NCBI RefSeq assembly: GCF_030149515.1
Contig: NZ_JASBRI010000020.1
Coordinates: 62,001 to 126,000 of the forward strand
Reading direction: 5' to 3'
Source of the DNA: Maricaulis sp.
Lineage (GTDB): Bacteria > Pseudomonadota > Alphaproteobacteria > Caulobacterales > Maricaulaceae
Length of the DNA stretch: 64,000 nucleotides
Part shown: positions 1 to 64,000 of the stretch, piece after piece
Layout of the letters: each line of letters starts with the position of its first letter
How positions within the stretch are numbered: the first letter of the stretch is position 1
Position numbers and translations under genes: made by a program
The notes under the pieces: model-generated
Told to the model about the DNA's origin: nothing
The model's database searches: none
What the model saw: the letters and a program-made list of their open reading frames with translations, nothing else

Positions 1-139
1 CAACCTACACAATATAGTAAACGTAATAGAGAAGGCGTCTAAAAACAATTATGTATATAAATTCCACCTGCGCGAGCCCCTACTCGCACTTCGCGCACGG
101 TTCGACTATAAGTACTGGCCGACGGTGGAGGAATGCTGC

Positions 140-430
140 ATGGCGATCGCATCTGACGCGTCTGAAAGCGTACCAAACGCCAATAACGCGGTTGCCGAGG
201 CGGTCACTAGAAGCCAAAGAAACTCGAAAGCAGACTTCTTCAAGGCACTTCTGGTCGATATCGATGAACTTCTAGAAGACTTTCCTTTTGAAATTCCTGA
301 TAATTTCAAGCTATCGGACGAAACTATCGCCACGCTAGGAAACTGCATTCTCGAACTGGAAGCTAATTCTCTCGTAGATGGTCAATATATCAAACGACTC
401 CGACAGGGGATGCGCCATCGTTCGGACTGA
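140..430 (+). CDS. Hypothetical protein, 96 aa, in AT-rich left edge
   Basis: I do not recognise this family. The ORF track opens at a GTG (125), but the ATG at 140 has a strong Shine-Dalgarno GGAGGAA ending 6 nt upstream, so I start there. The product is acidic and probably alpha-helical, with a run of acidic and hydrophobic residues in the middle (DIDELLEDFPFEIPD), no signal peptide and no membrane segment. Base composition is clearly richer in A/T than the genes from 1.4 kb onward, which fits recent acquisition. It may be complete, but what lies upstream is outside the window. That it is a real gene rests on the good ribosome binding site and the even reading frame; function is unknown. 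Confidence 0.55.
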   Translation: MAIASDASESVPNANNAVAEAVTRSQRNSKADFFKALLVDIDELLEDFPFEIPDNFKLSDETIATLGNCILELEANSLVDGQYIKRLRQGMRHRSD

Positions 431-676
431 ACCCGCGCGCCACTATTGGTGATCTTCGTGACCACGCGACCCCAAAACCCCCTCTTCGACGCAGCGGATG
501 AGACGCGGGGTGAGACTTCCTATCTCACTCCACCTCGGCGTCATTTCGCCCAGATGATCCGTAAAAGCGGGATGCACCGCCGGGCCATACAAACCGATCC
601 AGAAGCAGGCACGATCCCCGCTGCAAGTCTCTAGAGAAAAATGAGTTTATGGACCCCAGTCCGCTTTCTTACCCGT
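431..676. other. Intergenic stretch without a convincing gene
   Basis: About 250 bp between two unrecognised convergent genes. The track offers a 62-aa ORF (446-634), but it opens at GTG with no clear ribosome binding site and has no recognisable domain. Near the end of the flanking minus-strand gene there is a short CCCGT/ACGGG inverted repeat (about 672-683), too small to call a terminator with confidence. The stretch could hold remains of a decayed gene. Confidence 0.4.
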
Positions 677-1396
677 TTACGGGATAACGTACGCTCGCTC
701 TTCAATCCGGTCAGGGTTTGGAGGGATTAGGATGACCTCGTCAAATACCCCTTTGTCGACCTTGGCGTCCTTGAAGAGCTCTCGGTCAAAATCATCGAGT
801 CCATGGGCCACGTGATCTACGAGTACGAGCATCCAATTGCGGTACTTTTGTTTGCGAGGTGCAATTTTTTTGCTCTTTTCCTGAATGGCGTGCTCGACGC
901 TCTTTGAAAGGATTTCCAAGAGCCACCCACCAGATGAATCATCAAAACCCCCGCCCAAGACGAACTGACGCCCCAAAGGCTTTGAAGCTTTTACGATTTC
1001 GACTTGGACAGTACCCGCCACACGCTGCCAGGTAGACGTTGCGAAGTCACCAGCAAGAAACTCATTCAAGGTTTGAACTAGAGCGCTCTGAAGGACCTTT
1101 CGCTTTGGCAGAGGGCGATCAAATTTAATCAAAACAAAGTAGCTGTCGGCACGCCCTTTCGTCTCAAACTTCTCAAGAACTTGACGCACCGTCTTCCACA
1201 GCGGAACGGCCGCTTCTTCTATACTCGCAACCTTCCCACTTGACGACTGCACCAGTTGATCAATTCGGCGCACCTCTACAGCAAGCGAGCCATCACAAAC
1301 GAAATCAGGGGGCACATTTCCGTCGGGCTCGTACTCAATCTTCGCCCAACCTTGACGTTCCAAAAAGACTTTCACCAAAGCTTCGGATCGATCCAT
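677..1396 (-). CDS. Hypothetical protein, 239 aa, directly behind guaA
   Basis: The family is not recognised. The N-terminal third holds PPDFVCDGSLAVEVRR, in which a D followed by an E-x-R pair on a predicted strand resembles, weakly, the PD-(D/E)xK nuclease fold; this is a suggestion only. There is no signal peptide or membrane helix, and the middle is lysine-rich. The ATG lies 3 nt after the guaA stop codon on the same strand, and its only possible Shine-Dalgarno (GGGAG or AGGGG) falls inside the last guaA codons. Expression is therefore probably coupled to guaA. Base composition is more AT-rich than guaA. It looks like cargo at the edge of an element inserted at the guaA 3' end. Confidence 0.7.
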   Translation of the reverse strand: MDRSEALVKVFLERQGWAKIEYEPDGNVPPDFVCDGSLAVEVRRIDQLVQSSSGKVASIEEAAVPLWKTVRQVLEKFETKGRADSYFVLIKFDRPLPKRKVLQSALVQTLNEFLAGDFATSTWQRVAGTVQVEIVKASKPLGRQFVLGGGFDDSSGGWLLEILSKSVEHAIQEKSKKIAPRKQKYRNWMLVLVDHVAHGLDDFDRELFKDAKVDKGVFDEVILIPPNPDRIEERAYVIP

Positions 1397-1399
1397 CCC

Positions 1400-2974
1400 C
1401 TACTCCCACTCAATCGTCCCCGGTGGCTTGCTGGTCACATCATACACCACCCGGTTCACGCCGCGGCATTCATTGATGATCCGGGTTGCCACGCGGCCGA
1501 GGAAATCGTGCTCGAACGGGTAGTAATCCGCCGTCATGCCGTCCACCGATGTCACCGCCCTGAGCGCCAGCACATGGTCGTAGGTGCGTTCGTCGCCCAT
1601 CACGCCGACGGTGCGCACGGGCAGGAGGACCGAGAAGGCCTGCCAGATCTTGTCATAGAGGCCTTCCTTGCGGATCTCGTCGATATAGATCGCGTCGGCC
1701 TTGCGCAGGATGTCGGCCTTTTCCTTCGAGACGGCGCCGGGGATGCGGATGGCCAGGCCCGGCCCCGGGAAGGGGTGACGGCCGACGAAGGCTTCGGGCA
1801 GGCCCAGCTCACGGCCCAGCGCCCGTACCTCGTCCTTGAACAGTTCGCGCAGGGGTTCCACCAGACCCATATTCATGCGTTCGGGAAGGCCGCCGACATT
1901 GTGGTGCGACTTGATCGTGACGGAGGGACCGCCATCGAAGGAAACACTTTCGATCACGTCCGGATAGAGCGTGCCCTGGGCCAGGAAATCGGCGCCGCCG
2001 GCCTCCTTCGCCTTTTCCTCGAACACGTCGATGAAGAGCTTGCCGATCGTCTTGCGCTTAACTTCCGGATCCTCGACCCCGTCGAGAGCCTTGAGGAACA
2101 TGTCTTCCGCATCGGCATGGATGAGCGGGATGTTGTAGTGTTCGCGGAACAGGGTCACCACCTCCTCCGCCTCGCCCAGCCGCATCAGGCCGGTATCCAC
2201 GAAGACGCAGGTCAGCTGGTCGCCGATCGCCTCGTGCAACAGCACGGCGACGACCGAGCTGTCCACGCCGCCGGAGAGGCCGCAGATCACTCGTCTGTCG
2301 CCCACCTGTTCGCGGACTTTCAGGATCGCCTCGTCCTTGAAGGAGGCCATCGACCAGTCGCCGGAAAGGCCGGCAATCGTGTGGGTGAAATTCCTCAGCA
2401 GGGCGGCGCCGCGCGGCGTGTGCACGACTTCCGGGTGGAATTGCACACCATAGAATTTGCGGTCCTCGTCGGCGATCGCGGCAAAGGGTGCATGGCCGGA
2501 CCTGGCAATCACCTTGAAGCCCGGCGGCAGGGCCGAGACGCGGTCGCCATGGCTCATCCACACGCGTTCTTCGTGACCGACGGGTCCGAACCCCTCGAAC
2601 AGCGGGCTGTCCTCGATCAGGGTGATGTCGGCGCGGCCGAATTCGCGATCGTCGGAGGCTTCCACCGATCCGCCCAGCTGGGCACACATCGTCTGTTCGC
2701 CATAGCAGATGCCCAGCACCGGTATCCCGCGGGTAAACACGCTCTCGTCGGCGCGGGGGGAATTGTCCCAGTGCGTGGAATGCGGCGACCCCGACAGGAT
2801 GATCGCCCTGGGATCGAAATCGTCGATAAAGGCCTTGTCGGCGCGGTTATAGGGGTGGATCTCGCAGAACACCCCGCTTTCGCGCACGCGCCGGGCGATC
2901 AGCTGGGTCACCTGGCTGCCGAAGTCGATGATCAGGAGCTTCTGGTGGTTTTCGTGAATGATGTCGTCGGTCAT
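1400..2974 (-). CDS. guaA: GMP synthase (glutamine-hydrolysing)
   Basis: Converts XMP to GMP using ATP and glutamine, the last step of guanine nucleotide synthesis in the cytosol. Three parts are visible: a class I glutamine amidotransferase with nucleophile GICYGEQ and the His-Glu pair in FHPEVVHT, an ATP-pyrophosphatase domain with P-loop SGGVDSS, and the dimerisation domain ending in PPGTIEWE. At 524 aa it has normal length. The track starts at a TTG (3007); I prefer the ATG at 2974 ([11 protein letters not shown]), though neither start has a strong Shine-Dalgarno. It is transcribed leftward into the 239-aa island gene. guaB lies about 3.7 kb away on the same strand. Confidence 0.97.
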
Positions 2975-3202
2975 GCGCGCACAGACCCGCAGGCGCGGGT
3001 TTCCCAAAGGTCGATTTTCAAGGGGGATGGCCGAGTTGAAGTCAGCATGCGGCCCGATAGCGCGAGTCAGCGCGAATGGCTAGAGGCCAGCGGCACAGGG
3101 ACGGGAAATGACCGGTTCTGCCCCTTCCGGACCGATTGGACCTTGAACCCGTCCTCCGGCGGGCTCAGATTTGGGCTGTCCAAGCCGCACCGGGAGCCCG
3201 TC

Positions 3203-3799
3203 ATGTATCCGTTCCGCCTTGCCGTCCTGCCCGCCAGCCTCGTCCTGCTGGCAGCCTGCTCGCAACCGGCCGCCCAGGGCGACTGGGTTCTCGATGGCAG
3301 CGCCTCCCGTCTCAACTTCGTCTCGATCAAGGCCGGAGACGTGGCCGAAACACACCGTTTCACGGATCTGTCCGGTTCCGTCGCCCCGGGCGGCGAGGCC
3401 GAACTGGTGATCGATCTGGCCAGTGTCGATACCGGCATCGGGATCCGCGACGAACGCATGCGCGAACACTTTTTCGAAGTCGCGGATTTTCCGCAGGCCC
3501 GGATCACCGCCCGGATTGACCTGGCAACACTGGCCGAACTGGCCCCGGGCGAACGCACCACGCTTGCCGTCGACGCCACGCTCGACCTGCACGGAGCCAG
3601 CGTGCCCCTGGCCGCGGATGTGGTGGTGACCGATCTCAACGGCACCCGCGTACTGGTGGAAAGTGCCGCGCCGGTCGCCCTTCATGTCGGGGATTTCGGC
3701 CTCGGCGACGGTCTCGCAACCCTGCAGGACCTGGCCGGACTTCCCTCGATCACACCGGTCACGCCGGTGACGTTTTCGCTGGTATTCGAACGCGGCTAA
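3203..3799 (+). CDS. YceI-family lipoprotein
   Basis: A 198-aa exported protein. The N-terminus has a short basic and hydrophobic signal ending in the lipobox LLAAC, so the mature protein is probably anchored by lipid at Cys19 or so. The rest matches the YceI lipocalin-like fold (the family of polyprenyl-binding periplasmic proteins): opening strand WVLDGSASRLNFVSIK, middle EHFFEVADFPQARITA, and closing strand TPVTFSLVF. The start ATG has GGGAG 7-8 nt upstream; the long ORF in the track that runs in from 1256 is an antisense extension through guaA. It is transcribed divergently from guaA and converges on rsmB. The ligand is unknown. Confidence 0.88.
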   Translation: MYPFRLAVLPASLVLLAACSQPAAQGDWVLDGSASRLNFVSIKAGDVAETHRFTDLSGSVAPGGEAELVIDLASVDTGIGIRDERMREHFFEVADFPQARITARIDLATLAELAPGERTTLAVDATLDLHGASVPLAADVVVTDLNGTRVLVESAAPVALHVGDFGLGDGLATLQDLAGLPSITPVTPVTFSLVFERG

Positions 3800-5109
3800 C
3801 CGCGCCGCTCCATCACGCAGATATAGAAGCCGTCCGTATCCGTTCGGGCCGGCGAGAGCTGGAGCGCGCCATGGGCGCCCGTGCACGCTTCCAGGACGGT
3901 CCGGGCGCCATCGGCGAGCTGCCCCGTAGCCTCCATCACGTCCAGCGCAGGCACCGGCTGGAAGCCGTCCGTGCGCGCCAGAAAATCCGTGATCCGGTCC
4001 TCATTCTCCTCGGGCAGGACAGAGCAGGTGACGTAGACGAGACGGCCGCCGTGCTTCACATAGCCGCTGGCGCCATCGAGCACCGCATCCTGTTCGGCCA
4101 TGCGTTTTTCCAGGGCGGCGGGCCTGAGGCGCCACTTGGCGTCGGGGCGGCGGCGCCAGGTTCCCGTGCCCGTGCACGGCGCGTCGCAGAAAACGACATC
4201 CATCTTCTCAGGAAGATCGCCCAATACCTCGTTTTCCTTGCCGTCATGCACCTGGACATTGCGCGCGTCGGCGCGTTTCAGACGCGGCCATATAGCGCGC
4301 AGGCGGCGCCAGTCGATGTCCCAGGCATGGACCTGTCCGGTATTCATCAGGAGCGCCGACAGGGCGAGCGTCTTGCCGCCGGCGCCGGCGCACTAGTCCA
4401 GGATCTGCAGGCCCGGCCGGGCGCCCGATGCCAGGGCGGCGAGCTGGGAACCGATATCCTGCACCTCCACCCAGCCCTTGCCATAGGCGGGAATACTCTC
4501 GGCGGCCGCTGCCTTGCCGCGCGGATCGCGCTGGGGAATACGGATGGCGGAGCGCACCAGGCAGGCGGGTTCCGCAGCCTTCAGTTTCGACGACACCTCT
4601 TTGAAAGCCTTGTCGAAATCGACCTTTACTTCATTCACTCGAAGATCGACCGGGGCGCGTGAGGACAGGAGCCGCCCCTCCTCCGCCGCGGCCTCGCCAA
4701 AGGCCCGCAGAAGGCTTTCCTCCAGCCATTCAGGCACATCGCCGCGAATGTGGAGCGGGGCGTCCGAAATATCGCGGGAGAGCCCGTCCCGTTCGGCAGG
4801 AGTGAGCGGGTCCGGCGCGTGCTCGTCGCCCTCGAACAGCGCGTCGATCCCGTCGGCCGAGAGCCCCCAGATCCGGCCGGCCGTGCCCAGCGCCAGGGCC
4901 CGCGCCGAACCGCCGCCCATCGCGTGGGCGATCGAGGCCCGGTGCCGAAGCGCATCCAGAACCAGCCCGCCGATCCACGCCCTGTCGCCCGAGCCGGCAA
5001 AACGATGCGCCTTGCCCCAGTCGCGCACGGCATCCTTCACCGGCTGGTGCTGGCGCTGCAATGTGTCGAGGATCTCGATGGCCGCGGCAATGCGGGCGCC
5101 GTCTTTCAT
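3796..5109 (-). pseudogene. rsmB: 16S rRNA m5C967 methyltransferase RsmB, interrupted by in-frame TAG
   Basis: Two track ORFs (4393-5109 and 3796-4347) are one reading frame split by a single TAG at 4393-4395, about codon 239. The first half has the NusB-like RNA-binding domain and the start of the methyltransferase; the second has the cysteine motif DAPCTGTGTWRR and the second catalytic cysteine motif YVTCSVLPEEN. The stop falls inside SAM-binding motif I: the frame reads LQILD-stop-CAGAGGKTLAL, where homologues carry a tyrosine, leucine or similar residue. No frameshift is needed to join them. Neither half alone would have both SAM-binding and catalytic sites. It is either a real nonsense mutation, a base-calling error, or a readthrough case. 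It follows the DUF2867 gene by 27 bp. Confidence 0.88.
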
Positions 5110-5136
5110 GGTCCTGTCCCGGTCTGCGGCCGGCCG

Positions 5137-5676
5137 TCACGTCTCCGGCATGCGGAGCGGCAGCGCGATCGCCTTTTTGAGCGTGGCTTTCACCAGCTGT
5201 TTGTGGATGGGAAGGATGAGCGCCAGATAGACGTATCCGAACCCGTTGTGACGCTTGCAGCAGGTCGTCATGACGACTTTCGCCGCCGCACCGCGCGTGC
5301 GATGCACTGATAGACGAAAATCCTGGTGCCGGTCATCCTCCCCCAGCAGGACCTCGTCGGCTTCCAGCGCATAGAGGCGGAAGAAATTCACCCGGTCGCC
5401 GGGCCCTTTCTCGTGCGGCGCCTTGCCCCCGCCCTCGGCACGCAGCTGGCCGGTCGTCTTGAGCCCCAGCGGGGCGACGAGCGCATCGCGGAGGGCGATC
5501 AGCGCGTTGGACCAGCCGAACTCGACCGTGCCGAAATGCTCGGCGAAGGCATACGGCGCACAGTTCTGCAGGTCCGGGCGGCCATCCAGCGAGATGCTGT
5601 AGCAGTCCACATAATCGCACGGCGCGATATAGGCACCGATCAGGCTGCCGGGCGGCGGTGTATCCTTGCGGGGCAT
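5137..5676 (-). CDS. DUF2867 domain protein
   Basis: A 179-aa protein with no signal peptide. The C-terminal half carries the DUF2867 pattern: DFRLSVHRTRG, then a strand-rich TTCCKRHNGFGYVYLALILPIHKQLVKATLKKA close to the end. DUF2867 is related to START/SRPBCC-like folds and its function is not known. The start ATG has GGGAG at good spacing. It sits in a minus-strand run MAPEG - DUF3088 - DUF2867 - rsmB with gaps of 56 bp or less after the MAPEG/DUF3088 overlap, so co-transcription is likely. No link to RNA methylation is evident. Confidence 0.8.
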   Translation of the reverse strand: MPRKDTPPPGSLIGAYIAPCDYVDCYSISLDGRPDLQNCAPYAFAEHFGTVEFGWSNALIALRDALVAPLGLKTTGQLRAEGGGKAPHEKGPGDRVNFFRLYALEADEVLLGEDDRHQDFRLSVHRTRGAAAKVVMTTCCKRHNGFGYVYLALILPIHKQLVKATLKKAIALPLRMPET

Positions 5677-5732
5677 GCGGCAAACTCCCGGGGCCGGTCC
5701 TGCCCGCAGGATACACCTGCGGCCGCAGCCCC

Positions 5733-6101
5733 CTATTTCGGACGCGCTCCGCCATAGGCGGCGGCCAGCTGGCGGCAGATCGTTGCCGGGTCGGTGTAGA
5801 TGCGCCGTTCGTTCACGACAGCCTCGGGCTCTTCATGGGCGTGGCTGTCTTCGGCAAGAATCAGCGTCGGTGCGTTCTGGTGGTCGTCGTCCAGCAGCGC
5901 GACGATCTCGGTGCGCGGACGGGGATGGTCGATGCGCACCACGGTGATGCGGTCGGCCCAGTGCGGATTGACCGCCAGCGCGCCCTCCATCGTGCAGCAA
6001 TCGGCGCACAGCCAGGGGCCGCCTTCGGCATCGTCCCACTGTCCGGTGAGCAGGAAAAGCACGTCTTTCGACATGTCGATCATCGGCTGGTCCGTCATCA
6101 T
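5733..6101 (-). CDS. DUF3088 domain protein (thioredoxin-like)
   Basis: A 122-aa cytosolic protein matching DUF3088: opening KDVLFLLTGQW, a CADCC cluster where the family keeps a C-x-x-C-like motif, the phrase RIDHPRPRTEIVALL, and NAPTLILAED. The order strand - CxxC - helix - proline-containing strand recalls a thioredoxin fold, so a redox or metal role is possible but unproven. Its ATG overlaps the stop codon of the upstream MAPEG gene (ATGA-type overlap), which suggests translational coupling. Confidence 0.8.
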   Translation of the reverse strand: MMTDQPMIDMSKDVLFLLTGQWDDAEGGPWLCADCCTMEGALAVNPHWADRITVVRIDHPRPRTEIVALLDDDHQNAPTLILAEDSHAHEEPEAVVNERRIYTDPATICRQLAAAYGGARPK

Positions 6102-6514
6102 CGCGTGATTACCTCAATCGCCATGACGGTCCAGAATGCGGCGAGCACGAGCACGCCGGCCAGGAAGGCCATGAAGCGGTGCAGCATGTGATTGGTGGTG
6201 ATGTGGATCGCCACATGCACCAGGCGAACACACACCCAGACCCAGGCCAGGGCCAGCAGAACGGGACCTGCCACATCGTAAACGCCGGCAAAGGCAATGC
6301 CCGCATAGAATAGGATCGGCGTCTCCAGCTGGTTCTGGTAGGCGTTGGAGAATAGCATCGACCGTTTCGGCCACGTCTTCTGCCCCAGCGCCACCTCGGA
6401 CACTTTCACCTCACCGCGCCGGATCGCCGCGGTCCGCGTCAGCCCGGTCGCAATTACCAGGGCGAAGGTCAGCGCCACCTGCACCAGGACCGGATAGAGA
6501 AAAGCTGTGTTCAT
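6098..6514 (-). CDS. MAPEG family membrane protein
   Basis: A 138-aa integral membrane protein with four predicted helices, matching the MAPEG family (membrane-associated eicosanoid and glutathione metabolism proteins). The family signature region is seen in FSNAYQNQLETPILFYAG, followed by a helix with RLVHVAIHITTNHMLHRF. I start at the ATG at 6514 (MNTAFLYPVLVQ), since the longer ORF adds a basic, non-membrane leader without support. It follows guaB after 129 bp on the same strand and overlaps the DUF3088 gene by 4 bp. Many bacterial MAPEG proteins have no known substrate; glutathione-transferase activity is only one possibility. Confidence 0.85.
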   Translation of the reverse strand: MNTAFLYPVLVQVALTFALVIATGLTRTAAIRRGEVKVSEVALGQKTWPKRSMLFSNAYQNQLETPILFYAGIAFAGVYDVAGPVLLALAWVWVCVRLVHVAIHITTNHMLHRFMAFLAGVLVLAAFWTVMAIEVITR

Positions 6515-6643
6515 CGCATAACTCCCGTTCAAGCCGCTCTCCCGGCGGCGACACGGGACCCTAGTCAGGCTTCCCGGCGTGCGACAGCCATCCCGGTGGA
6601 TGGCTGCCATACGCCAGTTTTTGCAGCGGTTTCGCGTCCGCAA

Positions 6644-8167
<1,524 letters not shown>

Positions 8168-8283
8168 TCAAACACCGAATGCGGATCAATGGTCACAAAG
8201 CCGGAAAATTCTCGCGCCATGGATCGATTGTTAACGCCTTCCAGCTAGGTTCCCCGCGAATTGTACGACGAATGGGGGCTGGC

Positions 8284-10326
8284 ATGCGGGTCATCACCTG
8301 CCTGTTCACCGAACACAATCTCTGGCTCGTCCTGCTTGCCGCAGCCATGTGTGTGACCGGGTGCGTTGTGACACTGCACCTGTTTCGCCGTGCCCTGCGC
8401 ACGGGCGGACCGGAGAAGGCCGGCTGGCTGTTCCTCACCGCCGTCTGCGCCGGATCCTCGATCTGGACGACGCATTTCATCGCCATGCTGGGCTACCAGC
8501 CCGGCGTGCCGGTGAGTTTCGATGCGGCCCTGACCCTGTTCTCCATGATCATTGCCATCGCCGGCACGGCCATCGGCCTGGCCATCGCTGCTGGCCGGTT
8601 CGGCCGCGCCGCGCCGGTCTTCGGCGGCGCGATCTTCGGTCTCGCGATCGCCGCCATGCATTTCACCGGCATGTTCGCCTACCGGGTCGACGGGCTGGTG
8701 GCCTGGGACCAGACCTATGTGACGGCTTCCATCCTCCTCTCCGTCGGACTTGCCGCCGCCGCCTTCCAGGCCGTGTACCGCTGGAAATCCGGCGCGCGCA
8801 TCTTCGTGGCCCCGGGAATTCTCGTCCTGGCCATCGTCACCCTGCACTTCACAGCCATGGCGGCCTTCCAAGTCACGCCGCTGGCCGGCATGGAGACCGG
8901 TGCCGACAGCGCCGCCTTCCGGGCCATGGCGCTTTCGGTCGCCGTGGCCGGCCTGGTCATCGTCGGCACGGGCGTGTCCAGCTATCTGATCGATTTCCGT
9001 GTCCGCGAGGACTCCGACGAGCAATTGCGTCACATGGCGCTGCACGATCCGCTGACCGGCCTGCCCAACCGCACCAGTTTCAATGCCCATCTCGATGCCT
9101 GTCTGGCAGATGCCGAAACCGCCAACAGTCTCGCCGTGGTCGGCATCGATCTGAACCGTTTCAAGGAAATCAACGATGTCTGGGGCCATGAGGCCGGCGA
9201 TGCCGTCCTGTGCACCCTGGCCGACCGGTTGAAGGCCTTTGCCGGCCAGACCCATTTCGCCGCCCGCCTCGGCGGGGACGAATTCTGTGTCGTGTTGCAC
9301 ACCGACACGCGAACCGCCCTGCAGGAACGCGTGGAGGCGATCGAGGCCCTGTTCAACGAGCCCGTGGTCTACGGCGAATATGAATCGGCGACCGGCGCCA
9401 GCCTCGGCGTTGCCGTCTATCCGCATGACGGCAAGGACCGCGATGCGCTGGTCCGCAATGCCGACCTGGCCATGTACAAGGCCAAGATCGATCCGATGCT
9501 CGATGTCTGTTTCTACGACACCGAGCTGGGCGAGGAGGTTCGCGAACGCCGGGCCCTGGCAAACGATCTGCGCAGCGCGATCGAGACCGACCAGCTGGAA
9601 CTGCACTACCAGGTCCAGACCTCCATCGGCACGGGCGAAGTGCGCGGCTTCGAGGCCCTTCTGCGCTGGACCCATCCCGCGCGCGGCCCGGTCCCCCCGG
9701 CCGATTTCATCCCGCTGGCCGAAGCCAACGGGCTCATCCTGCCGCTCGGCGAATGGGTGCTGCGCCGGGCCTGCCGCGATGCGGCCGGCTGGGGCAATGA
9801 CCACAAGGTCGCGGTGAACCTGTCCGCCGTGCAGCTGACCCATACGGGCCTGCCGCGGCAGATCCAGCAGATCCTGCTCGAGACCGGCCTGCCTGTCAGC
9901 CGGCTCGAGATCGAGCTGACCGAGACCGCGCTGATCAAGGACAAGGTGCAATCCCTGCACATCATGCGTCAGATCAAGGCGCTGGGCGTGTCGGTCGCGC
10001 TCGACGATTTCGGCACCGGCTATTCCTCGCTGGACATCCTGCGCACCTTCCCCTTCGACAAGATCAAGCTGGACAGGTCCTTTACCGAGGAATTGGAGAG
10101 CGACCACCGCTCCCTCGCCGTGGTACGTGCCATCCTCGCCCTCGCCAAGAGCCTGGGCATCCCGGTCCTCGCCGAAGGCATCGAGACAATGAACCAGCTC
10201 TCGCTGCTGAAGGACGAGGCCTGCGACGAAGGCCAGGGCTTCTATCTCGGCCGCCCGGCTCCGATGGACGCTCAGGGCTCCGCCGTCTCGGGCGAACCCG
10301 GCCTCCCGCGGTCCGGCGCCGCCTGA
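8284..10326 (+). CDS. MHYT-GGDEF-EAL cyclic-di-GMP protein
   Basis: A 680-aa membrane signalling protein. The first 240 residues form seven hydrophobic helices with three MHYT-like repeats (HFIAMLGY, HFTGMFAY, HFTAMAAF), a sensor module proposed to bind copper and respond to diatomic gases. Then come a GGDEF domain with an intact LGGDEF (about residue 331) and an EAL domain with EALLRW (about 456), DDFGTGYSSL and VLAEGIE. Both catalytic signatures look intact, so it could make and break cyclic di-GMP; which activity dominates cannot be read from sequence. I start at ATG 8284; ATG 8272 in frame is an alternative. It is divergent from guaB. Confidence 0.93.
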   Translation: MRVITCLFTEHNLWLVLLAAAMCVTGCVVTLHLFRRALRTGGPEKAGWLFLTAVCAGSSIWTTHFIAMLGYQPGVPVSFDAALTLFSMIIAIAGTAIGLAIAAGRFGRAAPVFGGAIFGLAIAAMHFTGMFAYRVDGLVAWDQTYVTASILLSVGLAAAAFQAVYRWKSGARIFVAPGILVLAIVTLHFTAMAAFQVTPLAGMETGADSAAFRAMALSVAVAGLVIVGTGVSSYLIDFRVREDSDEQLRHMALHDPLTGLPNRTSFNAHLDACLADAETANSLAVVGIDLNRFKEINDVWGHEAGDAVLCTLADRLKAFAGQTHFAARLGGDEFCVVLHTDTRTALQERVEAIEALFNEPVVYGEYESATGASLGVAVYPHDGKDRDALVRNADLAMYKAKIDPMLDVCFYDTELGEEVRERRALANDLRSAIETDQLELHYQVQTSIGTGEVRGFEALLRWTHPARGPVPPADFIPLAEANGLILPLGEWVLRRACRDAAGWGNDHKVAVNLSAVQLTHTGLPRQIQQILLETGLPVSRLEIELTETALIKDKVQSLHIMRQIKALGVSVALDDFGTGYSSLDILRTFPFDKIKLDRSFTEELESDHRSLAVVRAILALAKSLGIPVLAEGIETMNQLSLLKDEACDEGQGFYLGRPAPMDAQGSAVSGEPGLPRSGAA

Positions 10327-10506
10327 AAGCGCGGCCGCCGTACCCGCTTGCGCGCAGCGCGCGTCCCGTGCGGATAGCGGCTCAGCGTTTTCCAGGCCTT
10401 GCGCCAAGTTCCAGATAGTGTGCCTCGCGCCTCAGGGAGAAGGGCTGAGGGACTGGCGGGCTTCCCATCATCCGGCCTCACGTCCGCCGGCAAACGCCGG
10501 CTGCCC
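10327..10506. other. Convergent intergenic spacer with small hairpins
   Basis: This 180-bp spacer lies between the MHYT-GGDEF-EAL gene and the end of rlmE. It contains CCTCAG-N9-CTGAGG (10430-10450) and GCCGGC-aaac-GCCGGC (10486-10501). Neither is followed by a T-run, so they are possible but weak terminators for the two converging genes. No coding sequence is apparent. Confidence 0.4.
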
Positions 10507-11250
10507 CTACCCCCTGAACCCGGTCGCGATCACGAAGGTCTCGGCGCTCTCGGAGCGGCTGGCATCGGGTTTGAAATGACGGACCTTTTCGAAATTGGCC
10601 TTGAGCAGGTCGAGAAGATCGCCCTCGGCGCCGCCCTGGAAGACCTTGGCGACAAAGAAGCCGCCGGGTTTCAGGGTTTCCAGGGCGAACTGCGCGGCCA
10701 GTTCGACCAGGGCAACGATGCGCAGATGGTCGGTTTTCTTGTGGCCGGTGGTCCAGGGTGCAAGATCGGAAATGACGCCGTCGGCCGGTCCGCCCATCTC
10801 GGCCTTGACCAGGCCGGGCGCATCTTCGGCGGTGAAATCGTGCTGCAGGAGAGTGGCCCCCGGTACCGGTTCGATTTCGAGAAGGTCGATACCCACGACT
10901 TCCGCCGCCTTCGCCTTCAGCGCCACCTGAACCCAGCCGCCGGGCGCCGACCCCAGATCGACGATCCGCATACCGGGCTTGAGCAGGTGGAAGCGCTCGT
11001 CCAGCTGGATCAGCTTGTAGGCCGCGCGTGAGCGATAGCCCTCCATCTGGGCCTTCTTGACGTAAGGGTCATTGAGCTGGCGCTGCAGCCAGCGCGTGGA
11101 CGATGTCTTGCGGCCGCGCGCCGTCTTCACGCGCTCGAACATCTGTTTCGCCGCGCGGGCATCGCCGCCCTTTTTCACCGGGCCGGAACGCCGCCGGCGG
11201 CGCTTGCCGCCATCGCCCTTGCCGGCGCTCTCCTCGCTGTCATCGCTCAT
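10507..11250 (-). CDS. rlmE: 23S rRNA 2'-O-methyltransferase RlmE (FtsJ)
   Basis: Methylates the 2'-O of U2552 in the A-loop of 23S rRNA on the assembled 50S subunit. The 247-aa protein has a lysine- and arginine-rich N-terminal extension of about 45 residues, common in alphaproteobacteria. The Rossmann methyltransferase follows: SAM motif VDLGSAPGGW and the K-D-K-E catalytic tetrad, readable as K in SRAAYKLIQ, D in ISDLAPWTTG, K in FVAKVFQGG and E in SAETFVIA. Its ATG overlaps the ppx stop by 4 bp, so the two are translated as a unit. Confidence 0.95.
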   Translation of the reverse strand: MSDDSEESAGKGDGGKRRRRRSGPVKKGGDARAAKQMFERVKTARGRKTSSTRWLQRQLNDPYVKKAQMEGYRSRAAYKLIQLDERFHLLKPGMRIVDLGSAPGGWVQVALKAKAAEVVGIDLLEIEPVPGATLLQHDFTAEDAPGLVKAEMGGPADGVISDLAPWTTGHKKTDHLRIVALVELAAQFALETLKPGGFFVAKVFQGGAEGDLLDLLKANFEKVRHFKPDASRSESAETFVIATGFRG

Positions 11251-12359
11251 GCCTCAACCCCGGACGAACCCTTGCCTTTCCCGCGCCTGTGCCTGCGCCG
11301 CCGTTTCTTGGACTTGCGCATCAGGTTCAGCAACATCCCTTCGCGCAGCCCCCGGTCGCCCACGCGCAACCGGTCCGCCGGCCACGCCTCGGCCACGGCT
11401 TCGTAGATGGCGCACCCCGCCAGGACAAGCTCGGCCCGGTCGAGGCCGATCGTGGGCTCCTGGGCGCGGCCGGCAACATCGAGATTGCGCAACCTGGCAC
11501 AGGCGGCCAAGGCCTCCTCGCCGGTCATCCAGAGGCCGTCCACCCGCGAGCGGTCGTAACGCGGCAGGCGAAGATGCACACCGGCCATCGATGTCACCGT
11601 GCCCGACGTGCCGACCAGATGCCCGCGCCCCTCCCTGAAGAGCGGACGCATGGCCTTCGCCCCGCGCGGTGTCTTCATCAGCTGACGGGCATAGGCCTTC
11701 ATCTCATTGTACCAGGCCTCGCGGTCCTCCCGTTCGGGAAAGCGTTCCGACAGCGTCACCACACCCACAGGCGTCGACGTCCAGGACTTCATGGGCGGAC
11801 GCCCCCCGCTTTCCGGACCTCCGCGCCGGCGCCATTCGGCGATATCGACCCAGGACAGCTCCGTCGACCCGCCGCCGATATCGATCACCAGGGCTGCATC
11901 CTTGTCCGGATCCAGGAGATCGACACAGCCATGCACGGCCAGACGCGCCTCTTCCTCGGGCGAAATCAGATCGAATTCCAGCCCGGTTTCCCGGCGGACG
12001 CGGTTGAGGAATTCCTCGCCATTGCCGGCCATACGGCAAGCCTGGGTGGCGATGGAGCGATATTTGACAACCTTGTGGCGCTTAATCTTGCCGGCGCACA
12101 CTTTCAGCGCCTCGACGGCCCTGTCCATGGCCCCGTCGGACAGGCGTCCTTCAGCGGCCACACCCTCGCCCAGGCGCACGACACGCGAAAACGCATCCAC
12201 AACCTGGAAACCCGCACCGGTACGATGGGCCAGCAGCATGCGGCAATTATTCGTACCCAGATCGATTGCGCCGTACACCGGAGCCGGCGCACGCTTGCGC
12301 CCGTTCCGCTTGCGTCCGGCGGCGTCCTTCCCCGCATTCCGGGGCGATGGCTCCGCCAT
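11247..12359 (-). CDS. Ppx/GppA-family phosphatase (short form)
   Basis: A 370-aa member of the ASKHA exopolyphosphatase / guanosine-pentaphosphatase family. Visible are the first phosphate loop AIDLGTNNCRMLLA, the mid-domain SIATQACRMAGNGEEF, and the second phosphate loop IDIGGGSTELSW. The C-terminal HD-like domain of E. coli Ppx/GppA is missing, and the tail is basic (RKSKKRRRRHRRGKGKG). The short form is usual in alphaproteobacteria. Acting on polyphosphate or (p)ppGpp is inferred from the family and cannot be told apart here. It is the first gene of a pair with rlmE (4-bp overlap). Confidence 0.9.
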   Translation of the reverse strand: MAEPSPRNAGKDAAGRKRNGRKRAPAPVYGAIDLGTNNCRMLLAHRTGAGFQVVDAFSRVVRLGEGVAAEGRLSDGAMDRAVEALKVCAGKIKRHKVVKYRSIATQACRMAGNGEEFLNRVRRETGLEFDLISPEEEARLAVHGCVDLLDPDKDAALVIDIGGGSTELSWVDIAEWRRRGGPESGGRPPMKSWTSTPVGVVTLSERFPEREDREAWYNEMKAYARQLMKTPRGAKAMRPLFREGRGHLVGTSGTVTSMAGVHLRLPRYDRSRVDGLWMTGEEALAACARLRNLDVAGRAQEPTIGLDRAELVLAGCAIYEAVAEAWPADRLRVGDRGLREGMLLNLMRKSKKRRRRHRRGKGKGSSGVEA

Positions 12360-12502
12360 GATATCCCTTTCGCCGTCCGGCGCGCCCGGCCCGCAAGTGC
12401 GGACGGCGCGGCTCGACCCGGCCTCGAAACAGTGTCCCGCTCAGAATACCCGTCTCGCCTGAAGCCGCAAGGATGCGTGACGCAATCGCATGGATTTCGT
12501 AG

Positions 12503-12527
12503 CTTGTTGCTGAATCGCGCCCCATAT
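12503..12527 (+). promoter_or_regulatory. Sigma-32-like heat-shock promoter before hspQ
   Basis: CTTG at 12503 and CCCCATAT at 12520 resemble the RpoH -35 (CTTGAA) and -10 (CCCCATnT) boxes. The gap between CTTG and CCCC is 13 nt, about 2 nt shorter than in groE-type promoters, so the match is good at the -10 and fair overall. A start here would give a leader of about 40 nt to the hspQ ATG. hspQ is heat-shock controlled in E. coli. Confidence 0.5.
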
Positions 12528-12571
12528 GGGAGGCGAAGGACACAGTAACAGGTACGCGTTAGAGTAGGCTC

Positions 12572-12907
12572 ATGATCGTTCGCCACGCCAGATTCTCTCT
12601 CGGCGATGTGGTCCGCCACCGCCTCTTTCCCTTCCGGGGGGTGGTGGTGGATGTCGATCCGGAATTCGCCAATACCGAGGAATGGTACCAGGCCATTCCC
12701 GAAGATATCCGTCCGCGCAAGGACCAGCCCTTCTACCATCTGCTCGCCGAGAACGAGGACAGCTATTACGGCGCCTATGTCTCGGAGGGCAATCTGATCC
12801 CGGACGCCGAAAACGGCCCGGTCGGGCATCCACAGATTCCGGAAGCCTTCGAGGGCTTCGACGGGGAACGCTATACGCTGCGCATGGGGCCGGATCAGGC
12901 GCACTGA
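12572..12907 (+). CDS. hspQ: Heat shock protein HspQ
   Basis: A 111-aa hemimethylated-DNA-binding-like (YccV) protein. In enterobacteria HspQ acts in the cytosol as an adaptor and enhancer of Lon protease and is degraded by it. The family pattern is plain: FSLGDVVRHRLFPFRGVVVDVDPEF, then WYQAIPEDIRPRKDQPFYHLL and the closing YYGAYVSEGNLI. Length is normal. A sigma-32-like promoter lies just upstream (12503-12527). It is divergent from ppx-rlmE and stands alone on its transcript. Confidence 0.93.
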   Translation: MIVRHARFSLGDVVRHRLFPFRGVVVDVDPEFANTEEWYQAIPEDIRPRKDQPFYHLLAENEDSYYGAYVSEGNLIPDAENGPVGHPQIPEAFEGFDGERYTLRMGPDQAH

Positions 12908-12948
12908 TCCCGGCTCCTGCCGTCTTGCGGACCCGTGCCGGGTAGTCC

Positions 12949-12994
12949 TTGACCTTTCATTTAAGTTTTGACTTAATAAGTTCGAGCTTAAATG
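12949..12994 (+). promoter_or_regulatory. Promoter and ArsR-type operator of the SRPBCC/ArsR pair
   Basis: TTGACC (12949-12954) is a good -35; a -10-like CTTAAT follows after 17 bp. Laid over them are CATTTAAG (12958-12965) and its inverse CTTAAATG (12987-12994), with the small palindrome ACTTAATAAGT (12971-12981) in the centre. AT-rich dyads over the promoter are usual for ArsR-family autorepression, and an ArsR gene is the second gene of the operon. Confidence 0.7.
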
Positions 12995-13003
12995 AGGTCC
13001 GTC

Positions 13004-13645
13004 ATGCAGCTGGATATTCATCGTCACCTGGGAGCGGTCGAACGCTCCGTCACCGACACAGAGCGCGAGGGCAGGCCGGCCCGGGCCGTTGCCCTGTCGC
13101 GCACCTATCCCACCGGCATCGAGGACTTGTGGGACGCCGTCAGCAATCGCGAACGGCTGCCCCGCTGGTTCGCACCGGTCACCGGCACGCTCGAACCGGG
13201 CGGGCGTTTCCAGGTGCAGGGCAATGCCGGCGGCACGATCACAGAATGCGACCCGCCCCGGCGGTTTGCGGCGACATGGGAATATGGCGGCGATGTCAGC
13301 TGGATCGAGCTCCGGCTCGACCCGGTCGGCGAGGATACAGCCCGGCTCACCCTGACCCACACGGCACACCCGTCCGAATTCTGGGAGAAGTTCGGTCCCG
13401 GTGCGGTCGGCGTCGGATGGGAGCTCGGCTTTCTGGGCCTGGCGCTCCATCTGGACCGTCCGGACGCCCCCAGGGTGGACGAGGCGGAATTCGCCGCCAG
13501 CGAGGACGGGACCACCTTCTCGCGAACCAGTGCGCACGCCTGGGGCGAAGCCGATATCGCCGGCGGGGCCGCTCCCGAACAGGCGCGGGGCGCGGCCAGG
13601 CGGACCGCCGACTTCTATACCGGCGTCACCCCGGATGAGGCCTGA
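13004..13645 (+). CDS. SRPBCC (AHSA1-like) domain protein
   Basis: A 213-aa cytosolic protein with the START-like SRPBCC/AHSA1 fold: ALSRTYPTGIEDLWDAVSNRERLPRWFAPVTG is the classic opening of this family, followed by GGRFQVQGNAGGTITECDPPRRFAATWEYGG. The C-terminal 70 residues extend past the usual domain. I prefer ATG 13004, which has GAGG 6-7 nt upstream, over 12992 in the track. The next gene, an ArsR regulator, starts within its stop codon (TGATG). SRPBCC-ArsR pairs are widespread; the SRPBCC protein probably binds a hydrophobic ligand, identity unknown. Confidence 0.88.
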   Translation: MQLDIHRHLGAVERSVTDTEREGRPARAVALSRTYPTGIEDLWDAVSNRERLPRWFAPVTGTLEPGGRFQVQGNAGGTITECDPPRRFAATWEYGGDVSWIELRLDPVGEDTARLTLTHTAHPSEFWEKFGPGAVGVGWELGFLGLALHLDRPDAPRVDEAEFAASEDGTTFSRTSAHAWGEADIAGGAAPEQARGAARRTADFYTGVTPDEA

Positions 13646-13986
13646 TGCACGCTTTCGACGTTCTCGGCGATCCGGTCCGGCGCCGCCTTCTGGAACTGCT
13701 TGCGGACGGCGAGCGTCCGGCCGGCGACCTGGCCGGTATCGTCTGCACCGAGTTCGCCATCAGCCAGGCGGCCGTCTCGCAGCATCTCAAAGTGCTGCGC
13801 GAGGCGGGCTTTGCCACGCCCCGCAAGGAAGGGCCGCGCCGCATCTATTCCGTCGAACCCGGCCGCTTCGAGGAAGTTGACGACTGGCTCGACCGGTTCC
13901 GCCATTTCTGGGAACCCAGACTGGATGCCCTCGCCACCGAAGTCGCCCGCGGCAAGAAGGCCCGCCGCAAGGATACGGGGGCGTGA
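13645..13986 (+). CDS. ArsR/SmtB-family transcriptional regulator
   Basis: A 113-aa winged-helix repressor: FDVLGDPVRRRLLELLADGERPAGDLAG, then the recognition helix region ISQAAVSQHLKVLREAGFATPRKEGPRRIYSV. The cysteine metal site of ArsR (ELCVCDL) is absent, which puts it with the non-metal ArsR subgroup often paired with SRPBCC proteins. It starts inside the SRPBCC stop codon, so it is translationally coupled, and it likely represses the shared promoter through the dyad at 12958-12994. A lysine- and arginine-rich tail follows the domain. Confidence 0.9.
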   Translation: MHAFDVLGDPVRRRLLELLADGERPAGDLAGIVCTEFAISQAAVSQHLKVLREAGFATPRKEGPRRIYSVEPGRFEEVDDWLDRFRHFWEPRLDALATEVARGKKARRKDTGA

Positions 13987-14006
13987 CGCCCCGGCGGCGT
14001 CACGCC
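13980..14006. terminator. Bidirectional hairpin between arsR and FAH gene
   Basis: GGCGTGACGCC and GGCGTCACGCC form a perfect 11-bp stem with a 5-nt loop (CCGGC). It begins at the arsR stop codon and lies before the end of the converging minus-strand gene. There is no T-run on either strand, so intrinsic termination may be weak. Confidence 0.55.
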
Positions 14007-14013
14007 AATCCGG

Positions 14014-15027
14014 TCAGCCCTGTGCTTTCACCACTTCCTGTTCGATGGCACCAAAGATCGAATGGCCATCCCTGTCCTTCATCTCGATACGAACCGTGTC
14101 GCCGTAATTCATGAAGGGAGTCTTGGCTTCGCCGTTCTCGATCGTCTCGATCATGCGGATCTCGGCGATACAGGAATAGCCCACCCCGCCTTCGGAAATC
14201 GGCTTGCCGGGGCCGTCGTCCAGCTTGTTGGAAACAGTACCGGATCCCACGATCGTGCCGGCCGTCACCGGGCGCGTCTTGGCCAGATGGGCTATCAGCT
14301 GCGGGAAGTCGAAGGTCATGTCGATGCCGCACTCGGCCTTGCCGAAGGGCTGGCCATTGTATTTTACCAGCAGCGGCAGGTGCAGTTTCCGGCCGTCCCA
14401 GGCCTCGCCCAGCTCGTCCGGCGTGACAGCCACCGGCGAAAAGGCACTCGGCGGCTTGGACTGGAAGAAACCGAACCCCTTGCCCAGCTCCGCCGGGATC
14501 AGGCCGCGCAGCGAGACATCATTGACCAGCATGACCAGCCGGATTGCCTTCGCCGCCTCTTCGGGGGAACAGCCCATGGGCGCGTCGCCCGTGATCACCG
14601 CGACCTCGCCTTCCATGTCGCAGCCCCAGGCCGTATCGCCCAGCGGGATATTGCCACGCGGCGCCAGGAAGGCGTCGGACCCGCCCTGATACATCAGCGG
14701 ATCGGTCCAGAAGCTTGCCGGCATTTCCGCGCCGCGCGCCTTGCGCACCAGTTCGACGTGATTGACGTAGGCCGAGCCGTCGGCCCACTGATAGGCGCGC
14801 GGCAGCGGCGACAGCGCGTCGCGTTCGTGGAATCGCTCGCGCGGAATCGTCTCGCGTTCCAGCTCGCCGGCCAGGCTTCTCAGCTCCGGCTCGCATCGTT
14901 CCCAGTCATCCAGCGCCGCCTGCAGGTTCGGGGCGATGCGGGAGGCATCGGCGCACCAGGCCAGATCCCTGGAAACGACGACCAGACGGCCGTCACGGCT
15001 GTCCGATTTGAGCGTGGCGAGTTTCAT
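14014..15027 (-). CDS. Fumarylacetoacetate hydrolase family protein
   Basis: A 337-aa FAH-superfamily enzyme, hydrolysing or decarboxylating beta-diketo acids with a divalent metal. Signature parts are GCDMEGEVAVITGD (metal-binding acid), LVMLVNDVSLRGLIPAELGKGFGFFQSKPPSAF (active-site lid and conserved serine/lysine region), and GTIVGSGTVSNK. True tyrosine-degradation FahA is longer, near 420 aa; this length fits a related bacterial branch often placed with aromatic catabolism genes. No other tyrosine-pathway gene is next to it, so the substrate is open. It follows the carbonic anhydrase gene by 39 bp on the same strand. Confidence 0.88.
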   Translation of the reverse strand: MKLATLKSDSRDGRLVVVSRDLAWCADASRIAPNLQAALDDWERCEPELRSLAGELERETIPRERFHERDALSPLPRAYQWADGSAYVNHVELVRKARGAEMPASFWTDPLMYQGGSDAFLAPRGNIPLGDTAWGCDMEGEVAVITGDAPMGCSPEEAAKAIRLVMLVNDVSLRGLIPAELGKGFGFFQSKPPSAFSPVAVTPDELGEAWDGRKLHLPLLVKYNGQPFGKAECGIDMTFDFPQLIAHLAKTRPVTAGTIVGSGTVSNKLDDGPGKPISEGGVGYSCIAEIRMIETIENGEAKTPFMNYGDTVRIEMKDRDGHSIFGAIEQEVVKAQG

Positions 15028-15066
15028 GGGCGTGTCCTCTTCGGGGGTTGCGGACAGAAAGGGCGA

Positions 15067-15705
15067 TCAGCGAATGGAAACCGTCTCGAACCGGCCATCG
15101 CCCGCAAGCCATTCCAGCTTGCCGTCGGCAATGGAGAAACGGGCGCCGTGGATTTCCAGATTGCGCTCGGCGATAGCGTCGGCAACGAAGGGGAAGGCCT
15201 TCAGCCGCTCGACGGAATGCTCGATCGAGACGAGTTCGAGATGGCTGGACAGTTCGGCCAGCGATGCCTCGCCGATCTGGGCCCGCGCCTGTTCACGGGC
15301 CGGTTCCATGGTCGACAGCCAGGGCCCCAGATAGTCGGTCGGAACCCCGTCCATGCCGCTGGCGCAGGCCTTGACCCCGCCGCAATCGCCATGGCCCATC
15401 ACCAGCACGCCCCTGACCTTGAGCACCTTGACCGCAAATTCCAGCGCGGCGGAAACACCGTGCAGGCCGCCGCCCTCTTCGACCGGAGGCACGAGATTGG
15501 CGACATTGCGAACGACAAAGAGCTCGCCGGGCGCGGCGTCGAAGATCGCCGCCGGATCGACCCGGCTGTCGGAACAGGCGATGACCAGGGTGTGAGGCGT
15601 CTGGCCTTCGGCCAGTTCGGCGTAGTGGGCGCGTTCCTCGGCAAAGCGTCCGCCGCGGAAACGGCGGTATCCGTCGATGAGCGTTTCGGGTGCTGCCGGC
15701 TGCAT
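15067..15705 (-). CDS. Beta-class carbonic anhydrase
   Basis: Interconverts CO2 and bicarbonate with zinc. The 212-aa protein shows the zinc ligands and the catalytic Asp-Arg pair in ACSDSRVDP and the second pair His/Cys in MGHGDCGGVKA. The central RNVANLVPP loop is also conserved. No signal peptide, so cytosolic. Bicarbonate supply may serve carboxylases such as the pyruvate carboxylase at 40.5 kb, though this is only inferred. It precedes the FAH gene by 39 bp. Confidence 0.94.
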   Translation of the reverse strand: MQPAAPETLIDGYRRFRGGRFAEERAHYAELAEGQTPHTLVIACSDSRVDPAAIFDAAPGELFVVRNVANLVPPVEEGGGLHGVSAALEFAVKVLKVRGVLVMGHGDCGGVKACASGMDGVPTDYLGPWLSTMEPAREQARAQIGEASLAELSSHLELVSIEHSVERLKAFPFVADAIAERNLEIHGARFSIADGKLEWLAGDGRFETVSIR

Positions 15706-15799
15706 GAACCTCTCCCTCCGGTCGTTTCAGATCACGTCTGCGGGGGTTTTTAGTTGCAATCGTAACCAACGGGAAGCCCGCGGCAACAGACACGAAAAA

Positions 15800-15825
15800 G
15801 GCCGGAGCCCTTTTTGGCTCCGGCC
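15800..15825 (-). terminator. Rho-independent terminator of the TPR gene
   Basis: A perfect 10-bp stem GGCCGGAGCC / GGCTCCGGCC with a 6-nt loop. Read on the minus strand it is followed by TTTTTC, a usable U-tract. It lies 37 bp after the end of the TPR protein gene and before the carbonic anhydrase promoter region. Confidence 0.88.
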
Positions 15826-15862
15826 TCCAGTAGAGTGCATAAGGTCTAGCAGTCTGGGAGGA

Positions 15863-16330
15863 TCAGCCGGCCGTTACGCACTGGGACAGGGCAAGATTGG
15901 CCTCGACTTCATCCTCGCCGGAGGACGACATGTCGGCCGCCCGGAAGGCCTCCACGGCTGCCTCGCGCTGGCCGGACAGCCACAGCGCCACGCCGCGATT
16001 GTTCAGCGCACGCCAGGCACCGTCCCGCATTTCGAGGGCTCGATCACAGGCACTCAGGGCCGCCTCGAGCTCGCCGGTGGCCGCGTAGGCGGCACAGAGA
16101 TTGGTGTGGGCGGCAACCTTGTGGCCCGGCGCACCGCCGGACTCCAGGATTTCTTCGCCGAAATGGATCGCTTCCGGCCACTCCCCGCGGGACACGGCAT
16201 TGTATTGTGCCCGCACCACGCCATTGGCGGTGCGGTGGGCGGCAAATTCAGGTTGGTCGTCGCAGGACTGGGCTTGGCCCGCAGACGAAAACACGGCCGC
16301 GACAACGGCCGCGGCAAACAGTGCGCGCAT
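15863..16330 (-). CDS. Exported TPR-repeat protein
   Basis: A 155-aa protein with a signal peptide (MRALFAAAVVAAVFSSAGQAQ) and probable cleavage after AQA/AQ, so periplasmic. The rest forms three or so tetratricopeptide-like helix pairs: AHTNLCAAYAATGELEAALSACDRALEM and ALNNRGVALWLSGQREAAVEAFRAA. Mature cysteines near both ends (SCDDQ, SQCVTAG) could form a disulphide. I start at ATG 16330, with GGAGGGAG upstream, instead of the GTG two codons earlier. It is divergent from the LysR gene and carries its own terminator. Function unknown. Confidence 0.85.
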   Translation of the reverse strand: MRALFAAAVVAAVFSSAGQAQSCDDQPEFAAHRTANGVVRAQYNAVSRGEWPEAIHFGEEILESGGAPGHKVAAHTNLCAAYAATGELEAALSACDRALEMRDGAWRALNNRGVALWLSGQREAAVEAFRAADMSSSGEDEVEANLALSQCVTAG

Positions 16331-16424
16331 GGTCACTCCCTCCGAAGGTGAACGGTGTTAAGTTTTAGAACGAAGTTATGTGAATGGAATTGACGAAATC
16401 AGGATCGTCGGAATACACAAACGT

Positions 16425-17333
16425 ATGGATGACTGGTCCGACTATCTCGTCTGCCTCGCCGTGTCCGAAGCGGGCAGTCTTACCGCCGCCGCGCAGCAGC
16501 TCGCTGTCAGCCAACCCACGGTGACCCGGCGATTGCAGGCGCTCGAACAGCGATTCGGCGAGCCCGTCTTCGAACGCGACCACGGCCAGCTGCGCCTCAC
16601 GCCCCTGGGCCAGAAAGTCGTTGCCCATGCCAAGCGCATGCGCGAGGAGGCGTCGGCGATCGAACGCGCGGTGATCGCCCAGGACCAGTCCCTGTCCGGA
16701 CTGGTCGTCGTATCGGCATCCGAAGGCCTGGGAGCGGACTGGCTGCCGCGCGCCCTCGCCTCGTTCCAGCGCGACAATCCCGGCATCGGCATCGAGATCT
16801 CGATCAAGAACAACACGGCCAACCTGGCCGACCGGGAAGCCGACATCGCGTTGCGCTGGAACGGTCCGGGGACCCAGCAGAGCCTGATCGGGCGGCGCGG
16901 TGCGACCGTGGGTGCGGGACTATACGCCTCGAAAGCCTATCTCGATAGCAACGGACGGCCGGAGACGGTCGAGGACCTGGCCGATCATTCCTGTGTGGGT
17001 TGGTCTATGGTCGATTTTTTCGGCTGGCCGTCCACGGAACACGGGACACCGGTCCTGCCGAAAAACATCTCCTTCAAGGCCAATTCGCCCGCCAGCCATG
17101 TCAAGGGAATCGAAGCGGGCTTCGGCGTCGGCGTCACATCGCACCGCCTGGCCCTGCAGAACCCGCTGCTGGAACGCATCCTGCCCGACTTCTCGTCCTC
17201 GCTGGATCTGTGGGTCGTCGCCCACGAGACCGTGCGCAAAAGCGCGCGCGTGCGCGCCGCCTTCGATCACATCATTGCCCAGATGCAGGCCGACAGCGCC
17301 TATTTCAGCCGCGGCGAGCCATCGACGCTGTAG
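16425..17333 (+). CDS. LysR-family transcriptional regulator
   Basis: A 302-aa LysR regulator. The N-terminal winged helix-turn-helix reads AGSLTAAAQQLAVSQPTVTRRLQALEQRFGEPVFERDHGQLRLTPLGQ; the C-terminal two-lobed effector domain follows (LVVVSASEGLGADWLPRALASFQRDNPGI). I start at the ATG MDDWSDYL; the track's GTG start at 16380 adds 15 residues without support. It is divergent from the exported TPR gene, the usual arrangement for a LysR regulator and its target, so that gene is the first candidate target. The effector is unknown. Confidence 0.9.
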   Translation: MDDWSDYLVCLAVSEAGSLTAAAQQLAVSQPTVTRRLQALEQRFGEPVFERDHGQLRLTPLGQKVVAHAKRMREEASAIERAVIAQDQSLSGLVVVSASEGLGADWLPRALASFQRDNPGIGIEISIKNNTANLADREADIALRWNGPGTQQSLIGRRGATVGAGLYASKAYLDSNGRPETVEDLADHSCVGWSMVDFFGWPSTEHGTPVLPKNISFKANSPASHVKGIEAGFGVGVTSHRLALQNPLLERILPDFSSSLDLWVVAHETVRKSARVRAAFDHIIAQMQADSAYFSRGEPSTL

Positions 17334-17334
17334 G

Positions 17335-17367
17335 ACAGGGCGTGTGCCCCGCAGGCACACGCCCTGT
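17335..17367. terminator. Convergent hairpin after lysR and peptidase genes
   Basis: ACAGGGCGTGTGCC and GGCACACGCCCTGT form a perfect 14-bp stem with a 5-nt loop. It fills the gap between two converging genes. Neither side has a T-run, so it may act as an RNA-stabilising or Rho-assisted end. Confidence 0.6.
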
Positions 17368-17372
17368 GACCG

Positions 17373-18431
17373 CTATTCCTCGTCGCCGTAGATTGCGACC
17401 ACCGGCTCGCCACCTTCCGACAGGCGGGCGCGATACATGCCAGGCGTGTTGAAGCTCCAGGCGATGTCTCCCTCCGCCGTTAGGGCGACAATGCCGCCAT
17501 CACCTTCCAGCGCCGTGAGCTCGTCCTGAATGACGCGGTCGGCGGCGGCCTGCAGGCTCAGCCCCTGCAATTCCACCAGCATGCAGATCCGGCTCGCCAC
17601 GGTCAGGCGGATGAAGAATTCGCCCGTCCCGGTCGCCGAGACGCCGCAGCTCTCGTTGCTGGCATAGGTTCCCGCGCCGATGATCGGGCTGTCGCCGACC
17701 CGGCCCCAGCGCTTGGCCGTGGTGCCGCCGGTCGACGTGCCGGCGGCGATATTGCCGTTCCGGTCCAGTGCAACCACACCGACCGTGCCGAACCGGTGCT
17801 CCCGCGAATCGCGTTCCAGCGCACCGTGATCGACCGGTTCCGGCTCCGGCGCCCCTTCCGGCCGCGGCGGAATCGCAAGGCCTTGCGCGCCCAGCGCACG
17901 CTCCAGCGACGCCCAGCGGCGTTCGGTGAAGAAGAAGGCCGGTTCGACGATTTCCAGACCCTGTTCGCGGGCAAAGGTCTCCGCGCCCTCGCCCTGCAGC
18001 ATGACGTGGCGCGAATTTTCCATCACGGCGCGGGCCAGCGAGATGGGATGGCGCACCTGGGTGACGCCGGCAATCGCGCCGGCATTCAGCGTGGCACCGT
18101 CCATGATGGACGCGTCGAGCTCATTGCGGCCGGCAGCGGTGAAGACGGCGCCGCGACCGGAATTGAACATCGGGTCGTCTTCCAGGCCGTGTATCACCGC
18201 CTCGATCGCATCGAGGGCCGATCCGCCCTCGGACAGCACCGCCTCGCCCCGCTCGAGTGCGGCGTGCATGGCCGCTCGATAGGCTGCATCGGTCTCCGGC
18301 GTCATCGAATCGCGCTCGATCACCCCGGCTCCGCCGTGCACGACGAGCGCCCATCCGCCCTCGTCCCGGGCCGTGGCGGCTGCTGTGGTCAGAAGTGCGG
18401 CGCAGGCGGCCGGCAAAAAGGTGCGCAACAT
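17373..18431 (-). CDS. Exported isoaspartyl peptidase / L-asparaginase (Ntn hydrolase)
   Basis: A 352-aa plant-type (type III) asparaginase-family enzyme that removes isoaspartyl residues from peptides or hydrolyses asparagine. It is made as a precursor that self-cleaves before a threonine; that threonine is seen in HRFGTVGVVALD. Other family marks are WALVVHGGAGVI, SALDAIEAVIHGLEDDPMFNSGRGAVFT and SATGTGEFFIRL. The N-terminus is a signal peptide (LPAACAALLTTAAATARD), so it acts in the periplasm, unlike the cytosolic E. coli IaaA. Possible role: scavenging peptides and repairing aged periplasmic or wall-derived peptides. Confidence 0.92.
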   Translation of the reverse strand: MLRTFLPAACAALLTTAAATARDEGGWALVVHGGAGVIERDSMTPETDAAYRAAMHAALERGEAVLSEGGSALDAIEAVIHGLEDDPMFNSGRGAVFTAAGRNELDASIMDGATLNAGAIAGVTQVRHPISLARAVMENSRHVMLQGEGAETFAREQGLEIVEPAFFFTERRWASLERALGAQGLAIPPRPEGAPEPEPVDHGALERDSREHRFGTVGVVALDRNGNIAAGTSTGGTTAKRWGRVGDSPIIGAGTYASNESCGVSATGTGEFFIRLTVASRICMLVELQGLSLQAAADRVIQDELTALEGDGGIVALTAEGDIAWSFNTPGMYRARLSEGGEPVVAIYGDEE

Positions 18432-18509
18432 GTCGGTTTCTCCCCAAGGATATGTGCGGGCAGGGTCTCCCCTCGCATCATCGAGCGCAAGCCCGCATCG
18501 CGGCGTCGT

Positions 18510-20546
18510 TCAGCCGCCGGTCAGGATGCGTACGCGCGAACGCGCCGTGCGGCCTTCGTCATCCACGGCTGTGACGGCGTAAAAGCCCGGCCCGGCGGGC
18601 ACCCAGACCGGTTCGCCCATGGCATTGGCGTCCACCCGCTCGCCATCGGCATACCAGGTCAGATCACCACGGGCCTGGGCGGACAGGATGAAGCCGCGGC
18701 CCGCCCCGTCGGCCCAGACTTCCGACCCGTCCGGCGGGAAGAGGATATGCGGTGCGGGATCGGTGCGGAAACTGGCCATTGTGTCCGGCGTCTCCGGCAG
18801 CGCTTCGCGCTCGCCGGCCCCGCGCATCGCCTCCGGATCGATTCGGGCAATACCGTCGGCCAGGCGGAACAGGAGCGGCAGCGCGCCTTCGCGCCCGGTC
18901 ACACCCTCGCGCGGAGCACCGTCGGCGCGGCCGGTCCAGACCACGATCGTGTAGTCCCCGGCCACACCCGCCGCCCAGGCGTCGCGAAAGCCGTAGGACG
19001 TGCCGGTCTTGAAGGCGATGTCGGGCGCACCCCGGGCCAGTGCGGCCGGCATGCGCCCGCCCGGATGCGGCGCCCGGCGCAGGATATCCAGGATTTCTCC
19101 GGCCGACTCGGCCCCGATCACGCTGTGCCCGGCCCCGGCAGCCGTCTCGTCCCCGAACCAGCGCAGCGGCCGGGCCACACCGCCATCGCCCAGCGCCGCA
19201 TAGAGCACGGCCAGCTGGCGCACGCTCAGCCCTGCCCCGCCCAGCGCCACGGCCAGGCCGCTGTCCTCGCCGGCCCCGCGCGGACGTTCCGGACGCGCAC
19301 CGGCGAAGGAGAGTGCCGCATTGAACCGCCGCGCCCCGACCCCGTCCAGCGCGGTCACGGCGGGTACGTTGAGGGAGTGCTGCAGGGCTTCGGCACTGGT
19401 CACATCGCCGCGGAAACGGCGGTCGAAATTGTCCGGCCGATAACCGGCGAAACGCCGGGGCAGATCCGCGATACGCGTGCCGCCGGCGGCCAGCCCGTCA
19501 TCGAAGGCCATGCCATAGATGAAGGGTTTCAGGGTCGAGCCCGGCGAACGCGAGCGGTCGGTCAAATCGATCCAGCCGCCCGGCCGGTCCCGGCTGGCCG
19601 AACCGGCCAGGGCCCGGACGGCCCGGCTGTCCGTCTCGACCAGGATCGCTGCGAACTGGACCGGTTCCGGTGTCTCGGAGGCCGCAAGGGACAGCTCCTC
19701 CTGCAGCATGCGCTGCAGCGTGATGTCCAGTGTCGAAACGATCTCGGCGGTGCCGGGCCGCGCCGCGCGCAGCGTATCGGCGGCGTGCCAGGCATCGGAG
19801 GGAAAGGCACCGCGCCCCGGTGCCGGATCGAGCGCAGCGTCGGCTGCAGCCGAGGGCCGGGCCAGGCCGACCTCGGCCAGGCGATCGAGCACGCGCCCCC
19901 GCGCCAGTACGGCATTGTCCGGGTGCCGGTCCGGGCGCCGGGCTTCGGGCGATTGCGGCAGGGCCAGCAAGAGCGCGATCTGTTCGACGGTCAGCGTGTC
20001 GGGTTCGCGCCCGAAATAGGCCCAGCTGGCCGCCCGCACACCCTCCAGATTGCCGCCATAGGGTGCCAGGGTGAGATAGTATTCCAGGATTTCCCGCTTG
20101 GAATGACGCAGTTCGATCTGCAGGGCGCGCAGCATCTGGACCAGTTTCGCGCCGATCGTACGCTCGCGCGGCTCGATCAGGCGGGCCAGCTGCATGGACA
20201 GGGTGGACCCGCCGGAGACGATTCGTCCGGCAGCCAGGCTGTCACGGGCAGCGCGGAAGAGTGCCAGCGGGTCCACGCCCCAGTGCGACCAGAACCGGTG
20301 GTCCTCATAGGCCAGCAGCGCCTCGACAAAATCCGGGTCGAGGGAATCGAGATCGGCGGCCAGGCGCCAGCGTCCGTCAGCCACGGGATAGGCGCGCAGG
20401 ACCTGGCCATTGCGGTCGCGCACGACGGTGGACACCTCGTGCACCGCCTCCAGGGGCGGCGGCAGGTGCCGGTCCAGTGCCAGAAGGCCGACCAGCAAGC
20501 CCAGCCCGGCCACGACCCCCCAGTATATGCGGTGCAGCCCCAGCAT
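18510..20546 (-). CDS. pbpC: Penicillin-binding protein 1C
   Basis: A 678-aa bifunctional peptidoglycan synthase-like protein held in the inner membrane by one N-terminal helix (IYWGVVAGLGLLVGLLALD). The glycosyltransferase domain has its catalytic Glu in LLAYEDHRFWSHWGVDP and GGSTLSMQLAR; the transpeptidase domain has the serine motif PGSTLKPF (about residue 335) and KTGTSYGFRDAW. The last 90 residues form the C-terminal domain typical of PBP1C. It begins 3 bp after the alpha-2-macroglobulin gene, the conserved pbpC-yfhM pairing, so the two surely share a transcript. PBP1C is thought to help repair the wall. Confidence 0.95.
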   Translation of the reverse strand: MLGLHRIYWGVVAGLGLLVGLLALDRHLPPPLEAVHEVSTVVRDRNGQVLRAYPVADGRWRLAADLDSLDPDFVEALLAYEDHRFWSHWGVDPLALFRAARDSLAAGRIVSGGSTLSMQLARLIEPRERTIGAKLVQMLRALQIELRHSKREILEYYLTLAPYGGNLEGVRAASWAYFGREPDTLTVEQIALLLALPQSPEARRPDRHPDNAVLARGRVLDRLAEVGLARPSAAADAALDPAPGRGAFPSDAWHAADTLRAARPGTAEIVSTLDITLQRMLQEELSLAASETPEPVQFAAILVETDSRAVRALAGSASRDRPGGWIDLTDRSRSPGSTLKPFIYGMAFDDGLAAGGTRIADLPRRFAGYRPDNFDRRFRGDVTSAEALQHSLNVPAVTALDGVGARRFNAALSFAGARPERPRGAGEDSGLAVALGGAGLSVRQLAVLYAALGDGGVARPLRWFGDETAAGAGHSVIGAESAGEILDILRRAPHPGGRMPAALARGAPDIAFKTGTSYGFRDAWAAGVAGDYTIVVWTGRADGAPREGVTGREGALPLLFRLADGIARIDPEAMRGAGEREALPETPDTMASFRTDPAPHILFPPDGSEVWADGAGRGFILSAQARGDLTWYADGERVDANAMGEPVWVPAGPGFYAVTAVDDEGRTARSRVRILTGG

Positions 20547-20549
20547 GCC

Positions 20550-23500
20550 CTAGCCTCGCGGCGCGATCACCACCCGGCCCGTCGTCGAACGTGCGAAGGT
20601 GTCGGCCCGGTACATGTCTTCCACCACCGCGCCCGGCAGGGTGTACCGGCCCGGCGTCACCGCGCGGACGACATAGGCCAGGCGTTCGGGCCGGCGGTTG
20701 CGCAGGTCGATGGCCGCGACGAAACGGTCGTCGCGCGCTTCCGCCACCCGCGGCGTATCGATCCGGCCCAGCCAGGAATAGATGCCGTCGCGGCCCGCCT
20801 CCTCCGGCCTTACCACCGCCTCGATCTCGAAGCCCGGCGGCAGCAGGTCCTCGACAATGGCGGGGATCAGGCGTTCCTCGCGCGGCGCCACGGTAAGATC
20901 GACGATCAGCCGGTCGCCCTGCACCAGGCTGTCCAGATCCACCGGCGAGCCGTCGAGCCGGCGCACGCGCTTCTGGATGACCAGGCCCTCGACCGCCATG
21001 CCCGGCGCCTCGACCGTCTCGCCGCGGGCGATCTGGGTGACCCAGACAGGATTGTCGCCGGCAATGCGGAACTCCGCCCCGTCCTCAAGCAGGGCCTCGT
21101 CCAGCTCGTAACGGTTTGCACCGGGGGCGGGCACATTGGCCGGCGCCTCGACGCGCATGTCCGCATCGCCGGAAAGCGCTTCGGCGGCCAGCAGGAGGAA
21201 GGCCTTCTCCTGGGTGTTCAGACGGGCCGGTTCGGGCAGGTCCTGCACAACCCGTTCGGCCAGGCGCACGACGCGGCCGGTCTCGCCCGCCTCGGCGGCC
21301 AGGGCGAGCACGCCGGCGAGGTCGCGGCGCGGCGACTGGTAGTAATTGCCCGGATTCTCGAAACCGAGCGCCGCCTCGGCGGCATCGAAGGCACTGACGG
21401 AGCGCGCACGGTCGCCGATCAGGTAGAGCGCCGCACCGATCTGGGCGAGGGCCAGCGGGCTGTCGATCGCCTCGAGACGCTGGTCGTGCATGTAGCGCAG
21501 GCGCGAGCGGTCGACCCGTCCGGCCCGGGCCAGCACGTAGAGCGCATAGGCCGCCGACCGGTCCGCCAGGCGTTCCGGCGTGTCGGTCTGGCCCCGCCAG
21601 CGATAGATTTCGGTGTCGTACCCCCCGGCCCGCCACATCTCGCCCGAGGCGATGTGTTCCAGCGCCCCGTAGGCGCGGTCCAGCGCCGCTTCGGGCACGG
21701 TGTAGCCGGCCTCGTGCGCCCGGGCGAGGAAATCGACGGCATAGGCGCCGATCCAGGGCCGCGCGCCGCGATCGCCGATACGCCACAAACCGATCACGCC
21801 GTCGCTGGCCTGGCGGTTGAGGATGGTTCCGATGGCCTCCTGCACGATGGCGCGGGAGCCGGGAATGGCCTCTTCGCCCACCTCGGCCGCAAGCGGACCG
21901 GCATAGACAAGCGGCAGCGCCCGGCTGGTGATCTGTTCGGTACAGCCATAGGGATAACGGCTCAGGGATTCCAGTAGCGCCGCCTCGTCCAGCGGGGTCG
22001 GCGAGAAGCTCACCGACACGGTCGAGGTTCCGGGCAGATAGGCCGCCAGCGCCTCGCTGGACAGGCGCCAGCTGTCACCGGGCATGACGCGGCCCCGGGT
22101 GACCTGCGAAGAGGCCAGCCAGGCCTGCCGCACCTCGATCGGATAGCTGCGGGACACCGCAAAGTCTCCCGGCCCCTCGACAGACAGGCCGGCCGCGCCG
22201 ATACCGGTATCCGTGCCCGACATCTCATAACGCCGGTCGATGCGCTGCCCGCTGGCCAGCTGCAGCGTGTCGCCGGCCGACATGGACACAGGGTCCCGTG
22301 CCGACAGCGTCGCCGAGTAGGTCCCTGCCGCTCCGTCGACATTGTCGATGGTCAGCGTGGCGGTGGAGATATCCCCTGGCGCCAGGAAGCGCGGCAGGAT
22401 GAGTTCGGCCGGCACATCGTCGCGTACGGTCAGCGGCCGGGCCGCCTGCCCCACGGCCCGGCCCGTCCAGGCCACGGCCATCAGCCGGAGCTCGCCGTTG
22501 AAGTCGGGCACGTCGAACGTCACCGTTGCGCGGCCATTGCGGCCCACCTCGACCGGGCCGGAGAACAGGGCGACCGTCCGGGTCGGCACCACTGTGAGCC
22601 CCGCCCCGCCGATCTGGTCGCCGCCCTGGCGTACCGGCGCTGCGGCCCCCTGGTTGGGATCGAGCAGGCGTCCGTAATCGTCGTACAGATCGACATCCAG
22701 TGCCGCCTTGCCGAAATACCAGTTCTGCGGATCGGGCGAGGCGAAACGCGTCAGGGCGAGAATGCCTTCGTCGACGGCCGCCACCGAGACATAGGCGCCG
22801 GAGCGGACCGGTCCGTCGATCTGGAGTTCCAGGGATACGGTCTGGCGCGGATGGATCCGTTCCGGCGCATTGAAATCAATGGTCAGCGTGCGCTCCGCCG
22901 TGTCCACGGGCAGGTGTGCGACGCCGACGGCCCGGCGCGGCGCCGGCCGGTCAACGGGATGGCGCGGCGTGTAGACGGTGACCATGGCATAGGCGCCCGC
23001 TCCCCAGTCCTCGGTCACGCGGAAGGAGAGTTCGGCCCCGCCCTCCGGCACGCTGACGGTCCGGGTTTCCAGAACCCGGTCACTGGCAATCACCACTTCA
23101 GCCTCGCCCGGATAGGGCGGCAGGATGGCAAGGGTCGCACTGTCGCCCACAGCGACCGGCGCGTCGGGAACCGACACGGTAACGCGGTCCGGTGCCGTCT
23201 CGCCGCTTTCCGCCGATCCGCCCCAGCCGACATAGAAGGCCGAACTGGCCGACATGCCGCTCGCCGCATGCTCGACGATCAGATGATAGCGGCCCCAGTC
23301 CAGGGCGCGCAGCGGCAGGGTTTGCGGACCCTCGCCCGACAATTCCATCACCCCGTCTTCGATGGGCACGACATGGCGCGTGCGGCGCCATTGCCAGCTT
23401 CCGCCATCGGCGCGGTACCAGTCATAATCCCAGTCGATGCGGACCAGGCGCCAGCTGACCTCGGCGGCAACGGGCATTCCCCCGGCATCCACGGCAACCA

Positions 23501-25415
23501 GGTCGAAGGCGCTTTCGCGATTGCGCTGGGCGCGGCCGTCGAATTGCGGCCTCAGACCCAGATAGAGGTCGGCGGGACGGTAGGGAATACGCACATCGTC
23601 GGCGACCGCCCGGCCGCCCGGCTCGATGGCGGAAATGACAGCCCGGATACGCAATGGCCGGGTGGCGTCCTCGCCATAGCCCCCGGCGTCGACGATCTGC
23701 ACGGCCCGCCCGGCCCCGTCGGCGACGGTGTCAGGCAGATCCATGGAACGTTCGCGGAAGCTCTGATCGTGGCGGCCGAAATCGAACCCGCCATAGGCCT
23801 CGAACGGGCCGGGATCGGTTTCGATGCGCAGCCGGCCCTCGACCGGCAGGCCGGCGCCCGGCGCGCCATAGAGGAAGCGCACATTCGCCTCGATCTCCCG
23901 CGTGCCGCCCTGCCGGATAGGCGTTTCGTCGTCGGTTTCCAGATCGAGCGCCACGCGTTGCGGCACGAAATCCTCGACGGAGAAACGGGTGGAGGCGACG
24001 ACGCCATACCCGTCCATCTCTGCCACGATACGCCATTCGCCCCGTGCGGCGGCACGCGGCAGGCTGTAGTCCCAGAACACGGTACCGGCCCGGGGCGCCG
24101 CCTCGTAGCGCGCATTCGCCGCCTCGATCCCGTTGGGGCCGTAGACGGTCAGCGTGACCGGCCGGTCGGAGATCGCCACGGCCTCCACATCGCGCACCAT
24201 GGCGCCGGCATGAACCGTTTCGCCGGGGCGGTAGATGCCCCGGTCCAGCCAGAGGAAACCGTCCGCTCCGTCCGGACGCTGGCGGCCACCGGTATTCTGG
24301 CCGGAGAGGTCGACCGGATTGCGCTGGAAATCGAGGACCGCGAAATCATTGTCCGGGCCGTAGGCGGTGAGCAGGCGCGGTGCCATCGCCCCCTCGCCAC
24401 GCGTCAGCGGTGCCGCGAAACGGGCATGGCCGTTGGCGTCGCTCGTGGCCGTACCGAGAACCTCGTTGGACCGCGCAATCAGTTCCACCCGCACGCCCGG
24501 AACCGGCTCGGCCGTTTGCAGGGATCGCACAGTAAAATCGACGCCATCGCTGCCGCGATAGGCCGTCAGGGCCAGATCCGTGATCACCAGCCAGCGCGTT
24601 GCCCTTGCCGGAGAGCGGTACTCGTCGCCGGCCTCGGCGGCATCGGTGAGGGAAATGTAGTAGGCGCCGGGCGAAAGCGTGCCGATGGCCTCGGCGATGG
24701 GGAAGACGGTGGTGACCGGCGTGTTCAGCGCGCCGGCCGTATCCATCTCGCCATTCCAGATGCGTTCGCCGACCTCGAAGGGGCGTTCATCCTCCGGCGT
24801 CCAGTTGTACTCACCCTCGGCGCCGTTATAGCCCGCCGTGATGGAGCGGAAGGCCAGCGCCCGGTCCGTGATCCGCCAGAGCTCGACCTCTACGCTGTCG
24901 ACATTCACCGTCTCGATGGCCAGGCCGTCGGCATCGCGCCGTGGCAGGATTACACCGTCGCCCGCAATGCCCACATAGGCCGGACGGTCACCGAAATCGA
25001 CCTGCACTGTCTCATCCGCCGCCAGCCCCTCGCCACCGGCAGACGGCAGGCCTTCGCGCAGGGTCAGGACCTGACCTTCGCCGAAACCCAGCCCGCCGAC
25101 GCACAGCGTCTGACCGGCCACCGAGAGCGCGACCGGCCTGTCCGGTTCGACGGCGATATAGGGCGTGTAGTCGGCGGCCGGATCGAGGGGCGCGGTGAAG
25201 ACCAGGCAGAGCCGCGGCGCATCGCCGTCGACATCGACCGTATAGCGCACGAAAACAAATTCCCCGGGGGTGTCAGGCGCAGCGCGAGGCGCATCGGCAG
25301 GCCGCGCTTCCAGGTCAGGCCCGGACGGCCCCTGCGGTCCCGTGGATTGATCCGTACAGGCAATGACCCCCGCGGCCAGGATCAGCGCCAGAATCCGGCT
25401 GCGCCAGTGCGACAT
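20550..25415 (-). CDS. Bacterial alpha-2-macroglobulin lipoprotein (YfhM type)
   Basis: A 1621-aa periplasmic protease trap. The N-terminus is a lipoprotein signal with lipobox GVIAC, followed by TDQ; Asp is not at +2, so outer-membrane sorting is possible. A long series of macroglobulin domains follows, including DGFLWLDRGIYRPGETVHAGAMVRD (the MG3/bait-side signature). The thioester motif is intact as YGCTEQ (about residue 1157), then an alpha/alpha thioester domain and a C-terminal MG10-like domain (LLPPGFEIEAVV). The thioester is used to tether proteases that cut the bait region. Partner of PBP1C directly downstream. Confidence 0.95.
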   Translation of the reverse strand: MSHWRSRILALILAAGVIACTDQSTGPQGPSGPDLEARPADAPRAAPDTPGEFVFVRYTVDVDGDAPRLCLVFTAPLDPAADYTPYIAVEPDRPVALSVAGQTLCVGGLGFGEGQVLTLREGLPSAGGEGLAADETVQVDFGDRPAYVGIAGDGVILPRRDADGLAIETVNVDSVEVELWRITDRALAFRSITAGYNGAEGEYNWTPEDERPFEVGERIWNGEMDTAGALNTPVTTVFPIAEAIGTLSPGAYYISLTDAAEAGDEYRSPARATRWLVITDLALTAYRGSDGVDFTVRSLQTAEPVPGVRVELIARSNEVLGTATSDANGHARFAAPLTRGEGAMAPRLLTAYGPDNDFAVLDFQRNPVDLSGQNTGGRQRPDGADGFLWLDRGIYRPGETVHAGAMVRDVEAVAISDRPVTLTVYGPNGIEAANARYEAAPRAGTVFWDYSLPRAAARGEWRIVAEMDGYGVVASTRFSVEDFVPQRVALDLETDDETPIRQGGTREIEANVRFLYGAPGAGLPVEGRLRIETDPGPFEAYGGFDFGRHDQSFRERSMDLPDTVADGAGRAVQIVDAGGYGEDATRPLRIRAVISAIEPGGRAVADDVRIPYRPADLYLGLRPQFDGRAQRNRESAFDLVAVDAGGMPVAAEVSWRLVRIDWDYDWYRADGGSWQWRRTRHVVPIEDGVMELSGEGPQTLPLRALDWGRYHLIVEHAASGMSASSAFYVGWGGSAESGETAPDRVTVSVPDAPVAVGDSATLAILPPYPGEAEVVIASDRVLETRTVSVPEGGAELSFRVTEDWGAGAYAMVTVYTPRHPVDRPAPRRAVGVAHLPVDTAERTLTIDFNAPERIHPRQTVSLELQIDGPVRSGAYVSVAAVDEGILALTRFASPDPQNWYFGKAALDVDLYDDYGRLLDPNQGAAAPVRQGGDQIGGAGLTVVPTRTVALFSGPVEVGRNGRATVTFDVPDFNGELRLMAVAWTGRAVGQAARPLTVRDDVPAELILPRFLAPGDISTATLTIDNVDGAAGTYSATLSARDPVSMSAGDTLQLASGQRIDRRYEMSGTDTGIGAAGLSVEGPGDFAVSRSYPIEVRQAWLASSQVTRGRVMPGDSWRLSSEALAAYLPGTSTVSVSFSPTPLDEAALLESLSRYPYGCTEQITSRALPLVYAGPLAAEVGEEAIPGSRAIVQEAIGTILNRQASDGVIGLWRIGDRGARPWIGAYAVDFLARAHEAGYTVPEAALDRAYGALEHIASGEMWRAGGYDTEIYRWRGQTDTPERLADRSAAYALYVLARAGRVDRSRLRYMHDQRLEAIDSPLALAQIGAALYLIGDRARSVSAFDAAEAALGFENPGNYYQSPRRDLAGVLALAAEAGETGRVVRLAERVVQDLPEPARLNTQEKAFLLLAAEALSGDADMRVEAPANVPAPGANRYELDEALLEDGAEFRIAGDNPVWVTQIARGETVEAPGMAVEGLVIQKRVRRLDGSPVDLDSLVQGDRLIVDLTVAPREERLIPAIVEDLLPPGFEIEAVVRPEEAGRDGIYSWLGRIDTPRVAEARDDRFVAAIDLRNRRPERLAYVVRAVTPGRYTLPGAVVEDMYRADTFARSTTGRVVIAPRG

Positions 25416-25504
25416 GGCCGACTCTCCCCTTCCAGCCGCCCAACCATAAGACGTTGTTAACGAAATAGCACTGGAGAAATGGTCGCGGACGCGAATTTTT
25501 CGTG

Positions 25505-26209
25505 TCAGTCAACCGGAATGCCGCAGATCGCCGCGATGGTGCGCCACGGCAGGGCAGCAGAAGCCAGCCCCAGAGCGGCAATGGCCAGTCCGGCGCCGAT
25601 CCGGACCCGCGCTGTCCGCGCGGCCGACATCAGCGCGGACACGCCGAAAGCCGATGCCGTAACGGCGGGAAGCGTGCCCAGACCGAAGCCCAGCATGATC
25701 GATGCACCGGTCTCCGGCCGCCCGGACAACATGACATAGAACAAGGTGGCGTAGACCATCCCGCAGGGCAGGAAACCCCAGAGAAATCCCGCCGCCAGCG
25801 GGCTGGCGAGCGAGAGGCCGAAAGGTGCGCGGATCCAGCCGAGAATGCGATGTCCGAACCGGTCGAATCCCGCCAGCGACGGCGCCCAGCCCGCCACCGA
25901 CAGGCCTATATAGACCAGCATGGCCGCCCCCGCCCAGCGCAGGAGGAGGTGCGCCTCGGACCGGTCGAAGGCGAAATAGGCCTGCGACCCCAGCGCCGCC
26001 AGCAGGCTTCCAGCCAGAACATAGGCTGCCATCCGGCCCAGCTGGGCGAGCATCAGAGCCCGGGTACGCGCCACCGCCGTGTTCCCGCCGAGTGTGACCG
26101 ACAGGCTCGCCGCGATCCCGCCACACATGCCCACACAGTGCAGGCTGGAGGCGAAACCGGCCAGAAGACCGCCTGCTATACTCAGTTCCGACAGGCCGGC
26201 TGGCGCCAT
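25505..26209 (-). CDS. TauE/DsbD-like membrane protein of the cbb3 cluster
   Basis: A 234-aa inner-membrane protein with six helices, from the sulfite exporter TauE/SafE-like (UreH/DsbD_2) family found next to cco genes. Two cysteine-containing segments mark it: LHCVGMCGGIAASLS at the N-terminal helix and GFLWGFLPCGMVYATL in the middle, each ending a helix with a GMxxG-like turn. Homologues in cco clusters are thought to take part in copper delivery or heme/redox assembly of the oxidase. It is on the same strand as ccoNOQP-GHIS, but the plus-strand DUF2189 gene lies between them; so it has its own promoter, divergent from DUF2189. Confidence 0.85.
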   Translation of the reverse strand: MAPAGLSELSIAGGLLAGFASSLHCVGMCGGIAASLSVTLGGNTAVARTRALMLAQLGRMAAYVLAGSLLAALGSQAYFAFDRSEAHLLLRWAGAAMLVYIGLSVAGWAPSLAGFDRFGHRILGWIRAPFGLSLASPLAAGFLWGFLPCGMVYATLFYVMLSGRPETGASIMLGFGLGTLPAVTASAFGVSALMSAARTARVRIGAGLAIAALGLASAALPWRTIAAICGIPVD

Positions 26210-26323
26210 TGCCGCTTCTCCTCAAAACCCGTGCTTGCCCTGTGCAAATCCACAAATAAAGTGTGGCGTAACGCCGCAAACCAGCCAAAACTGACTGGCG
26301 ACGCATAGCCCCGGGAGGACATC

Positions 26324-27091
26324 ATGGTTCAACTCAAACAGGTCCGCCGCGATGCCCCCTGGAGCTGGCTCAAGGCCGGCTGGGCCGATCTGGTGCGCGC
26401 GCCCCGCGTGGCGCTGGGCTACGGCCTGGTCTTCGTCGGCCTCGGCGTGCTCGTCGTCGCCGGCCTGCATGCCGTCGGCATGACCGCGGCCGTCCCGGTC
26501 CTGCTGAGCGGTTTCGCCCTGATCGCCCCGGCCCTGGCCATCGGCATCTATCAGGTGTCCAGGGCCTTCGAGCGAGGCGAGACGCCCCGCTTCCGGGTTG
26601 TCGTTTCGCGCTTCCCCTCGCGCCTCTCGCAGATCGGATTCCTGAGCCTGTTGCTGGTCATGCTGCTGCTCATCTGGGTGCGGATCGCGCAATTCCTGCT
26701 GGCGGCCATCGCACCGGATACGCCTTTGACACCGGGGCCCTTTCTGGAATTCGCCCTGACCGATCCGGGCGGGCTGACGCTGGTCGTGCTCGGTACGCTG
26801 GTCGGCGCGGTTCTGGCCGGGACGGCCTTTGCGATGTCGGCGCTGTCCTTTCCCATGCTGGTCGATCAGGACGTGGATGCGGTGACAGCGCTGGTGGCGA
26901 GTTTCAAGGCGGTGATCGCCCAGCCCTTCGTGATGCTGACCTGGGCCTGGCTGATCGCCTTCATGGTGGCGCTGGGATCGGTCTTCTTCCTGGTGGGACT
27001 GGCCGTCACTTTCCCCTGGATCGCCCTGGCGACCTGGCATGCCTACCGCGATTTCGCCCCGTCGCCGGAACCTTCGGCCGTCTCGGCCTGA
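26324..27091 (+). CDS. DUF2189 membrane protein
   Basis: A 255-aa integral membrane protein with about six helices matching DUF2189. The family pattern is WSWLKAGWADLVRAPRVALGYG at the N-terminus and GIYQVSRAFERGETPRF after the second helix. Members often lie near cytochrome oxidase genes. The ATG has GGGAGG at good spacing. Its 3' end runs 49 bp into the 3' end of ccoS on the other strand. Function unknown; the place between the TauE-like gene and ccoS suggests a role in the respiratory membrane. Confidence 0.85.
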   Translation: MVQLKQVRRDAPWSWLKAGWADLVRAPRVALGYGLVFVGLGVLVVAGLHAVGMTAAVPVLLSGFALIAPALAIGIYQVSRAFERGETPRFRVVVSRFPSRLSQIGFLSLLLVMLLLIWVRIAQFLLAAIAPDTPLTPGPFLEFALTDPGGLTLVVLGTLVGAVLAGTAFAMSALSFPMLVDQDVDAVTALVASFKAVIAQPFVMLTWAWLIAFMVALGSVFFLVGLAVTFPWIALATWHAYRDFAPSPEPSAVSA

Positions 27092-27258
27092 TCGCGTTCT
27101 TCCTTTGAAAGCAGGGGCTTGTCGTCGTCGATCAGAATGCGGTGCGCAGCTCCGTCCAGATCGTCGAACTGGCCGGATTTCAGGCTCCACATAAAGGCCA
27201 GAAGTCCCAGACCGCCCATGGCGATGGCAACGGGTATGAGCCAGATCAGGACCGACAT
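27043..27258 (-). CDS. ccoS: cbb3 oxidase assembly protein CcoS
   Basis: A 71-aa protein with one N-terminal membrane helix (VLIWLIPVAIAMGGLGLLAFMWSLKSGQFDDLDG). The stretch ending WSLKSGQFDDLDG is the hallmark of CcoS/FixS, needed to place heme b and copper in the oxidase. The C-terminal 30 residues are hydrophilic. It overlaps the end of ccoI by 13 bp and closes the cluster. Its last 49 bp also code, antisense, for the end of the DUF2189 protein. Confidence 0.93.
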   Translation of the reverse strand: MSVLIWLIPVAIAMGGLGLLAFMWSLKSGQFDDLDGAAHRILIDDDKPLLSKEERDQAETAEGSGDGAKSR

Positions 27259-29441
27259 CGGCGCGCAAGCCTCAAAGCATTGAGTGTCACCAGGACCGAG
27301 GACGCCGACATGGCGATAGCGGCGATCAGCGGCGTGACAAAGCCGGCCACCGCAAGCGGCACGGCGATCATGTTGTAAACCGCTGCCAGGGCAAAGTTTT
27401 CCAGAACGCGCCGCCTGGCCCCGCGCGACACGTCGAGGGCCATGATCGCCGAGTTCAGCCGGTCGCCCTGCAGCACGAAGTCGGCCGCAGCCTGGGAGAT
27501 TTCCGCCGCCGATGCCAGCGAAACGGAGACGTCCGCGGCGGCCAGGGCGGGGGCGTCATTGATGCCGTCACCGATCATGGCAACGCGGCGCCCCTCGTCT
27601 TTCAGGGCCTTCAGGCGGGCGATCTTGTCCTGGGGTTTCAGTTCGGCCTGCCAGGCATCGATCCCCAATTCCTGCGCAATCGCGGCCACGGGACCCGCAC
27701 GATCCCCCGACAGGAGTACAATCGCCATGCCCCGGGCCTGAAATTGCGAGACGGTCGAAACCGCATCGGACCGCAACCGGTCCATGAAGCGAAAGCGCAC
27801 CGGTTCGCCCCCGTCACGGCACAGCCAGGCCTCCGTATGGGGGTCGCCGGGCGTATCGATCCCGATCCAGCGCGCCGAGCCGAGGCGGACCCTCACCCCG
27901 TCCTCGAACGCTTCGATTCCGCCGCCGGAAATCTCGCGGGCATCGGCCGCTGCGTGACCCATCCCTGCAGCATCTGCGACGGCGCGGGAAAGCGGGTGAC
28001 GGCTGGTCCGGGCGAGACGGGCGGCGGTCTCGAATTCCGCGTCGGGAATGTCCCCGCGGTTGATCAGGCGCGGACGGCCTTCGGTGAGTGTTCCGGTCTT
28101 GTCGAAGACGACGGTGTCGATGCCCGCCAGACGCTCCATGGCGTCGCCGGATTTTACCAGCACACCTTCGCGATAGAGCCGGCCCGAGGCGACGACCTGG
28201 ACCGCCGGGACCGCCAGGCCCAGGGCGCAGGGACAGGTGATGATCAGAACGGCAATGGCATTGATGATCGCCATGCGCGGGTCCCCTGCCACGACCAGCC
28301 AGCCCACCAGGGTCAGCGCGGCCAGGGAATGCACAACGGGGACGTAGAGTTTCGCGGCGCGGTCGGCGAGGCGGACATAGCGCGAGCGGCTCTGTTCGCC
28401 GGCCTCGACCAGGCGGGTGATCTCGGCCAGCAGGGAATTGTCGCGGTCGGCGGTGGCTTCCAGCACCAGCTTGGCATCGAGATTGAGCATGCCCGAGAAG
28501 ATCTCGATGCCCGGACGGGCCTCGACCGGAGCCGTCTCGCCGGTGACCAGGGATCCGTCCAGCGCGCCCGTGCCCTCGCGGATAATGGCGTCGACCGGCA
28601 CACGGTCGCCGGCGGCGAGAACGAGCCGGTCGCCCGCCCTCACCTCCCGCGCCGGGATCGCCTCGATGCGGCCGTCGGGACGGATCCGGTTGGCGGTGGC
28701 CGCCTGCATCGCCGCCAGGCCCCGCGCCGCCTCGCCGGCCCTGGCGCGAAGGCGCATGTCCAGAAACCGTCCGATCAGGAGGAAGAAGAGCAGCATCACG
28801 GCGGCGTCGTAATAGGTGTCGCCATGGCCGATGAAGGTTTCCCAGACCGACAGGCCGCAGGCCAGCAGCACGGCCAGCGAGATCGGCACGTCCATGTTCA
28901 CATGGCCGTTGCGAAGTGCGGTGATGGCGGAACGGAAGAAGGGCTGGCCGGCATAGGCCGCCGCCGGAAGGACAATCAGGGCAGAGATGCGGTGCATCAG
29001 CGCCTGCATCGTTCCGGTCATCTCCATGCCGCCGGCCCAGACCGAGATCGAGAGCAGCATGACATTGGCCATGGCGAAGCCGGCCACGGCCATCGCGCGC
29101 AGCAGTTTGCGCTCCTCCTCCTTCTGCGGATCGGCATCGGTTTCCGGCTCGTAGGGCGTGGCCGGATAGCCGATGGCGCGCAGCTTGGCGACGTATTCGC
29201 CAGCCAGTGCGGGATCGCCGCGCCAGGACAGGGACAGCCGTCCGGTCGACAGGTTCAGCCGGGCATTCTCGACGCGCGGATCCTCGCGCAGACCCGACTC
29301 GATCCGGGCGATACAGCCCGCACACACCGCCCCGCGCACCAGCAGGTCGAGTCTGGACTGACCGTCCGCGAGGCGCACGAAAGCCTGCGGATCGACAGCA
29401 TTCGCGGTATCCGACAGATGAGCGGCATCTAGGGCAGCCAC
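27246..29441 (-). CDS. ccoI: Copper-exporting P-type ATPase CcoI (FixI)
   Basis: A 731-aa P1B-type ATPase that moves copper across the inner membrane for cbb3 assembly. In order: an N-terminal heavy-metal domain with CAGC in GAVCAGCIARIESGL, membrane helices, the actuator loop (GTGALDGSLVTGETAPV), the membrane CPC motif ITCPCALGLAVP, the phosphorylation site DKTGTLTEG and the hinge GDGINDAPAL. Only one metal domain is present, as is usual in CcoI. It overlaps ccoH by 13 bp upstream and ccoS by 13 bp downstream. Confidence 0.96.
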   Translation of the reverse strand: MAALDAAHLSDTANAVDPQAFVRLADGQSRLDLLVRGAVCAGCIARIESGLREDPRVENARLNLSTGRLSLSWRGDPALAGEYVAKLRAIGYPATPYEPETDADPQKEEERKLLRAMAVAGFAMANVMLLSISVWAGGMEMTGTMQALMHRISALIVLPAAAYAGQPFFRSAITALRNGHVNMDVPISLAVLLACGLSVWETFIGHGDTYYDAAVMLLFFLLIGRFLDMRLRARAGEAARGLAAMQAATANRIRPDGRIEAIPAREVRAGDRLVLAAGDRVPVDAIIREGTGALDGSLVTGETAPVEARPGIEIFSGMLNLDAKLVLEATADRDNSLLAEITRLVEAGEQSRSRYVRLADRAAKLYVPVVHSLAALTLVGWLVVAGDPRMAIINAIAVLIITCPCALGLAVPAVQVVASGRLYREGVLVKSGDAMERLAGIDTVVFDKTGTLTEGRPRLINRGDIPDAEFETAARLARTSRHPLSRAVADAAGMGHAAADAREISGGGIEAFEDGVRVRLGSARWIGIDTPGDPHTEAWLCRDGGEPVRFRFMDRLRSDAVSTVSQFQARGMAIVLLSGDRAGPVAAIAQELGIDAWQAELKPQDKIARLKALKDEGRRVAMIGDGINDAPALAAADVSVSLASAAEISQAAADFVLQGDRLNSAIMALDVSRGARRRVLENFALAAVYNMIAVPLAVAGFVTPLIAAIAMSASSVLVTLNALRLARRCRS

Positions 29442-29899
29442 AGATCATGCTCCATCTCGAACGGCGCCTCGCCGTCATTGACCGCGTGGAGATGCCACTC
29501 GCCGGCCTCGGTGCAGGGCAGCGTGACCCGGTAGAGGCCGGCCCGCCGTTCCTCGAAGGCCAGCGGACAATCGCGCGACGTATCCGTCGGATGATTCATC
29601 GCGCCGGACAGGGACAGCCCGCTGACCGGGGTGCCGCCGGCGTCGCGCACTTCGACGAGGAGGTCTCCATCGACCACATTGACCCGGGCCGACCAGCCCA
29701 ACGCATCCTGGGCCCGGCGGCGGTCGAGAACATCGTTGTAGTTCAGCCCCTGGACGTAGGAACGCGGCACGTCCTCGCCGGGATGCGTGCGCATAGCCAG
29801 GGTGATGAAGGTGGCGTTCACGCCGATGGTCACCGTGAAGAAAGCCACGATCATCACGAGAACGTGCCAGCCTTTGACCGGGTTCAGGAAGCCCTTCAT
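29429..29899 (-). CDS. ccoH: cbb3 oxidase assembly protein CcoH (FixH)
   Basis: A 156-aa protein with one N-terminal membrane helix (GWHVLVMIVAFFTVTIGVNATFITLA) and a periplasmic beta-rich domain, matching FixH. The motif YVQGLNYNDVLDRRRAQDALGW is typical. I start at ATG 29899 (MKGFLNPVKGW); the longer ORF in the track is an overlap into ccoG. The ATG overlaps the ccoG stop codon by 4 bp (ATGA). In Rhodobacter and others CcoH is needed for stable oxidase assembly. Confidence 0.93.
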   Translation of the reverse strand: MKGFLNPVKGWHVLVMIVAFFTVTIGVNATFITLAMRTHPGEDVPRSYVQGLNYNDVLDRRRAQDALGWSARVNVVDGDLLVEVRDAGGTPVSGLSLSGAMNHPTDTSRDCPLAFEERRAGLYRVTLPCTEAGEWHLHAVNDGEAPFEMEHDLWLP

Positions 29900-31380
29900 T
29901 CGTCTGCTCCGGTAATGATCATTGACGGTGTCGCCGCGGTTTCCCCGGTCGTGCGATCGGTGACGCGGAAGGCGAATTCCTCGCGCGGCCCGTCGATCGC
30001 TGCGGCCGGAAGTGTCAGATATATCACGAAGTCCCTGGTCCGGTCGGGGCCGACTTCCAGGAGCATGGGCGCTGCGTCGGGTGCGCCCAGCACACGCGCC
30101 CCGATGGCCGGATCGCCCTCGATGACCAGATCCAGCGTGCGTGCCCGATTGGCCTTGTTGACCACTTTCAGCGTGTAGCCATTGCGCACCGAACCGTCTG
30201 AAAGCCGGACATAATTGGGATTGCGGTCGCGCTGGGAATTGAGCTCCAGCTCCGATCGCGCGATCAGCGCACCGAGCATGACCGCAGCCACGATCGCGAA
30301 CGCCACGGCATAGACCAGGGTCCGCGCCCGCACGAAGCGATAGCGCGGTTCCTCGCCGCGCTGGAAACGGTCGACATTGTCGTCGGTCTCGTAGGTGATG
30401 AGGCCGGTGGGCCGGTCCACCTTCCGCATGATGTCGTCGCAGGCATCGATGCACAGGGCGCACTGGATGCATTCCAGCTGGGCACCGTCACGGATATCGA
30501 TCCCCATCGGACAGACGGCCACACACTGCTTGCAGTCGATGCAATCGCCCCGCCCCTCCCAGGTATCGCCCTTCTTGTGCGCTCCGCGCGGTTCGCCGCG
30601 GTCGACCCGGTAGGTGACGTTCAGTGCTTCGCGATCGGTCATGGCGGCCTGTATGCGCGGCCAGGGACACATATAGGTGCAAACCTGTTCGCGCATGGTT
30701 CCGGCGAGCGTGTAGGTGGTGAAGGTGAGCATGCCGGCAAACAGATAGGACGACGGCGCAGCCTGGCCGGTGAAGAAATTCCCCAGCGTCTCGTAGGCGT
30801 CATGGAAATAGAGGATCCACGCCCCGCCGGTGGCGAGGGCGATGATCAGCCAGACCGCATGCTTGCCCGTCTTCCGCCAGGCCTTTTCGAGAGACCAGGG
30901 CGCCCGGTCGAGCCGCATGCGGGCGTTACGGTCACCCTCGAATGCGCGTTCGACCCAGATGAAAAGATCGGTCCACACCGTCTGCGGACAGGCATAGCCG
31001 CACCAGACCCGGCCGAACAGCGCTGTGGCCAGGAACAGGCCCAGCGCAGCCAGGATCAAAAGGCCGGTGACGTAGTAGATCTCCTGCGGCCAGATCTCGA
31101 TGAAGAAGAAATAGAAGCGCCGGCCCGCGAAATCGATCAGCACGGCCTGGTCGGGCGCGCCCTCGCCCCGGTCCCAGCGCAGGAAGGGCACGAGATAGTA
31201 GACGCCCAGCGTCACGGCCATGATCAGCCATTTCAGCGAGCGGAACTTGCCGTGCGCGAGCTTGGGATAGATCGGCTCGCGCTTCTTGTAGAGTTCGCGG
31301 GTTTCGGCGGCATTGACCGCTTCGGCTTTCGACCGCCGGATACCGGGCGCCGCCATGGCGCGTTTGGACGTGTCGGACAT
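29896..31380 (-). CDS. ccoG: cbb3 oxidase accessory iron-sulfur protein CcoG (FixG)
   Basis: A 494-aa membrane protein with five or so helices and two ferredoxin-type [4Fe-4S] cysteine clusters, CIDCKQCVAVCP and CIQCALCIDACD. An additional WCGYACPQ motif is kept on a membrane loop, and a C-terminal Ig-like periplasmic domain follows the last helix. CcoG is reported to act as a cupric reductase, giving Cu(I) to CcoI. First gene of the assembly part (ccoGHIS) and 42 bp after ccoP. Confidence 0.96.
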   Translation of the reverse strand: MSDTSKRAMAAPGIRRSKAEAVNAAETRELYKKREPIYPKLAHGKFRSLKWLIMAVTLGVYYLVPFLRWDRGEGAPDQAVLIDFAGRRFYFFFIEIWPQEIYYVTGLLILAALGLFLATALFGRVWCGYACPQTVWTDLFIWVERAFEGDRNARMRLDRAPWSLEKAWRKTGKHAVWLIIALATGGAWILYFHDAYETLGNFFTGQAAPSSYLFAGMLTFTTYTLAGTMREQVCTYMCPWPRIQAAMTDREALNVTYRVDRGEPRGAHKKGDTWEGRGDCIDCKQCVAVCPMGIDIRDGAQLECIQCALCIDACDDIMRKVDRPTGLITYETDDNVDRFQRGEEPRYRFVRARTLVYAVAFAIVAAVMLGALIARSELELNSQRDRNPNYVRLSDGSVRNGYTLKVVNKANRARTLDLVIEGDPAIGARVLGAPDAAPMLLEVGPDRTRDFVIYLTLPAAAIDGPREEFAFRVTDRTTGETAATPSMIITGADE

Positions 31381-31422
31381 GACGGCGCTCTAACCCGGTT
31401 CCCCTTGTTCAGCCGATGCGAC

Positions 31423-32355
31423 CTAGCGCCCCGTGAGACGGTTGGCCGCACCCTCCTCTTCGCCGCCGCCCAGCAGATAGACATAGGCAGCCAGCGCATC
31501 GATCGTGGCCTCGTCCAGCCGACCTTCCCAGGCCGGCATGACGCCGTAGGGACCGCGATGGATAATGCCGATCACCTGCTGGCGCTGCGAACCGTAGAGC
31601 CAGTTCCGGTCGGCCAGGTTGGGCGCGCCCTGCATCGGGTCGCCGGAGCCGTCTTCCATGTGGCAGCTGGCACACTGGATGTCGTAGATCTCGCGGCCGC
31701 GGGCGATCACATCGTCGCTGGCTTCGCCACGTCCCGACAGGGACAGGACATAGTCGGTCACATCGGCGATTTCGCTGCCGGTCAGCAGATCGTCCCGGCC
31801 GAAGGACGGCATTTGCGAGAAGCGCGTATCGGGGTGTTCCGCACGAATGCCGACGCGCAGGGTGGTGCGGATGTCCCCATAGGTACCACCCCACAGCCAG
31901 ACATCGTCGTTCAGGTTGGGATAGCCCGGTGCCCCCTGGGCACCCGAACCGTGACAGGTGGCGCAATTATCGCCGAAGGCCGCCTCGCCGGCGGCGCGGA
32001 CAAAGCCCAGCAGGTCGGGATCGTTCTCGATCTCCTGGATCGAGGCGCCCTCGAGCGCCGCATAGCCGCCGGCGCGCGAGGCCTGCAGCTCCTCCATCGC
32101 CTGGGCGACATTTGCGCGTTCGGAGTGATCGCGGAGACCGCGTGTGTGGTCGGTCTCGCCGGCCAGACCCGGCAGCGCCGGCCAGGCGGGCATGAAGATC
32201 ATGTACACGACAGACCAGGCGACGGAGGCATAGAAGACCCACAGCCACCAGCGCGGCAGCGGCGTATCCAGTTCCTTGATCCCGTCCCATTCATGGCCGG
32301 TCGTCTGGGTGCCCGAATGGGCGTCGCGTTCAACGTCGTGTTCGTCAGCGGACAT
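31423..32355 (-). CDS. ccoP: cbb3 oxidase diheme subunit CcoP
   Basis: A 310-aa membrane-anchored cytochrome c with two heme sites, CATCH and CASCH, and a single helix near residues 35-55 (WWLWVFYASVAWSVVYMIFM). It takes electrons from the bc1 complex or soluble cytochromes and passes them to CcoO. The N-terminal segment DEHDVERDAHSGTQTTGHEWDGIKELDTPLPRWW is the usual CcoP opening. I start at ATG 32355 (MSADEHD), overlapping the end of ccoQ by 11 bp; ATG 32361 is equally possible. Confidence 0.96.
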   Translation of the reverse strand: MSADEHDVERDAHSGTQTTGHEWDGIKELDTPLPRWWLWVFYASVAWSVVYMIFMPAWPALPGLAGETDHTRGLRDHSERANVAQAMEELQASRAGGYAALEGASIQEIENDPDLLGFVRAAGEAAFGDNCATCHGSGAQGAPGYPNLNDDVWLWGGTYGDIRTTLRVGIRAEHPDTRFSQMPSFGRDDLLTGSEIADVTDYVLSLSGRGEASDDVIARGREIYDIQCASCHMEDGSGDPMQGAPNLADRNWLYGSQRQQVIGIIHRGPYGVMPAWEGRLDEATIDALAAYVYLLGGGEEEGAANRLTGR

Positions 32356-32539
32356 CGGCATCGTCCTCATTCTCGCCGGCGGTCTCCGGCGCATCGGGTT
32401 CGGTGAGCGGCGTACGGGCAGCCTTGTCGAACTTCTGCTGGTTGCGCGGCCAGAGCGCATAGGCGAGCACGCCGGCGAACAGCAGGATGAAGATCAACAG
32501 ACCGCCTGTCTGGGCGAAGCTGGAGAGTGTTTCGTACAT
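32345..32539 (-). CDS. ccoQ: cbb3 oxidase small subunit CcoQ
   Basis: A 64-aa protein with one membrane helix (GGLLIFILLFAGVLAYALWP) followed by RNQQKFDKAAR, which is the standard CcoQ pattern. It helps stabilise the complex. It starts 4 bp after the ccoO stop and overlaps the ccoP start, so the four structural genes are tightly linked. Confidence 0.93.
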   Translation of the reverse strand: MYETLSSFAQTGGLLIFILLFAGVLAYALWPRNQQKFDKAARTPLTEPDAPETAGENEDDADVR

Positions 32540-32543
32540 CGCC

Positions 32544-33302
32544 CTACCTCAGATTCTCGTCGGCCTGTGCCTCATAGGTGGAAAAATCCACCATGGTGCC
32601 AAGCACTTGCAGATAGGCGACGAGCGCATCCATCTCGGTAACCCGCGAGGGATCGCCGTCGAAATCGCGCATGACGGCACCAGGATAACGTGCCTGGAAG
32701 GCGTCATAGTCCATCGCGTAGGGATCGAGCTGGGTGGTGACGTCCGAGACCGCCGCCTCGATCATCTCCTCTGTGTAGGGCACACCCACGATCCGCAAGG
32801 CACGAAGATTGGCGGCGATATTCGCGTAGTCCAGCTCGGCGGTCGCCAGGAAGGGGTAGTCCGGCATGATGGATTCCGGCACCACCGATTGCGGATCGAT
32901 CAGGTGGTCGCGGTGCCATTCGTCGGAATACTTGCCCCCGACCCGGGCAAGATCCGGCCCTGTCCGCTTCGATCCCCACTGGAAGGGGTGGTCGTACATG
33001 CTCTCGGCCGCCAGCGAGTAGTGGCCATAGCGTTCCACCTCGTCGCGCAGCGGGCGCACCATCTGCGAGTGGCAGTTATAGCAGCCCTCGCGGATGTAGA
33101 TATCGCGCCCGGCCTGTTCCAGCGGCGTGTAGGGCCGCATGCCATCCACTTCCTCGATCGTCGAGTCGAGATAGAAGAGCGGAGCGATTTCCACGATCCC
33201 GCCGATCGAGACCGTGATCAGGATGCCCACGGTCAGGATCAGGGAGTTCTTTTCGAAGAGCGTCTTGTGCAGATCGCTCCAGCGGCTTTGCTTCTGCGCC
33301 AT
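32544..33302 (-). CDS. ccoO: cbb3 oxidase monoheme subunit CcoO
   Basis: A 252-aa cytochrome c with an N-terminal membrane anchor ([29 protein letters not shown]) and one heme site in [17 protein letters not shown]. It passes electrons from CcoP to the CcoN active site. The stretch [43 protein letters not shown] is highly characteristic of CcoO. Starts 9 bp after ccoN. Confidence 0.97.
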
Positions 33303-33311
33303 GACAGCCCC

Positions 33312-34964
33312 CTATTCGGCCGGAACGGCAGACGTTTGCGGGATGACGTTCTCGTCTTCCTCTTCCACGTCGCCCTTGATCGTGCGGTACATGTTGTAGG
33401 CCATGATGATCGCGCCCGAGAGGTAGAGCACGCCGCCAAGGGCCCGGATGATGTATGAGATGTGCATCGCCTCCACGGTCTCCACGAAGGAGAATTCCAG
33501 GAAGCCGAGCTCGTTGTAGGCCCGCCACATCAGACCCTGCATGATGCCTGCGACCCACATCGAGGTGATGTAGAGCAGGATTCCGAAGGTCGCGATCCAG
33601 AAGTGCCAGTCGACCAGCGCCTTGGAGAACATGCCCTTGCGCTTCCACAGCCAGGGCACCAGGCAGTAGACGGCACCGAAGGAGATGAAGCCGACCCAGC
33701 CGAGCGCGCCTGAGTGCACGTGGCCGACAGTCCAGTCGGTATAGTGCGAGAGCGCGTTGACGGCGCGCACCGACATCACCGGGCCTTCGAAGGTCGACAT
33801 GCCGTAGAAGGCCACCGACAGCACCAGCATGCGAACGACCGGATCGGTGCGCAGCTTGTCCCAGGCGCCCGACAGCGTCATCAGCCCGTTGATCATGCCC
33901 CCCCAGGACGGCATCCACAGCATCACCGAGAAGGTCATGCCCAGCGTCTGCGCCCATTCCGGCAAGGCCGTGTAGTGCAGGTGGTGGGGACCGGCCCAGA
34001 TATAGATGAAGATCAGCGACCAGAAGTGGATGATCGACAGCCGGTAGGAATAGACCGGCCGCTGAACGCGCTTGGGGATGAAATAGTACATGATCCCCAG
34101 GAAGCCGGCCGTCAGGAAGAAGCCGACCGCATTGTGGCCGTACCACCACTGGGTCAGCGCATCCTGCACGCCGGCGAACAGCGAGTAGCTGCGCGATCCG
34201 AACCACGAGACGGGCATCGACAGATTGTTGACGATGTGCAGCACGGCGATCGTCACAATGAAGGCCAGGTAGAACCAGTTCGCGACGTAGATGTGCGGTT
34301 CCTTGCGCTTCCACAGCGTACCGAGGAAGACCAGGAGATAGGCGACCCAGACAATGGTCAGCCAGATGTCGGCATACCATTCCGGCTCGGCATATTCCTT
34401 CGACTGGGTGATTCCGATGAGATAGCCGGTCGCCGCCATGACGATGAAGAACTGATAGCCCCAGAAGACAAACCAGGGCCAGATCCCGCCGGCGATCCGG
34501 GTGCGGCAGGTGCGCTGGACCACGTAGAAGGAGGTCGCGATCAGGGCGTTGCCGCCGAAGGCGAAGATCACGGCGGAGGTGTGCAGCGGGCGCAGGCGTC
34601 CGAAACTGGTGAATCCGAAGGGTTCCAGATTGAGCATCGGAAAGGCCAGCTGGAAGGCGATCACCACGCCCGCCAGAAGCCCGGCAATGCCCCAGAACAT
34701 CGTGGCGATCACGCCGGCCTTGACGACGTTTTCATTGTATTCGCGCTTGTCGTCGATCACGCCGCCGCCCGCGATGGTACCGACCAGCATCACAATCCCC
34801 GTGAGGAACCCGCCCAGCAACAGCCAGGACTGGCCGCGCATGGCCGCATCGGGCGCATACGCGGCCGCAAAAAGAGACCACAAGGCCCCAAGAAATGTAA
34901 TGATGAAGACGGCGGCTGTTCCCGGATCGGTCCCGACCCGTTTCAGCCCTTGAGCGTTCGACAT
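33312..34964 (-). CDS. ccoN: cbb3 oxidase catalytic subunit CcoN
   Basis: The 550-aa heme-copper oxidase core, class C, with about 12-14 membrane helices. Metal ligands are visible: the low-spin heme His in [17 protein letters not shown], the CuB His in [12 protein letters not shown], the His pair in [16 protein letters not shown], and the heme b3/b ligands in [14 protein letters not shown]. Reduces O2 to water at very low oxygen tension. First gene of ccoNOQP. It is divergent from the DUF2855 gene over 198 bp. No FNR/FixK box (TTGAT-N4-ATCAA) was seen there. Confidence 0.97.
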
Positions 34965-35097
34965 ATGCGCCCCCGGATGGCTGTTATTGGCCCCGGTGTA
35001 GCGCAGTATTCCGCAAAAACTCTATGGCAATTTGTCGCGTGCGACGAAAAGGGTCTGTGCCACATCCTTGACGGGCAGTGGATCACACGGCTGGTCG

Positions 35098-35111
35098 CAA
35101 GTCACGACTTG
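35098..35111. promoter_or_regulatory. Palindrome between ccoN and DUF2855 genes
   Basis: CAAGTC-AC-GACTTG is a perfect 6-bp dyad about 134 bp upstream of ccoN and 52 bp upstream of the DUF2855 ATG. It is a candidate operator for either gene. I know of no regulator tied to this sequence, and a dyad this short can be chance. Confidence 0.3.
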
Positions 35112-35162
35112 ATCATTGGAATCCGGAGGCGCACACAACCCTGGCAAATAAGGAGGAAACAT

Positions 35163-36233
35163 ATGGGTTGGTCGCTCTCAATCGACATGGACGATATTGC
35201 CGACGCCACCGTGGTGACGGCGAAGTCCGGACCGCTTCCCGACGGCGCGGCACGCCTTCGGATCGACCGGTTTGCGCTCACCGCCAACAATGTCACCTAT
35301 GCCGCATTCGGCCGGGCCATGCGGTACTGGGATTTCTTTCCCGGCGATGACGGTCGCGGGCGGCTGCCGGTATGGGGTTTCGCGGAGGTGTCAGAAAGCC
35401 GGGTGGACGGGCTTGCGCCCGGCGAGCGCGTATACGGTTACTTTCCCGCTGCCAGCGAACTCGATGTGCAACCTGTGCGGATCACCGCATCCGGCTTTGC
35501 CGATTCGTCGGCACACCGGACCGACCTCCCCCCGGCCTACAACGCCTATGTTCGCTGCCAGGCCGATCCGGCCTGGTCGCCGGAGATCGAGGCGGCGCAG
35601 ATGGTGCTGCAACCGCTCTTCGTGACTGCCTTTCTGCTCGACAACTATCTCCGCGATGACGCGAACGGGCTTGATGCGGCGCGCATCCTGCTGACTTCCG
35701 CTTCATCCAAGACGGCAATTTCGCTGGCCTATCTACTCAAACAGGCCGGCCGGCCGGCGCATGCGCTGACATCGGCGCGCAATGCCGGATTCGTTGCCGG
35801 GCTGGAGCTGTATGACGGGGTGACGACCTATGATGCGCTCGGCAGTCTCGGCGCCGGTGCTCCGGCGGTGATCGTGGATTTCGCCGGCGATGCCGACATC
35901 AATCGCGGCCTGCACACGCACCTGGCCGACGCATTGCTGGCCAATATCCGGGTCGGTGGCGCGCACTGGGAGAGAAGTGCGCCGCCGAAAGACTTGCCAC
36001 CGCCCAGGCCACACTTCTTCTTTGCCCCGGATGTCGCCCGCAGCCTGATCAAGACCTGGGGACAGGACCGGTTCGAAACGGCCTACAAGTCCGGCTGGCA
36101 GGACTTCGCCCGGGCAGCCGGGACCCTGTTCGGTTTTGAGGAACGCACCGGCGCCGGCGGTGCACTCGAAACCTACAGGCAACTTGTCGCCGGCGACGTC
36201 GCAGCCGACCGGGCCCTGAGCATCCGCACCTGA
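35163..36233 (+). CDS. DUF2855 family protein
   Basis: A 356-aa cytosolic protein matching DUF2855, a distant branch of the zinc-free MDR (quinone-oxidoreductase-like) fold. Family marks are RIDRFALTANNVTYAAFGRAMRYWDFFP and GRLPVWGFAEV near the N-terminus, and ILLTSASSKTAISLAYLLKQ in the nucleotide-binding half, where a classical GxGxxG is missing. The ATG has a very strong AAGGAGG. Nothing is known of the reaction. Divergent from ccoN and convergent with the aldolase gene. Confidence 0.85.
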   Translation: MGWSLSIDMDDIADATVVTAKSGPLPDGAARLRIDRFALTANNVTYAAFGRAMRYWDFFPGDDGRGRLPVWGFAEVSESRVDGLAPGERVYGYFPAASELDVQPVRITASGFADSSAHRTDLPPAYNAYVRCQADPAWSPEIEAAQMVLQPLFVTAFLLDNYLRDDANGLDAARILLTSASSKTAISLAYLLKQAGRPAHALTSARNAGFVAGLELYDGVTTYDALGSLGAGAPAVIVDFAGDADINRGLHTHLADALLANIRVGGAHWERSAPPKDLPPPRPHFFFAPDVARSLIKTWGQDRFETAYKSGWQDFARAAGTLFGFEERTGAGGALETYRQLVAGDVAADRALSIRT

Positions 36234-36239
36234 TCGAAG

Positions 36240-36267
36240 GACGGGTCAGAGAATGCTCTGGCCCGTC
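36240..36267. terminator. Convergent hairpin between DUF2855 and transaldolase genes
   Basis: GACGGGTCAGAG and CTCTGGCCCGTC form a 12-bp stem (one G-T pair) with a 4-nt loop. On the plus strand it is followed by TTCTTCC. The stem includes the stop codon region of the minus-strand gene, so it can end both transcripts. Confidence 0.65.
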
Positions 36268-36899
36268 TTCTTCCAGTCGTCCAGGAAAGCTTCCAGTCCG
36301 GCATCGGTCAGCTTGTGCTTGACCAGGCCCTTGAGAACGGCCGGTGGCACAGTAGCCACATCGGCCCCGGCCAGGGCGCATTGCTGGACGTGATCGGCCG
36401 AACGAATGGAAGCGGCCAGCACCTCGGTCTCGAAGCCATAATTGTCGTAGATGATGCGCAGGTTCTCGATCAGCTCCATGCCGTCGACGCCCAGATCGTC
36501 CAGCCGGCCGATGAAGGGCGAGATATAGGTCGCCCCCGCCTTGGCCGCGAGCAGTCCCTGATTGGCCGAGAAGCACAGGGTAACATTGGTCTTGATGCCG
36601 TCGGACGTGAGCGCCTGGCAGGCTTTCAGTCCCTCGAAGGTCAGCGGCAGCTTGACCACGACATTGTCCGCGAGCGCGGCGAGTTTCCGGCCTTCGGCGA
36701 TCATCGCGGGCGCATCCAGCGCGGTCACTTCCGCGCTCACCGGACCGTCGACCAGATCGCAGATCTCCTTGACCACTTCGAGAAAATCGCGGCCCGACTT
36801 GGCAATCAGGGACGGGTTCGTGGTGACGCCATCGACCAGGCCGGCCTCGGCCAGTTCGCGAATCTCCGCGACATCGGCGGTATCGACAAAAAACTTCAT
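36246..36899 (-). CDS. Transaldolase-like / fructose-6-phosphate aldolase
   Basis: A 217-aa enzyme of the short transaldolase (TalC/Fsa) family, using a Schiff-base lysine in [12 protein letters not shown]. Other marks are [61 protein letters not shown] and the C-terminal DWKKTG. In alphaproteobacteria these proteins usually serve as the transaldolase of the pentose phosphate pathway; Fsa activity is the alternative and cannot be told apart here. It starts 75 bp after the threonine ammonia-lyase gene. Confidence 0.92.
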
Positions 36900-36974
36900 G
36901 ATCTGACTCCTCGAACTGGACCGGCCGGTCTGCTGCGCCGCGTCATACTATGGGTGCGTGACAATTGAAATGCC

Positions 36975-38231
36975 TCAATATCCCGCCGGTTCGACGCGAA
37001 AGCCCGCCTCGCGCAGGGCCGTTTCGATGCGGTCCATATGGGCGGCATCCTGCGCCTCCAGGGAGATGTCGATATAGGTCACCTTGGCCGGCAGGTCGGA
37101 GAAGGTCTTGTGGTAGGCCACGTCGGTGACATTGCCCCCGGCCTCGGCGATCACTTCGGAGACGGCCGACAATTGTCCGGGCACGTCCACGAGTTCGATG
37201 CGCAGCCGTGCCAGCCGCCGCGATCGCGCCAGATCGCGCAGCAGCAGCGAGGACAGGAGCCGCGTGTCGACATTGCCGCCGGTCAGCACCAGGCCGACCC
37301 GCTTGCCCGCAAAGCGCTCCGGTGCCGCCAGTACGCCGGCCAGGCCCGCCGCGCCGGCGCCTTCGGGCAGGACTCGCAGATGCGAGATAAACAGGTTCAG
37401 CGCGCGCTCGATCTGGCGTTCGTCGACCAGCAGTACATCGTCCAGCAGCTCGAGCAGGACCTGGCGGGTGCGCTGCCCCGGTTCGCGCACGGCGATGCCC
37501 TCGGCCAGGGTGAAGCCGCCGACCGCTCTGTCACGGCGGTGATAGAGATTGGCGAAGGCCGGGAAGAGATCGGCCTGCACGCCGACCAGTTCGATCCCCG
37601 GCTTGATGCGCCGCGCCGCCAGGCCGCAGCCCGAGGCCAGACCGCCGCCACCGACCGGCAGAACGAGCGTGTCGAGATCGGGATGTTCGGCCAGCATTTC
37701 CACTGCCAGCGTACCTTGTCCGGCGATCACCACCGGATCGTCGAACGGATGGATGAAGACCGCGCCGGTCTCCTCGCTCAGCGAGAGGGCGTGCGCCTTG
37801 GCGGCGTCGAAATCGGCGCCGGCGATATCGACCTCTGCGCCCAGCGCCCGGGTCTGGTTCACCTTCACCGTTGGCGTGCCCCGGGGCATGACAATGGTGG
37901 CCTTGATCCCCATCGCACCGGCATGCCGCGCCACGCCCTGGGCATGATTGCCGGCCGAGGCCGCGACCACGCCCCGCTCCCGTTCCGCCGGGGTCAGCGC
38001 GGAAAGCCGTGCATAGGCGCCACGCTCCTTGAAGGAGCCGGTCGCCTGCAGATTCTCCAGTTTCACCACCACCTCGCATCCCAGCACCTGCGACAGGGCG
38101 GGCGACGGCAGACAGGGCGAGTTGAGAATCCCGCCCATGCCGGCAGCATGCAGCGTGTCGACAAAGGCGAAGGCGCCGGCGAGATCATCCGGCGGTGCCG
38201 GCGTCGTGGGTTTGAGGGCGGTGTGGGGCAT
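36975..38231 (-). CDS. ilvA: Threonine ammonia-lyase with ACT domain
   Basis: Deaminates threonine to 2-oxobutanoate with PLP, the first step to isoleucine. The 418-aa protein has the PLP lysine in ATGSFKERGAYARL, the phosphate loop VGGGGLASG and one C-terminal ACT domain (LVDVPGQLSAVSEVIAEAGGNVTDVAYHKTF), which probably mediates effector feedback. Length fits the short ACT type rather than the longer two-ACT-like E. coli IlvA; so a catabolic role is also possible. I start at ATG 38231 with AGGA upstream, not at the track's 38258. Confidence 0.92.
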   Translation of the reverse strand: MPHTALKPTTPAPPDDLAGAFAFVDTLHAAGMGGILNSPCLPSPALSQVLGCEVVVKLENLQATGSFKERGAYARLSALTPAERERGVVAASAGNHAQGVARHAGAMGIKATIVMPRGTPTVKVNQTRALGAEVDIAGADFDAAKAHALSLSEETGAVFIHPFDDPVVIAGQGTLAVEMLAEHPDLDTLVLPVGGGGLASGCGLAARRIKPGIELVGVQADLFPAFANLYHRRDRAVGGFTLAEGIAVREPGQRTRQVLLELLDDVLLVDERQIERALNLFISHLRVLPEGAGAAGLAGVLAAPERFAGKRVGLVLTGGNVDTRLLSSLLLRDLARSRRLARLRIELVDVPGQLSAVSEVIAEAGGNVTDVAYHKTFSDLPAKVTYIDISLEAQDAAHMDRIETALREAGFRVEPAGY

Positions 38232-38264
38232 GGTTGTTCCTGTAAGCCGGCCGCACACGAAAAA

Positions 38265-38288
38265 GCCCCGCTCCTTTGGGAGCGAGGC
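38265..38288 (-). terminator. Rho-independent terminator of the small membrane protein gene
   Basis: GCCCCGCTCC / GGAGCGAGGC forms a 10-bp stem with one mismatch, read leftward into TTTTTCGTG. It lies between the 49-aa gene and the ilvA start, so these are separate transcripts. Confidence 0.8.
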
Positions 38289-38321
38289 CGGTTTTCCGTG
38301 TCGGTCGTCCGTGTGGGGACG

Positions 38322-38471
38322 TTAGACGGGCGTGGGCAGCGCTCCCATCAGGGTGAGACCGATGATAATCGAAATGAGAATGAGGCCCGACGTCATGAGC
38401 ACGCGAAGGCGGCTGGTCCGCTCTTCGTCGATCCGTTTGGCGATCGCAATGGCTCTGGCACGTTGACGCAT
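38322..38471 (-). CDS. Small membrane protein, 49 aa
   Basis: A short protein with a basic N-terminus (MRQRARAIAIAKRIDEERTSRLR) and one membrane helix (VLMTSGLILISIIIGLTLMGALP). The ATG at 38471 has AGGAAAGGA at proper spacing, better than the track's start at 38519. It has its own terminator, so it appears to be a single-gene transcript. Not recognised by family; the basic N-terminus predicts an N-in orientation. Confidence 0.65.
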   Translation of the reverse strand: MRQRARAIAIAKRIDEERTSRLRVLMTSGLILISIIIGLTLMGALPTPV

Positions 38472-38546
38472 ATCGGTCCTTTCCTGCTTCTGCCTCCTAA
38501 TGTGGCGATGCAATGACAAAGAGTCCAGACGGGAAATGTTCCGCCA

Positions 38547-39116
38547 CTATCCCGCCGCGTCGTAGGCGGCCTTCAGCCAGCCGATCAGCTCACCGTCCAC
38601 CTCAGCCGCCGACGTCAGCCGCACACGGTGGGACACCATCGCATTGAAGGAGCCCGAAGCCTCCAGCCGGCCCGCAGGCCCGGTGCCCTTGAGATTGATG
38701 CCGACATCGACGCGGGTTTTTGTGGAAGGCTGGATCAGGCCGAACTGCTTGGCCCGGCGCAGCGAGACATAGGCCTTCTTTGGCGCCAGCTCGACATCGT
38801 CGCCAAATCCCTTCACCGCCCGGACCAGCACATCGTAGATCGGCTTGAGAGCGGCCTTGTCGCCGGCATACTGCGCACCGACGAGATCGTCCTCCGCGGC
38901 CGGCCGGGTCGCCACGCCGCCACGCACCTCGTGCGCGACGAGATTGGCGAAGCCGTGCGTCATGCCGTGGTCCGACTTGAGCAGCTTGACCATGTCGCCA
39001 TGCTTTTCCAACCCGCTCTCGCGCACGATGGCGACCCAGTCGGCCAGCGGCTTGCCGGTCTTTGCCGGCATGTTGGCGATCATCGATTTCGTCATGTCAT
39101 CGGGCGACTGGGCCAT
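38547..39116 (-). CDS. DUF4287 / DUF5655 domain protein
   Basis: A 189-aa cytosolic protein. The N-terminal 70 residues match DUF4287 (MIANMPAKTGKPLADWVAIVRESGLEKHGDMVKLLKSDHGMTHGFANL), and the rest matches DUF5655 (PIYDVLVRAVKGFGDDVELAPKKAYVSLRRAKQFGLIQP), a domain also seen in phage- and restriction-linked proteins. It sits 13 bp after the SRPBCC gene, third in an ArsR - SRPBCC - DUF4287 operon, an order seen in many bacteria. Role unknown. Confidence 0.87.
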   Translation of the reverse strand: MAQSPDDMTKSMIANMPAKTGKPLADWVAIVRESGLEKHGDMVKLLKSDHGMTHGFANLVAHEVRGGVATRPAAEDDLVGAQYAGDKAALKPIYDVLVRAVKGFGDDVELAPKKAYVSLRRAKQFGLIQPSTKTRVDVGINLKGTGPAGRLEASGSFNAMVSHRVRLTSAAEVDGELIGWLKAAYDAAG

Positions 39117-39129
39117 GATATCCTCCCCC

Positions 39130-39693
39130 TCAAAGCTTCGGCGCGCGGTCGAGCGGCCAGTTTTCCGAGCGCGCCGCCTTCGGCGTCATCGGCGCCATCA
39201 GCGAGAACATGAACAGCATCATGCGCCCGCCGAAAGTGGCCTTGCCCGTCTCGACGACGGATTTGAGGTTCTCGCAGATGAATTTCGCACCCTGCGCCAT
39301 CTGCTTTTCCGACTTCGAGACCGCGCCGGTGGCAGCGTGTTCGCTGATCAGGGTGAATTCGGTCCCGTCCCCGACTTCCTTCAGCCGGTAGCGGACGATG
39401 GAGACCGGATCGTCGGACGTGGTGAACTTGAACGTGTGTGCGTAGTGATGCGGCGGTTCGAAATCGAGCACCTCGCCCATCACCATGGTGTATTTGCCGT
39501 CCGGCGAGCGCATCGCGAACGGCGCGCCCGGAGCAAAGCCCGGCGTGTCGTACTGGCCGCCGAAGAAGAATGGCAAAGGCCTGTCGGTGCGGATGAGTTC
39601 GCTCCAGACCCTGTCGATGGGCGCCCGGATGATCACCCGATACATGGATGTGCGCACTTCGCCCAATTGCGAAGCCTTGGCGGGTTCGGTCAT
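39130..39693 (-). CDS. SRPBCC (AHSA1-like) domain protein
   Basis: A 187-aa START-fold protein: SMYRVIIRAPIDRVWSELIRTDRPLPFFFGGQYDTPGFAPGAPFAMRSPDGKYTMVMGEVLDFEPPHHYAHTF matches the AHSA1-like group well. Cytosolic. I start at ATG 39693, which overlaps the ArsR stop codon by 4 bp, in preference to the track's 39813. It probably binds a hydrophobic ligand. Not closely similar by eye to the SRPBCC protein at 13.0 kb, so the two modules are not a recent duplication. Confidence 0.9.
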   Translation of the reverse strand: MTEPAKASQLGEVRTSMYRVIIRAPIDRVWSELIRTDRPLPFFFGGQYDTPGFAPGAPFAMRSPDGKYTMVMGEVLDFEPPHHYAHTFKFTTSDDPVSIVRYRLKEVGDGTEFTLISEHAATGAVSKSEKQMAQGAKFICENLKSVVETGKATFGGRMMLFMFSLMAPMTPKAARSENWPLDRAPKL

Positions 39694-40091
39694 GTCTGTC
39701 CCTTTCGCTCCCCCGGTAGATGCGTGACGGACGCAGCCCTGTCCGGCGCGTCCGGGTATTCGGCGGTGCGTTGCTCCGCCAGGTATTTGATGTCCAGCAC
39801 GCGGCCCGCCCACATCGCGGAATACTCGCTGGACCAGCGATCATGAATCATCTGGATGGGCACCACATTCATGTAGAGATGCCGCGTGCGCCCACGCTTG
39901 TCCGAAATGATCAGCCCCGCCTCTTCCAGCACGGCGAGGTGGCGCATCACGGCCACCCGGCTGACATCGAACCCGGCCGCAACCTCCCCCACCGCACACC
40001 CGGGATGGTTCTTGACGAAATCCAGCATGCGCCGCCGCTGGGCATTCCCCAGCGCCTGGAAAACGGTATCCATGGATTCCGGCGACATCAT
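39690..40091 (-). CDS. ArsR-family transcriptional regulator
   Basis: A 133-aa winged-helix repressor: VFQALGNAQRRRMLDFVKNHPGCAVGEVAAGFDVSRVAVMRHLAVLEEAGLIISDKRGRTRHLYMN. Metal-binding cysteines of ArsR/SmtB are absent. I start at ATG 40091, 6-8 nt after GGAGATA; the track start at 40235 runs through the operator. First gene of the operon; the dyad ATGTAAT-N6-ATTACAT lies 15 bp upstream and is the obvious autoregulatory site. Confidence 0.9.
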   Translation of the reverse strand: MMSPESMDTVFQALGNAQRRRMLDFVKNHPGCAVGEVAAGFDVSRVAVMRHLAVLEEAGLIISDKRGRTRHLYMNVVPIQMIHDRWSSEYSAMWAGRVLDIKYLAEQRTAEYPDAPDRAASVTHLPGERKGQT

Positions 40092-40105
40092 CCGGCTATC
40101 TCCAC

Positions 40106-40125
40106 ATGTAATATATGCATTACAT
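40106..40125 (-). promoter_or_regulatory. Operator upstream of the ArsR-SRPBCC-DUF4287 operon
   Basis: ATGTAAT-N6-ATTACAT is a perfect 7-bp dyad, AT-rich in a GC-rich genome, 15 bp before the arsR start. A further half-site ATGTAAT is at 40181-40187. The place and form suit autorepression by the ArsR protein. Confidence 0.7.
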
Positions 40126-40202
40126 ATTCGGCTTCCGGATTTGTCAATGGGGTTGCGCAAAAGCCGGGCCGCGCTCAAACATGTAATACAGAACGCAAAA
40201 AC

Positions 40203-40335
40203 GTTATCCCGGCGCAAGCTGGGATCCCGATTCATAAAGCCCGGTCAGGGCGCCTTGAAACGCGATGCCGGCCCCACCTCTCGCTATCGCCCAATCCTGT
40301 GGCCCCCGGGGTCCCAGCTTTCGCTGGGATGACGG
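40203..40335. repeat. REP-like intergenic palindrome pair
   Basis: GTTATCCCGGCGCAAGCTGG starts a hairpin-forming unit at 40203-40228, and its inverse, ending GCTGGGATGACGG, lies at 40310-40335. Each unit folds by itself (ATCCCGGC-gcaa-GCTGGGAT; TCCCAGC-tttc-GCTGGGA), and the two are inverted to each other around about 80 bp of unrelated sequence. This is the common 'TCATCCCAGCGAAAGCTGGGA' type of dispersed repeat found in many proteobacteria. Only this copy was seen in the window. Confidence 0.75.
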
Positions 40336-40477
40336 TGGTGGGCGTCAATCGATCGGGGCCGGAACGGTATCGCAACCCAGTCCGGCACTTCCCTGCATGG
40401 CGGCAGGCAAAACGCTCCCGGATGGCGCGCCAAGTGTGCGCATGCAACAATTGTCTTCCCAAAATGCTCGGAAGCGC

Positions 40478-40503
40478 GTTTCATGGTAACGGTACCATGA
40501 AAC
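40478..40503 (+). promoter_or_regulatory. 26-bp palindrome upstream of pyruvate carboxylase
   Basis: Arms GTTTCATGGTA and TACCATGAAAC are a perfect 11-bp dyad around ACGG, ending 21 bp before the pyc ATG. A dyad this long over the expected start of transcription is typical of a repressor operator (LacI, TetR or similar). No candidate regulator lies beside it. As RNA it would fold into an 11-bp hairpin just upstream of the AAGGGGAG ribosome binding site, an alternative mode of control. Confidence 0.7.
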
Positions 40504-40524
40504 TGCGAAGGGGAGATCGCTTAC

Positions 40525-43500
40525 ATGCCCGCCGAAAAACTGCTCGTCGCCAATCGCAGCGAAATCGCCATCCGCATCATGCGAGCGGCCACGGAGCTGG
40601 GCCTGAAAACCGTCGCCATCTATGCCGAAGAGGACAAGCTGGCGCTGCACCGGTTCAAGGCGGATGAGAGCTATCGCGTCGGTGCGGGCCTGGGGCCGGT
40701 CAAGGCCTATCTGGATATCGACGGCATCATCGCCATCGCCAAGCGCAGCGGCGCGACGCTGATCCATCCCGGCTATGGCTTCCTGTCGGAAAACCCGGAT
40801 TTCGCCGAAGCCTGTGCCGAGGCGGGACTGACCTTTGTCGGCCCCTCGCCCGACACGATGCGCGCCCTGGGCAACAAGGTCGCAGCGCGGGACATGGCGG
40901 TGGAAGCCGGGGTGCCCGTCGTGCCCGCCACAGGTCCGCTGCCCGACGATCCGGCGGACTGGGAAAGCCAGGCCGGCGCGGTCGGCTACCCCCTCATGCT
41001 CAAGGCCAGCTGGGGTGGCGGCGGACGCGGCATGCGTGTGGTCGAGACTGCCGGTGAACTGACGGCCCAGGTCGAGGCCGGCCGGCGCGAGGCCGAAGCG
41101 GCCTTCGGCAATGGCGAGGTCTATCTGGAAAAACTGATCCGCCGCGCCCGCCACATCGAGGTTCAGATCCTGGGCGATGCCCACGGCAATCTGGTCCACC
41201 TCTTCGAGCGCGACTGCACCGTCCAGCGGCGCAACCAGAAAGTCGTCGAACGCGCGCCGGCACCGGATATGACGGACAAGACGCGCACCGCGATCTGCGA
41301 CGCCGCCCTGCGCCTGTGCCGGCATGCCGGCTATCGGGGCGCGGGCACGGTGGAGTTCCTGCTGGATGCAGATACGGGCGACTTCTACTTCATCGAGGTC
41401 AATCCCCGCGTCCAGGTCGAACACACGGTGACCGAGGAAGTCACCGGGATCGACATCGTGCGCGCCCAGATCCAGATTGCCCGTGGCGGCCATATCGGCG
41501 TGGAGGCCGAAACCGGCGTACCGGAACAGGGCAAGATCGAACTGCATGGCCATGCCCTGCAATGCAGGGTGACCACGGAAGATCCGCAGAACAATTTCAC
41601 GCCGGATTATGGCCGCATCACCGCCTATCGCGGCGCCACCGGTTTCGGCATCCGCCTGGACGGGGGCACGGCCTATTCCGGCGCGGTAATCACGCGCTAC
41701 TTCGATAGCCTGCTGGAGAAGGTGACCGCCTGGGCGGCAACGCCCGAGGAAGCCGTGCGGCGCATGGACCGGGCACTGCGCGAGTTTCGCATCCGCGGCG
41801 TCTCGACCAATATCGCCTTCCTGGAAAACGTCATCAATCATCCCGATTTCGTCTCGGGAAACATCACCACCCGCTTCATCGACACCACGCCCGCCCTGTT
41901 CGATTTCCCCAAGCGGCGCGACCGGGCAACCCGCCTTCTCTCCTTCATCGCGGACGTCTCGGTGAACGGCAATCCGGAGGTCAAGGGCCGGCCGGGACCG
42001 CCCGCCCATGCCCGCACCCCGGTGCCTCCGGCCGCAGCCGGCCCGCCCGTTCCCGACGGGACCAAACAGATCCTCGACAAGGCCGGCCCGGAAGGTCTGC
42101 GCGACTGGATGCTGGCCCAGGACCAGGCGCTGATCACGGACACCACGATGCGCGATGCCCACCAGTCGCTGCTGGCCACACGCATGCGGTCCTACGACAT
42201 GGTGGCGGTCGCCGAGGCCTATGCCCGGCACCTGCACCGGCTGTTCTCGATCGAGTGCTGGGGCGGGGCGACCTTCGACGTGGCGCTGCGCTTCCTGAAG
42301 GAAGACAGCTGGGACCGGCTGGCCGAACTGCGCGAGCGCATCCCCAACGTGATGCTGCAAATGCTGCTCAGGGCCTCCAACGCCGTCGGCTACACCAATT
42401 ATCCCGACAATGCGGTCGATCACTTCGTGCGTCAGGCGGCAGAGACCGGAATCGACGTCTTCCGCGTCTTCGACAGTCTCAACTGGGCGGAGAACATGAA
42501 GGTAGCCATCGCCTCGGTGCTCGAGACGGGCAAGGTCTGCGAGGCGGCGATCTGCTATACCGGCGATCTGGGCAATCCTGACCGGCCGAAATACCAGCTG
42601 GACTACTATCTCGAACTGGCGCGCGAGCTCAAAGGCGCCGGCGCCCACATTATCGGCATCAAGGACATGGCGGGTCTGGCACGGCCGGCCCAGATCCGCA
42701 CCCTCGTGAAGGCCTTGAAGGACGAGACCGGCCTGCCGGTCCACTATCACACCCATGACACGTCGGGCATTGCGGCTGCGACGGTGCTGGCTGCCTGCGA
42801 GGCGGGCGCGGATGCCGTCGATGCGGCGATGGACAGTTTCTCCGGCCTCACCTCCCAGCCCAATCTGGGCTCCATTGTCACCGCCCTGGCCGATACCGGA
42901 CGCGACAGTGGGCTGGACCCGGCCACGATCCGGCGCTTTTCCGACTATTGGGAGGATGTGCGCACCCAGTACGCCGCCTTCGAATCCGATCTGCGCGCGG
43001 GCGCCTCGGAAGTCTATCTGCACGAGATGCCGGGCGGCCAGTTCACCAATCTCAAGGAACAGGCCCGCGCCGTCGGCCTGGCCGAGCGCTGGCACGAGGT
43101 CGCGAAAATGTATGCCGACGTCAACCGCATGTTCGGCGACATCGTGAAAGTGACCCCCTCGTCCAAGGTTGTCGGCGACATGGCGCTCTACATGGTTTCG
43201 TCGGGTCTGACGGTGAAGGACGTCCTCGATCCGGACACCGACATCGCCTTTCCGCAAAGTGTGACCGGCCTTCTGCGCGGCGATCTGGGCCAGCCGCCGG
43301 GCGGCTGGCCGGCCACGCTGCAGGCCAAGGCCCTCAAGGGTGAAACACCCTCGACCGACCGGCCCGGCAAGCATCTCGCCGCGGTCGATTTCGACGCCGT
43401 GCGCGACACGATCAAGGGCCATGGCGAGCGGCCGGTGAACGAAAACGATGTCGCCTCGGCCGTGATGTATCCGAAGGTCTTCGCCGAGTACGAGGATCAC

Positions 43501-43968
43501 CGCGCCCGGTTTGGCCGCGTCGACAAGCTGCCCACGCCCGTCTTCTTCTACGGCATGGAGGCCGGCGAGGAAATCACGGTCGAGATCGACCGGGGCAAGA
43601 CGCTCAACATCCGCCTCATGGCGATCGGCGAGGCCGACGATCACGGCGAGCGGGAAGTCTTTTTCGAACTGAACGGCCAGCCACGCGTCATCCGCGTCGA
43701 CGATCGCGCCGTGGCGCCCACCGTGGAGGCCAACGAGAAGGCCGACATGAACAATCCTGCCCACGTCCCCGCGCCGATGCCGGGCCTGATCGCCACCCTT
43801 GTGGCATCGGAAGGCCAGACCGTGAAGGCCGGCGACGTGCTCATGACGCTGGAAGCGATGAAAATGGAAACCTCGATCGCCGCCCTCCAGGCCGGCACGG
43901 TGAAACGCCTGCCGGTCAAGGCCGGCAGCCAGGTCGACGCGAAGGATCTGCTGGCCGTGGTGGAGTAG
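40525..43968 (+). CDS. pyc: Pyruvate carboxylase
   Basis: Makes oxaloacetate from pyruvate, bicarbonate and ATP, refilling the TCA cycle. All parts lie in one 1147-aa chain: biotin carboxylase (LLVANRSEIAIRIMRAA; ATP-grasp GGGGRGMRVV; FIEVNPRVQVEHTVTEE), carboxyltransferase with metal site ITDTTMRDAHQSLLATRMR and GIKDMAGLARP, and a C-terminal biotinyl domain with biotinylation site LEAMKMETSI. The linker after the biotin carboxylase is proline-rich. The ATG has AAGGGGAG 9 nt upstream. It stands alone, preceded by a 26-bp palindrome. Confidence 0.97.
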   Translation: MPAEKLLVANRSEIAIRIMRAATELGLKTVAIYAEEDKLALHRFKADESYRVGAGLGPVKAYLDIDGIIAIAKRSGATLIHPGYGFLSENPDFAEACAEAGLTFVGPSPDTMRALGNKVAARDMAVEAGVPVVPATGPLPDDPADWESQAGAVGYPLMLKASWGGGGRGMRVVETAGELTAQVEAGRREAEAAFGNGEVYLEKLIRRARHIEVQILGDAHGNLVHLFERDCTVQRRNQKVVERAPAPDMTDKTRTAICDAALRLCRHAGYRGAGTVEFLLDADTGDFYFIEVNPRVQVEHTVTEEVTGIDIVRAQIQIARGGHIGVEAETGVPEQGKIELHGHALQCRVTTEDPQNNFTPDYGRITAYRGATGFGIRLDGGTAYSGAVITRYFDSLLEKVTAWAATPEEAVRRMDRALREFRIRGVSTNIAFLENVINHPDFVSGNITTRFIDTTPALFDFPKRRDRATRLLSFIADVSVNGNPEVKGRPGPPAHARTPVPPAAAGPPVPDGTKQILDKAGPEGLRDWMLAQDQALITDTTMRDAHQSLLATRMRSYDMVAVAEAYARHLHRLFSIECWGGATFDVALRFLKEDSWDRLAELRERIPNVMLQMLLRASNAVGYTNYPDNAVDHFVRQAAETGIDVFRVFDSLNWAENMKVAIASVLETGKVCEAAICYTGDLGNPDRPKYQLDYYLELARELKGAGAHIIGIKDMAGLARPAQIRTLVKALKDETGLPVHYHTHDTSGIAAATVLAACEAGADAVDAAMDSFSGLTSQPNLGSIVTALADTGRDSGLDPATIRRFSDYWEDVRTQYAAFESDLRAGASEVYLHEMPGGQFTNLKEQARAVGLAERWHEVAKMYADVNRMFGDIVKVTPSSKVVGDMALYMVSSGLTVKDVLDPDTDIAFPQSVTGLLRGDLGQPPGGWPATLQAKALKGETPSTDRPGKHLAAVDFDAVRDTIKGHGERPVNENDVASAVMYPKVFAEYEDHRARFGRVDKLPTPVFFYGMEAGEEITVEIDRGKTLNIRLMAIGEADDHGEREVFFELNGQPRVIRVDDRAVAPTVEANEKADMNNPAHVPAPMPGLIATLVASEGQTVKAGDVLMTLEAMKMETSIAALQAGTVKRLPVKAGSQVDAKDLLAVVE

Positions 43969-44055
43969 GCCCGTCTTTCCGGGGAGAAGGGATCGAGGGG
44001 CGGTGAAGGGGCGCTCCGGGAGGATGAGAACAATCCGCCGGCCGCACCCCGCCCG

Positions 44056-45063
44056 TCAGGCCTGGTTGTCCGTCATTGCGGACATGTCTACCGCCGCATG
44101 CTCGCCGAACTTCGCCGGTTCGACGAGCAGTTCGATCAGGCCGAGCACCTGGGTCAGTTCGCCGACCAGGGCCTGGACGCGGGACTGGTCGGCGAGCGGA
44201 CGGCTCATGGTGCCGATCTCGAAGAAATCGCCGGTTTCCGCGGCGATCAGAAGCTCGCCCTGGCCACTGTCGGCGTCGAACAGGGCGCGCACATGCTTGC
44301 CGTGCAGCGACTCTTCCAGAGCCAGAAGGCGCTCCATGAAGGACGGTGTGAGCATGTAGCGGGCGAGGACCTGGTCATTGCCATAGACCTCGAAAACACG
44401 CTCGAATTTCGGGTCCACCAGACCGATCCGCTCCAGCTTGTTCGAGCCGAAGGAGCGGCCCAGTGCGGCCAGCCCGTTGAACCAGCCCCTGTCGCGCGTG
44501 ATCACGGTGACACCCTCGACCCGGCGGGGAAAATTGATGCGGATCAGCACGCCACGGAAGACCGTGACGTAGTAGGTGCGCTTGTCGGAGCGGCGCTTCT
44601 GTTCGAGATGGGCTTCGTAGAGCTCGAAATCACAGCCCTCGCGGTGCCCGGAGAAATGATCCTCGAAAGCGCGCCGGTCCGAGGACGGCAGCAGACCGTA
44701 ATCGCGGAAGGTGGAAAACCGCGCCGGTTCGGCGGGCGTGCCGGCATAGCTCAGGCCGAGCGCCTCGGCGACCGCCGTGTTGAGCCTGGACTTGACCCGT
44801 TTGGCCAGCCGGTGAACGCGGCGATTGCCGATCAGAAGCCCGGCGACAAGCCCCCCGGCCAGGCCGAAGGCCGCAATCACGGCCTCGCCTGTATTCGCGG
44901 CGACAGCCGCCCCCGCACCCAGGCCCAGCACGGCCCCGCCCAGCGTCCACAAACGCCGCTCGCGCACGGCCGCGCGCCGCTCGCTCTCCAGTCCTTCAAG
45001 CCAGGGTTTGAGCCTGTCGTTCCAGAGCGTGTTCCAATCAGCCTTGCCGGCGTCCTCGGCCAT
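44056..45063 (-). CDS. DUF3137 membrane protein
   Basis: A 335-aa protein with two close membrane helices near residues 43-85 (LWTLGGAVLGLGAGAAVAANTG and VIAAFGLAGGLVAGLLIG) and a cytosolic domain that matches DUF3137 (FSGHREGCDFELYEAHLEQKR, TVFRGVLIRINFPRR). Its ATG shares a base with the valS stop (TGATG), so it is coupled to valS. The track's TTG start one codon upstream is less likely. Function unknown. Confidence 0.83.
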   Translation of the reverse strand: MAEDAGKADWNTLWNDRLKPWLEGLESERRAAVRERRLWTLGGAVLGLGAGAAVAANTGEAVIAAFGLAGGLVAGLLIGNRRVHRLAKRVKSRLNTAVAEALGLSYAGTPAEPARFSTFRDYGLLPSSDRRAFEDHFSGHREGCDFELYEAHLEQKRRSDKRTYYVTVFRGVLIRINFPRRVEGVTVITRDRGWFNGLAALGRSFGSNKLERIGLVDPKFERVFEVYGNDQVLARYMLTPSFMERLLALEESLHGKHVRALFDADSGQGELLIAAETGDFFEIGTMSRPLADQSRVQALVGELTQVLGLIELLVEPAKFGEHAAVDMSAMTDNQA

Positions 45064-47903
45064 CAAATCCCCTGCAGTCGCTCCAGCGCCTCGGCCATCT
45101 TGGCCTTTTGTGCGGTGTAGTCTGCAAGTTTCGCGCGCTGTTCGGCAACCACTTCGGCGGGGGCGTTGGCGACGAATTTTTCGTTGCCGAGCTTTTTCTC
45201 CAGACGGCCGATCTCGCCGTCCAGCTTGGCCAGCTCCCTGGCGATCCGCTCGCGTTCGGCATCGAAATCGATGACGCCTTCCAGCGGCAGCGCCAGCGTC
45301 GCCTCGCCCAGAACGCTCTGGGCGGAGGCTGGCGGCACACTGTCGGCCACGCCGATATCGGCCAGTCGCGCCATCCGCGAGATCAGGGCTTCATGACGCT
45401 CCAGCCGCGCCGCGGTCTCGGCACCGGCCCCGACCGCGACGAGCGGTATCCGGGCGCCGGCGGGCACATTCATCTCGGCGCGCAGACGGCGGATATCGGT
45501 GACGAGATCGATCAGCCAGCTCATCTCGGCCGTCGCGGCCTCGTCTTCCAGACCGCCCAGCTGCGGCCAGTCGGCAACGATCAGCTGGGTCCCGCGCTCG
45601 CCGGTCTGCTGCCACAATTCTTCGGTGACGAAGGGCATGAAGGGGTGGAGCATTTTCAGCGCCTGGTCGAGCACGAAGGCCGTGGTCGCCCGCGTCTCGG
45701 CCTTGGCCGCCTCGTCCTCGCCCTGCAGCAGCGGTTTGGCGAACTCCAGGTGCCAGTCACAGAACACGTTCCAGACGAATTTGTAGGCCGCCGCTGCCGC
45801 ATCGTTGAAGCGGAAACCGTCGAGCCCGGCCTCGATCGCCTTCACGGCCCCGGCGGCCTCGGACAGGATCCACTTGTTGACAGTCCGGGTCACCGATTTC
45901 GGATCGAAATCCGCAACCGGGCGGCACTCATTCATCTCGCAGAAGCGGGCCGCATTCCACAGCTTGGTGGAGAAATTGCGATAGCCCTCCACGCGCTCCC
46001 TGGACATGCGGATATCGCGTCCCTGCCCGGCCTGGGCGGCCAGCGAGAAGCGCAGCGCGTCGGCACCGTATTCCTCGACGATTTCCAGAGGGTCGATCAC
46101 ATTGCCCTTGGACTTGGACATCTTCTGACCCTGCTCGTCGCGTACGAGAGCGTGGATATACACGTCCTTGAAGGGGGCCCTGTCCATGAAGTGCAGGCCC
46201 TGCATCATCATCCGGGCGACCCAGAAGAAGATGATGTCGAAGGCGGTGATCAGCACCGAGGTCGGGTAGAACTTCTCCACGATCTCCGGCGTGTCATCCG
46301 GCCAGCCCAGCGTCGAGAAAGGCCAGAGCGCAGAGGAAAACCAGGTGTCGAGGACGTCCTCATCCTGCGTGAGGGCAACGCCGTCGCCCTTGGCCTTGCG
46401 TGCCTGATCCAGCGCAGCCGCTTCACTCATTGCGACATAGACATCGCCGTCGGCATCGTACCAGGCCGGCACCCGGTGCCCCCACCACAGCTGGCGCGAA
46501 ATGCACCAGGGCTGGATGTTGCGCATCCATTCGAAATAGGTCTTTTCCCAGGTTTTCGGATGGAAGGTGGTGCGCCCGTCCTCAACGGCGGCGATGGCGT
46601 CCTTCGCCAGCACATCCGCATTCACGAACCACTGGTCGGTCAGCATCGGCTCGATAACGACGTGGGAGCGGTCGCCGAAGGGCTGCTGGATCTTCTTGTT
46701 CTCGACCAGGGGGACCTGATTGCCCTCCTCATCCGTCACGGTGACGGCCAGGCCTTCCGCGGTGATCGCCTCGACGATCTTCTTGCGCGCTTCGAACCGG
46801 TCGAGCCCGCGATACTCGTCGGGCACGAGGTTGATGTCATCCACTTCGGCCTCGGACGGCAGCGCGCCGCCCTTGGCGATCGCCATCGCCCGGGCCGCGC
46901 AGTCCGCATAGGGTGCACCGTCGGTGCGCAGGGCGGCCTGCATGTCCATCAGCCGGTAGAGCGGGATATTGTTGCGCTTGGCGACTTCATAGTCGTTGAA
47001 ATCGTGGGCACCGGTAATCTTCACCGCACCGGAGCCGAACTCCGGATCGGGATACTCGTCGGTGATAATCGGGATCAGACGGCGGTGCTCCTTCGGCCCC
47101 ACCGGGATCTCGCACAGCGCCCCGACAAGGGACTTGTAGCGCTCATCGTCCGGATGCACCGCCACCGCACCGTCGCCCAGCATGGTTTCCGGGCGCGTGG
47201 TGGCGATGGAAATCCAGTCGCGCTCTTCCTCGAAGACAATGTTTCCGTCCCCGTCCTTTTCCACATAGGTATAGCTGCGGCCGTCGGCGAGCGGATACTT
47301 GAAGTGCCACATATGCCCGTCGACCTCGACATTCTCCACTTCGAGGTCGGAGATCGCGGTCTCGAACTTGGGATCCCAGTTCACCAGCCGCTTGCCGCGA
47401 TAGATCAGGCCCTGTTCGTACAGTTCGACGAAGACTTTCAGCACCGCCTTGGACAGGCCCTCGTCGAGGGTGAAGCGCTCGCGCGACCAGTCGCAGGAGG
47501 CGCCCAGGCGGCGCAATTGCTGCAGGATCGCGCCGCCGCTTTCGGCCTTCCATTCCCAGACGCGGTCGATGAAGGCCTCGCGTCCCATTTCCCGGCGGGA
47601 CATATTGCCCTCTTCGGCCAGCTGGCGCTCGACCACCATCTGCGTGGCGATACCGGCATGGTCGGTGCCCGGCTGCCAGAGCACGGAACAGCCCAGCATG
47701 CGCTTGTAGCGCACCAGCACGTCCTGGAGCGTGTTGTTCAGCGCATGGCCGATGTGCAGACGCCCGGTGACATTGGGCGGCGGAATGACAATCGAGAAGG
47801 CCTCCGCATTGTCGTCATCCTTCGGCTGGAAGGCGCCCGAGCGCTCCCAGGCCTCGTAGATCCGGGTTTCGGCGTCTTGGGGATTGAAGGTCTTGTCCAT
47901 CAT
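45063..47903 (-). CDS. valS: Valyl-tRNA synthetase
   Basis: Charges tRNA-Val. The 946-aa class I synthetase has the HIGH motif in PPPNVTGRLHIGHALNNTLQD, the KMSKS loop in GQKMSKSKGNVIDP, a CP1 editing domain between them, the anticodon-binding domain, and a C-terminal coiled coil (RIARELAKLDGEIGRLEKKLGNEKFVANAP). Start chosen at ATG 47903 (MMDKTFNPQDAETRIYEAWE). Preceded by the popZ terminator; followed without gap by the DUF3137 gene. Confidence 0.97.
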   Translation of the reverse strand: MMDKTFNPQDAETRIYEAWERSGAFQPKDDDNAEAFSIVIPPPNVTGRLHIGHALNNTLQDVLVRYKRMLGCSVLWQPGTDHAGIATQMVVERQLAEEGNMSRREMGREAFIDRVWEWKAESGGAILQQLRRLGASCDWSRERFTLDEGLSKAVLKVFVELYEQGLIYRGKRLVNWDPKFETAISDLEVENVEVDGHMWHFKYPLADGRSYTYVEKDGDGNIVFEEERDWISIATTRPETMLGDGAVAVHPDDERYKSLVGALCEIPVGPKEHRRLIPIITDEYPDPEFGSGAVKITGAHDFNDYEVAKRNNIPLYRLMDMQAALRTDGAPYADCAARAMAIAKGGALPSEAEVDDINLVPDEYRGLDRFEARKKIVEAITAEGLAVTVTDEEGNQVPLVENKKIQQPFGDRSHVVIEPMLTDQWFVNADVLAKDAIAAVEDGRTTFHPKTWEKTYFEWMRNIQPWCISRQLWWGHRVPAWYDADGDVYVAMSEAAALDQARKAKGDGVALTQDEDVLDTWFSSALWPFSTLGWPDDTPEIVEKFYPTSVLITAFDIIFFWVARMMMQGLHFMDRAPFKDVYIHALVRDEQGQKMSKSKGNVIDPLEIVEEYGADALRFSLAAQAGQGRDIRMSRERVEGYRNFSTKLWNAARFCEMNECRPVADFDPKSVTRTVNKWILSEAAGAVKAIEAGLDGFRFNDAAAAAYKFVWNVFCDWHLEFAKPLLQGEDEAAKAETRATTAFVLDQALKMLHPFMPFVTEELWQQTGERGTQLIVADWPQLGGLEDEAATAEMSWLIDLVTDIRRLRAEMNVPAGARIPLVAVGAGAETAARLERHEALISRMARLADIGVADSVPPASAQSVLGEATLALPLEGVIDFDAERERIARELAKLDGEIGRLEKKLGNEKFVANAPAEVVAEQRAKLADYTAQKAKMAEALERLQGI

Positions 47904-48003
47904 GGGTCCGCACGTGTTGGGGCGCACATCCGCGCTTTGGCACTTTTATGGACATCTGCCCGCACTTGTCAGCCCGGCAGCTGCGGAAGACGACCCCAAT
48001 GAA

Positions 48004-48029
48004 AAAGCGCGCCCGGCAGGACGCGCTTT
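48004..48029 (-). terminator. Rho-independent terminator of popZ
   Basis: On the minus strand AAAGCGCG-N10-CGCGCTTT is followed by TTC after a T-run. Eight-bp stem with A/T base pairs at its foot. It lies 24 bp after the popZ stop and separates it from valS. Confidence 0.8.
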
Positions 48030-48053
48030 CCAAAAGTCGCTACCGGCCAGCCC

Positions 48054-48668
48054 CTAACGCCGGCGGCGGGCCACGCGGTCGATCTCGGCCTGGACCTTTT
48101 CGTCCACGATGGCCGGCAGGTTGGAGTCGAGCCATTCCTTCAGCATCGGACGCAGCAGCGCGCGCACCACGCCTTCCAGGGTACGTCCCTCTTCCTCGGA
48201 GACGCGGATATTTTCCGCCAGCGTGTGGAAGGAGCCCATGGCGGCCGTGGCCGCCGGTTCGGACATGATGCCGTCGGAGACTTCTTCCTCGAGCGCGTCG
48301 AAATCGATTTCCGGCTCGGGCTCCGGCTCGGGTTCGGGCTCCGGAGCCGCTGCTACCGGCTCGGGTTCCTCCTCGCGATCGACGATCATCAGATCGTCGT
48401 CCACGGCCATCGGATCGGTGCCGCCGTCGGGATCCTCGATCTTGTCGGTCAGTTCCAGAACATCGGCATCGTCGCCGGCGCCGGCATCGGTGTCGCCGGC
48501 CTCGTCGAACATCGCATCGACATCGTCCTGGGATGCCGGCTCGTCGGCCGCGGGCGCGGCCTCTTCGGCCTCGGCCGTCTTGTCGTCATCATCCTCATTG
48601 ATGATCCGGCGGATCGAGGAGAGGATTTCTTCCATCGACGGTTCGTTTTCGGCGGTCTGCTCAGCCAT
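48054..48668 (-). CDS. popZ: Polar organising protein PopZ (DUF2497)
   Basis: A 204-aa cytosolic scaffold that in Caulobacter self-assembles at the cell pole, anchors the chromosome's parS/ParB complex and recruits cell-cycle kinases. The N-terminal helix SMEEILSSIRRIINEDD (client-binding) and the C-terminal oligomerising helices (SFHTLAENIRVSEEEGRTLEGVVRALLRPMLKEWLDSNLPAIVDEKVQAEIDRVARRR) are well kept. Between lies a disordered acidic, proline- and alanine-rich linker with the repeat PEPEPEPEPEPE. Gene order tolC - popZ - valS is that of Caulobacter. It has its own terminator. Confidence 0.95.
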   Translation of the reverse strand: MAEQTAENEPSMEEILSSIRRIINEDDDDKTAEAEEAAPAADEPASQDDVDAMFDEAGDTDAGAGDDADVLELTDKIEDPDGGTDPMAVDDDLMIVDREEEPEPVAAAPEPEPEPEPEPEIDFDALEEEVSDGIMSEPAATAAMGSFHTLAENIRVSEEEGRTLEGVVRALLRPMLKEWLDSNLPAIVDEKVQAEIDRVARRRR

Positions 48669-48732
48669 GCGCCAGGTCCTTGCGATATGCGGGTCTTATT
48701 CTCTTGTAACGCGAATTAACCGGGTCGAACAA

Positions 48733-48765
48733 AGCCTGTCCAGCCCGCGACTCTCAGGACAGGCT
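48733..48765 (-). terminator. Possible terminator of tolC
   Basis: AGCCTGTCC and GGACAGGCT form a 9-bp stem with a 15-nt loop, touching the tolC stop codon and followed on the minus strand by TTGTT. The loop is long, so strength is uncertain; transcription may continue into popZ. Confidence 0.5.
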
Positions 48766-50158
48766 AGTCCCAGGGCGTTAAGTCAAGGTTAGGGAACCCC
48801 GATTCGCTTCGATCTTCAGCAGCCGGATCGTAAATTTCCACGTTCAGCCCCAGTTGCGAGGCCGAAACCGCCCCCATCGCCTGCAGAAGACGGTAGCCGG
48901 CCACGTAGGAATCCCGTTCCGCGGTCACCAGGGTGAGCCGCGATTCCAGAAGTTCCTGTTCCGCATCAAGCACATCGAGCGTGGTCCGGATGCCCACATA
49001 GGCCTCCTGCTCGACCCCGTCGAGCGCAATCTCGTTGGCCCGCACGGCCTGGCGCGAGGACTCGATCACCGCCAGCGACGCCATGTAGGCGCTCCAGGCA
49101 TTGGTGACGCCTTCGGTGACCTGACGGCGCGCCTCGCGCACCTGGAAACGGGCTTCATCCTCCTGGGCGAGCGCGGCGCGAACACGCGACCGATTCAACC
49201 CGCCGGTGAAAAGCGGCACCGAAATCTCGCCACGCACAACCGTGGAATCGCGGACATCGCCGGAAAAGTTCGAATCGCGGGCCGAGGAATGCGACGCGTT
49301 CAGGGACACTTGCGGCCGCAGATTGGCGCGGGCGATCCGGATCGCGTGCCGGGCGGCCTGTTCCGCATACTGGGCCGCCAGCAATTGCGGGCTGGACGCA
49401 TAGGCATATTCGGCGGCGTCGGCGAGCGCGTCCGGCATGTCCGGCAGGGCCGGCGGTTCGGACAGGGTCGCCGGCGGCTGGCCCGTCACGCGTTCATAAT
49501 AGGCGCGGCTGGTCGAGAGCTGTGACTGGGCTGCGGACAATTGCGCCTGGGCGCCGGACAGGCGCGCCTCGGCCTGGGCCACATCGGTGCGGGTGATCTC
49601 GCCGACTTCGAAACGGTCGCGCGCCGCCTGCAGGTGCTGGGCGAGCACTTCGGCATTGTTGCGGCGGATCTCGACCACTTCGGCATCGCGCCGCACATCC
49701 ATGAAGGCCGTCACCGCGTCCACGAGCACAGTCTGCTCGGTGGCCCGCAGGGTTTCCCGGCCGGCCATGATGACCGCAGTCGCCTGATCGATCGAACCGC
49801 TGATCCGGCCGCCCTGGTAGATCGCCTGGCTGGCACTGATGGAATAATTCTTCGGCGTCGCATCGCTTTCGCTGTTCGAGGGCACGCGCTGGCCGTTGAT
49901 GACGAAGGTGCTTTCCGATTCCACGTGCTGGCGCGAGATCGAGGCAGAAGCCGACACCGACGGCAAACGCCCCGCCTGGGCTTGCACCCTCTGCTCGTCC
50001 GTGGCCCGCAAGCGTGCGCGCTCGGCCTGCAGGGTCGGATTGGAATTATAGGCCAGCGCCAGTGTCTCCTCGAGCGACTGGCCCGCCGCGACGCCCGACA
50101 TTGCCAGCATGGACACACCGCCAGCCAGAGCCAGCGTCCAGTTTCTAAACCGCGTCAT
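48764..50158 (-). CDS. tolC: TolC-family outer membrane efflux protein
   Basis: A 464-aa outer-membrane channel protein. A signal peptide (LALAGGVSMLAMSGVAAGQ) precedes two OEP repeats, each a long helical and strand hairpin: ETLALAYNSNPTLQAERARLRATDEQ and ADAAEYAYASSPQLLAAQYAEQAARHAIRIA open each half. LDVLDAEQELLESRLTLVTAERD closes the second. It works with inner-membrane exporters and adaptors (type I secretion or RND efflux), none of which lies in the window. A TetR-like operator overlaps its likely promoter. Confidence 0.94.
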   Translation of the reverse strand: MTRFRNWTLALAGGVSMLAMSGVAAGQSLEETLALAYNSNPTLQAERARLRATDEQRVQAQAGRLPSVSASASISRQHVESESTFVINGQRVPSNSESDATPKNYSISASQAIYQGGRISGSIDQATAVIMAGRETLRATEQTVLVDAVTAFMDVRRDAEVVEIRRNNAEVLAQHLQAARDRFEVGEITRTDVAQAEARLSGAQAQLSAAQSQLSTSRAYYERVTGQPPATLSEPPALPDMPDALADAAEYAYASSPQLLAAQYAEQAARHAIRIARANLRPQVSLNASHSSARDSNFSGDVRDSTVVRGEISVPLFTGGLNRSRVRAALAQEDEARFQVREARRQVTEGVTNAWSAYMASLAVIESSRQAVRANEIALDGVEQEAYVGIRTTLDVLDAEQELLESRLTLVTAERDSYVAGYRLLQAMGAVSASQLGLNVEIYDPAAEDRSESGFPNLDLTPWD

Positions 50159-50257
50159 CTACGCACCCCTCGAACCGGCAGGCCATCTGCGGCCTGTCCC
50201 CTGTGGAAACCATAATAACGCCGGCTGGCCCCAAAGCCAGCGACGCGATGTCGCTTG

Positions 50258-50296
50258 CATATAGGAAGCCCTCGCACAGAAGTGAACGCCGTTCAC
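50258..50296 (-). promoter_or_regulatory. tolC promoter with TetR-type operator
   Basis: On the minus strand TTCACT (50286-50281), a 17-bp gap and TATATG (50263-50258) make a plausible promoter 100 bp before tolC. The perfect odd dyad GTGAACG-c-CGTTCAC (50282-50296) covers the -35. This form is usual for TetR-family repressors of efflux genes. No TetR gene lies in the window. Confidence 0.65.
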
Positions 50297-50380
50297 CTGA
50301 ATTTTTCGCAAGCTGGATCAAGCGTTGGGCATCGACACTGCTAACGCGAGCGCTGGCAGATTCCGTCGCCGCCGGCTGCC

Positions 50381-51034
50381 CTAGAACGCGAAGCGGGGTT
50401 CGGCCTCGAAACCGGGCAGGACTGCGGCACTGGCATCGAACACGACGCGTTCGCCGATGCCGGCACCGGACCGGGAGAACACCGTCGCCTTGCCGACCGG
50501 CCCATTGCGCACGATGACTACGAGCCGGCCGCCTTCGGCCAGCTGGTCGAACCAGGCATCGGGAACCGTGTCGACCGATCCATTGACGAAAATCACGTCG
50601 AACGGCCCCTGCTTGGGCACGCCGGCCTTGGGGTCGCCTTCAACGACAACCGCATTGTCGGCACCAACCTCGGACAGGAGGGCCGAGGACCGGGACAGAC
50701 CGTCCTCATCGTCCTCCACGCCGACAACGGTCTCGGCCATACGCGCCAGGATCGCCGTGGAATAGCCGCGCCCGCCCGCGATATCGAGCACGACCTCGTG
50801 GGGCTGGATGTCGGCCGCGTGGATCAGCTTGGCCAGGTCGCGCGGACGCATCAGCGTACGCGTCTCGCTGGTCGCCACCTGCGTGTCGGCATAGGCAGCG
50901 GCGCGGCGCGAACGCGGCACGAAGAGATGGCGCGGTATGTCCAGGAAAGCCGCGATCAGACGCCGGTCGGTAACGTCGGCCGGGCGGATCTGGCTATCCA
51001 CCATATGCTTGCGCGCCTGTTCGAATTCGCTCAC
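50381..51034 (-). CDS. pcm: Protein-L-isoaspartate O-methyltransferase family
   Basis: A 217-aa SAM-dependent enzyme of the PCMT family, which repairs isoaspartyl residues in aged proteins. Visible are the N-terminal MVDSQIRPADVTDRRLIAAFLDIPRHLFVP, SAM motif I VVLDIAGGRGYSTAILARM and the C-terminal strand GRLVVIVRNG. The usual PCMT threonine-serine loop (QTISQP) is changed to SETRTLMRP, so activity on isoaspartate is not certain. Start at GTG 51034 with GGGAGAG upstream; the track's 51085 start lacks support. Upstream of tolC on the same strand, as in Caulobacter. Confidence 0.85.
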   Translation of the reverse strand: MSEFEQARKHMVDSQIRPADVTDRRLIAAFLDIPRHLFVPRSRRAAAYADTQVATSETRTLMRPRDLAKLIHAADIQPHEVVLDIAGGRGYSTAILARMAETVVGVEDDEDGLSRSSALLSEVGADNAVVVEGDPKAGVPKQGPFDVIFVNGSVDTVPDAWFDQLAEGGRLVVIVRNGPVGKATVFSRSGAGIGERVVFDASAAVLPGFEAEPRFAF

Positions 51035-51207
51035 GGGTCTCTCCCTCGCGGAACCGGTTCGCGCTGATATATCCTGCCCGCACAAAACTCGGCAACCACC
51101 CCACTGCGTGCGGGGCTATTTGCGGCGCGGGCAATTTCACATACCGGTGATGTGGCGGATTGCTCCGCTCGCGCACACCGGTTATAGCTCCCGGCTCGCA
51201 AGTCAGC

Positions 51208-51281
51208 GGCACCGTGGCGGAGTGGCTACGCAGAGGACTGCAAATCCTTGTACCCCGGTTCGATTCCGGGCGGTGCCTCCA
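51208..51281 (+). tRNA. tRNA-Cys (GCA)
   Basis: A full cloverleaf: acceptor GGCACCG pairs with CGGTGCC, D arm GCG...CGC, anticodon stem GAGGA/TCCTT around the loop CTGCAAA (anticodon GCA), T arm CCCGG-TTCGATT-CCGGG, discriminator T and an encoded CCA. Confidence 0.97.
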
Positions 51282-51333
51282 CCCTTCGTCCCAAGGGCGC
51301 GACGCGGGATTGTTTGCGACAGGTCCTTTCGAC

Positions 51334-51687
51334 TTACGCGCGCACCGTGCCGTCCGGATTGACGCCGGCCTTTTCCAGCTCTGCATCCAGCCTGCCCGTC
51401 AGAAACAGGGCATACATGCGATAATCGCCGATCAGCGACCAGAGCGGATAGGTGAAGGTGGCCGGCTTGTTGCGCTCGACGAAGGCGTGGCTGACCCAGG
51501 CGAAGAAATAGCCCGCCACGGGCACCGCCGCGAGCGCCCACCAGGTCCGCGTCACCACGGCGCCGATCAGTACCAGGATGGCCAGGGTCGAACCGACATA
51601 GTGCCAGGCACGTGTCGCCGGCCTGGCGTGTTCGCGCAGATAGAAGGGCCAGAAGGACCCGAAAGTCTCGTGTTCGCGCATCGCCAT
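51334..51687 (-). CDS. Mpo1-like (DUF962) membrane protein
   Basis: A 117-aa membrane protein of the DUF962/Mpo1 family. Yeast Mpo1 is an iron-dependent dioxygenase of 2-hydroxy fatty acids. Family marks are SFWPFYLREHARPATRAWHYVGST at the N-terminus and the histidine in GYFFAWVSHAFVERNKPATFTYPLWSLIGDYRMY. The His residues (REH, WHYVG, SHAF) are those expected to bind iron. Two to three helices. Lies between tRNA-Cys and the candidate small RNA, opposite in direction to both. Confidence 0.88.
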   Translation of the reverse strand: MAMREHETFGSFWPFYLREHARPATRAWHYVGSTLAILVLIGAVVTRTWWALAAVPVAGYFFAWVSHAFVERNKPATFTYPLWSLIGDYRMYALFLTGRLDAELEKAGVNPDGTVRA

Positions 51688-51851
51688 CTCCCCTGATGCA
51701 ACCGGTCCGAATCAGTAGCACGGCAGGCGCCGGGCCGCGAGACAGGTTCGGGCGAGGTTATCGCACTCTCAACGGCAAAGACCGCATTTCCCGGAAATCA
51801 TTAGGCTTTGGGCAAGGACGATGAACCAAACGCCCAATTCTACACGCCCGA

Positions 51852-51866
51852 TTAACCTACTCTTAA
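51852..51866 (+). promoter_or_regulatory. CtrA-type box TTAA-N7-TTAA
   Basis: TTAACCTACTCTTAA is an exact match to the full CtrA consensus TTAA-N7-TTAA. It lies about 66 bp before the terminator stem and would place a start of transcription near 51890. TTAA is rare in this GC-rich window, which makes a chance hit less likely. Confidence 0.7.
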
Positions 51867-51889
51867 GGGTTCTGACCCAATCCTTCACA

Positions 51890-51962
51890 CGTCTTCCCGT
51901 GAAGACACCCCACCATCCACCCAATGCCTTTTCGGGAGCCTCTGCGGCTCCCGATTTTTTTT
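51890..51962 (+). ncRNA. Candidate CtrA-controlled small RNA
   Basis: Downstream of the CtrA box come two clean hairpins: GTCTTC-ccgt-GAAGAC (51891-51906) and the terminator stem, separated by a C/A-rich single strand (CACCCCACCATCCACCCAAT). An RNA from about 51890 would be some 70 nt with a 3' terminator. There is no protein-coding gene on this strand to which the terminator could belong, other than a distant tRNA-Cys. The start and the RNA itself are inferred. Confidence 0.5.
51932..51962 (+). terminator. Strong Rho-independent terminator, no coding gene upstream
   Basis: TCGGGAGCC-tctgc-GGCTCCCGA forms a 9-bp perfect stem, followed by eight T residues. It is the best intrinsic terminator in the window and points along the plus strand. 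Confidence 0.92.
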
Positions 51963-52052
51963 GCAGGAAGTCCCTGCATCTTGCGCAGCAGGGTGCTTGC
52001 GCGGCGAGCCGAAGCTCTGATAAAAGCCACGCCTCGCTTGCGAGACATGTGT

Positions 52053-52128
52053 TCCCCGGTAGCTCAGTTGGTAGAGCAGGTGACTGTTAATCACCGGGTC
52101 GGCGGTTCGAGCCCGTCCCGGGGAGCCA
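52053..52128 (+). tRNA. tRNA-Asn (GTT)
   Basis: Acceptor TCCCCGG pairs with CCGGGGA; D arm GCTC...GAGC; anticodon loop CTGTTAA with GTT; T loop TTCGAGC; discriminator G and encoded CCA. A complete cloverleaf. Confidence 0.97.
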
Positions 52129-52187
52129 TTTCCTCCTTTCAGTAACATCGTCCGACGCTGCACGCTGCGTTGCCGCGCCGCGGCCGT

Positions 52188-52913
52188 CTATTCCGCAAGG
52201 CGTTCGTCCAGTGCGCGGGCCGCTTCGAAGAAGCGCTGCCGCAAGGCCGCTGCGTGGGGATTGTGGCGCTCGATCGCCCGGAAAAGTTCGTCGCTGTCCT
52301 GGGAGACCAGACGCGCCGCCTCGGCAAGCAGATCGTAGCTGCGTGTCGTATAGGGCGCTTCGGGCAGGCCGAGATCGGTAATCACCCGCGACACCAGATG
52401 CGTCAGTGCCTGCACGCTGGCCATGGTGCGGTCATGGGTGTCGGCGTCCGAGACATGCATGGCAAGGCCGAGCCTGTCACCCAGGAAGGCGGCGACACAC
52501 TCCGTATCCACGCCCGGTCCGGGGCACAGGACGATCGACTGACCTGCCACGCCGTCTGCCGCACTTTGCGGACCGAACAGGGGGTGCGTTCCGAGAATGC
52601 GCGTTTGCGGGGGCAATTCCTCGTGCAGGATGCGCATGGGCTCCAGCTTCACCGAGGCCACGTCGAGGACCAGCGCGCCGGGCTGCAAATGCGGCGCGAT
52701 GGCTGCGGCGGCCTGCGCCATGGCCTGCACCGGCACGGCCAGGATCACGCAGGGCTGCGCGGCTGCCTCCGCCAGTCCGGCCAGGCGCACGCCCGGTACG
52801 TCCGGCACATCAGGATCGTAGCCAGTCAGCTCCGCGTGCGGAGCCAGATTCCGGGCTGCCAGTGCCCCGAAGGCACCCAGGCCAATGAGACCGATACGGG
52901 GGCGCTCGCTCAT
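52188..52913 (-). CDS. Prephenate/arogenate dehydrogenase family protein
   Basis: A 241-aa NAD(P)-dependent dehydrogenase of tyrosine synthesis. The dinucleotide fold opens with RIGLIGLGAFGALAARNL; LVLDVASVKLEPMRI and the substrate motif GTHPLFGPQSA identify the prephenate dehydrogenase family. It is shorter than full TyrA/TyrC (about 280-310 aa), with the C-terminal helical dimer region reduced, and has no chorismate mutase or ACT domain. Substrate choice between prephenate and arogenate cannot be read here. Convergent with tRNA-Asn; upstream ABC gene is 90 bp away. Confidence 0.88.
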   Translation of the reverse strand: MSERPRIGLIGLGAFGALAARNLAPHAELTGYDPDVPDVPGVRLAGLAEAAAQPCVILAVPVQAMAQAAAAIAPHLQPGALVLDVASVKLEPMRILHEELPPQTRILGTHPLFGPQSAADGVAGQSIVLCPGPGVDTECVAAFLGDRLGLAMHVSDADTHDRTMASVQALTHLVSRVITDLGLPEAPYTTRSYDLLAEAARLVSQDSDELFRAIERHNPHAAALRQRFFEAARALDERLAE

Positions 52914-53003
52914 CGGCCGGCTCCGCCCGGTTTCGTCAAAATGTCCAACTCTCGCATGACCGCCCGATCTCCCACGGATTTGGCGGATTATGCATGCGCC
53001 CCG

Positions 53004-54911
53004 TCAGTGCACCACACCCGTGTCAGCGGGAAATGCGATCACTTTGCCATCCTCGCCCGCTTCGCTCTGGCGCTTCCACATCGCGGCATAGAGCCCTTCG
53101 CGTGCAAGAAGTTCGGCATGGGTTCCGGATTCCGCAACCCGGCCCTCGTCGAGCACGAAAATGCGGTCGGCCCGGGCGATCGTGGACAGGCGGTGCGCCA
53201 CGGCGACGGTCGTGCGCCCCCTGGCGGCCTCGGCCAGGGCCATCTGCACATCCGTCTCGGTCTGGCTGTCCAGCGCGGATGTGGCCTCGTCCAGGACCAG
53301 GATGGCCGGATTTTTCAGGATGGCGCGGGCCACGCCCACGCGCTGCTTCTCGCCGCCGGAGAGCTTCAGTCCGCGCTCGCCGACCCGGGTTTCCAGCCCG
53401 TCCGGCAATGCATCCACGAAATCGGCCAGGCGCGCACGCTCCAGCACGTCGCGGATCTCCGCCTCGCTCGCATCCGGACGCCCGTAGACGATGTTGGACC
53501 GCAGCGTGTCGTTGAACAGGACCACGTCCTGGGGCACCAGGCCCAGCGCCTCGCGCAGGCTTTCCTGGGTGAGATGGGCGATATCCTGTCCGTCTATCTC
53601 GACACGCCCCGTATCGGGGTCGTAGAAGCGGAACAGGAGCCGCAGCACGGTCGACTTGCCCGCACCCGAGGGGCCGCAAATCCCCACGAAACTGCCAGCC
53701 GGTATATCCAGGTTCACCCCATTGACCGAACGCGAACGCCCGTCATGGGTGAAGCTTACGGTCTCGAACCGGACCGCCCCGCCCGCCAGATGCAGCGGTT
53801 GCGCATCCGGCGCATCGGCCACTTCGGGCTTGAGTGCCAGGGTCTCATAGACACGTTCCATGTCGACCGCGCCCTGCTTGATCTCGCGATAGGCCCAGCC
53901 GAGAATGTTCAGCGGCTGATAGATATTCATCAGGATCATCGTCACCGCAGCCACATCGCCGGGCTGCAGCACGCCGTTCCACGCCTTCCAGCCCGCCGTC
54001 AGCGCCATCGCCAGCAGTCCGCCATTCATGATCAGCGCCTGGGTGCCGTTCAGCAATGCCAGCGAGGACTGCGACCGCGCGGCCGCCCTGGCGTAGCGGG
54101 TCATCGCCCCGTCAAAGGCCTCGGATTCGCGGCGCTCGGCGGCAAAGGCCTTTACCGTCTCGAAATTGATCAGGCTGTCGACCGCCCGCGCCGATGCCTC
54201 GTTGTCGGCCTCGTTCATGGTGCGCCGGATCTTCACGCGCCATTCGGTCACCGACCAGGTCAGGGCCATGTAGATGGCCACGGTGACAATGGCGATGGCG
54301 GCAAATTCCCAGCCGTATTTCACGCTGAGCACTCCGGCCGCGAGGACGAGCTCCAGCAGCGTCGGGGCAATGTTGAAGATCAAAAAACGCATCAGGAAAT
54401 CGACGGCCCGCGCGCCGCGTTCGATGATGCGGTTGAGAGCGCCGGTCCGCTTGGTCTGGTGATAGCCGATCGACAGGCCCTGGACGTGGGCGAAGGCCTT
54501 CACCGCCGTCAGGCGCTGGGCGTCCTGGCTGACCGGGGCGAACAGGGCATCGCGCAATTGCGGCGCTCCCACCGACATGAAACGCGCCACGGCATAGGCG
54601 ATGAAGGCCAGCGCAAAGGTTCCGGCAATGCCCGACAGCGCCGCCGCGGCTGCTCCGTCCCGGGAGTTGCCCCCCTCACCGCTACCGACATGCCGGGAGA
54701 TCAGGTTGATGCCGTCGCCGAAAAAGACCGGCGCGGACACGGCGAAGAGTTTCGCCAGTATGGTCAGGCCCAGCGCGACGCCCATGCGAAAGCGCCACTT
54801 GGCCATTTCCGGCGACGCCAGAAGCGCGAACAGGCGCAGCATCGTTGTGCCGAGAGATCCCTGGGGGGCAGACTTGGCCTCGGCCTCGGTATCGGTGGGG
54901 AGCGGTCTCAT
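53004..54911 (-). CDS. Atm1-type ABC exporter (fused permease and ATPase)
   Basis: A 635-aa half-transporter that dimerises in the inner membrane. Six helices are followed by an ATPase with Walker A GPSGAGKST, signature LSGGEKQRV, Walker B ILVLDEAT and the switch His in VAHRLSTIARAD. The permease segment with FGDGINLISRH, RGARAVDFLMRFLIFNIAPTLLEL and WRVKIRRTMNEADNEASARAVDSLINFETVKAF matches the mitochondrial Atm1 / bacterial NaAtm1 branch, which exports glutathione conjugates and sulfur-containing species and aids heavy-metal tolerance. Length is normal. Confidence 0.92.
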   Translation of the reverse strand: MRPLPTDTEAEAKSAPQGSLGTTMLRLFALLASPEMAKWRFRMGVALGLTILAKLFAVSAPVFFGDGINLISRHVGSGEGGNSRDGAAAAALSGIAGTFALAFIAYAVARFMSVGAPQLRDALFAPVSQDAQRLTAVKAFAHVQGLSIGYHQTKRTGALNRIIERGARAVDFLMRFLIFNIAPTLLELVLAAGVLSVKYGWEFAAIAIVTVAIYMALTWSVTEWRVKIRRTMNEADNEASARAVDSLINFETVKAFAAERRESEAFDGAMTRYARAAARSQSSLALLNGTQALIMNGGLLAMALTAGWKAWNGVLQPGDVAAVTMILMNIYQPLNILGWAYREIKQGAVDMERVYETLALKPEVADAPDAQPLHLAGGAVRFETVSFTHDGRSRSVNGVNLDIPAGSFVGICGPSGAGKSTVLRLLFRFYDPDTGRVEIDGQDIAHLTQESLREALGLVPQDVVLFNDTLRSNIVYGRPDASEAEIRDVLERARLADFVDALPDGLETRVGERGLKLSGGEKQRVGVARAILKNPAILVLDEATSALDSQTETDVQMALAEAARGRTTVAVAHRLSTIARADRIFVLDEGRVAESGTHAELLAREGLYAAMWKRQSEAGEDGKVIAFPADTGVVH

Positions 54912-55054
54912 AGGGGCTGGAGATAGGGCCTGAGCGGTCCGCGCGCCAGTGCCCGAGCTTCAGAGCGCCGCGTGCCTCTGCGTGCACACACATATTTTCC
55001 CGGTCGTGTTACGGGGAAAACAGGAAGGTGTTTGCCGAATGCGGGAGCAAAGCC

Positions 55055-56080
55055 CTACCCGTCGCCCTCCCCGTCCGTCTCCGGATCACGGGGCGCATCG
55101 AAGACCTGGCCGGGATAGATCAGGTCCGGATCGCGGATCTGATCGCGGTTGGCCTCGTAGATCACCGTGTACTGGATGCCCTCGCCATAGAGGCGCCGGG
55201 CCAGGCGCCAGAGCGAATTGCCGGGCTGCACCACGACCGAGTCGGGACCCAGATTGAGCGCTTCCGGAGCGACCCGTTCGAAGGGCAGCACGATCACGGC
55301 CGAGACATTGCCATCGGGGTCCACCTGGTCGATCTGGAGGTCGTAGACGCCGGGCGCCAGCAGCGAGCCGGCCTGAAGGTCCCAGCGTCCGTCGCGACCG
55401 ACGGACGTTTCGCCCACCAGGGCCCCGTTGGCAAAGACCCGCACCGTGGTGCCGGTATCGGCGCGGCCGGAGAAGATCACGGCACCGGTGGCGTCATAGT
55501 CGACGGTTTCCAGCACCAGCGACCCCATTTCCGCATCCAGGCAGGACGGGCATTGCCAGACCCGGCTGGCTTCGCCAGGACGGCCTACGACCACCAGCGG
55601 CGTGGGTCCGCGCTGTTCGGGGATCGAAACGACGACAACCTGTTCGGACAGCATTTCCCGGCCGTCCGGCGCCACCATGCGCAGGGACAACTCGATCGCA
55701 CCGGAGGGCAGCGGCTCGTCGGGGATGATCACCCACTCGCCGCGTTCATTGATTATCTGGGTATCGGCGCGCTGGCCCGATTCGTTCGTGAAGAAGAGCG
55801 GCTCGCCATCGGCCAGGAGCTGGATCGTCGCACCGGGCTCGCCGCGGCCCGCGGTGACGGCAGACCCGACCGGCGCCACGCGCACGATATCGAAGACCGG
55901 CGGCGCGATCATCGCGGCCGGCGCCGCGTTTTCCTCCGCATCCGTTTCGTCCGTGTGTGCGGCAGGTGGCGTTTCAATCCCGGTTTGCGACGCCGGGCGA
56001 TACATGATGAAGGCCAGCGCGGCGGCGATCGCCAGCGCGGCCAGGGCAGCAGCGATAATGAACGACCGCGTTGCGGTCAT
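55055..56080 (-). CDS. Membrane-anchored LysM-domain protein
   Basis: A 341-aa protein with an N-terminal membrane anchor (FIIAAALAALAIAAALAFIMY), a Thr/Ala/Glu-rich linker, two or more bacterial Ig-like beta-sandwich repeats (GRGEPGATIQLLADGEPL; SGRADTGTTVRVFANGALVGE) and a C-terminal LysM domain (VVVQPGNSLWRLARRLYGEGIQYTVIYEANRDQIRDPDLIYPGQVF) that binds peptidoglycan. A CPSC pair in the middle (WQCPSCLDAEMG) is unusual for such proteins. Start at ATG 56080, not 56197. Divergent from the LOG gene; probably a cell-wall tether or organiser. Confidence 0.87.
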   Translation of the reverse strand: MTATRSFIIAAALAALAIAAALAFIMYRPASQTGIETPPAAHTDETDAEENAAPAAMIAPPVFDIVRVAPVGSAVTAGRGEPGATIQLLADGEPLFFTNESGQRADTQIINERGEWVIIPDEPLPSGAIELSLRMVAPDGREMLSEQVVVVSIPEQRGPTPLVVVGRPGEASRVWQCPSCLDAEMGSLVLETVDYDATGAVIFSGRADTGTTVRVFANGALVGETSVGRDGRWDLQAGSLLAPGVYDLQIDQVDPDGNVSAVIVLPFERVAPEALNLGPDSVVVQPGNSLWRLARRLYGEGIQYTVIYEANRDQIRDPDLIYPGQVFDAPRDPETDGEGDG

Positions 56081-56213
56081 GGCGGGCCTCCTGTCATCGA
56101 TCGGCCAGAGCGGGACACGCCGGCCGGCGTCCTGATACTGGATGCAAGCCTCGCGCCGACAGCTTCCGGCGAATACCATCCCGTCCGGATAAAGCAAATA
56201 TGGGCGATTTGAG

Positions 56214-56780
56214 ATGGCAAAAGTAAGGTCGATAGGTGTCTTTTGCGGCTCACGGATGGGTGAGCGGGCACAATACCGCGACGCCGCGGCACGAGTCGGC
56301 CGGTCGATCGCCCGCGCGGGATGCCGCCTGGTCTATGGCGGAGGCGATGTCGGCCTTATGGGCACGGCCGCCTCTGCCGCCGCAGCCGAGCACGGCGAGG
56401 TGCTGGGCATCATTCCCGGTTTCCTGATCGCCCGCGAGGGGCATCTCGACGGCGTGGAGGTGCGAATCGTGGAGACGATGAGCCAGCGCAAGAAGCAGCT
56501 GATCGAGGAATCGGACGCCTATATCATCCTGCCCGGCGGCACCGGCACGCTGGAAGAAGTGTTCGACGTCGTCTCGCGCCAGCAGCTCGCCCTGCACGAC
56601 AAGCCCATCGTCTTCCTGAACACCGCCGGTTTCTGGACACCGGTCATCGCCCTGATCGAGCACACGGTTCGCGAAGGCTTCACCCCGCAGAGCCTGGCAG
56701 ATCACCTGGATCTGGTGGACGAGCCGGAGGCGGCGGTGACACACCTTGTCGACCTGATGGAGAAGGCGCCGGCGGCCTAG
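56214..56780 (+). CDS. LOG family protein (TIGR00730)
   Basis: A 188-aa Rossmann-fold enzyme of the LOG ('lonely guy') family, which cleaves the ribose-5-phosphate from nucleoside monophosphates, releasing cytokinin-type or other bases. Key motifs are GVFCGSRMGE, the GGGDVGLMGT turn and the catalytic PGGTGTLEE; MSQRKKQL supplies conserved Arg and Lys. Normal length. In bacteria without plant hosts it may have a housekeeping nucleotide role. Converges on the XRE gene. Confidence 0.93.
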   Translation: MAKVRSIGVFCGSRMGERAQYRDAAARVGRSIARAGCRLVYGGGDVGLMGTAASAAAAEHGEVLGIIPGFLIAREGHLDGVEVRIVETMSQRKKQLIEESDAYIILPGGTGTLEEVFDVVSRQQLALHDKPIVFLNTAGFWTPVIALIEHTVREGFTPQSLADHLDLVDEPEAAVTHLVDLMEKAPAA

Positions 56781-56980
56781 CCATCCTCACCGCGCGGGTC
56801 GAACACGTCCTCGATCTTCAGACCGAACGCATCCGCCAGGGCAAACGCCAGGGTCAGCGACGGGTCGTGCTTTCCGGTCTCCACTGCGTTGATCGCCTGG
56901 CGCGAGACACCGACCCGTTCACCCAGCTCGGCCTGGCTCCAGCGCCGCTCTGCGCGCAGCACACGCAACCGGTTCCTCAT
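56777..56980 (-). CDS. Small XRE-family regulator
   Basis: A 67-aa protein made of little more than a helix-turn-helix: RLRVLRAERRWSQAELGERVGVSRQAINAVETGKHDPSLTLAFALADAFG, then LKIEDVFDP. Start at ATG 56980, overlapping the stop of the membrane protein gene by 4 bp; the track merges it into a longer frame. Last gene of the hydrolase - membrane protein - XRE operon, and overlapping the LOG stop by 4 bp on the other strand. Probable repressor of its own operon through the tandem sites at 58305-58356. Confidence 0.9.
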   Translation of the reverse strand: MRNRLRVLRAERRWSQAELGERVGVSRQAINAVETGKHDPSLTLAFALADAFGLKIEDVFDPRGEDG

Positions 56981-57363
56981 CGTCCCGCCCGCCAGTAGAG
57001 CAGGCACTGGGCCAGGCCGAACACGCCGATAATGGCCGGCAAGACCCAGGTGAAACTGATCCGCGGCACATCGACGGCCCCTTCCAGGAAACCGTATCCG
57101 AACGTGGCAAACCCCACGGTGCCCGCACCCCACAGGAGAGCCTCGGTGGCGATGCGGCGCTGGAATTCGTCCAGGGCGTGAAAGCGCGCAATGAAGGCGT
57201 GCAGGGCGTATAGCGCGGGAACGAGCGGGGTCAGCGAGGCCAGCCCGGCCGACCATCCCGACAATTCCCCGTTCTCGATTGCCGCGACCGAGCCGAACAG
57301 GACGAGCACGTAAGCCAGCATGGCTGTGCCGAAATGGATGAGATAGCGCCGGTTTGCGGACAT
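56977..57363 (-). CDS. Four-helix membrane protein of the XRE operon
   Basis: A 128-aa integral membrane protein: four helices, with the short charged stretch ARFHALDEFQRRIATEALLWGAG between the second and third. It resembles the small membrane proteins often paired with YozG/XRE-type 67-70 aa regulators. The stop overlaps the XRE start (ATGA) and the start overlaps the stop of the alpha/beta hydrolase. It might transmit a membrane signal to the regulator, as in other small membrane protein/XRE pairs; this is inference. Confidence 0.8.
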   Translation of the reverse strand: MSANRRYLIHFGTAMLAYVLVLFGSVAAIENGELSGWSAGLASLTPLVPALYALHAFIARFHALDEFQRRIATEALLWGAGTVGFATFGYGFLEGAVDVPRISFTWVLPAIIGVFGLAQCLLYWRAGR

Positions 57364-58274
57364 TATTCGCCCTCCCCGTTCAAGACGATGCCGGTGACAA
57401 TGTCATGAAAAGCCGGCGCGCGGTCCAGCATGATGAAGTGGCGGCTGCCCTCGACGACGCGAATATTCACAGCGTCGAGGCCGTCATACTGACTGCGGTA
57501 GATATCCGCGAGCTGCGGCGCGCTGACCGGCACCCCCTCGGCCCAGGCGACCAGTACCGTGACATCGGCCTCGACCCCGGGCAGCACGGGCGAAAAGTCG
57601 GCGCCGGCGACCTCGCCGAAGGCGGCCGCCACGGTCGCCTGGTCAGAGGCGCTCACCCAGTCCATGACCTGTGCCTGTCCTTCTGCGGAGATCGACTGGA
57701 CCGGCAGGCCCCGGCGCATCTGGCCGAGATAGACGTCGTGCGGCAGGCCGGCCAGCTGCGCCGCCATGGCCGCGCCCTGGTGCCGGGCCATCTCCGGCGT
57801 CGCGGCCGGATTGAACAGGCCCGCATAGAAGGGCGCGCTGTCGACAACGATCACCGCATCCACCCGGTCCGGCATGGCGGCCGCGATCTGGAGGGCGATC
57901 TGCCCGCCCATGGAATGGCCGACAAGCACGAGGTCGTTCAGGCCCTCCGCCTCGGCATGAGCGATCAACGCCGTTACGGCCGTGCGGATCACGCCCGCAT
58001 CGCCGTAATCAGCCGGCGGCTCGCCGCCGAAGCCGGGCAAGGTGACAACATGCATGTCGGCCTCCCCGTCGAGCGCTGCGACCGTGCCGTCCCAGACCGC
58101 GCCGGGCGTGGCAAGGCCGGGGATCAGGACGACGCTGCGCGCGCCCGCGTCGCCGGCCCGTTCGATGCGCGGCGCGGTCTGCGCGCCGGCGCTGGCCAGC
58201 AGGCTGGCGAAAATGGCCGCCGCGACGGCGATCCAAGCAGCCGGCGTCATCCGGCCGGATCTGGGGTGTGACAT
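57363..58274 (-). CDS. Exported alpha/beta hydrolase
   Basis: A 303-aa alpha/beta-hydrolase with a signal peptide (WIAVAAAIFASLLASAGAQ). The nucleophile elbow is GHSMGG, the oxyanion region VVLIPGLATPGAVWDG, and the catalytic His lies in VEGSRHFIMLD. The ATG at 58274 has GGAG 7 nt upstream; the track start at 58367 would run through the operators. First gene of the three-gene operon. Esterase, lipase or lactonase activity is possible; no substrate can be named. Confidence 0.87.
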   Translation of the reverse strand: MSHPRSGRMTPAAWIAVAAAIFASLLASAGAQTAPRIERAGDAGARSVVLIPGLATPGAVWDGTVAALDGEADMHVVTLPGFGGEPPADYGDAGVIRTAVTALIAHAEAEGLNDLVLVGHSMGGQIALQIAAAMPDRVDAVIVVDSAPFYAGLFNPAATPEMARHQGAAMAAQLAGLPHDVYLGQMRRGLPVQSISAEGQAQVMDWVSASDQATVAAAFGEVAGADFSPVLPGVEADVTVLVAWAEGVPVSAPQLADIYRSQYDGLDAVNIRVVEGSRHFIMLDRAPAFHDIVTGIVLNGEGE

Positions 58275-58304
58275 AACGGTCTCCATCAGGTTTGTACGAC
58301 TTTG

Positions 58305-58356
58305 TGTCATGCAAACCTGACAATTTGCGGTGCGATTGTCAATACAACCTGACAAT
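58305..58356 (-). promoter_or_regulatory. Tandem operators of the hydrolase/XRE operon
   Basis: Two dyads with the same layout: ATTGTCA-N8-TGACAAT at 58335-58356 and TGTCA-N8-TGACA at 58305-58322. In both the 8-bp spacer, read in the gene direction, starts GGTT. Their centres are 32 bp apart, about three helical turns, so two dimers could bind on the same face of the DNA. They lie 31-82 bp before the hydrolase ATG and include -35-like TTGTCA and TTGACA hexamers. Confidence 0.72.
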
Positions 58357-58408
58357 ATGACTTTCAAAGCTGACTTTTAGTCACTGCGCCGTCGGCGGGA
58401 AGCCGGGA

Positions 58409-59746
58409 TTACGCTGTTTCACCCTTCAGGCGTTTGAGCACTTTCTCACGGCCGATCAGCGGCAACAGGACCGCCATTTCCGGGCCGCGCGCCTCGCCGG
58501 TGATCATCAGGCGAAGCGGCATGAAGAGCTGTTTGCCCTTGCGCCCCGTCGCGGCCTTCAACGCCTCTGTCCACTCGCTCCAACTGGTTTCGGTCAGCGC
58601 GCCGGCGGGCAGGTGTTCGGCGGCGGCGGCGGCATAGTCCGGCTCCTCGATCACCGGCGTCACCGGTCCCTCGACCAGGGCCGCCCAGGCTTTGACGTCC
58701 GACAAACGCTCCAGATTGGGGCGGACGGCGTTCCAGAAGGCCTCACCGCCATCGGCACCCATCGCCGCAACACGCGGCTGCACCTGGGCGTAGGGCATGG
58801 CATGAAGCAGTTTGGCATTGACCCGCTTGAGCTCCTCCGGATCGAAGCGGGCCGGCGAACGCGACAGCTTGCCCAGGTCGAATCCATCCAGCAGGCCGTC
58901 CACATCGGCAAAGGCGTCGACGGGGTCCGAGGTGCCGATCTTGGCCAGGAGCGACATGATTGCCATCGGCTCCAGCCCCTCCTCGTCGCGCAGCTCCTGG
59001 ATGCCCAGCGAGCCCATGCGTTTGGACAGCTTGCCGCCATCGGCACCGACCAGCAGCGCCTGGTGCCCAAAGACGGGTGCAGACCCGCCCAGGGCCTCGA
59101 AAATCTCGATCTGGGCGCCGGAATTCGTCGTATGGTCCTCGCCGCGGATGATGTGGGTGATCGCGGCGTCGATATCGTCGACGACGCTGGGGAGGGTGTA
59201 GAGGTAGGAGCCGTCCTCGCGGATCAGGATCGGGTCGGACAGGGAGGACGTCTCGATCGACACATGGCCGCGCACCATGTCGTCCCATTCCACCGGATCG
59301 CCGGAGAGTTTGAACCGCCAGTGCGGCTTGCGCCCCTCGGCCTCCAGCCTGGCCTTGTCCTCGCCGGACAGCGCCAGCGCCGCACGGTCATAGACCGGCG
59401 GGCGGCCATTGGCCATTTGCAGCCGCCGCTTGCGCTCCAGCTCCTCGCCGGTCTCATAGCAGGGGTAGAGGAGGCCCTTGGCCTTCAGCGCCTCGGCCGC
59501 CTCGCCATAGCGGTCGAAGCGTTCGGACTGGCGGAAGGTCTCGTCCCATACGATCCCCAGCCAGGTCAGATCCTCGCGGATTCCGTCCTCATACGCCTTC
59601 GTGGACCGCCCGGTATCGGTGTCGTCGATACGCAGCAGAAACGTCCCGCCCGCCTTGCGCGCGAAGAGATAGTTGAAGATCGCGGTGCGAACATTGCCGA
59701 CATGAAGCTTGCCGGTCGGGCTGGGCGCAAAACGGACTTTGGTCAT
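58409..59746 (-). CDS. gltX: Glutamyl-tRNA synthetase
   Basis: Charges tRNA-Glu. The 445-aa class I synthetase has the HIGH-like motif in RFAPSPTGKLHVGNVRTAIFNYL and the KMSKS-like GGKLSKRMG. Alphaproteobacteria often have two GltX copies, one charging tRNA-Gln for the GatCAB route; which one this is cannot be told here. Start at ATG 59746 (MTKVRFAPSPTG). It follows nadE by 102 bp on the same strand. Confidence 0.95.
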   Translation of the reverse strand: MTKVRFAPSPTGKLHVGNVRTAIFNYLFARKAGGTFLLRIDDTDTGRSTKAYEDGIREDLTWLGIVWDETFRQSERFDRYGEAAEALKAKGLLYPCYETGEELERKRRLQMANGRPPVYDRAALALSGEDKARLEAEGRKPHWRFKLSGDPVEWDDMVRGHVSIETSSLSDPILIREDGSYLYTLPSVVDDIDAAITHIIRGEDHTTNSGAQIEIFEALGGSAPVFGHQALLVGADGGKLSKRMGSLGIQELRDEEGLEPMAIMSLLAKIGTSDPVDAFADVDGLLDGFDLGKLSRSPARFDPEELKRVNAKLLHAMPYAQVQPRVAAMGADGGEAFWNAVRPNLERLSDVKAWAALVEGPVTPVIEEPDYAAAAAEHLPAGALTETSWSEWTEALKAATGRKGKQLFMPLRLMITGEARGPEMAVLLPLIGREKVLKRLKGETA

Positions 59747-59848
59747 GGGACAAGGACCTTGGCTCAATTGGAGCCGCAGGGCTTAGCGCCGCGCGCGGGC
59801 CGGGGCAAGCGGGGGTTCAGTATGGCGGGCGGGAAAGGCGAGGCGGAC

Positions 59849-61513
59849 CTACCCGCCCGACTTGAACCGGTTGGTGATCGGATAACGCCGGTCGCGGCCG
59901 AAATTCTTGGAGCCGATCTTCACGCCCGGCGGCGCCTGCCGGCGCTTGTATTCGGCACGGTAGAGCAGGTTTTCCACCTTGCGCACCATGGCCTCGTCCT
60001 GGCCTTCCGCGACCAGGTCGCGCACCGAGCGTTCCTCTTCCACCAGCCCGTGCAGGATGGTGTCCAGCACGTCATAGGGCGGCAGCGTGTCCTGGTCCTT
60101 CTGGTCCTCGCGCAGTTCGGCGGTAGGCGGTTTGGTGATGATGCGTTCGGGGACCACCTCGCCGACGGGACCCAGCCCAGGGGCGCGGGTCTGGGCGTTG
60201 CGCCACCAGGCTAGTTCGAAGACTTCCGTCTTGTAGACATCCTTGAGCGCATTGTAGCCGCCATTCATGTCGCCATAGAGCGTGGCATAGCCGACCGCCA
60301 TCTCCGACTTGTTGCCGGTGGAGAGCACCATCGGCCCGAACTTATTGGACAGCGCCATCAGCACGACCCCGCGCACCCGCGACTGGATGTTCTCCTCGGT
60401 CGCATCCGGCTCGGTGCCCCGGAAGGACGTTTCCAGCGTCTTGCCGAACGCCTCGATCGTCGGCTCGACGTCGATGATGTCATAGCGGATGCCCAGCCGC
60501 TCGGCACAGGCCTTGGCATCATCCAGGCTTTCCTCGCTGGTGTATTTCGACGGCATCATCACCGCCCAGACACGTTCCGGCCCCAGCGCATCGGTCGCGA
60601 TCGCCGCGGAAAGCGCGCTGTCGATGCCGCCGGACATACCCAGGACAACGCCTGGAAAGCCGGCCTTCTCGACATAATCGCGCAACGCCAGGACCATGGC
60701 CTTCCAATCGGCCTCGAGCCCCGAGAGGGTCTTCGCCTGCACACCGCCGCCGCATTTCCAGCCCGCCCCGGTACGCACCCATTCCGCCGCATCCAGCGTC
60801 TCCTCGAAGGTCGGCAGGCGCTGGATCGTCTCGCCATCGCTGTCCCAGGAAAAACTCGCCCCGTCGAAAACCAGCTCGTCCTGGCCGCCGACCTGGTTGA
60901 CGAAGACCATGGCCTTGGGCGGGGCCCAGCGCTCGTACCAGGCGGAAAAGGCAGCCTTGCGCTCGCGCTCGATGGTGCGGCGCCAGGGCGAACCATTGAT
61001 GACGATCATCATTTCCGCGCCCTGTTCGATCAGCGCTTTCGGCACCGCTTCGTACCAGATGTCCTCACAGACCGGCAGGCCCAACCGGATGCCGCGCCAT
61101 TTGACAATTTCGGGCAACGGTCCGGGCGCGAAAACCCGCTTCTCGTCAAACACGGCATAATTCGGGAGTTCATGCTTGAAGCGCAGCGCGACGAGATGGC
61201 CCTCATCGACCAGGGCGACGGCATTGTGCAACTTCCTGCCCTGACGCCAGGGCAGGCCGACCAGCACGGCCGGTCCGGCCTTGGTGTCCTCGGCCAGCTG
61301 GTCGAGCGCGGCCTTGCAGGCCTCCACAGCCGCCGGCTTGAGCACCAGATCCTCGGGCGGATAGCCCAGCAGGAACATTTCCGGGAAGACGATCAGGTCG
61401 GCGCCGCGAATGCGCGCTTCCGACAACGCCGCCCGGGCCTTGGCCAGATTGCCCTTCACATCCCCGACGACCGGGTTGAGCTGGGCGGTCAGAATGGAAA
61501 TCCGGTCTGTCAT
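59849..61513 (-). CDS. nadE: NAD+ synthetase, glutamine-hydrolysing
   Basis: Makes NAD+ from deamido-NAD+, ATP and glutamine. The N-terminal nitrilase-like glutaminase domain has the Glu-Lys-Cys triad (FPEMFLLGYPPEDL; FDEKRVF; GLPVCEDIWYE). The C-terminal synthetase has the P-loop GMSGGIDSALSAAI and STGNKSEMAVGY. 554 aa, normal for the two-domain bacterial type. Located between a Gfo/Idh gene and gltX, all on the minus strand. Confidence 0.96.
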   Translation of the reverse strand: MTDRISILTAQLNPVVGDVKGNLAKARAALSEARIRGADLIVFPEMFLLGYPPEDLVLKPAAVEACKAALDQLAEDTKAGPAVLVGLPWRQGRKLHNAVALVDEGHLVALRFKHELPNYAVFDEKRVFAPGPLPEIVKWRGIRLGLPVCEDIWYEAVPKALIEQGAEMMIVINGSPWRRTIERERKAAFSAWYERWAPPKAMVFVNQVGGQDELVFDGASFSWDSDGETIQRLPTFEETLDAAEWVRTGAGWKCGGGVQAKTLSGLEADWKAMVLALRDYVEKAGFPGVVLGMSGGIDSALSAAIATDALGPERVWAVMMPSKYTSEESLDDAKACAERLGIRYDIIDVEPTIEAFGKTLETSFRGTEPDATEENIQSRVRGVVLMALSNKFGPMVLSTGNKSEMAVGYATLYGDMNGGYNALKDVYKTEVFELAWWRNAQTRAPGLGPVGEVVPERIITKPPTAELREDQKDQDTLPPYDVLDTILHGLVEEERSVRDLVAEGQDEAMVRKVENLLYRAEYKRRQAPPGVKIGSKNFGRDRRYPITNRFKSGG

Positions 61514-61570
61514 GATCGCGACTTAGACCGCGCCGCCCGCTCCCGCAAGTGGCACGCCGCCGCAACCGGT

Positions 61571-62500
61571 TCAGGAACCGTAGGTGCGCGCGCCGTCGAT
61601 CGCCCGGGCCGCGTCCAGGGCGCGCAGCCCGGCAATCCCGGGCACGGCCACGGGTGTGCCGTCCAGCACGGAGGCGATGAAGGCATCGACATTGGCGCCC
61701 AGGGAATCCTTTGCGCTGGGATCCTCGGCAAAATCCGGATTGAGGTCGTAGGGCGTTGTGTTCTCGAAAGTCTTGGCGACGAAATCGATTTCCAGCACGC
61801 CGTTCTCGTATTCGACCCGCATGTGGCGGTCGCGTTCGTGATGAACTCGGCTGGCCTTGAGTTCGGCGATGCAGCCATTGTCGAAAACCAGCTTGGCCTG
61901 GGCCACATCCGGCGAGCCGAACCGGCCGTCGTCGACAATGCCGTCCACGGATTTCACGGCGCCCCCCGCCAGCGCGATAACCAGGTCGAGATCGTGCACC
62001 ATCAGGTCCAGTGTCACAGAGACATCGAGACACCGGTCCGACGGCGGTCCCATGCGGCGCGCACAGACCCGCTTCGGCTTGTCCGGGACGCTCAACAATC
62101 CCATGGCATCAAAGACGAACCGCTCCTGGTGACCGACCTGCAGCACGCAGCCATGCGCCGCGGCCAGCGAGATCAGCTCCCGGGCTTCCTCGACGCTGGA
62201 GGCGATCGGTTTCTCCACCAGGACATGCCGGCCATTGGCCAGGGCCGCCGCTGCGGCTTCGAAATGATGCACGGCCGGGCTGGCCACGGTCAGGATATCG
62301 CAGTCTTCGATCAGCCGGGCGAGATTGTCATAGGGTTTCACCCCATGCCTGGCCGCCAGATCGCGCGCCTTGTCGCCATTCGGCTCGTAGATGCCGACCA
62401 GATCCGCGCGGTCGTGAGCGGCATATTTGGAGGCGTGAAATCCGCCGAACACACCCGCACCCACCACGCCGGCGCGCAGGACCTTCGTTTGCGATGACAT
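61571..62500 (-). CDS. Gfo/Idh/MocA family oxidoreductase
   Basis: A 309-aa NAD(P)-dependent sugar-type oxidoreductase: Rossmann motif AGVVGAGVFGGFHASKYA, then the catalytic EKP in VLVEKPIASSVEEA, and the C-terminal sheet domain with DLMVHDLDLVIALAGG, where the conserved His acts in catalysis. Start at ATG 62500 with AGGGA upstream. 57 bp before nadE. The substrate is unknown; members act on UDP-sugars, inositols and others. Confidence 0.9.
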   Translation of the reverse strand: MSSQTKVLRAGVVGAGVFGGFHASKYAAHDRADLVGIYEPNGDKARDLAARHGVKPYDNLARLIEDCDILTVASPAVHHFEAAAAALANGRHVLVEKPIASSVEEARELISLAAAHGCVLQVGHQERFVFDAMGLLSVPDKPKRVCARRMGPPSDRCLDVSVTLDLMVHDLDLVIALAGGAVKSVDGIVDDGRFGSPDVAQAKLVFDNGCIAELKASRVHHERDRHMRVEYENGVLEIDFVAKTFENTTPYDLNPDFAEDPSAKDSLGANVDAFIASVLDGTPVAVPGIAGLRALDAARAIDGARTYGS

Positions 62501-62680
62501 GTCTTTTCCCTGTATGGCCGAGAGCGTGCATACCGGTCCGGCCTTGCGGATCAAGCAAGGCCTGCATCAACACGTGTTTCGGCAGGTTTCAAAATGCCCG
62601 CCGGCCGGCATCCGGACCGCCCTGCCCGCTTGCGCTGCAGAACCACGCGCCTAGGATGCGCGCGAGGGAGGGCGAAGGCA

Positions 62681-63466
62681 TTGAGCAGCGAGCAGGACCG
62701 CGACACACCCGGCCGCGACGTCCTTGATTCCATTTCTATTGCCGCCTTCGACCTGGATGCCCGGATTTTCCGGACGCTGTGGCATTCGATCGTGCGTACA
62801 CCGGACGTCGCCCTGGCTGCCGTGCAGGGCGATTTCTCGCGCTATCTCTCGCCTGTTCGCGTTTTTGTCGCGCTGTTCGGCCTGCAATTCGTCGTGGCGG
62901 CCCTGCTCGGAACGCCGCTGACAGGCACGATCGATCAATTCACCTCCCATGCCGACGACGGCATAGTCGCAGACTGGCTCGCCGCGGGGCGGACCGCCGG
63001 CGGCAATGTGCCCACGATCGCGGAAATAGACACTGCACTGGAGGCCTGGGGCAGCCTTCTGCTCTGGCCGATCTTCATTATCGCCTCCCTGCCCTATCTC
63101 GTCCTGCTCAAACTCTACCGGTTGAGGCTTCCGCTGTGGGCGCACCTGCAATTCTATCTGGTGCCCACCAATGCCAGCTTCATCGTCATGATCGCCATCA
63201 TTCCGATCCAGATTGCGGGGATGGGCTGGTTCATGCTCGCCCTGGCCCCCGCCCTGGGTCTCTACTATGTCTGCATGGGCTGGCTGATCGTCCGCTTCTA
63301 CAGCCGATCCGCGCTGGGAACGGCCTTGCGGCTTGGCGGACTGGTGCTTCTCCTGCCCGTCACTCTCATCCTGTCCAGCATTGGCCAGCTGCTCGGCACG
63401 GCCTGGATTCTGGACAGCCAGTTCGGTCTCAGCCTGATTGAACTCTTCCGCCTCGACTCTCTCTGA
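62681..63466 (+). CDS. DUF3667-like membrane protein, TTG start
   Basis: A 261-aa membrane protein. After a short polar lead, RIFRTLWHSIVRTPDVALAAVQGDFSRYLSPVRVFVALFGLQFVVAAL resembles the DUF3667 entry (a GxxxxYxxPxR helix). Five or so helices follow (LLLWPIFIIASLPYLVLLKLYRLRLPLWAHLQFYLVP). No ATG fits; the TTG at 62681 has GGGAGG and GAAGG upstream and yields MSSEQDRDTPGRDV, so I use it. The track start at 62594 lies in GC-rich, non-coding-like sequence. Function unknown. Confidence 0.75.
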   Translation: MSSEQDRDTPGRDVLDSISIAAFDLDARIFRTLWHSIVRTPDVALAAVQGDFSRYLSPVRVFVALFGLQFVVAALLGTPLTGTIDQFTSHADDGIVADWLAAGRTAGGNVPTIAEIDTALEAWGSLLLWPIFIIASLPYLVLLKLYRLRLPLWAHLQFYLVPTNASFIVMIAIIPIQIAGMGWFMLALAPALGLYYVCMGWLIVRFYSRSALGTALRLGGLVLLLPVTLILSSIGQLLGTAWILDSQFGLSLIELFRLDSL

Positions 63467-63491
63467 CCTCCCCCAGCAAGAGGAAATCATC

Positions 63492-64000
63492 ATGAAATCC
63501 CGTGAAGTTCATCTCAACGCCTATCTCAAGGGCGACCCCAGGCCCGAGAATTATTCCATCGTCGAAACCGACGTGCCCGCTCCCGGGAAGGGTGAGGTCA
63601 CGGTGCGCAATCACTACATCTCCGTCGACCCCTACATGCGCGGCCGGATGAGCGGCATCCGCACCTATGTCGGCCCGTTCGAAATCGGCAAGGTAATGGA
63701 GGGCGGCGCCGTCGGCGAAGTGGTGGAAAGCCAATATGACGGTCTCAAGCCCGGCGATTTCGTCAATTCCATGTTTGGCTGGCGCGAAGCCTATACCGCG
63801 CCCGGCGACGGGCTGCAGAAAATCGATGTCTCGCAATTGCCGCCCCAGGCCTATCTGGGCATCGCCGGGCTGACGGGCATGACCGCCTATGTCGGCATCA
63901 AGCGCATCATCGGCCTCAAGGAAGGCGAGACCATGTGGATGTCCGCCGGTGCCGGCGCGGTAGGCTCGGCCGGCATCCAGTTCGCCAAGGCCATGGGCGC
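63492..64000 (+). CDS. MDR-family NADP-dependent oxidoreductase (cut by window end)
   Basis: The first 169 residues of a zinc-free medium-chain dehydrogenase/reductase of the prostaglandin-reductase / curA type. It opens MKSREVHLNAYLKGDPRPENY, with the family phrases NHYISVDPYMRGRMS and the start of the nucleotide fold MSAGAGAVGSAGIQFAKAMG, where the sequence ends. No zinc ligands are seen, as expected. ATG 63492 has AGAGGAA at good spacing and lies 25 bp after the membrane protein gene. The family reduces double bonds of enones. Confidence 0.9.
   Translation, partial: MKSREVHLNAYLKGDPRPENYSIVETDVPAPGKGEVTVRNHYISVDPYMRGRMSGIRTYVGPFEIGKVMEGGAVGEVVESQYDGLKPGDFVNSMFGWREAYTAPGDGLQKIDVSQLPPQAYLGIAGLTGMTAYVGIKRIIGLKEGETMWMSAGAGAVGSAGIQFAKAMG

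Follow-up and report, generated by a model that had tools for sequence, protein, structure and literature searches.

Described relatives of the gene analysed here include two Escherichia coli enzymes, RsmB (Sun/Fmu), the methyltransferase of m5C967 in 16S rRNA, and RsmF (YebU), which methylates 16S rRNA at m5C1407. Loss of rsmB in E. coli leads to the accumulation of 17S rRNA precursor (PMC7056703). A published survey found RsmF paralogues to be markedly present and suggested them as possible performers of the RsmF function (PMC4119055), a suggestion that may bear on the gene described below. For a paralogue linked to guaA and guaB in Alphaproteobacteria or in Maricaulis, our literature search found nothing and no assigned RNA target, and among the curated NCBIfam models none reaches its cut-off for this family.

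We have analysed a window of 64,000 nucleotides from the draft genome of a marine Maricaulis (30 contigs, 89.8% complete, probably metagenome-assembled) in which one such gene is interrupted by a single amber codon. The frame lies on the minus strand from 5109 to 3796, opens with an ATG (5107–5109), closes with a second TAG (3796–3798) and counts 437 codons with the amber included, leaving 238 residues on the N-terminal and 198 on the C-terminal side of the stop. Direct reading of the window gives CTG GAC TAG TGC GCC (L D stop C A) around 4393–4395 on the minus strand, within the protein context LQILD-stop-CAGAGGKTLAL. Over its whole length, either half aligns with Maricaulis relatives (75–86% identity), and several relatives also terminate in TAG at the position of 3796–3798. 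The sequence-only reading had described one TAG splitting an otherwise intact frame of 436 codons, conserved on both sides and in the same frame, with a downstream restart that would lose motif I, and all of this agrees with what we found (436 sense codons plus the amber). The features are collected in Table 1.

Table 1. Positions of the interrupted gene, its parts, its neighbours and the second full PF01189 gene of the genome (window coordinates unless a locus is given).
Feature	Position	Strand	Basis
guaA/guaB-linked RsmB-like (PF01189) RNA m5C methyltransferase paralogue (predicted), one TAG interrupting the frame	3796..5109	-	domain search, alignment, family survey
Amber TAG, codon 239 (SAM motif I, flanked by Asp238 and Cys240); the other Maricaulis all have Tyr (TAT/TAC)	4393..4395	-	
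N-terminal fragment, 238 aa: N-terminal region and weak ferredoxin-like RsmF-B domain (residues 126-193), without catalytic domain	4396..5109	-	
C-terminal segment past the stop: remainder of motif I, catalytic Cys312 (DAPC) and Cys362 (TCS), the counterparts of Cys325 and Cys375 in E. coli RsmB	3799..4392	-	
First candidate in-frame restart ATG, 45 nt downstream of the stop; product of 183 aa without motif I	4345..4347	-	
Natural terminator of the interrupted gene, also TAG	3796..3798	-	
guaA (GMP synthase), intact neighbour; TAG end, then 241 codons without in-frame stop	1400..3007	-	
guaB (IMP dehydrogenase), intact neighbour; marker of the conserved gene neighbourhood	6644..8113	-	
RsmB orthologue (predicted), intact, NusB domain	L001:805-2103 (G000:C19, htpX-rsmB-rpe)		

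Identity of the interrupted gene and of the intact RsmB orthologue

Read across the stop, the frame matches PF01189 with 133.2 bits, above the gathering score (cut-off 27), and carries a weak RsmF-B ferredoxin-like domain, a pattern identical to that of the intact Maricaulis maris orthologue; the domain search returned no match to the NusB-like domain PF01029 in either of them. The two cysteines of motifs IV (DAPC, Cys312) and VI (TCS, Cys362) are present, both of them behind the stop. Scores against the curated RsmB models were 166.7 bits for TIGR00563 (cut-off 269), 182.4 for PRK10901 (375) and 196.5 for PRK14902 (319), and none of the RsmB and RsmF cut-offs was reached by the interrupted gene, which stays far below all of them.

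A second full PF01189 gene of this genome was found intact on contig C19, near 79 kb, in the order htpX-rsmB-rpe. It matches PF01029 (NusB) at an E-value of 9.8e-18 and is covered over nearly its full length by the same three RsmB models, on which it scores 227.9, 276 and 216.5 bits (TIGR00563, PRK10901 and PRK14902, respectively), below the cut-offs and above the interrupted gene on all three. Against E. coli RsmB it reaches 186 bits in a full-length alignment, versus 115 bits for the interrupted gene; against the solved Sun protein the figures are 188 bits (residues 10–396) for the C19 gene and 112 bits (residues 126–381) for one of the intact orthologues of the interrupted gene. In the phylogenetic tree, the interrupted gene with its orthologues and the C19 gene with its own form separate clades, one on each side of a branch (support 100/99), and E. 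coli RsmB joins the C19 set (93/87), with the E. coli rows as long branches.

On these domain, score and tree data, the C19 gene is judged to be this genome's orthologue of E. coli RsmB, from which we infer its cellular role. The interrupted gene does not share this orthology and is judged to be a guaA/guaB-linked, RsmB-like paralogue of Alphaproteobacteria, situated here between guaA and guaB. The name rsmB, given to the interrupted gene from the sequence alone, thus fails for want of a NusB match, for scores below the RsmB cut-offs and for its position in a separate clade. The loss of 16S m5C967 proposed together with that name is not implied either, because the interrupted gene would be a paralogue and an intact RsmB orthologue exists on C19; m5C967 is presumably made by the latter and hence unaffected by the amber codon. 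By the same token, the 17S precursor effect of rsmB loss in E. coli should not be transferred to the interrupted paralogue. The two genes could be confused with each other in annotation. A third, weak PF01189 match (G000:C30:20339-20530, 21.7 bits) falls below the cut-off and probably belongs to a different methyltransferase family.

Distribution and age of the amber codon

Maricaulaceae, Hyphomonadaceae, Caulobacteraceae and several rhizobial families contain homologues of the interrupted gene, and the locus (window 3796-5109) together with loci L064-L143 represents a guaA/guaB-linked RsmB-like family kept in nearly all relatives. Within the taxonomic family, the gene is present (E below 1e-60) in 124 of 137 genomes, with an internal stop in this copy only; the 13 without a match are all fragmented drafts with completeness of at most 94%, and every family genome at least 95% complete carries it. 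Loss of the gene therefore seems to be rare, and a tolerated null is a priori less likely. A candidate second loss within the genus, in Maricaulis G011, was rejected since guaA is absent there too and the region was probably left unassembled, pointing to a gap in the assembly and not to gene loss.

The alignment with related strains that had been proposed as a check gave a Tyr codon, TAT or TAC, at codon 239 in 17/17 of the other Maricaulis orthologues; the two nearest species both have TAT, and TAC occurs in three others of the genus. Distant homologues have codons for L, I, V, F, M or C there (Y, L, I, V, F, M and C overall), and a sense codon is found at this position in all 109 other loci in which the motif could be read, some genomes being counted twice, so that the stop stands out from chance. 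Of the suggested origin by a single base change from a Tyr or a Leu codon, the single base and the Tyr codon of the relatives stand, and Leu does not.

At the DNA level the nearest species are about 80–81% identical, so the branch leading to this genome is long, and the gene has remained constrained on both sides of the stop, with pN/pS of 0.14–0.20 against the two nearest species. Of the columns that are constant across the 17 other Maricaulis, 0/122 downstream and 1/131 upstream have changed here; a gene free of constraint over the whole branch would be expected to show about 56 changes downstream. Since constraint was kept on both sides, the age of the lesion is estimated at no more than about 5% of that of the branch, a rough Poisson bound from the pairwise and invariant-column tests. 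With one outgroup, 15–18 downstream amino-acid changes fell in this lineage versus 2 in the nearest relatives, and with a second one 11–13 versus about 10; we have not accepted this excess as decay, given that the same columns vary elsewhere.

Competing explanations for the stop

We consider it probable that the amber is a very recent nonsense variant of the sequenced strain, fixed or segregating, which would inactivate an RsmB-like RNA cytosine-C5 methyltransferase paralogue. A Tyr codon, TAT or TAC, would have become TAG through one third-position transversion; RF1 would then terminate translation after 238 residues, so that an N-terminal half without the catalytic domain would remain, and a restart at the next ATG would yield a catalytic half that lacks the SAM-binding loop. 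The activity of the paralogue on its RNA target would be lost in this strain, with m5C967 unaffected; a null for the paralogue alone is expected, both catalytic cysteines lying behind the stop. In favour of a nonsense variant are the uniqueness of the interruption among the 124 genomes with the gene, the Tyr codon throughout the other Maricaulis and the lack of any drift since. The transversion that it requires, T:A to G:C or C:G to G:C, is a less common type of mutation and counts against it.

A close rival, possible but with a lower probability, is a consensus mistake of base calling, low coverage or assembly, in which case a Tyr codon would be present in the cell in place of the TAG. With a single genome for the species, the sequence is equally compatible with a wrong assembly base. 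The draft state of the genome points in this direction, as does the fact that the TAG, present in no other family genome, is the sole gene-breaking change in an otherwise fully constrained gene, as an error would leave it. The change moreover creates CTAG (within ACTAGT), a tetramer depleted in the window (18 seen versus about 51 expected from trinucleotides). Against an error, the surroundings of the codon contain no homopolymer and no GG motif of the kind that accompanies systematic Illumina miscalls. Codon usage was scanned over 164 kb, made up of the window and 100 kb from other contigs, and no other interrupted coding frame came up, which indicates that the assembly is generally clean and gene-breaking errors infrequent. 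The scan flagged five in-frame stops between coding stretches, the fifth being the amber at 4393–4395. The other four (15069, 33314 and two in L157) were discarded as gene boundaries, each being followed by an ATG at a distance of no more than about 15 codons. Apparent further stops in the window (27261–29516, 10510–11532 and 26153–27103) fall beyond the conserved coding portions, where the relative's frames extend upstream or at the tail. Similarity to 100 kb of contig C17 of the relative G014 stops near 40.1 kb, and window positions 40100-64000 have no convincing match there.

A strain polymorphism, with two alleles in the population and the amber allele in the consensus, is a sub-case of the nonsense variant that differs from it in allele frequency only, its probability being contained in that of the latter. 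Taken separately we regard it as rather unlikely; it fits the very young age of the lesion, in a comparison set of one genome per species. Recent loss, polymorphism and assembly error, all named in the sequence-only reading, are thus the right candidates for a single-base change in a frame otherwise intact.

The fourth candidate of that reading, amber suppression, programmed readthrough or recoding into a full-length enzyme, is disfavoured and in our view very improbable. The frame past the stop is conserved and residue 239 is variable among distant homologues, such that many inserted residues could be tolerated, but the youth of the lesion fully accounts for the constraint past the stop. The genome encodes RF1 (prfA, 488 bits, cut-off 423). 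The proposed search for an amber-suppressor tRNA found no reader of UAG and no CUA anticodon among the 40 tRNAs found and typed in this roughly 90% complete genome, an absence that is not absolute, since no tRNA-Ile is among the 40 either and the draft must therefore lack some tRNA genes. TAG is the terminator of 12/26 syntenic neighbouring genes, the interrupted gene included (11/25 of the others), and readthrough at the guaA TAG would append 241 codons. No second internal TAG was seen in the 164 kb scanned, and no relative has the TAG in common with this copy. In E. coli, termination is efficient where UAG is followed by U, as it is here. The genetic code of the genome is ordinary, and a reassignment of UAG finds no support. 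A real amber that is usefully read through, for instance by a suppressor tRNA encoded in the tenth of the genome that the draft lacks, with the paralogue's methylation dependent on suppression, would be less probable still. Finally, a two-piece enzyme with separately translated halves working together has hardly any likelihood, despite the ATG 45 nt downstream of the stop, as the second half would be devoid of the SAM loop CAGAGGK, that ATG has no clear ribosome-binding sequence in front of it and the gene is split in no relative.

Comparison with known systems

With E. coli RsmB the interrupted gene has in common the methyltransferase domain, the DAPC and TCS cysteines and about 33% identity over 257 residues, and it differs in having no detectable NusB domain, in scoring far below the RsmB cut-offs and in falling outside the RsmB clade. 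With E. coli RsmF it shares the PF01189 catalytic domain, although it reaches only 84 bits, over that domain, and remains far below the RsmF cut-offs. The closest resemblance is to the unnamed alphaproteobacterial family of guaA/guaB-linked RsmB-like m5C methyltransferases (PF01189), with full-length homology, both catalytic cysteines and a neighbour order identical in the Maricaulis relative G014, from which it departs by an internal stop in this copy only.

Confirmation of the codon would make the strain a natural knockout for a methyltransferase that Alphaproteobacteria have widely kept. The practical value of the case is one of caution, as the name rsmB would suggest a loss of m5C967 while the putative true RsmB orthologue is intact. 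The lesion itself is like an ordinary nonsense pseudogene or a base error of a draft genome, with one base, one gene, no shared history and a normal code, and we found no difference from these; it is an ordinary event, one unshared nonsense codon, real or erroneous.

Follow-up and report, generated by a model that had tools for sequence, protein, structure and literature searches.

The question raised by the spacer between two tRNA genes in this Maricaulis sp. genome is whether an exact CtrA box lying ahead of a terminator marks a regulatory RNA controlled by CtrA or has some humbler explanation. The window, by which we mean the whole 64,000-nucleotide stretch of DNA analysed, carries a tRNA-Cys gene (GCA anticodon, 51208..51281, plus strand) and a tRNA-Asn gene (GTT anticodon, 52053..52128, plus strand) on either side of the element. 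The adjacent protein genes, an Mpo1-like gene (51334-51687) and a prephenate dehydrogenase gene (52188-52913), are both on the minus strand, which confirms the initial annotation in its statement that no coding gene on the plus strand accounts for the terminator. Small overlapping open reading frames at the locus (51821-52090 on the plus strand, and others) have no Pfam match.

All parts of the element lie on the plus strand. The CtrA full box, TTAACCTACTCTTAA, is an exact TTAA-N7-TTAA at 51852..51866, recognized by its sequence, its family-wide position and an information-content profile. Its end is separated by 24 nt from a 5' hairpin of 6 bp, GTCTTC-CCGT-GAAGAC (51891..51906), identified by folding and by pairing across relatives. 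A -10-like hexamer, AATCCT, falls between them at 51879..51884 and has the pattern xAxxxT; its A/T columns are conserved, and it may be the promoter's -10 element. Downstream of the hairpin is a C/A-rich unpaired stretch, ACCCCACCATCCACCCAATGCCTTT (51907..51931), and then an intrinsic terminator (51932..51962) supported by the terminator scan, the fold and conservation; it consists of a 9-bp stem, TCGGGAGCC-TCTGC-GGCTCCCGA, at 51932-51954, followed by T8 at 51955-51962. The exact box, the two hairpins and the T8 run first described for this locus are thus all present. From the promoter spacing, the fold and the terminator we predict an sRNA gene of about 72 nt at 51891..51962, whose transcript would run from the first G of the 5' hairpin into the T tract.

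A scan of 4 kb lists seven terminators, of which this one comes first and ends in the longest T run. An 85-nt fold has a free energy of -25.3 kcal/mol (z = -4.74), and none of 200 shuffled sequences folded equally well. Judged from the sequence, positions 51852-51962 of the plus strand are a complete small-RNA gene layout, well above chance.

The element is not confined to this genome. BLAST detects it once each in 34 of 61 genomes, including its own and all 18 others of the same genus, and a covariance model built from 30 members recovers it from 134 of 200 genomes belonging to the order, usually as a single copy. Among the matches listed from a pattern scan are Phenylobacterium, Caulobacter, Hyphomonas, Hirschia, Robiginitomaculum, Hellea, Ponticaulis, Glycocaulis, Rhizomicrobium and others. 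Most genera of the order carry the RNA, and so do several alphaproteobacterial lineages beyond it; in a class-wide sample of 385 genomes, strong matches outside the order are restricted to about 16 genomes from a handful of families, so the family is old without being universal. Several genomes of the order (family f5 and the part of f3 that is g21) give no match to the covariance model, reflecting either loss or strong divergence, and some g21 genomes have weak matches to the Rfam family RF01519. One genome, G135, carries two copies, L248 (G135:C20) and L249 (G135:C22), the second with a CtrA-like box and no tRNA gene nearby. A further candidate, L218, was rejected as a false match. The sRNA family has probably been inherited vertically.

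The promoter is as constant as the RNA. A CtrA full box matching at least seven of the eight defining letters is present in 187 of 188 distinct members, with all eight letters in 119, and it nearly always starts 38 to 40 nt ahead of the hairpin, mostly 38 or 39. Such boxes occur in 0.6% of shuffled upstream DNA and 0.3% of distal windows. The members were gathered by the RNA core and not by the box, the sole exception being the first same-genus BLAST query, which included upstream DNA. An information-content profile of 136 non-redundant members (less than 70% identity upstream) reads TTAAC-N6-TTAACC, then the xAxxxT hexamer, then the hairpin G at about +1, the A at box+27 and the T at box+31 being conserved; the box is the dominant conserved block, and the DNA farther upstream is nearly devoid of information. 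In Maricaulis the box starts at -39, and the -10-like hexamer is therefore shifted by one.

This conservation also bears on the most economical alternative, in which a box arisen by chance sits beside a commonplace terminator among tRNA genes and there is no regulatory RNA at all. AT-richer spacers can indeed yield TTAA-N7-TTAA by chance, but they would not be expected to hold the box at a fixed position, together with core and terminator, across lineages; the recurrence of the element by BLAST and by covariance model, with the box in all members but one, leaves this explanation a negligible probability.

In Caulobacter, activated promoters have a full CtrA motif near -35, and at -39 in ctrA P2, and the activity of such full-motif promoters peaks in predivisional cells (PMC4287350). 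The spacing found here is that of CtrA-activated promoters of the full-site class, the 5' nucleotide of the box falling within -35 to -39 of the predicted start, and a CtrA gene is present in this genome as well as in each of the 36 relatives searched. We infer that CtrA activates the sRNA in Maricaulis; the box spacing, the -10-like pattern and the hairpin G start give comparative support to the original proposal that CtrA activates an RNA of about 70 nt here. Upstream of the box, a block at 51799-51835 (ATTAGG...GGCAAGGACGATgAACCAAA...CCcAATT) is kept within Maricaulis and not in other genera; it could be the binding site of a second regulator at the sRNA promoter.

Both hairpins, like the box, are conserved in relatives; a lack of such conservation is what the initial annotation had named as refuting its proposal. 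Of 188 distinct members, 187 retain the terminator, whose 5' stem arm comes in 77 versions, indicating compensatory change on a large scale. The 5' hairpin behaves differently: across 61 distinct rows, 99.1% of cells are paired, compared to 36-68% when the hairpin is slid along the alignment, and the changes are mostly U-A to U-G, with one C-G. Two-sided changes in these rows are few and show no excess over shuffles, so that covariation is weak for this hairpin.

The strongest constraint lies between the two hairpins. Across 40 aligned members of many genera and lineages, selected in part by this same core, GAAGACACCCCACCAT does not vary; remoter members retain CACCAU and the CACC that follows, and the core held in common reads CCCCACCAU-N-CACC. 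An sRNA seed typically looks like this, a single strand kept constant between two hairpins, and the C/A-rich stretch is probably the region that pairs with targets.

The element turns out to have known relatives. At Rfam thresholds only the two tRNAs are recognized in the window, and a permissive scan adds weak matches to ncS16 and SNORD23. RF01519, the family of sRNA CC0196 (gathering score 35 bits), gives no match to the Maricaulis copy in the window, either at gathering or with E-values up to 10, and its sole match in this genome lies elsewhere, at 25.6 bits. The same model matches the control genome Caulobacter vibrioides, and the Caulobacter orthologs, likewise located ahead of tRNA-Asn, reach 95 bits, with Phenylobacterium-type members at 29-31 bits between the Caulobacter and Maricaulis groups. 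Maricaulis and Caulobacter loci have in common the tRNA-Asn neighbour, the strand, the box distance and a GAAG-N-CACC-CACCAU core, and intermediate sequences connect them. The Maricaulis RNA shares with CC0196 the 3' arm of the hairpin, the CACCAUCAC core, the terminator architecture and the CtrA-type box distance; it differs in that its core reads ACACCCCACCATCCACC where that of Caulobacter reads GGCACC-CACCATCACTG, and the terminator stem sequences are unrelated. On these resemblances the predicted Maricaulis RNA is a below-threshold, divergent homolog of RF01519, homologous by descent, and the locus is not an orphan. New here are the depth of the family, a CtrA promoter that hardly varies within it, and members that had gone unrecognised; the CC0196 family of Caulobacter was already known, though little studied. 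RF01519 covers a small part of the true range, exceeding its threshold in 20 of the 200 genomes of the order compared to 134 for the new model.

CC0196 is probably CCNA_R0004 of C. crescentus NA1000, given the CC0196 name, the orientation and a match in length: CCNA_R0004 is 133 nt long, with CCNA_00197 and CCNA_00196 flanking it on one strand (PMC6237742), and 133 nt is the distance from RNA start to tRNA-Asn in two close Caulobacter relatives (L276 and L279). This coincidence of distance and annotated length may reflect transcripts that read through into the tRNA, or else an annotation extended to it. CCNA_R0004 is up 3.7-fold after mitomycin C (PMC6237742); its annotation gives it as cell cycle regulated and credits it with one CtrA half site, and its reads are low over the cell cycle (PMC5988900). 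The box of the close Caulobacter relatives reads TTAG-N7-TTAA and might be scored as a CtrA half site. A Caulobacter sRNA study from 2008 reportedly described one of its cell-cycle-regulated sRNAs as apparently under CtrA control, which may or may not have been CC0196. CCNA_R0025, which has a full CtrA box, was considered as the Caulobacter ortholog and dropped once RF01519 had matched.

The same coincidence keeps in play a different reading of the locus, since the annotated CCNA_R0004 seems to stop where the tRNA starts, as though the 5' end of the tRNA marked the 3' end of the transcript: the CtrA promoter could drive tRNA-Asn, with hairpin and terminator forming an attenuator or a leader removed by RNase P. 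The gene order agrees with this, nearly all genomes examined having tRNA-Asn downstream on the strand of the sRNA, and many having tRNA-Cys farther upstream as well. Set against it are the strong, almost universally kept terminator, the distance from sRNA to tRNA-Asn, which varies from 131 to 475 nt among 20 sampled loci, and two family members with no tRNA-Asn nearby (L244 and the second copy, L249). Furthermore, conservation is highest in the unpaired stretch and not in a structure that might switch the terminator. The variable distance and the two members lacking tRNA-Asn make the association look like inherited gene order rather than a working connection, and we consider a tRNA leader quite improbable. 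Genes flanking the tRNA-sRNA region of the window (48764-51085 and 53004-54911) encode, to judge by their translations, a TolC-like protein, a PCMT-like methyltransferase and an ATM1-like ABC transporter; similar genes near the sRNA in some Caulobacter genomes suggest that this gene order is old.

We return, then, to an independent sRNA, and to what it might bind. In 19 Maricaulis genomes the core has few exact or near-exact complements, most of which fall within coding regions (CtaA, VDGGV-type motifs) and not at start sites, and no conserved target of long complementarity was found in these genomes. Around the starts of ctrA and gcrA, predicted duplexes are weak, and their position is not conserved among about 27 genomes. 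The CCUCC motif is missing from the core in the alignment of 40 members; with no such motif and no conserved target found, the Shine-Dalgarno pairing suggested for the exposed loop gains no specific support.

The outcome of the target search would also suit an RNA that acts on a protein, holding an RNA-binding protein through the invariant hairpin and C/A stretch without pairing to mRNA, and the conservation of both hairpin and single-strand sequence goes beyond the needs of pairing. Each molecule offers one short C/A motif, however, unlike decoys with multiple sites, and CCNA_R0004 is absent from the table of sRNAs enriched at least 3-fold with Hfq in C. crescentus (PMC11005374), although other proteins are possible partners. 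We regard a decoy role as unlikely.

The anatomy, conservation, synteny and homology of the locus are, in our judgement, best explained by an sRNA of the CC0196 family that would be driven by CtrA and would pair with mRNAs, an account that we hold to be probable. Phosphorylated CtrA on the -38/-39 box would recruit RNA polymerase, and by analogy with full-box promoters of Caulobacter the RNA would be made while CtrA is active, in predivisional cells. Transcription from the first G of the 5' hairpin to the intrinsic terminator would yield an RNA of about 72 nt, its 5' end protected by the 5' hairpin and its 3' end stabilized by the terminator hairpin and U tail. The near-invariant, unpaired CCCCACCAU-N-CACC may then pair with mRNAs near translation starts, at G/U-rich sequences such as GGUGGGG or AUGGUG, most likely reducing the translation of the targets.

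Small RNAs usually turn over fast; when the core, the location and a promoter under the master regulator all persist from order to order, the RNA presumably has an important job. We lean towards a broader view of the CC0196 RNA as an old and near-constant part of the CtrA regulon that predates the split of Caulobacterales from several alphaproteobacterial lineages, always directly activated by CtrA and serving as a general post-transcriptional arm with one invariant seed and conserved targets. Such an RNA would join the CtrA circuit to post-transcriptional control, a proposal directly testable in C. crescentus, where the RNA is CC0196, probably CCNA_R0004.

Three known systems invite comparison. 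sRNAs of the CCUCC type, with an anti-Shine-Dalgarno CCUCC in an exposed loop, occur in alphaproteobacteria, and the unpaired C-rich motif here could likewise reach G-rich ribosome-binding regions; it differs in carrying CCCCACCAU-N-CACC and no CCUCC, in its single copy and in its CtrA promoter. The Burkholderia RNA ncS16 (RF02866) has a similar layout and a CACCAU stretch, but the match scores 21.6 bits, far under the 48-bit threshold, and the family was described in Burkholderia. CcnA (CCNA_R0094), a 182-nt RNA from inside the replication origin that is reported to pair with the 5' regions of ctrA and gcrA (PMC8959179), resembles the RNA described here in its CtrA-box promoter, its exposed C-rich element (a CCCC loop in CcnA) and its cell-cycle setting (PMC8959179), whereas the Maricaulis gene would encode an RNA of about 72 nt and lies between tRNA-Cys and tRNA-Asn.
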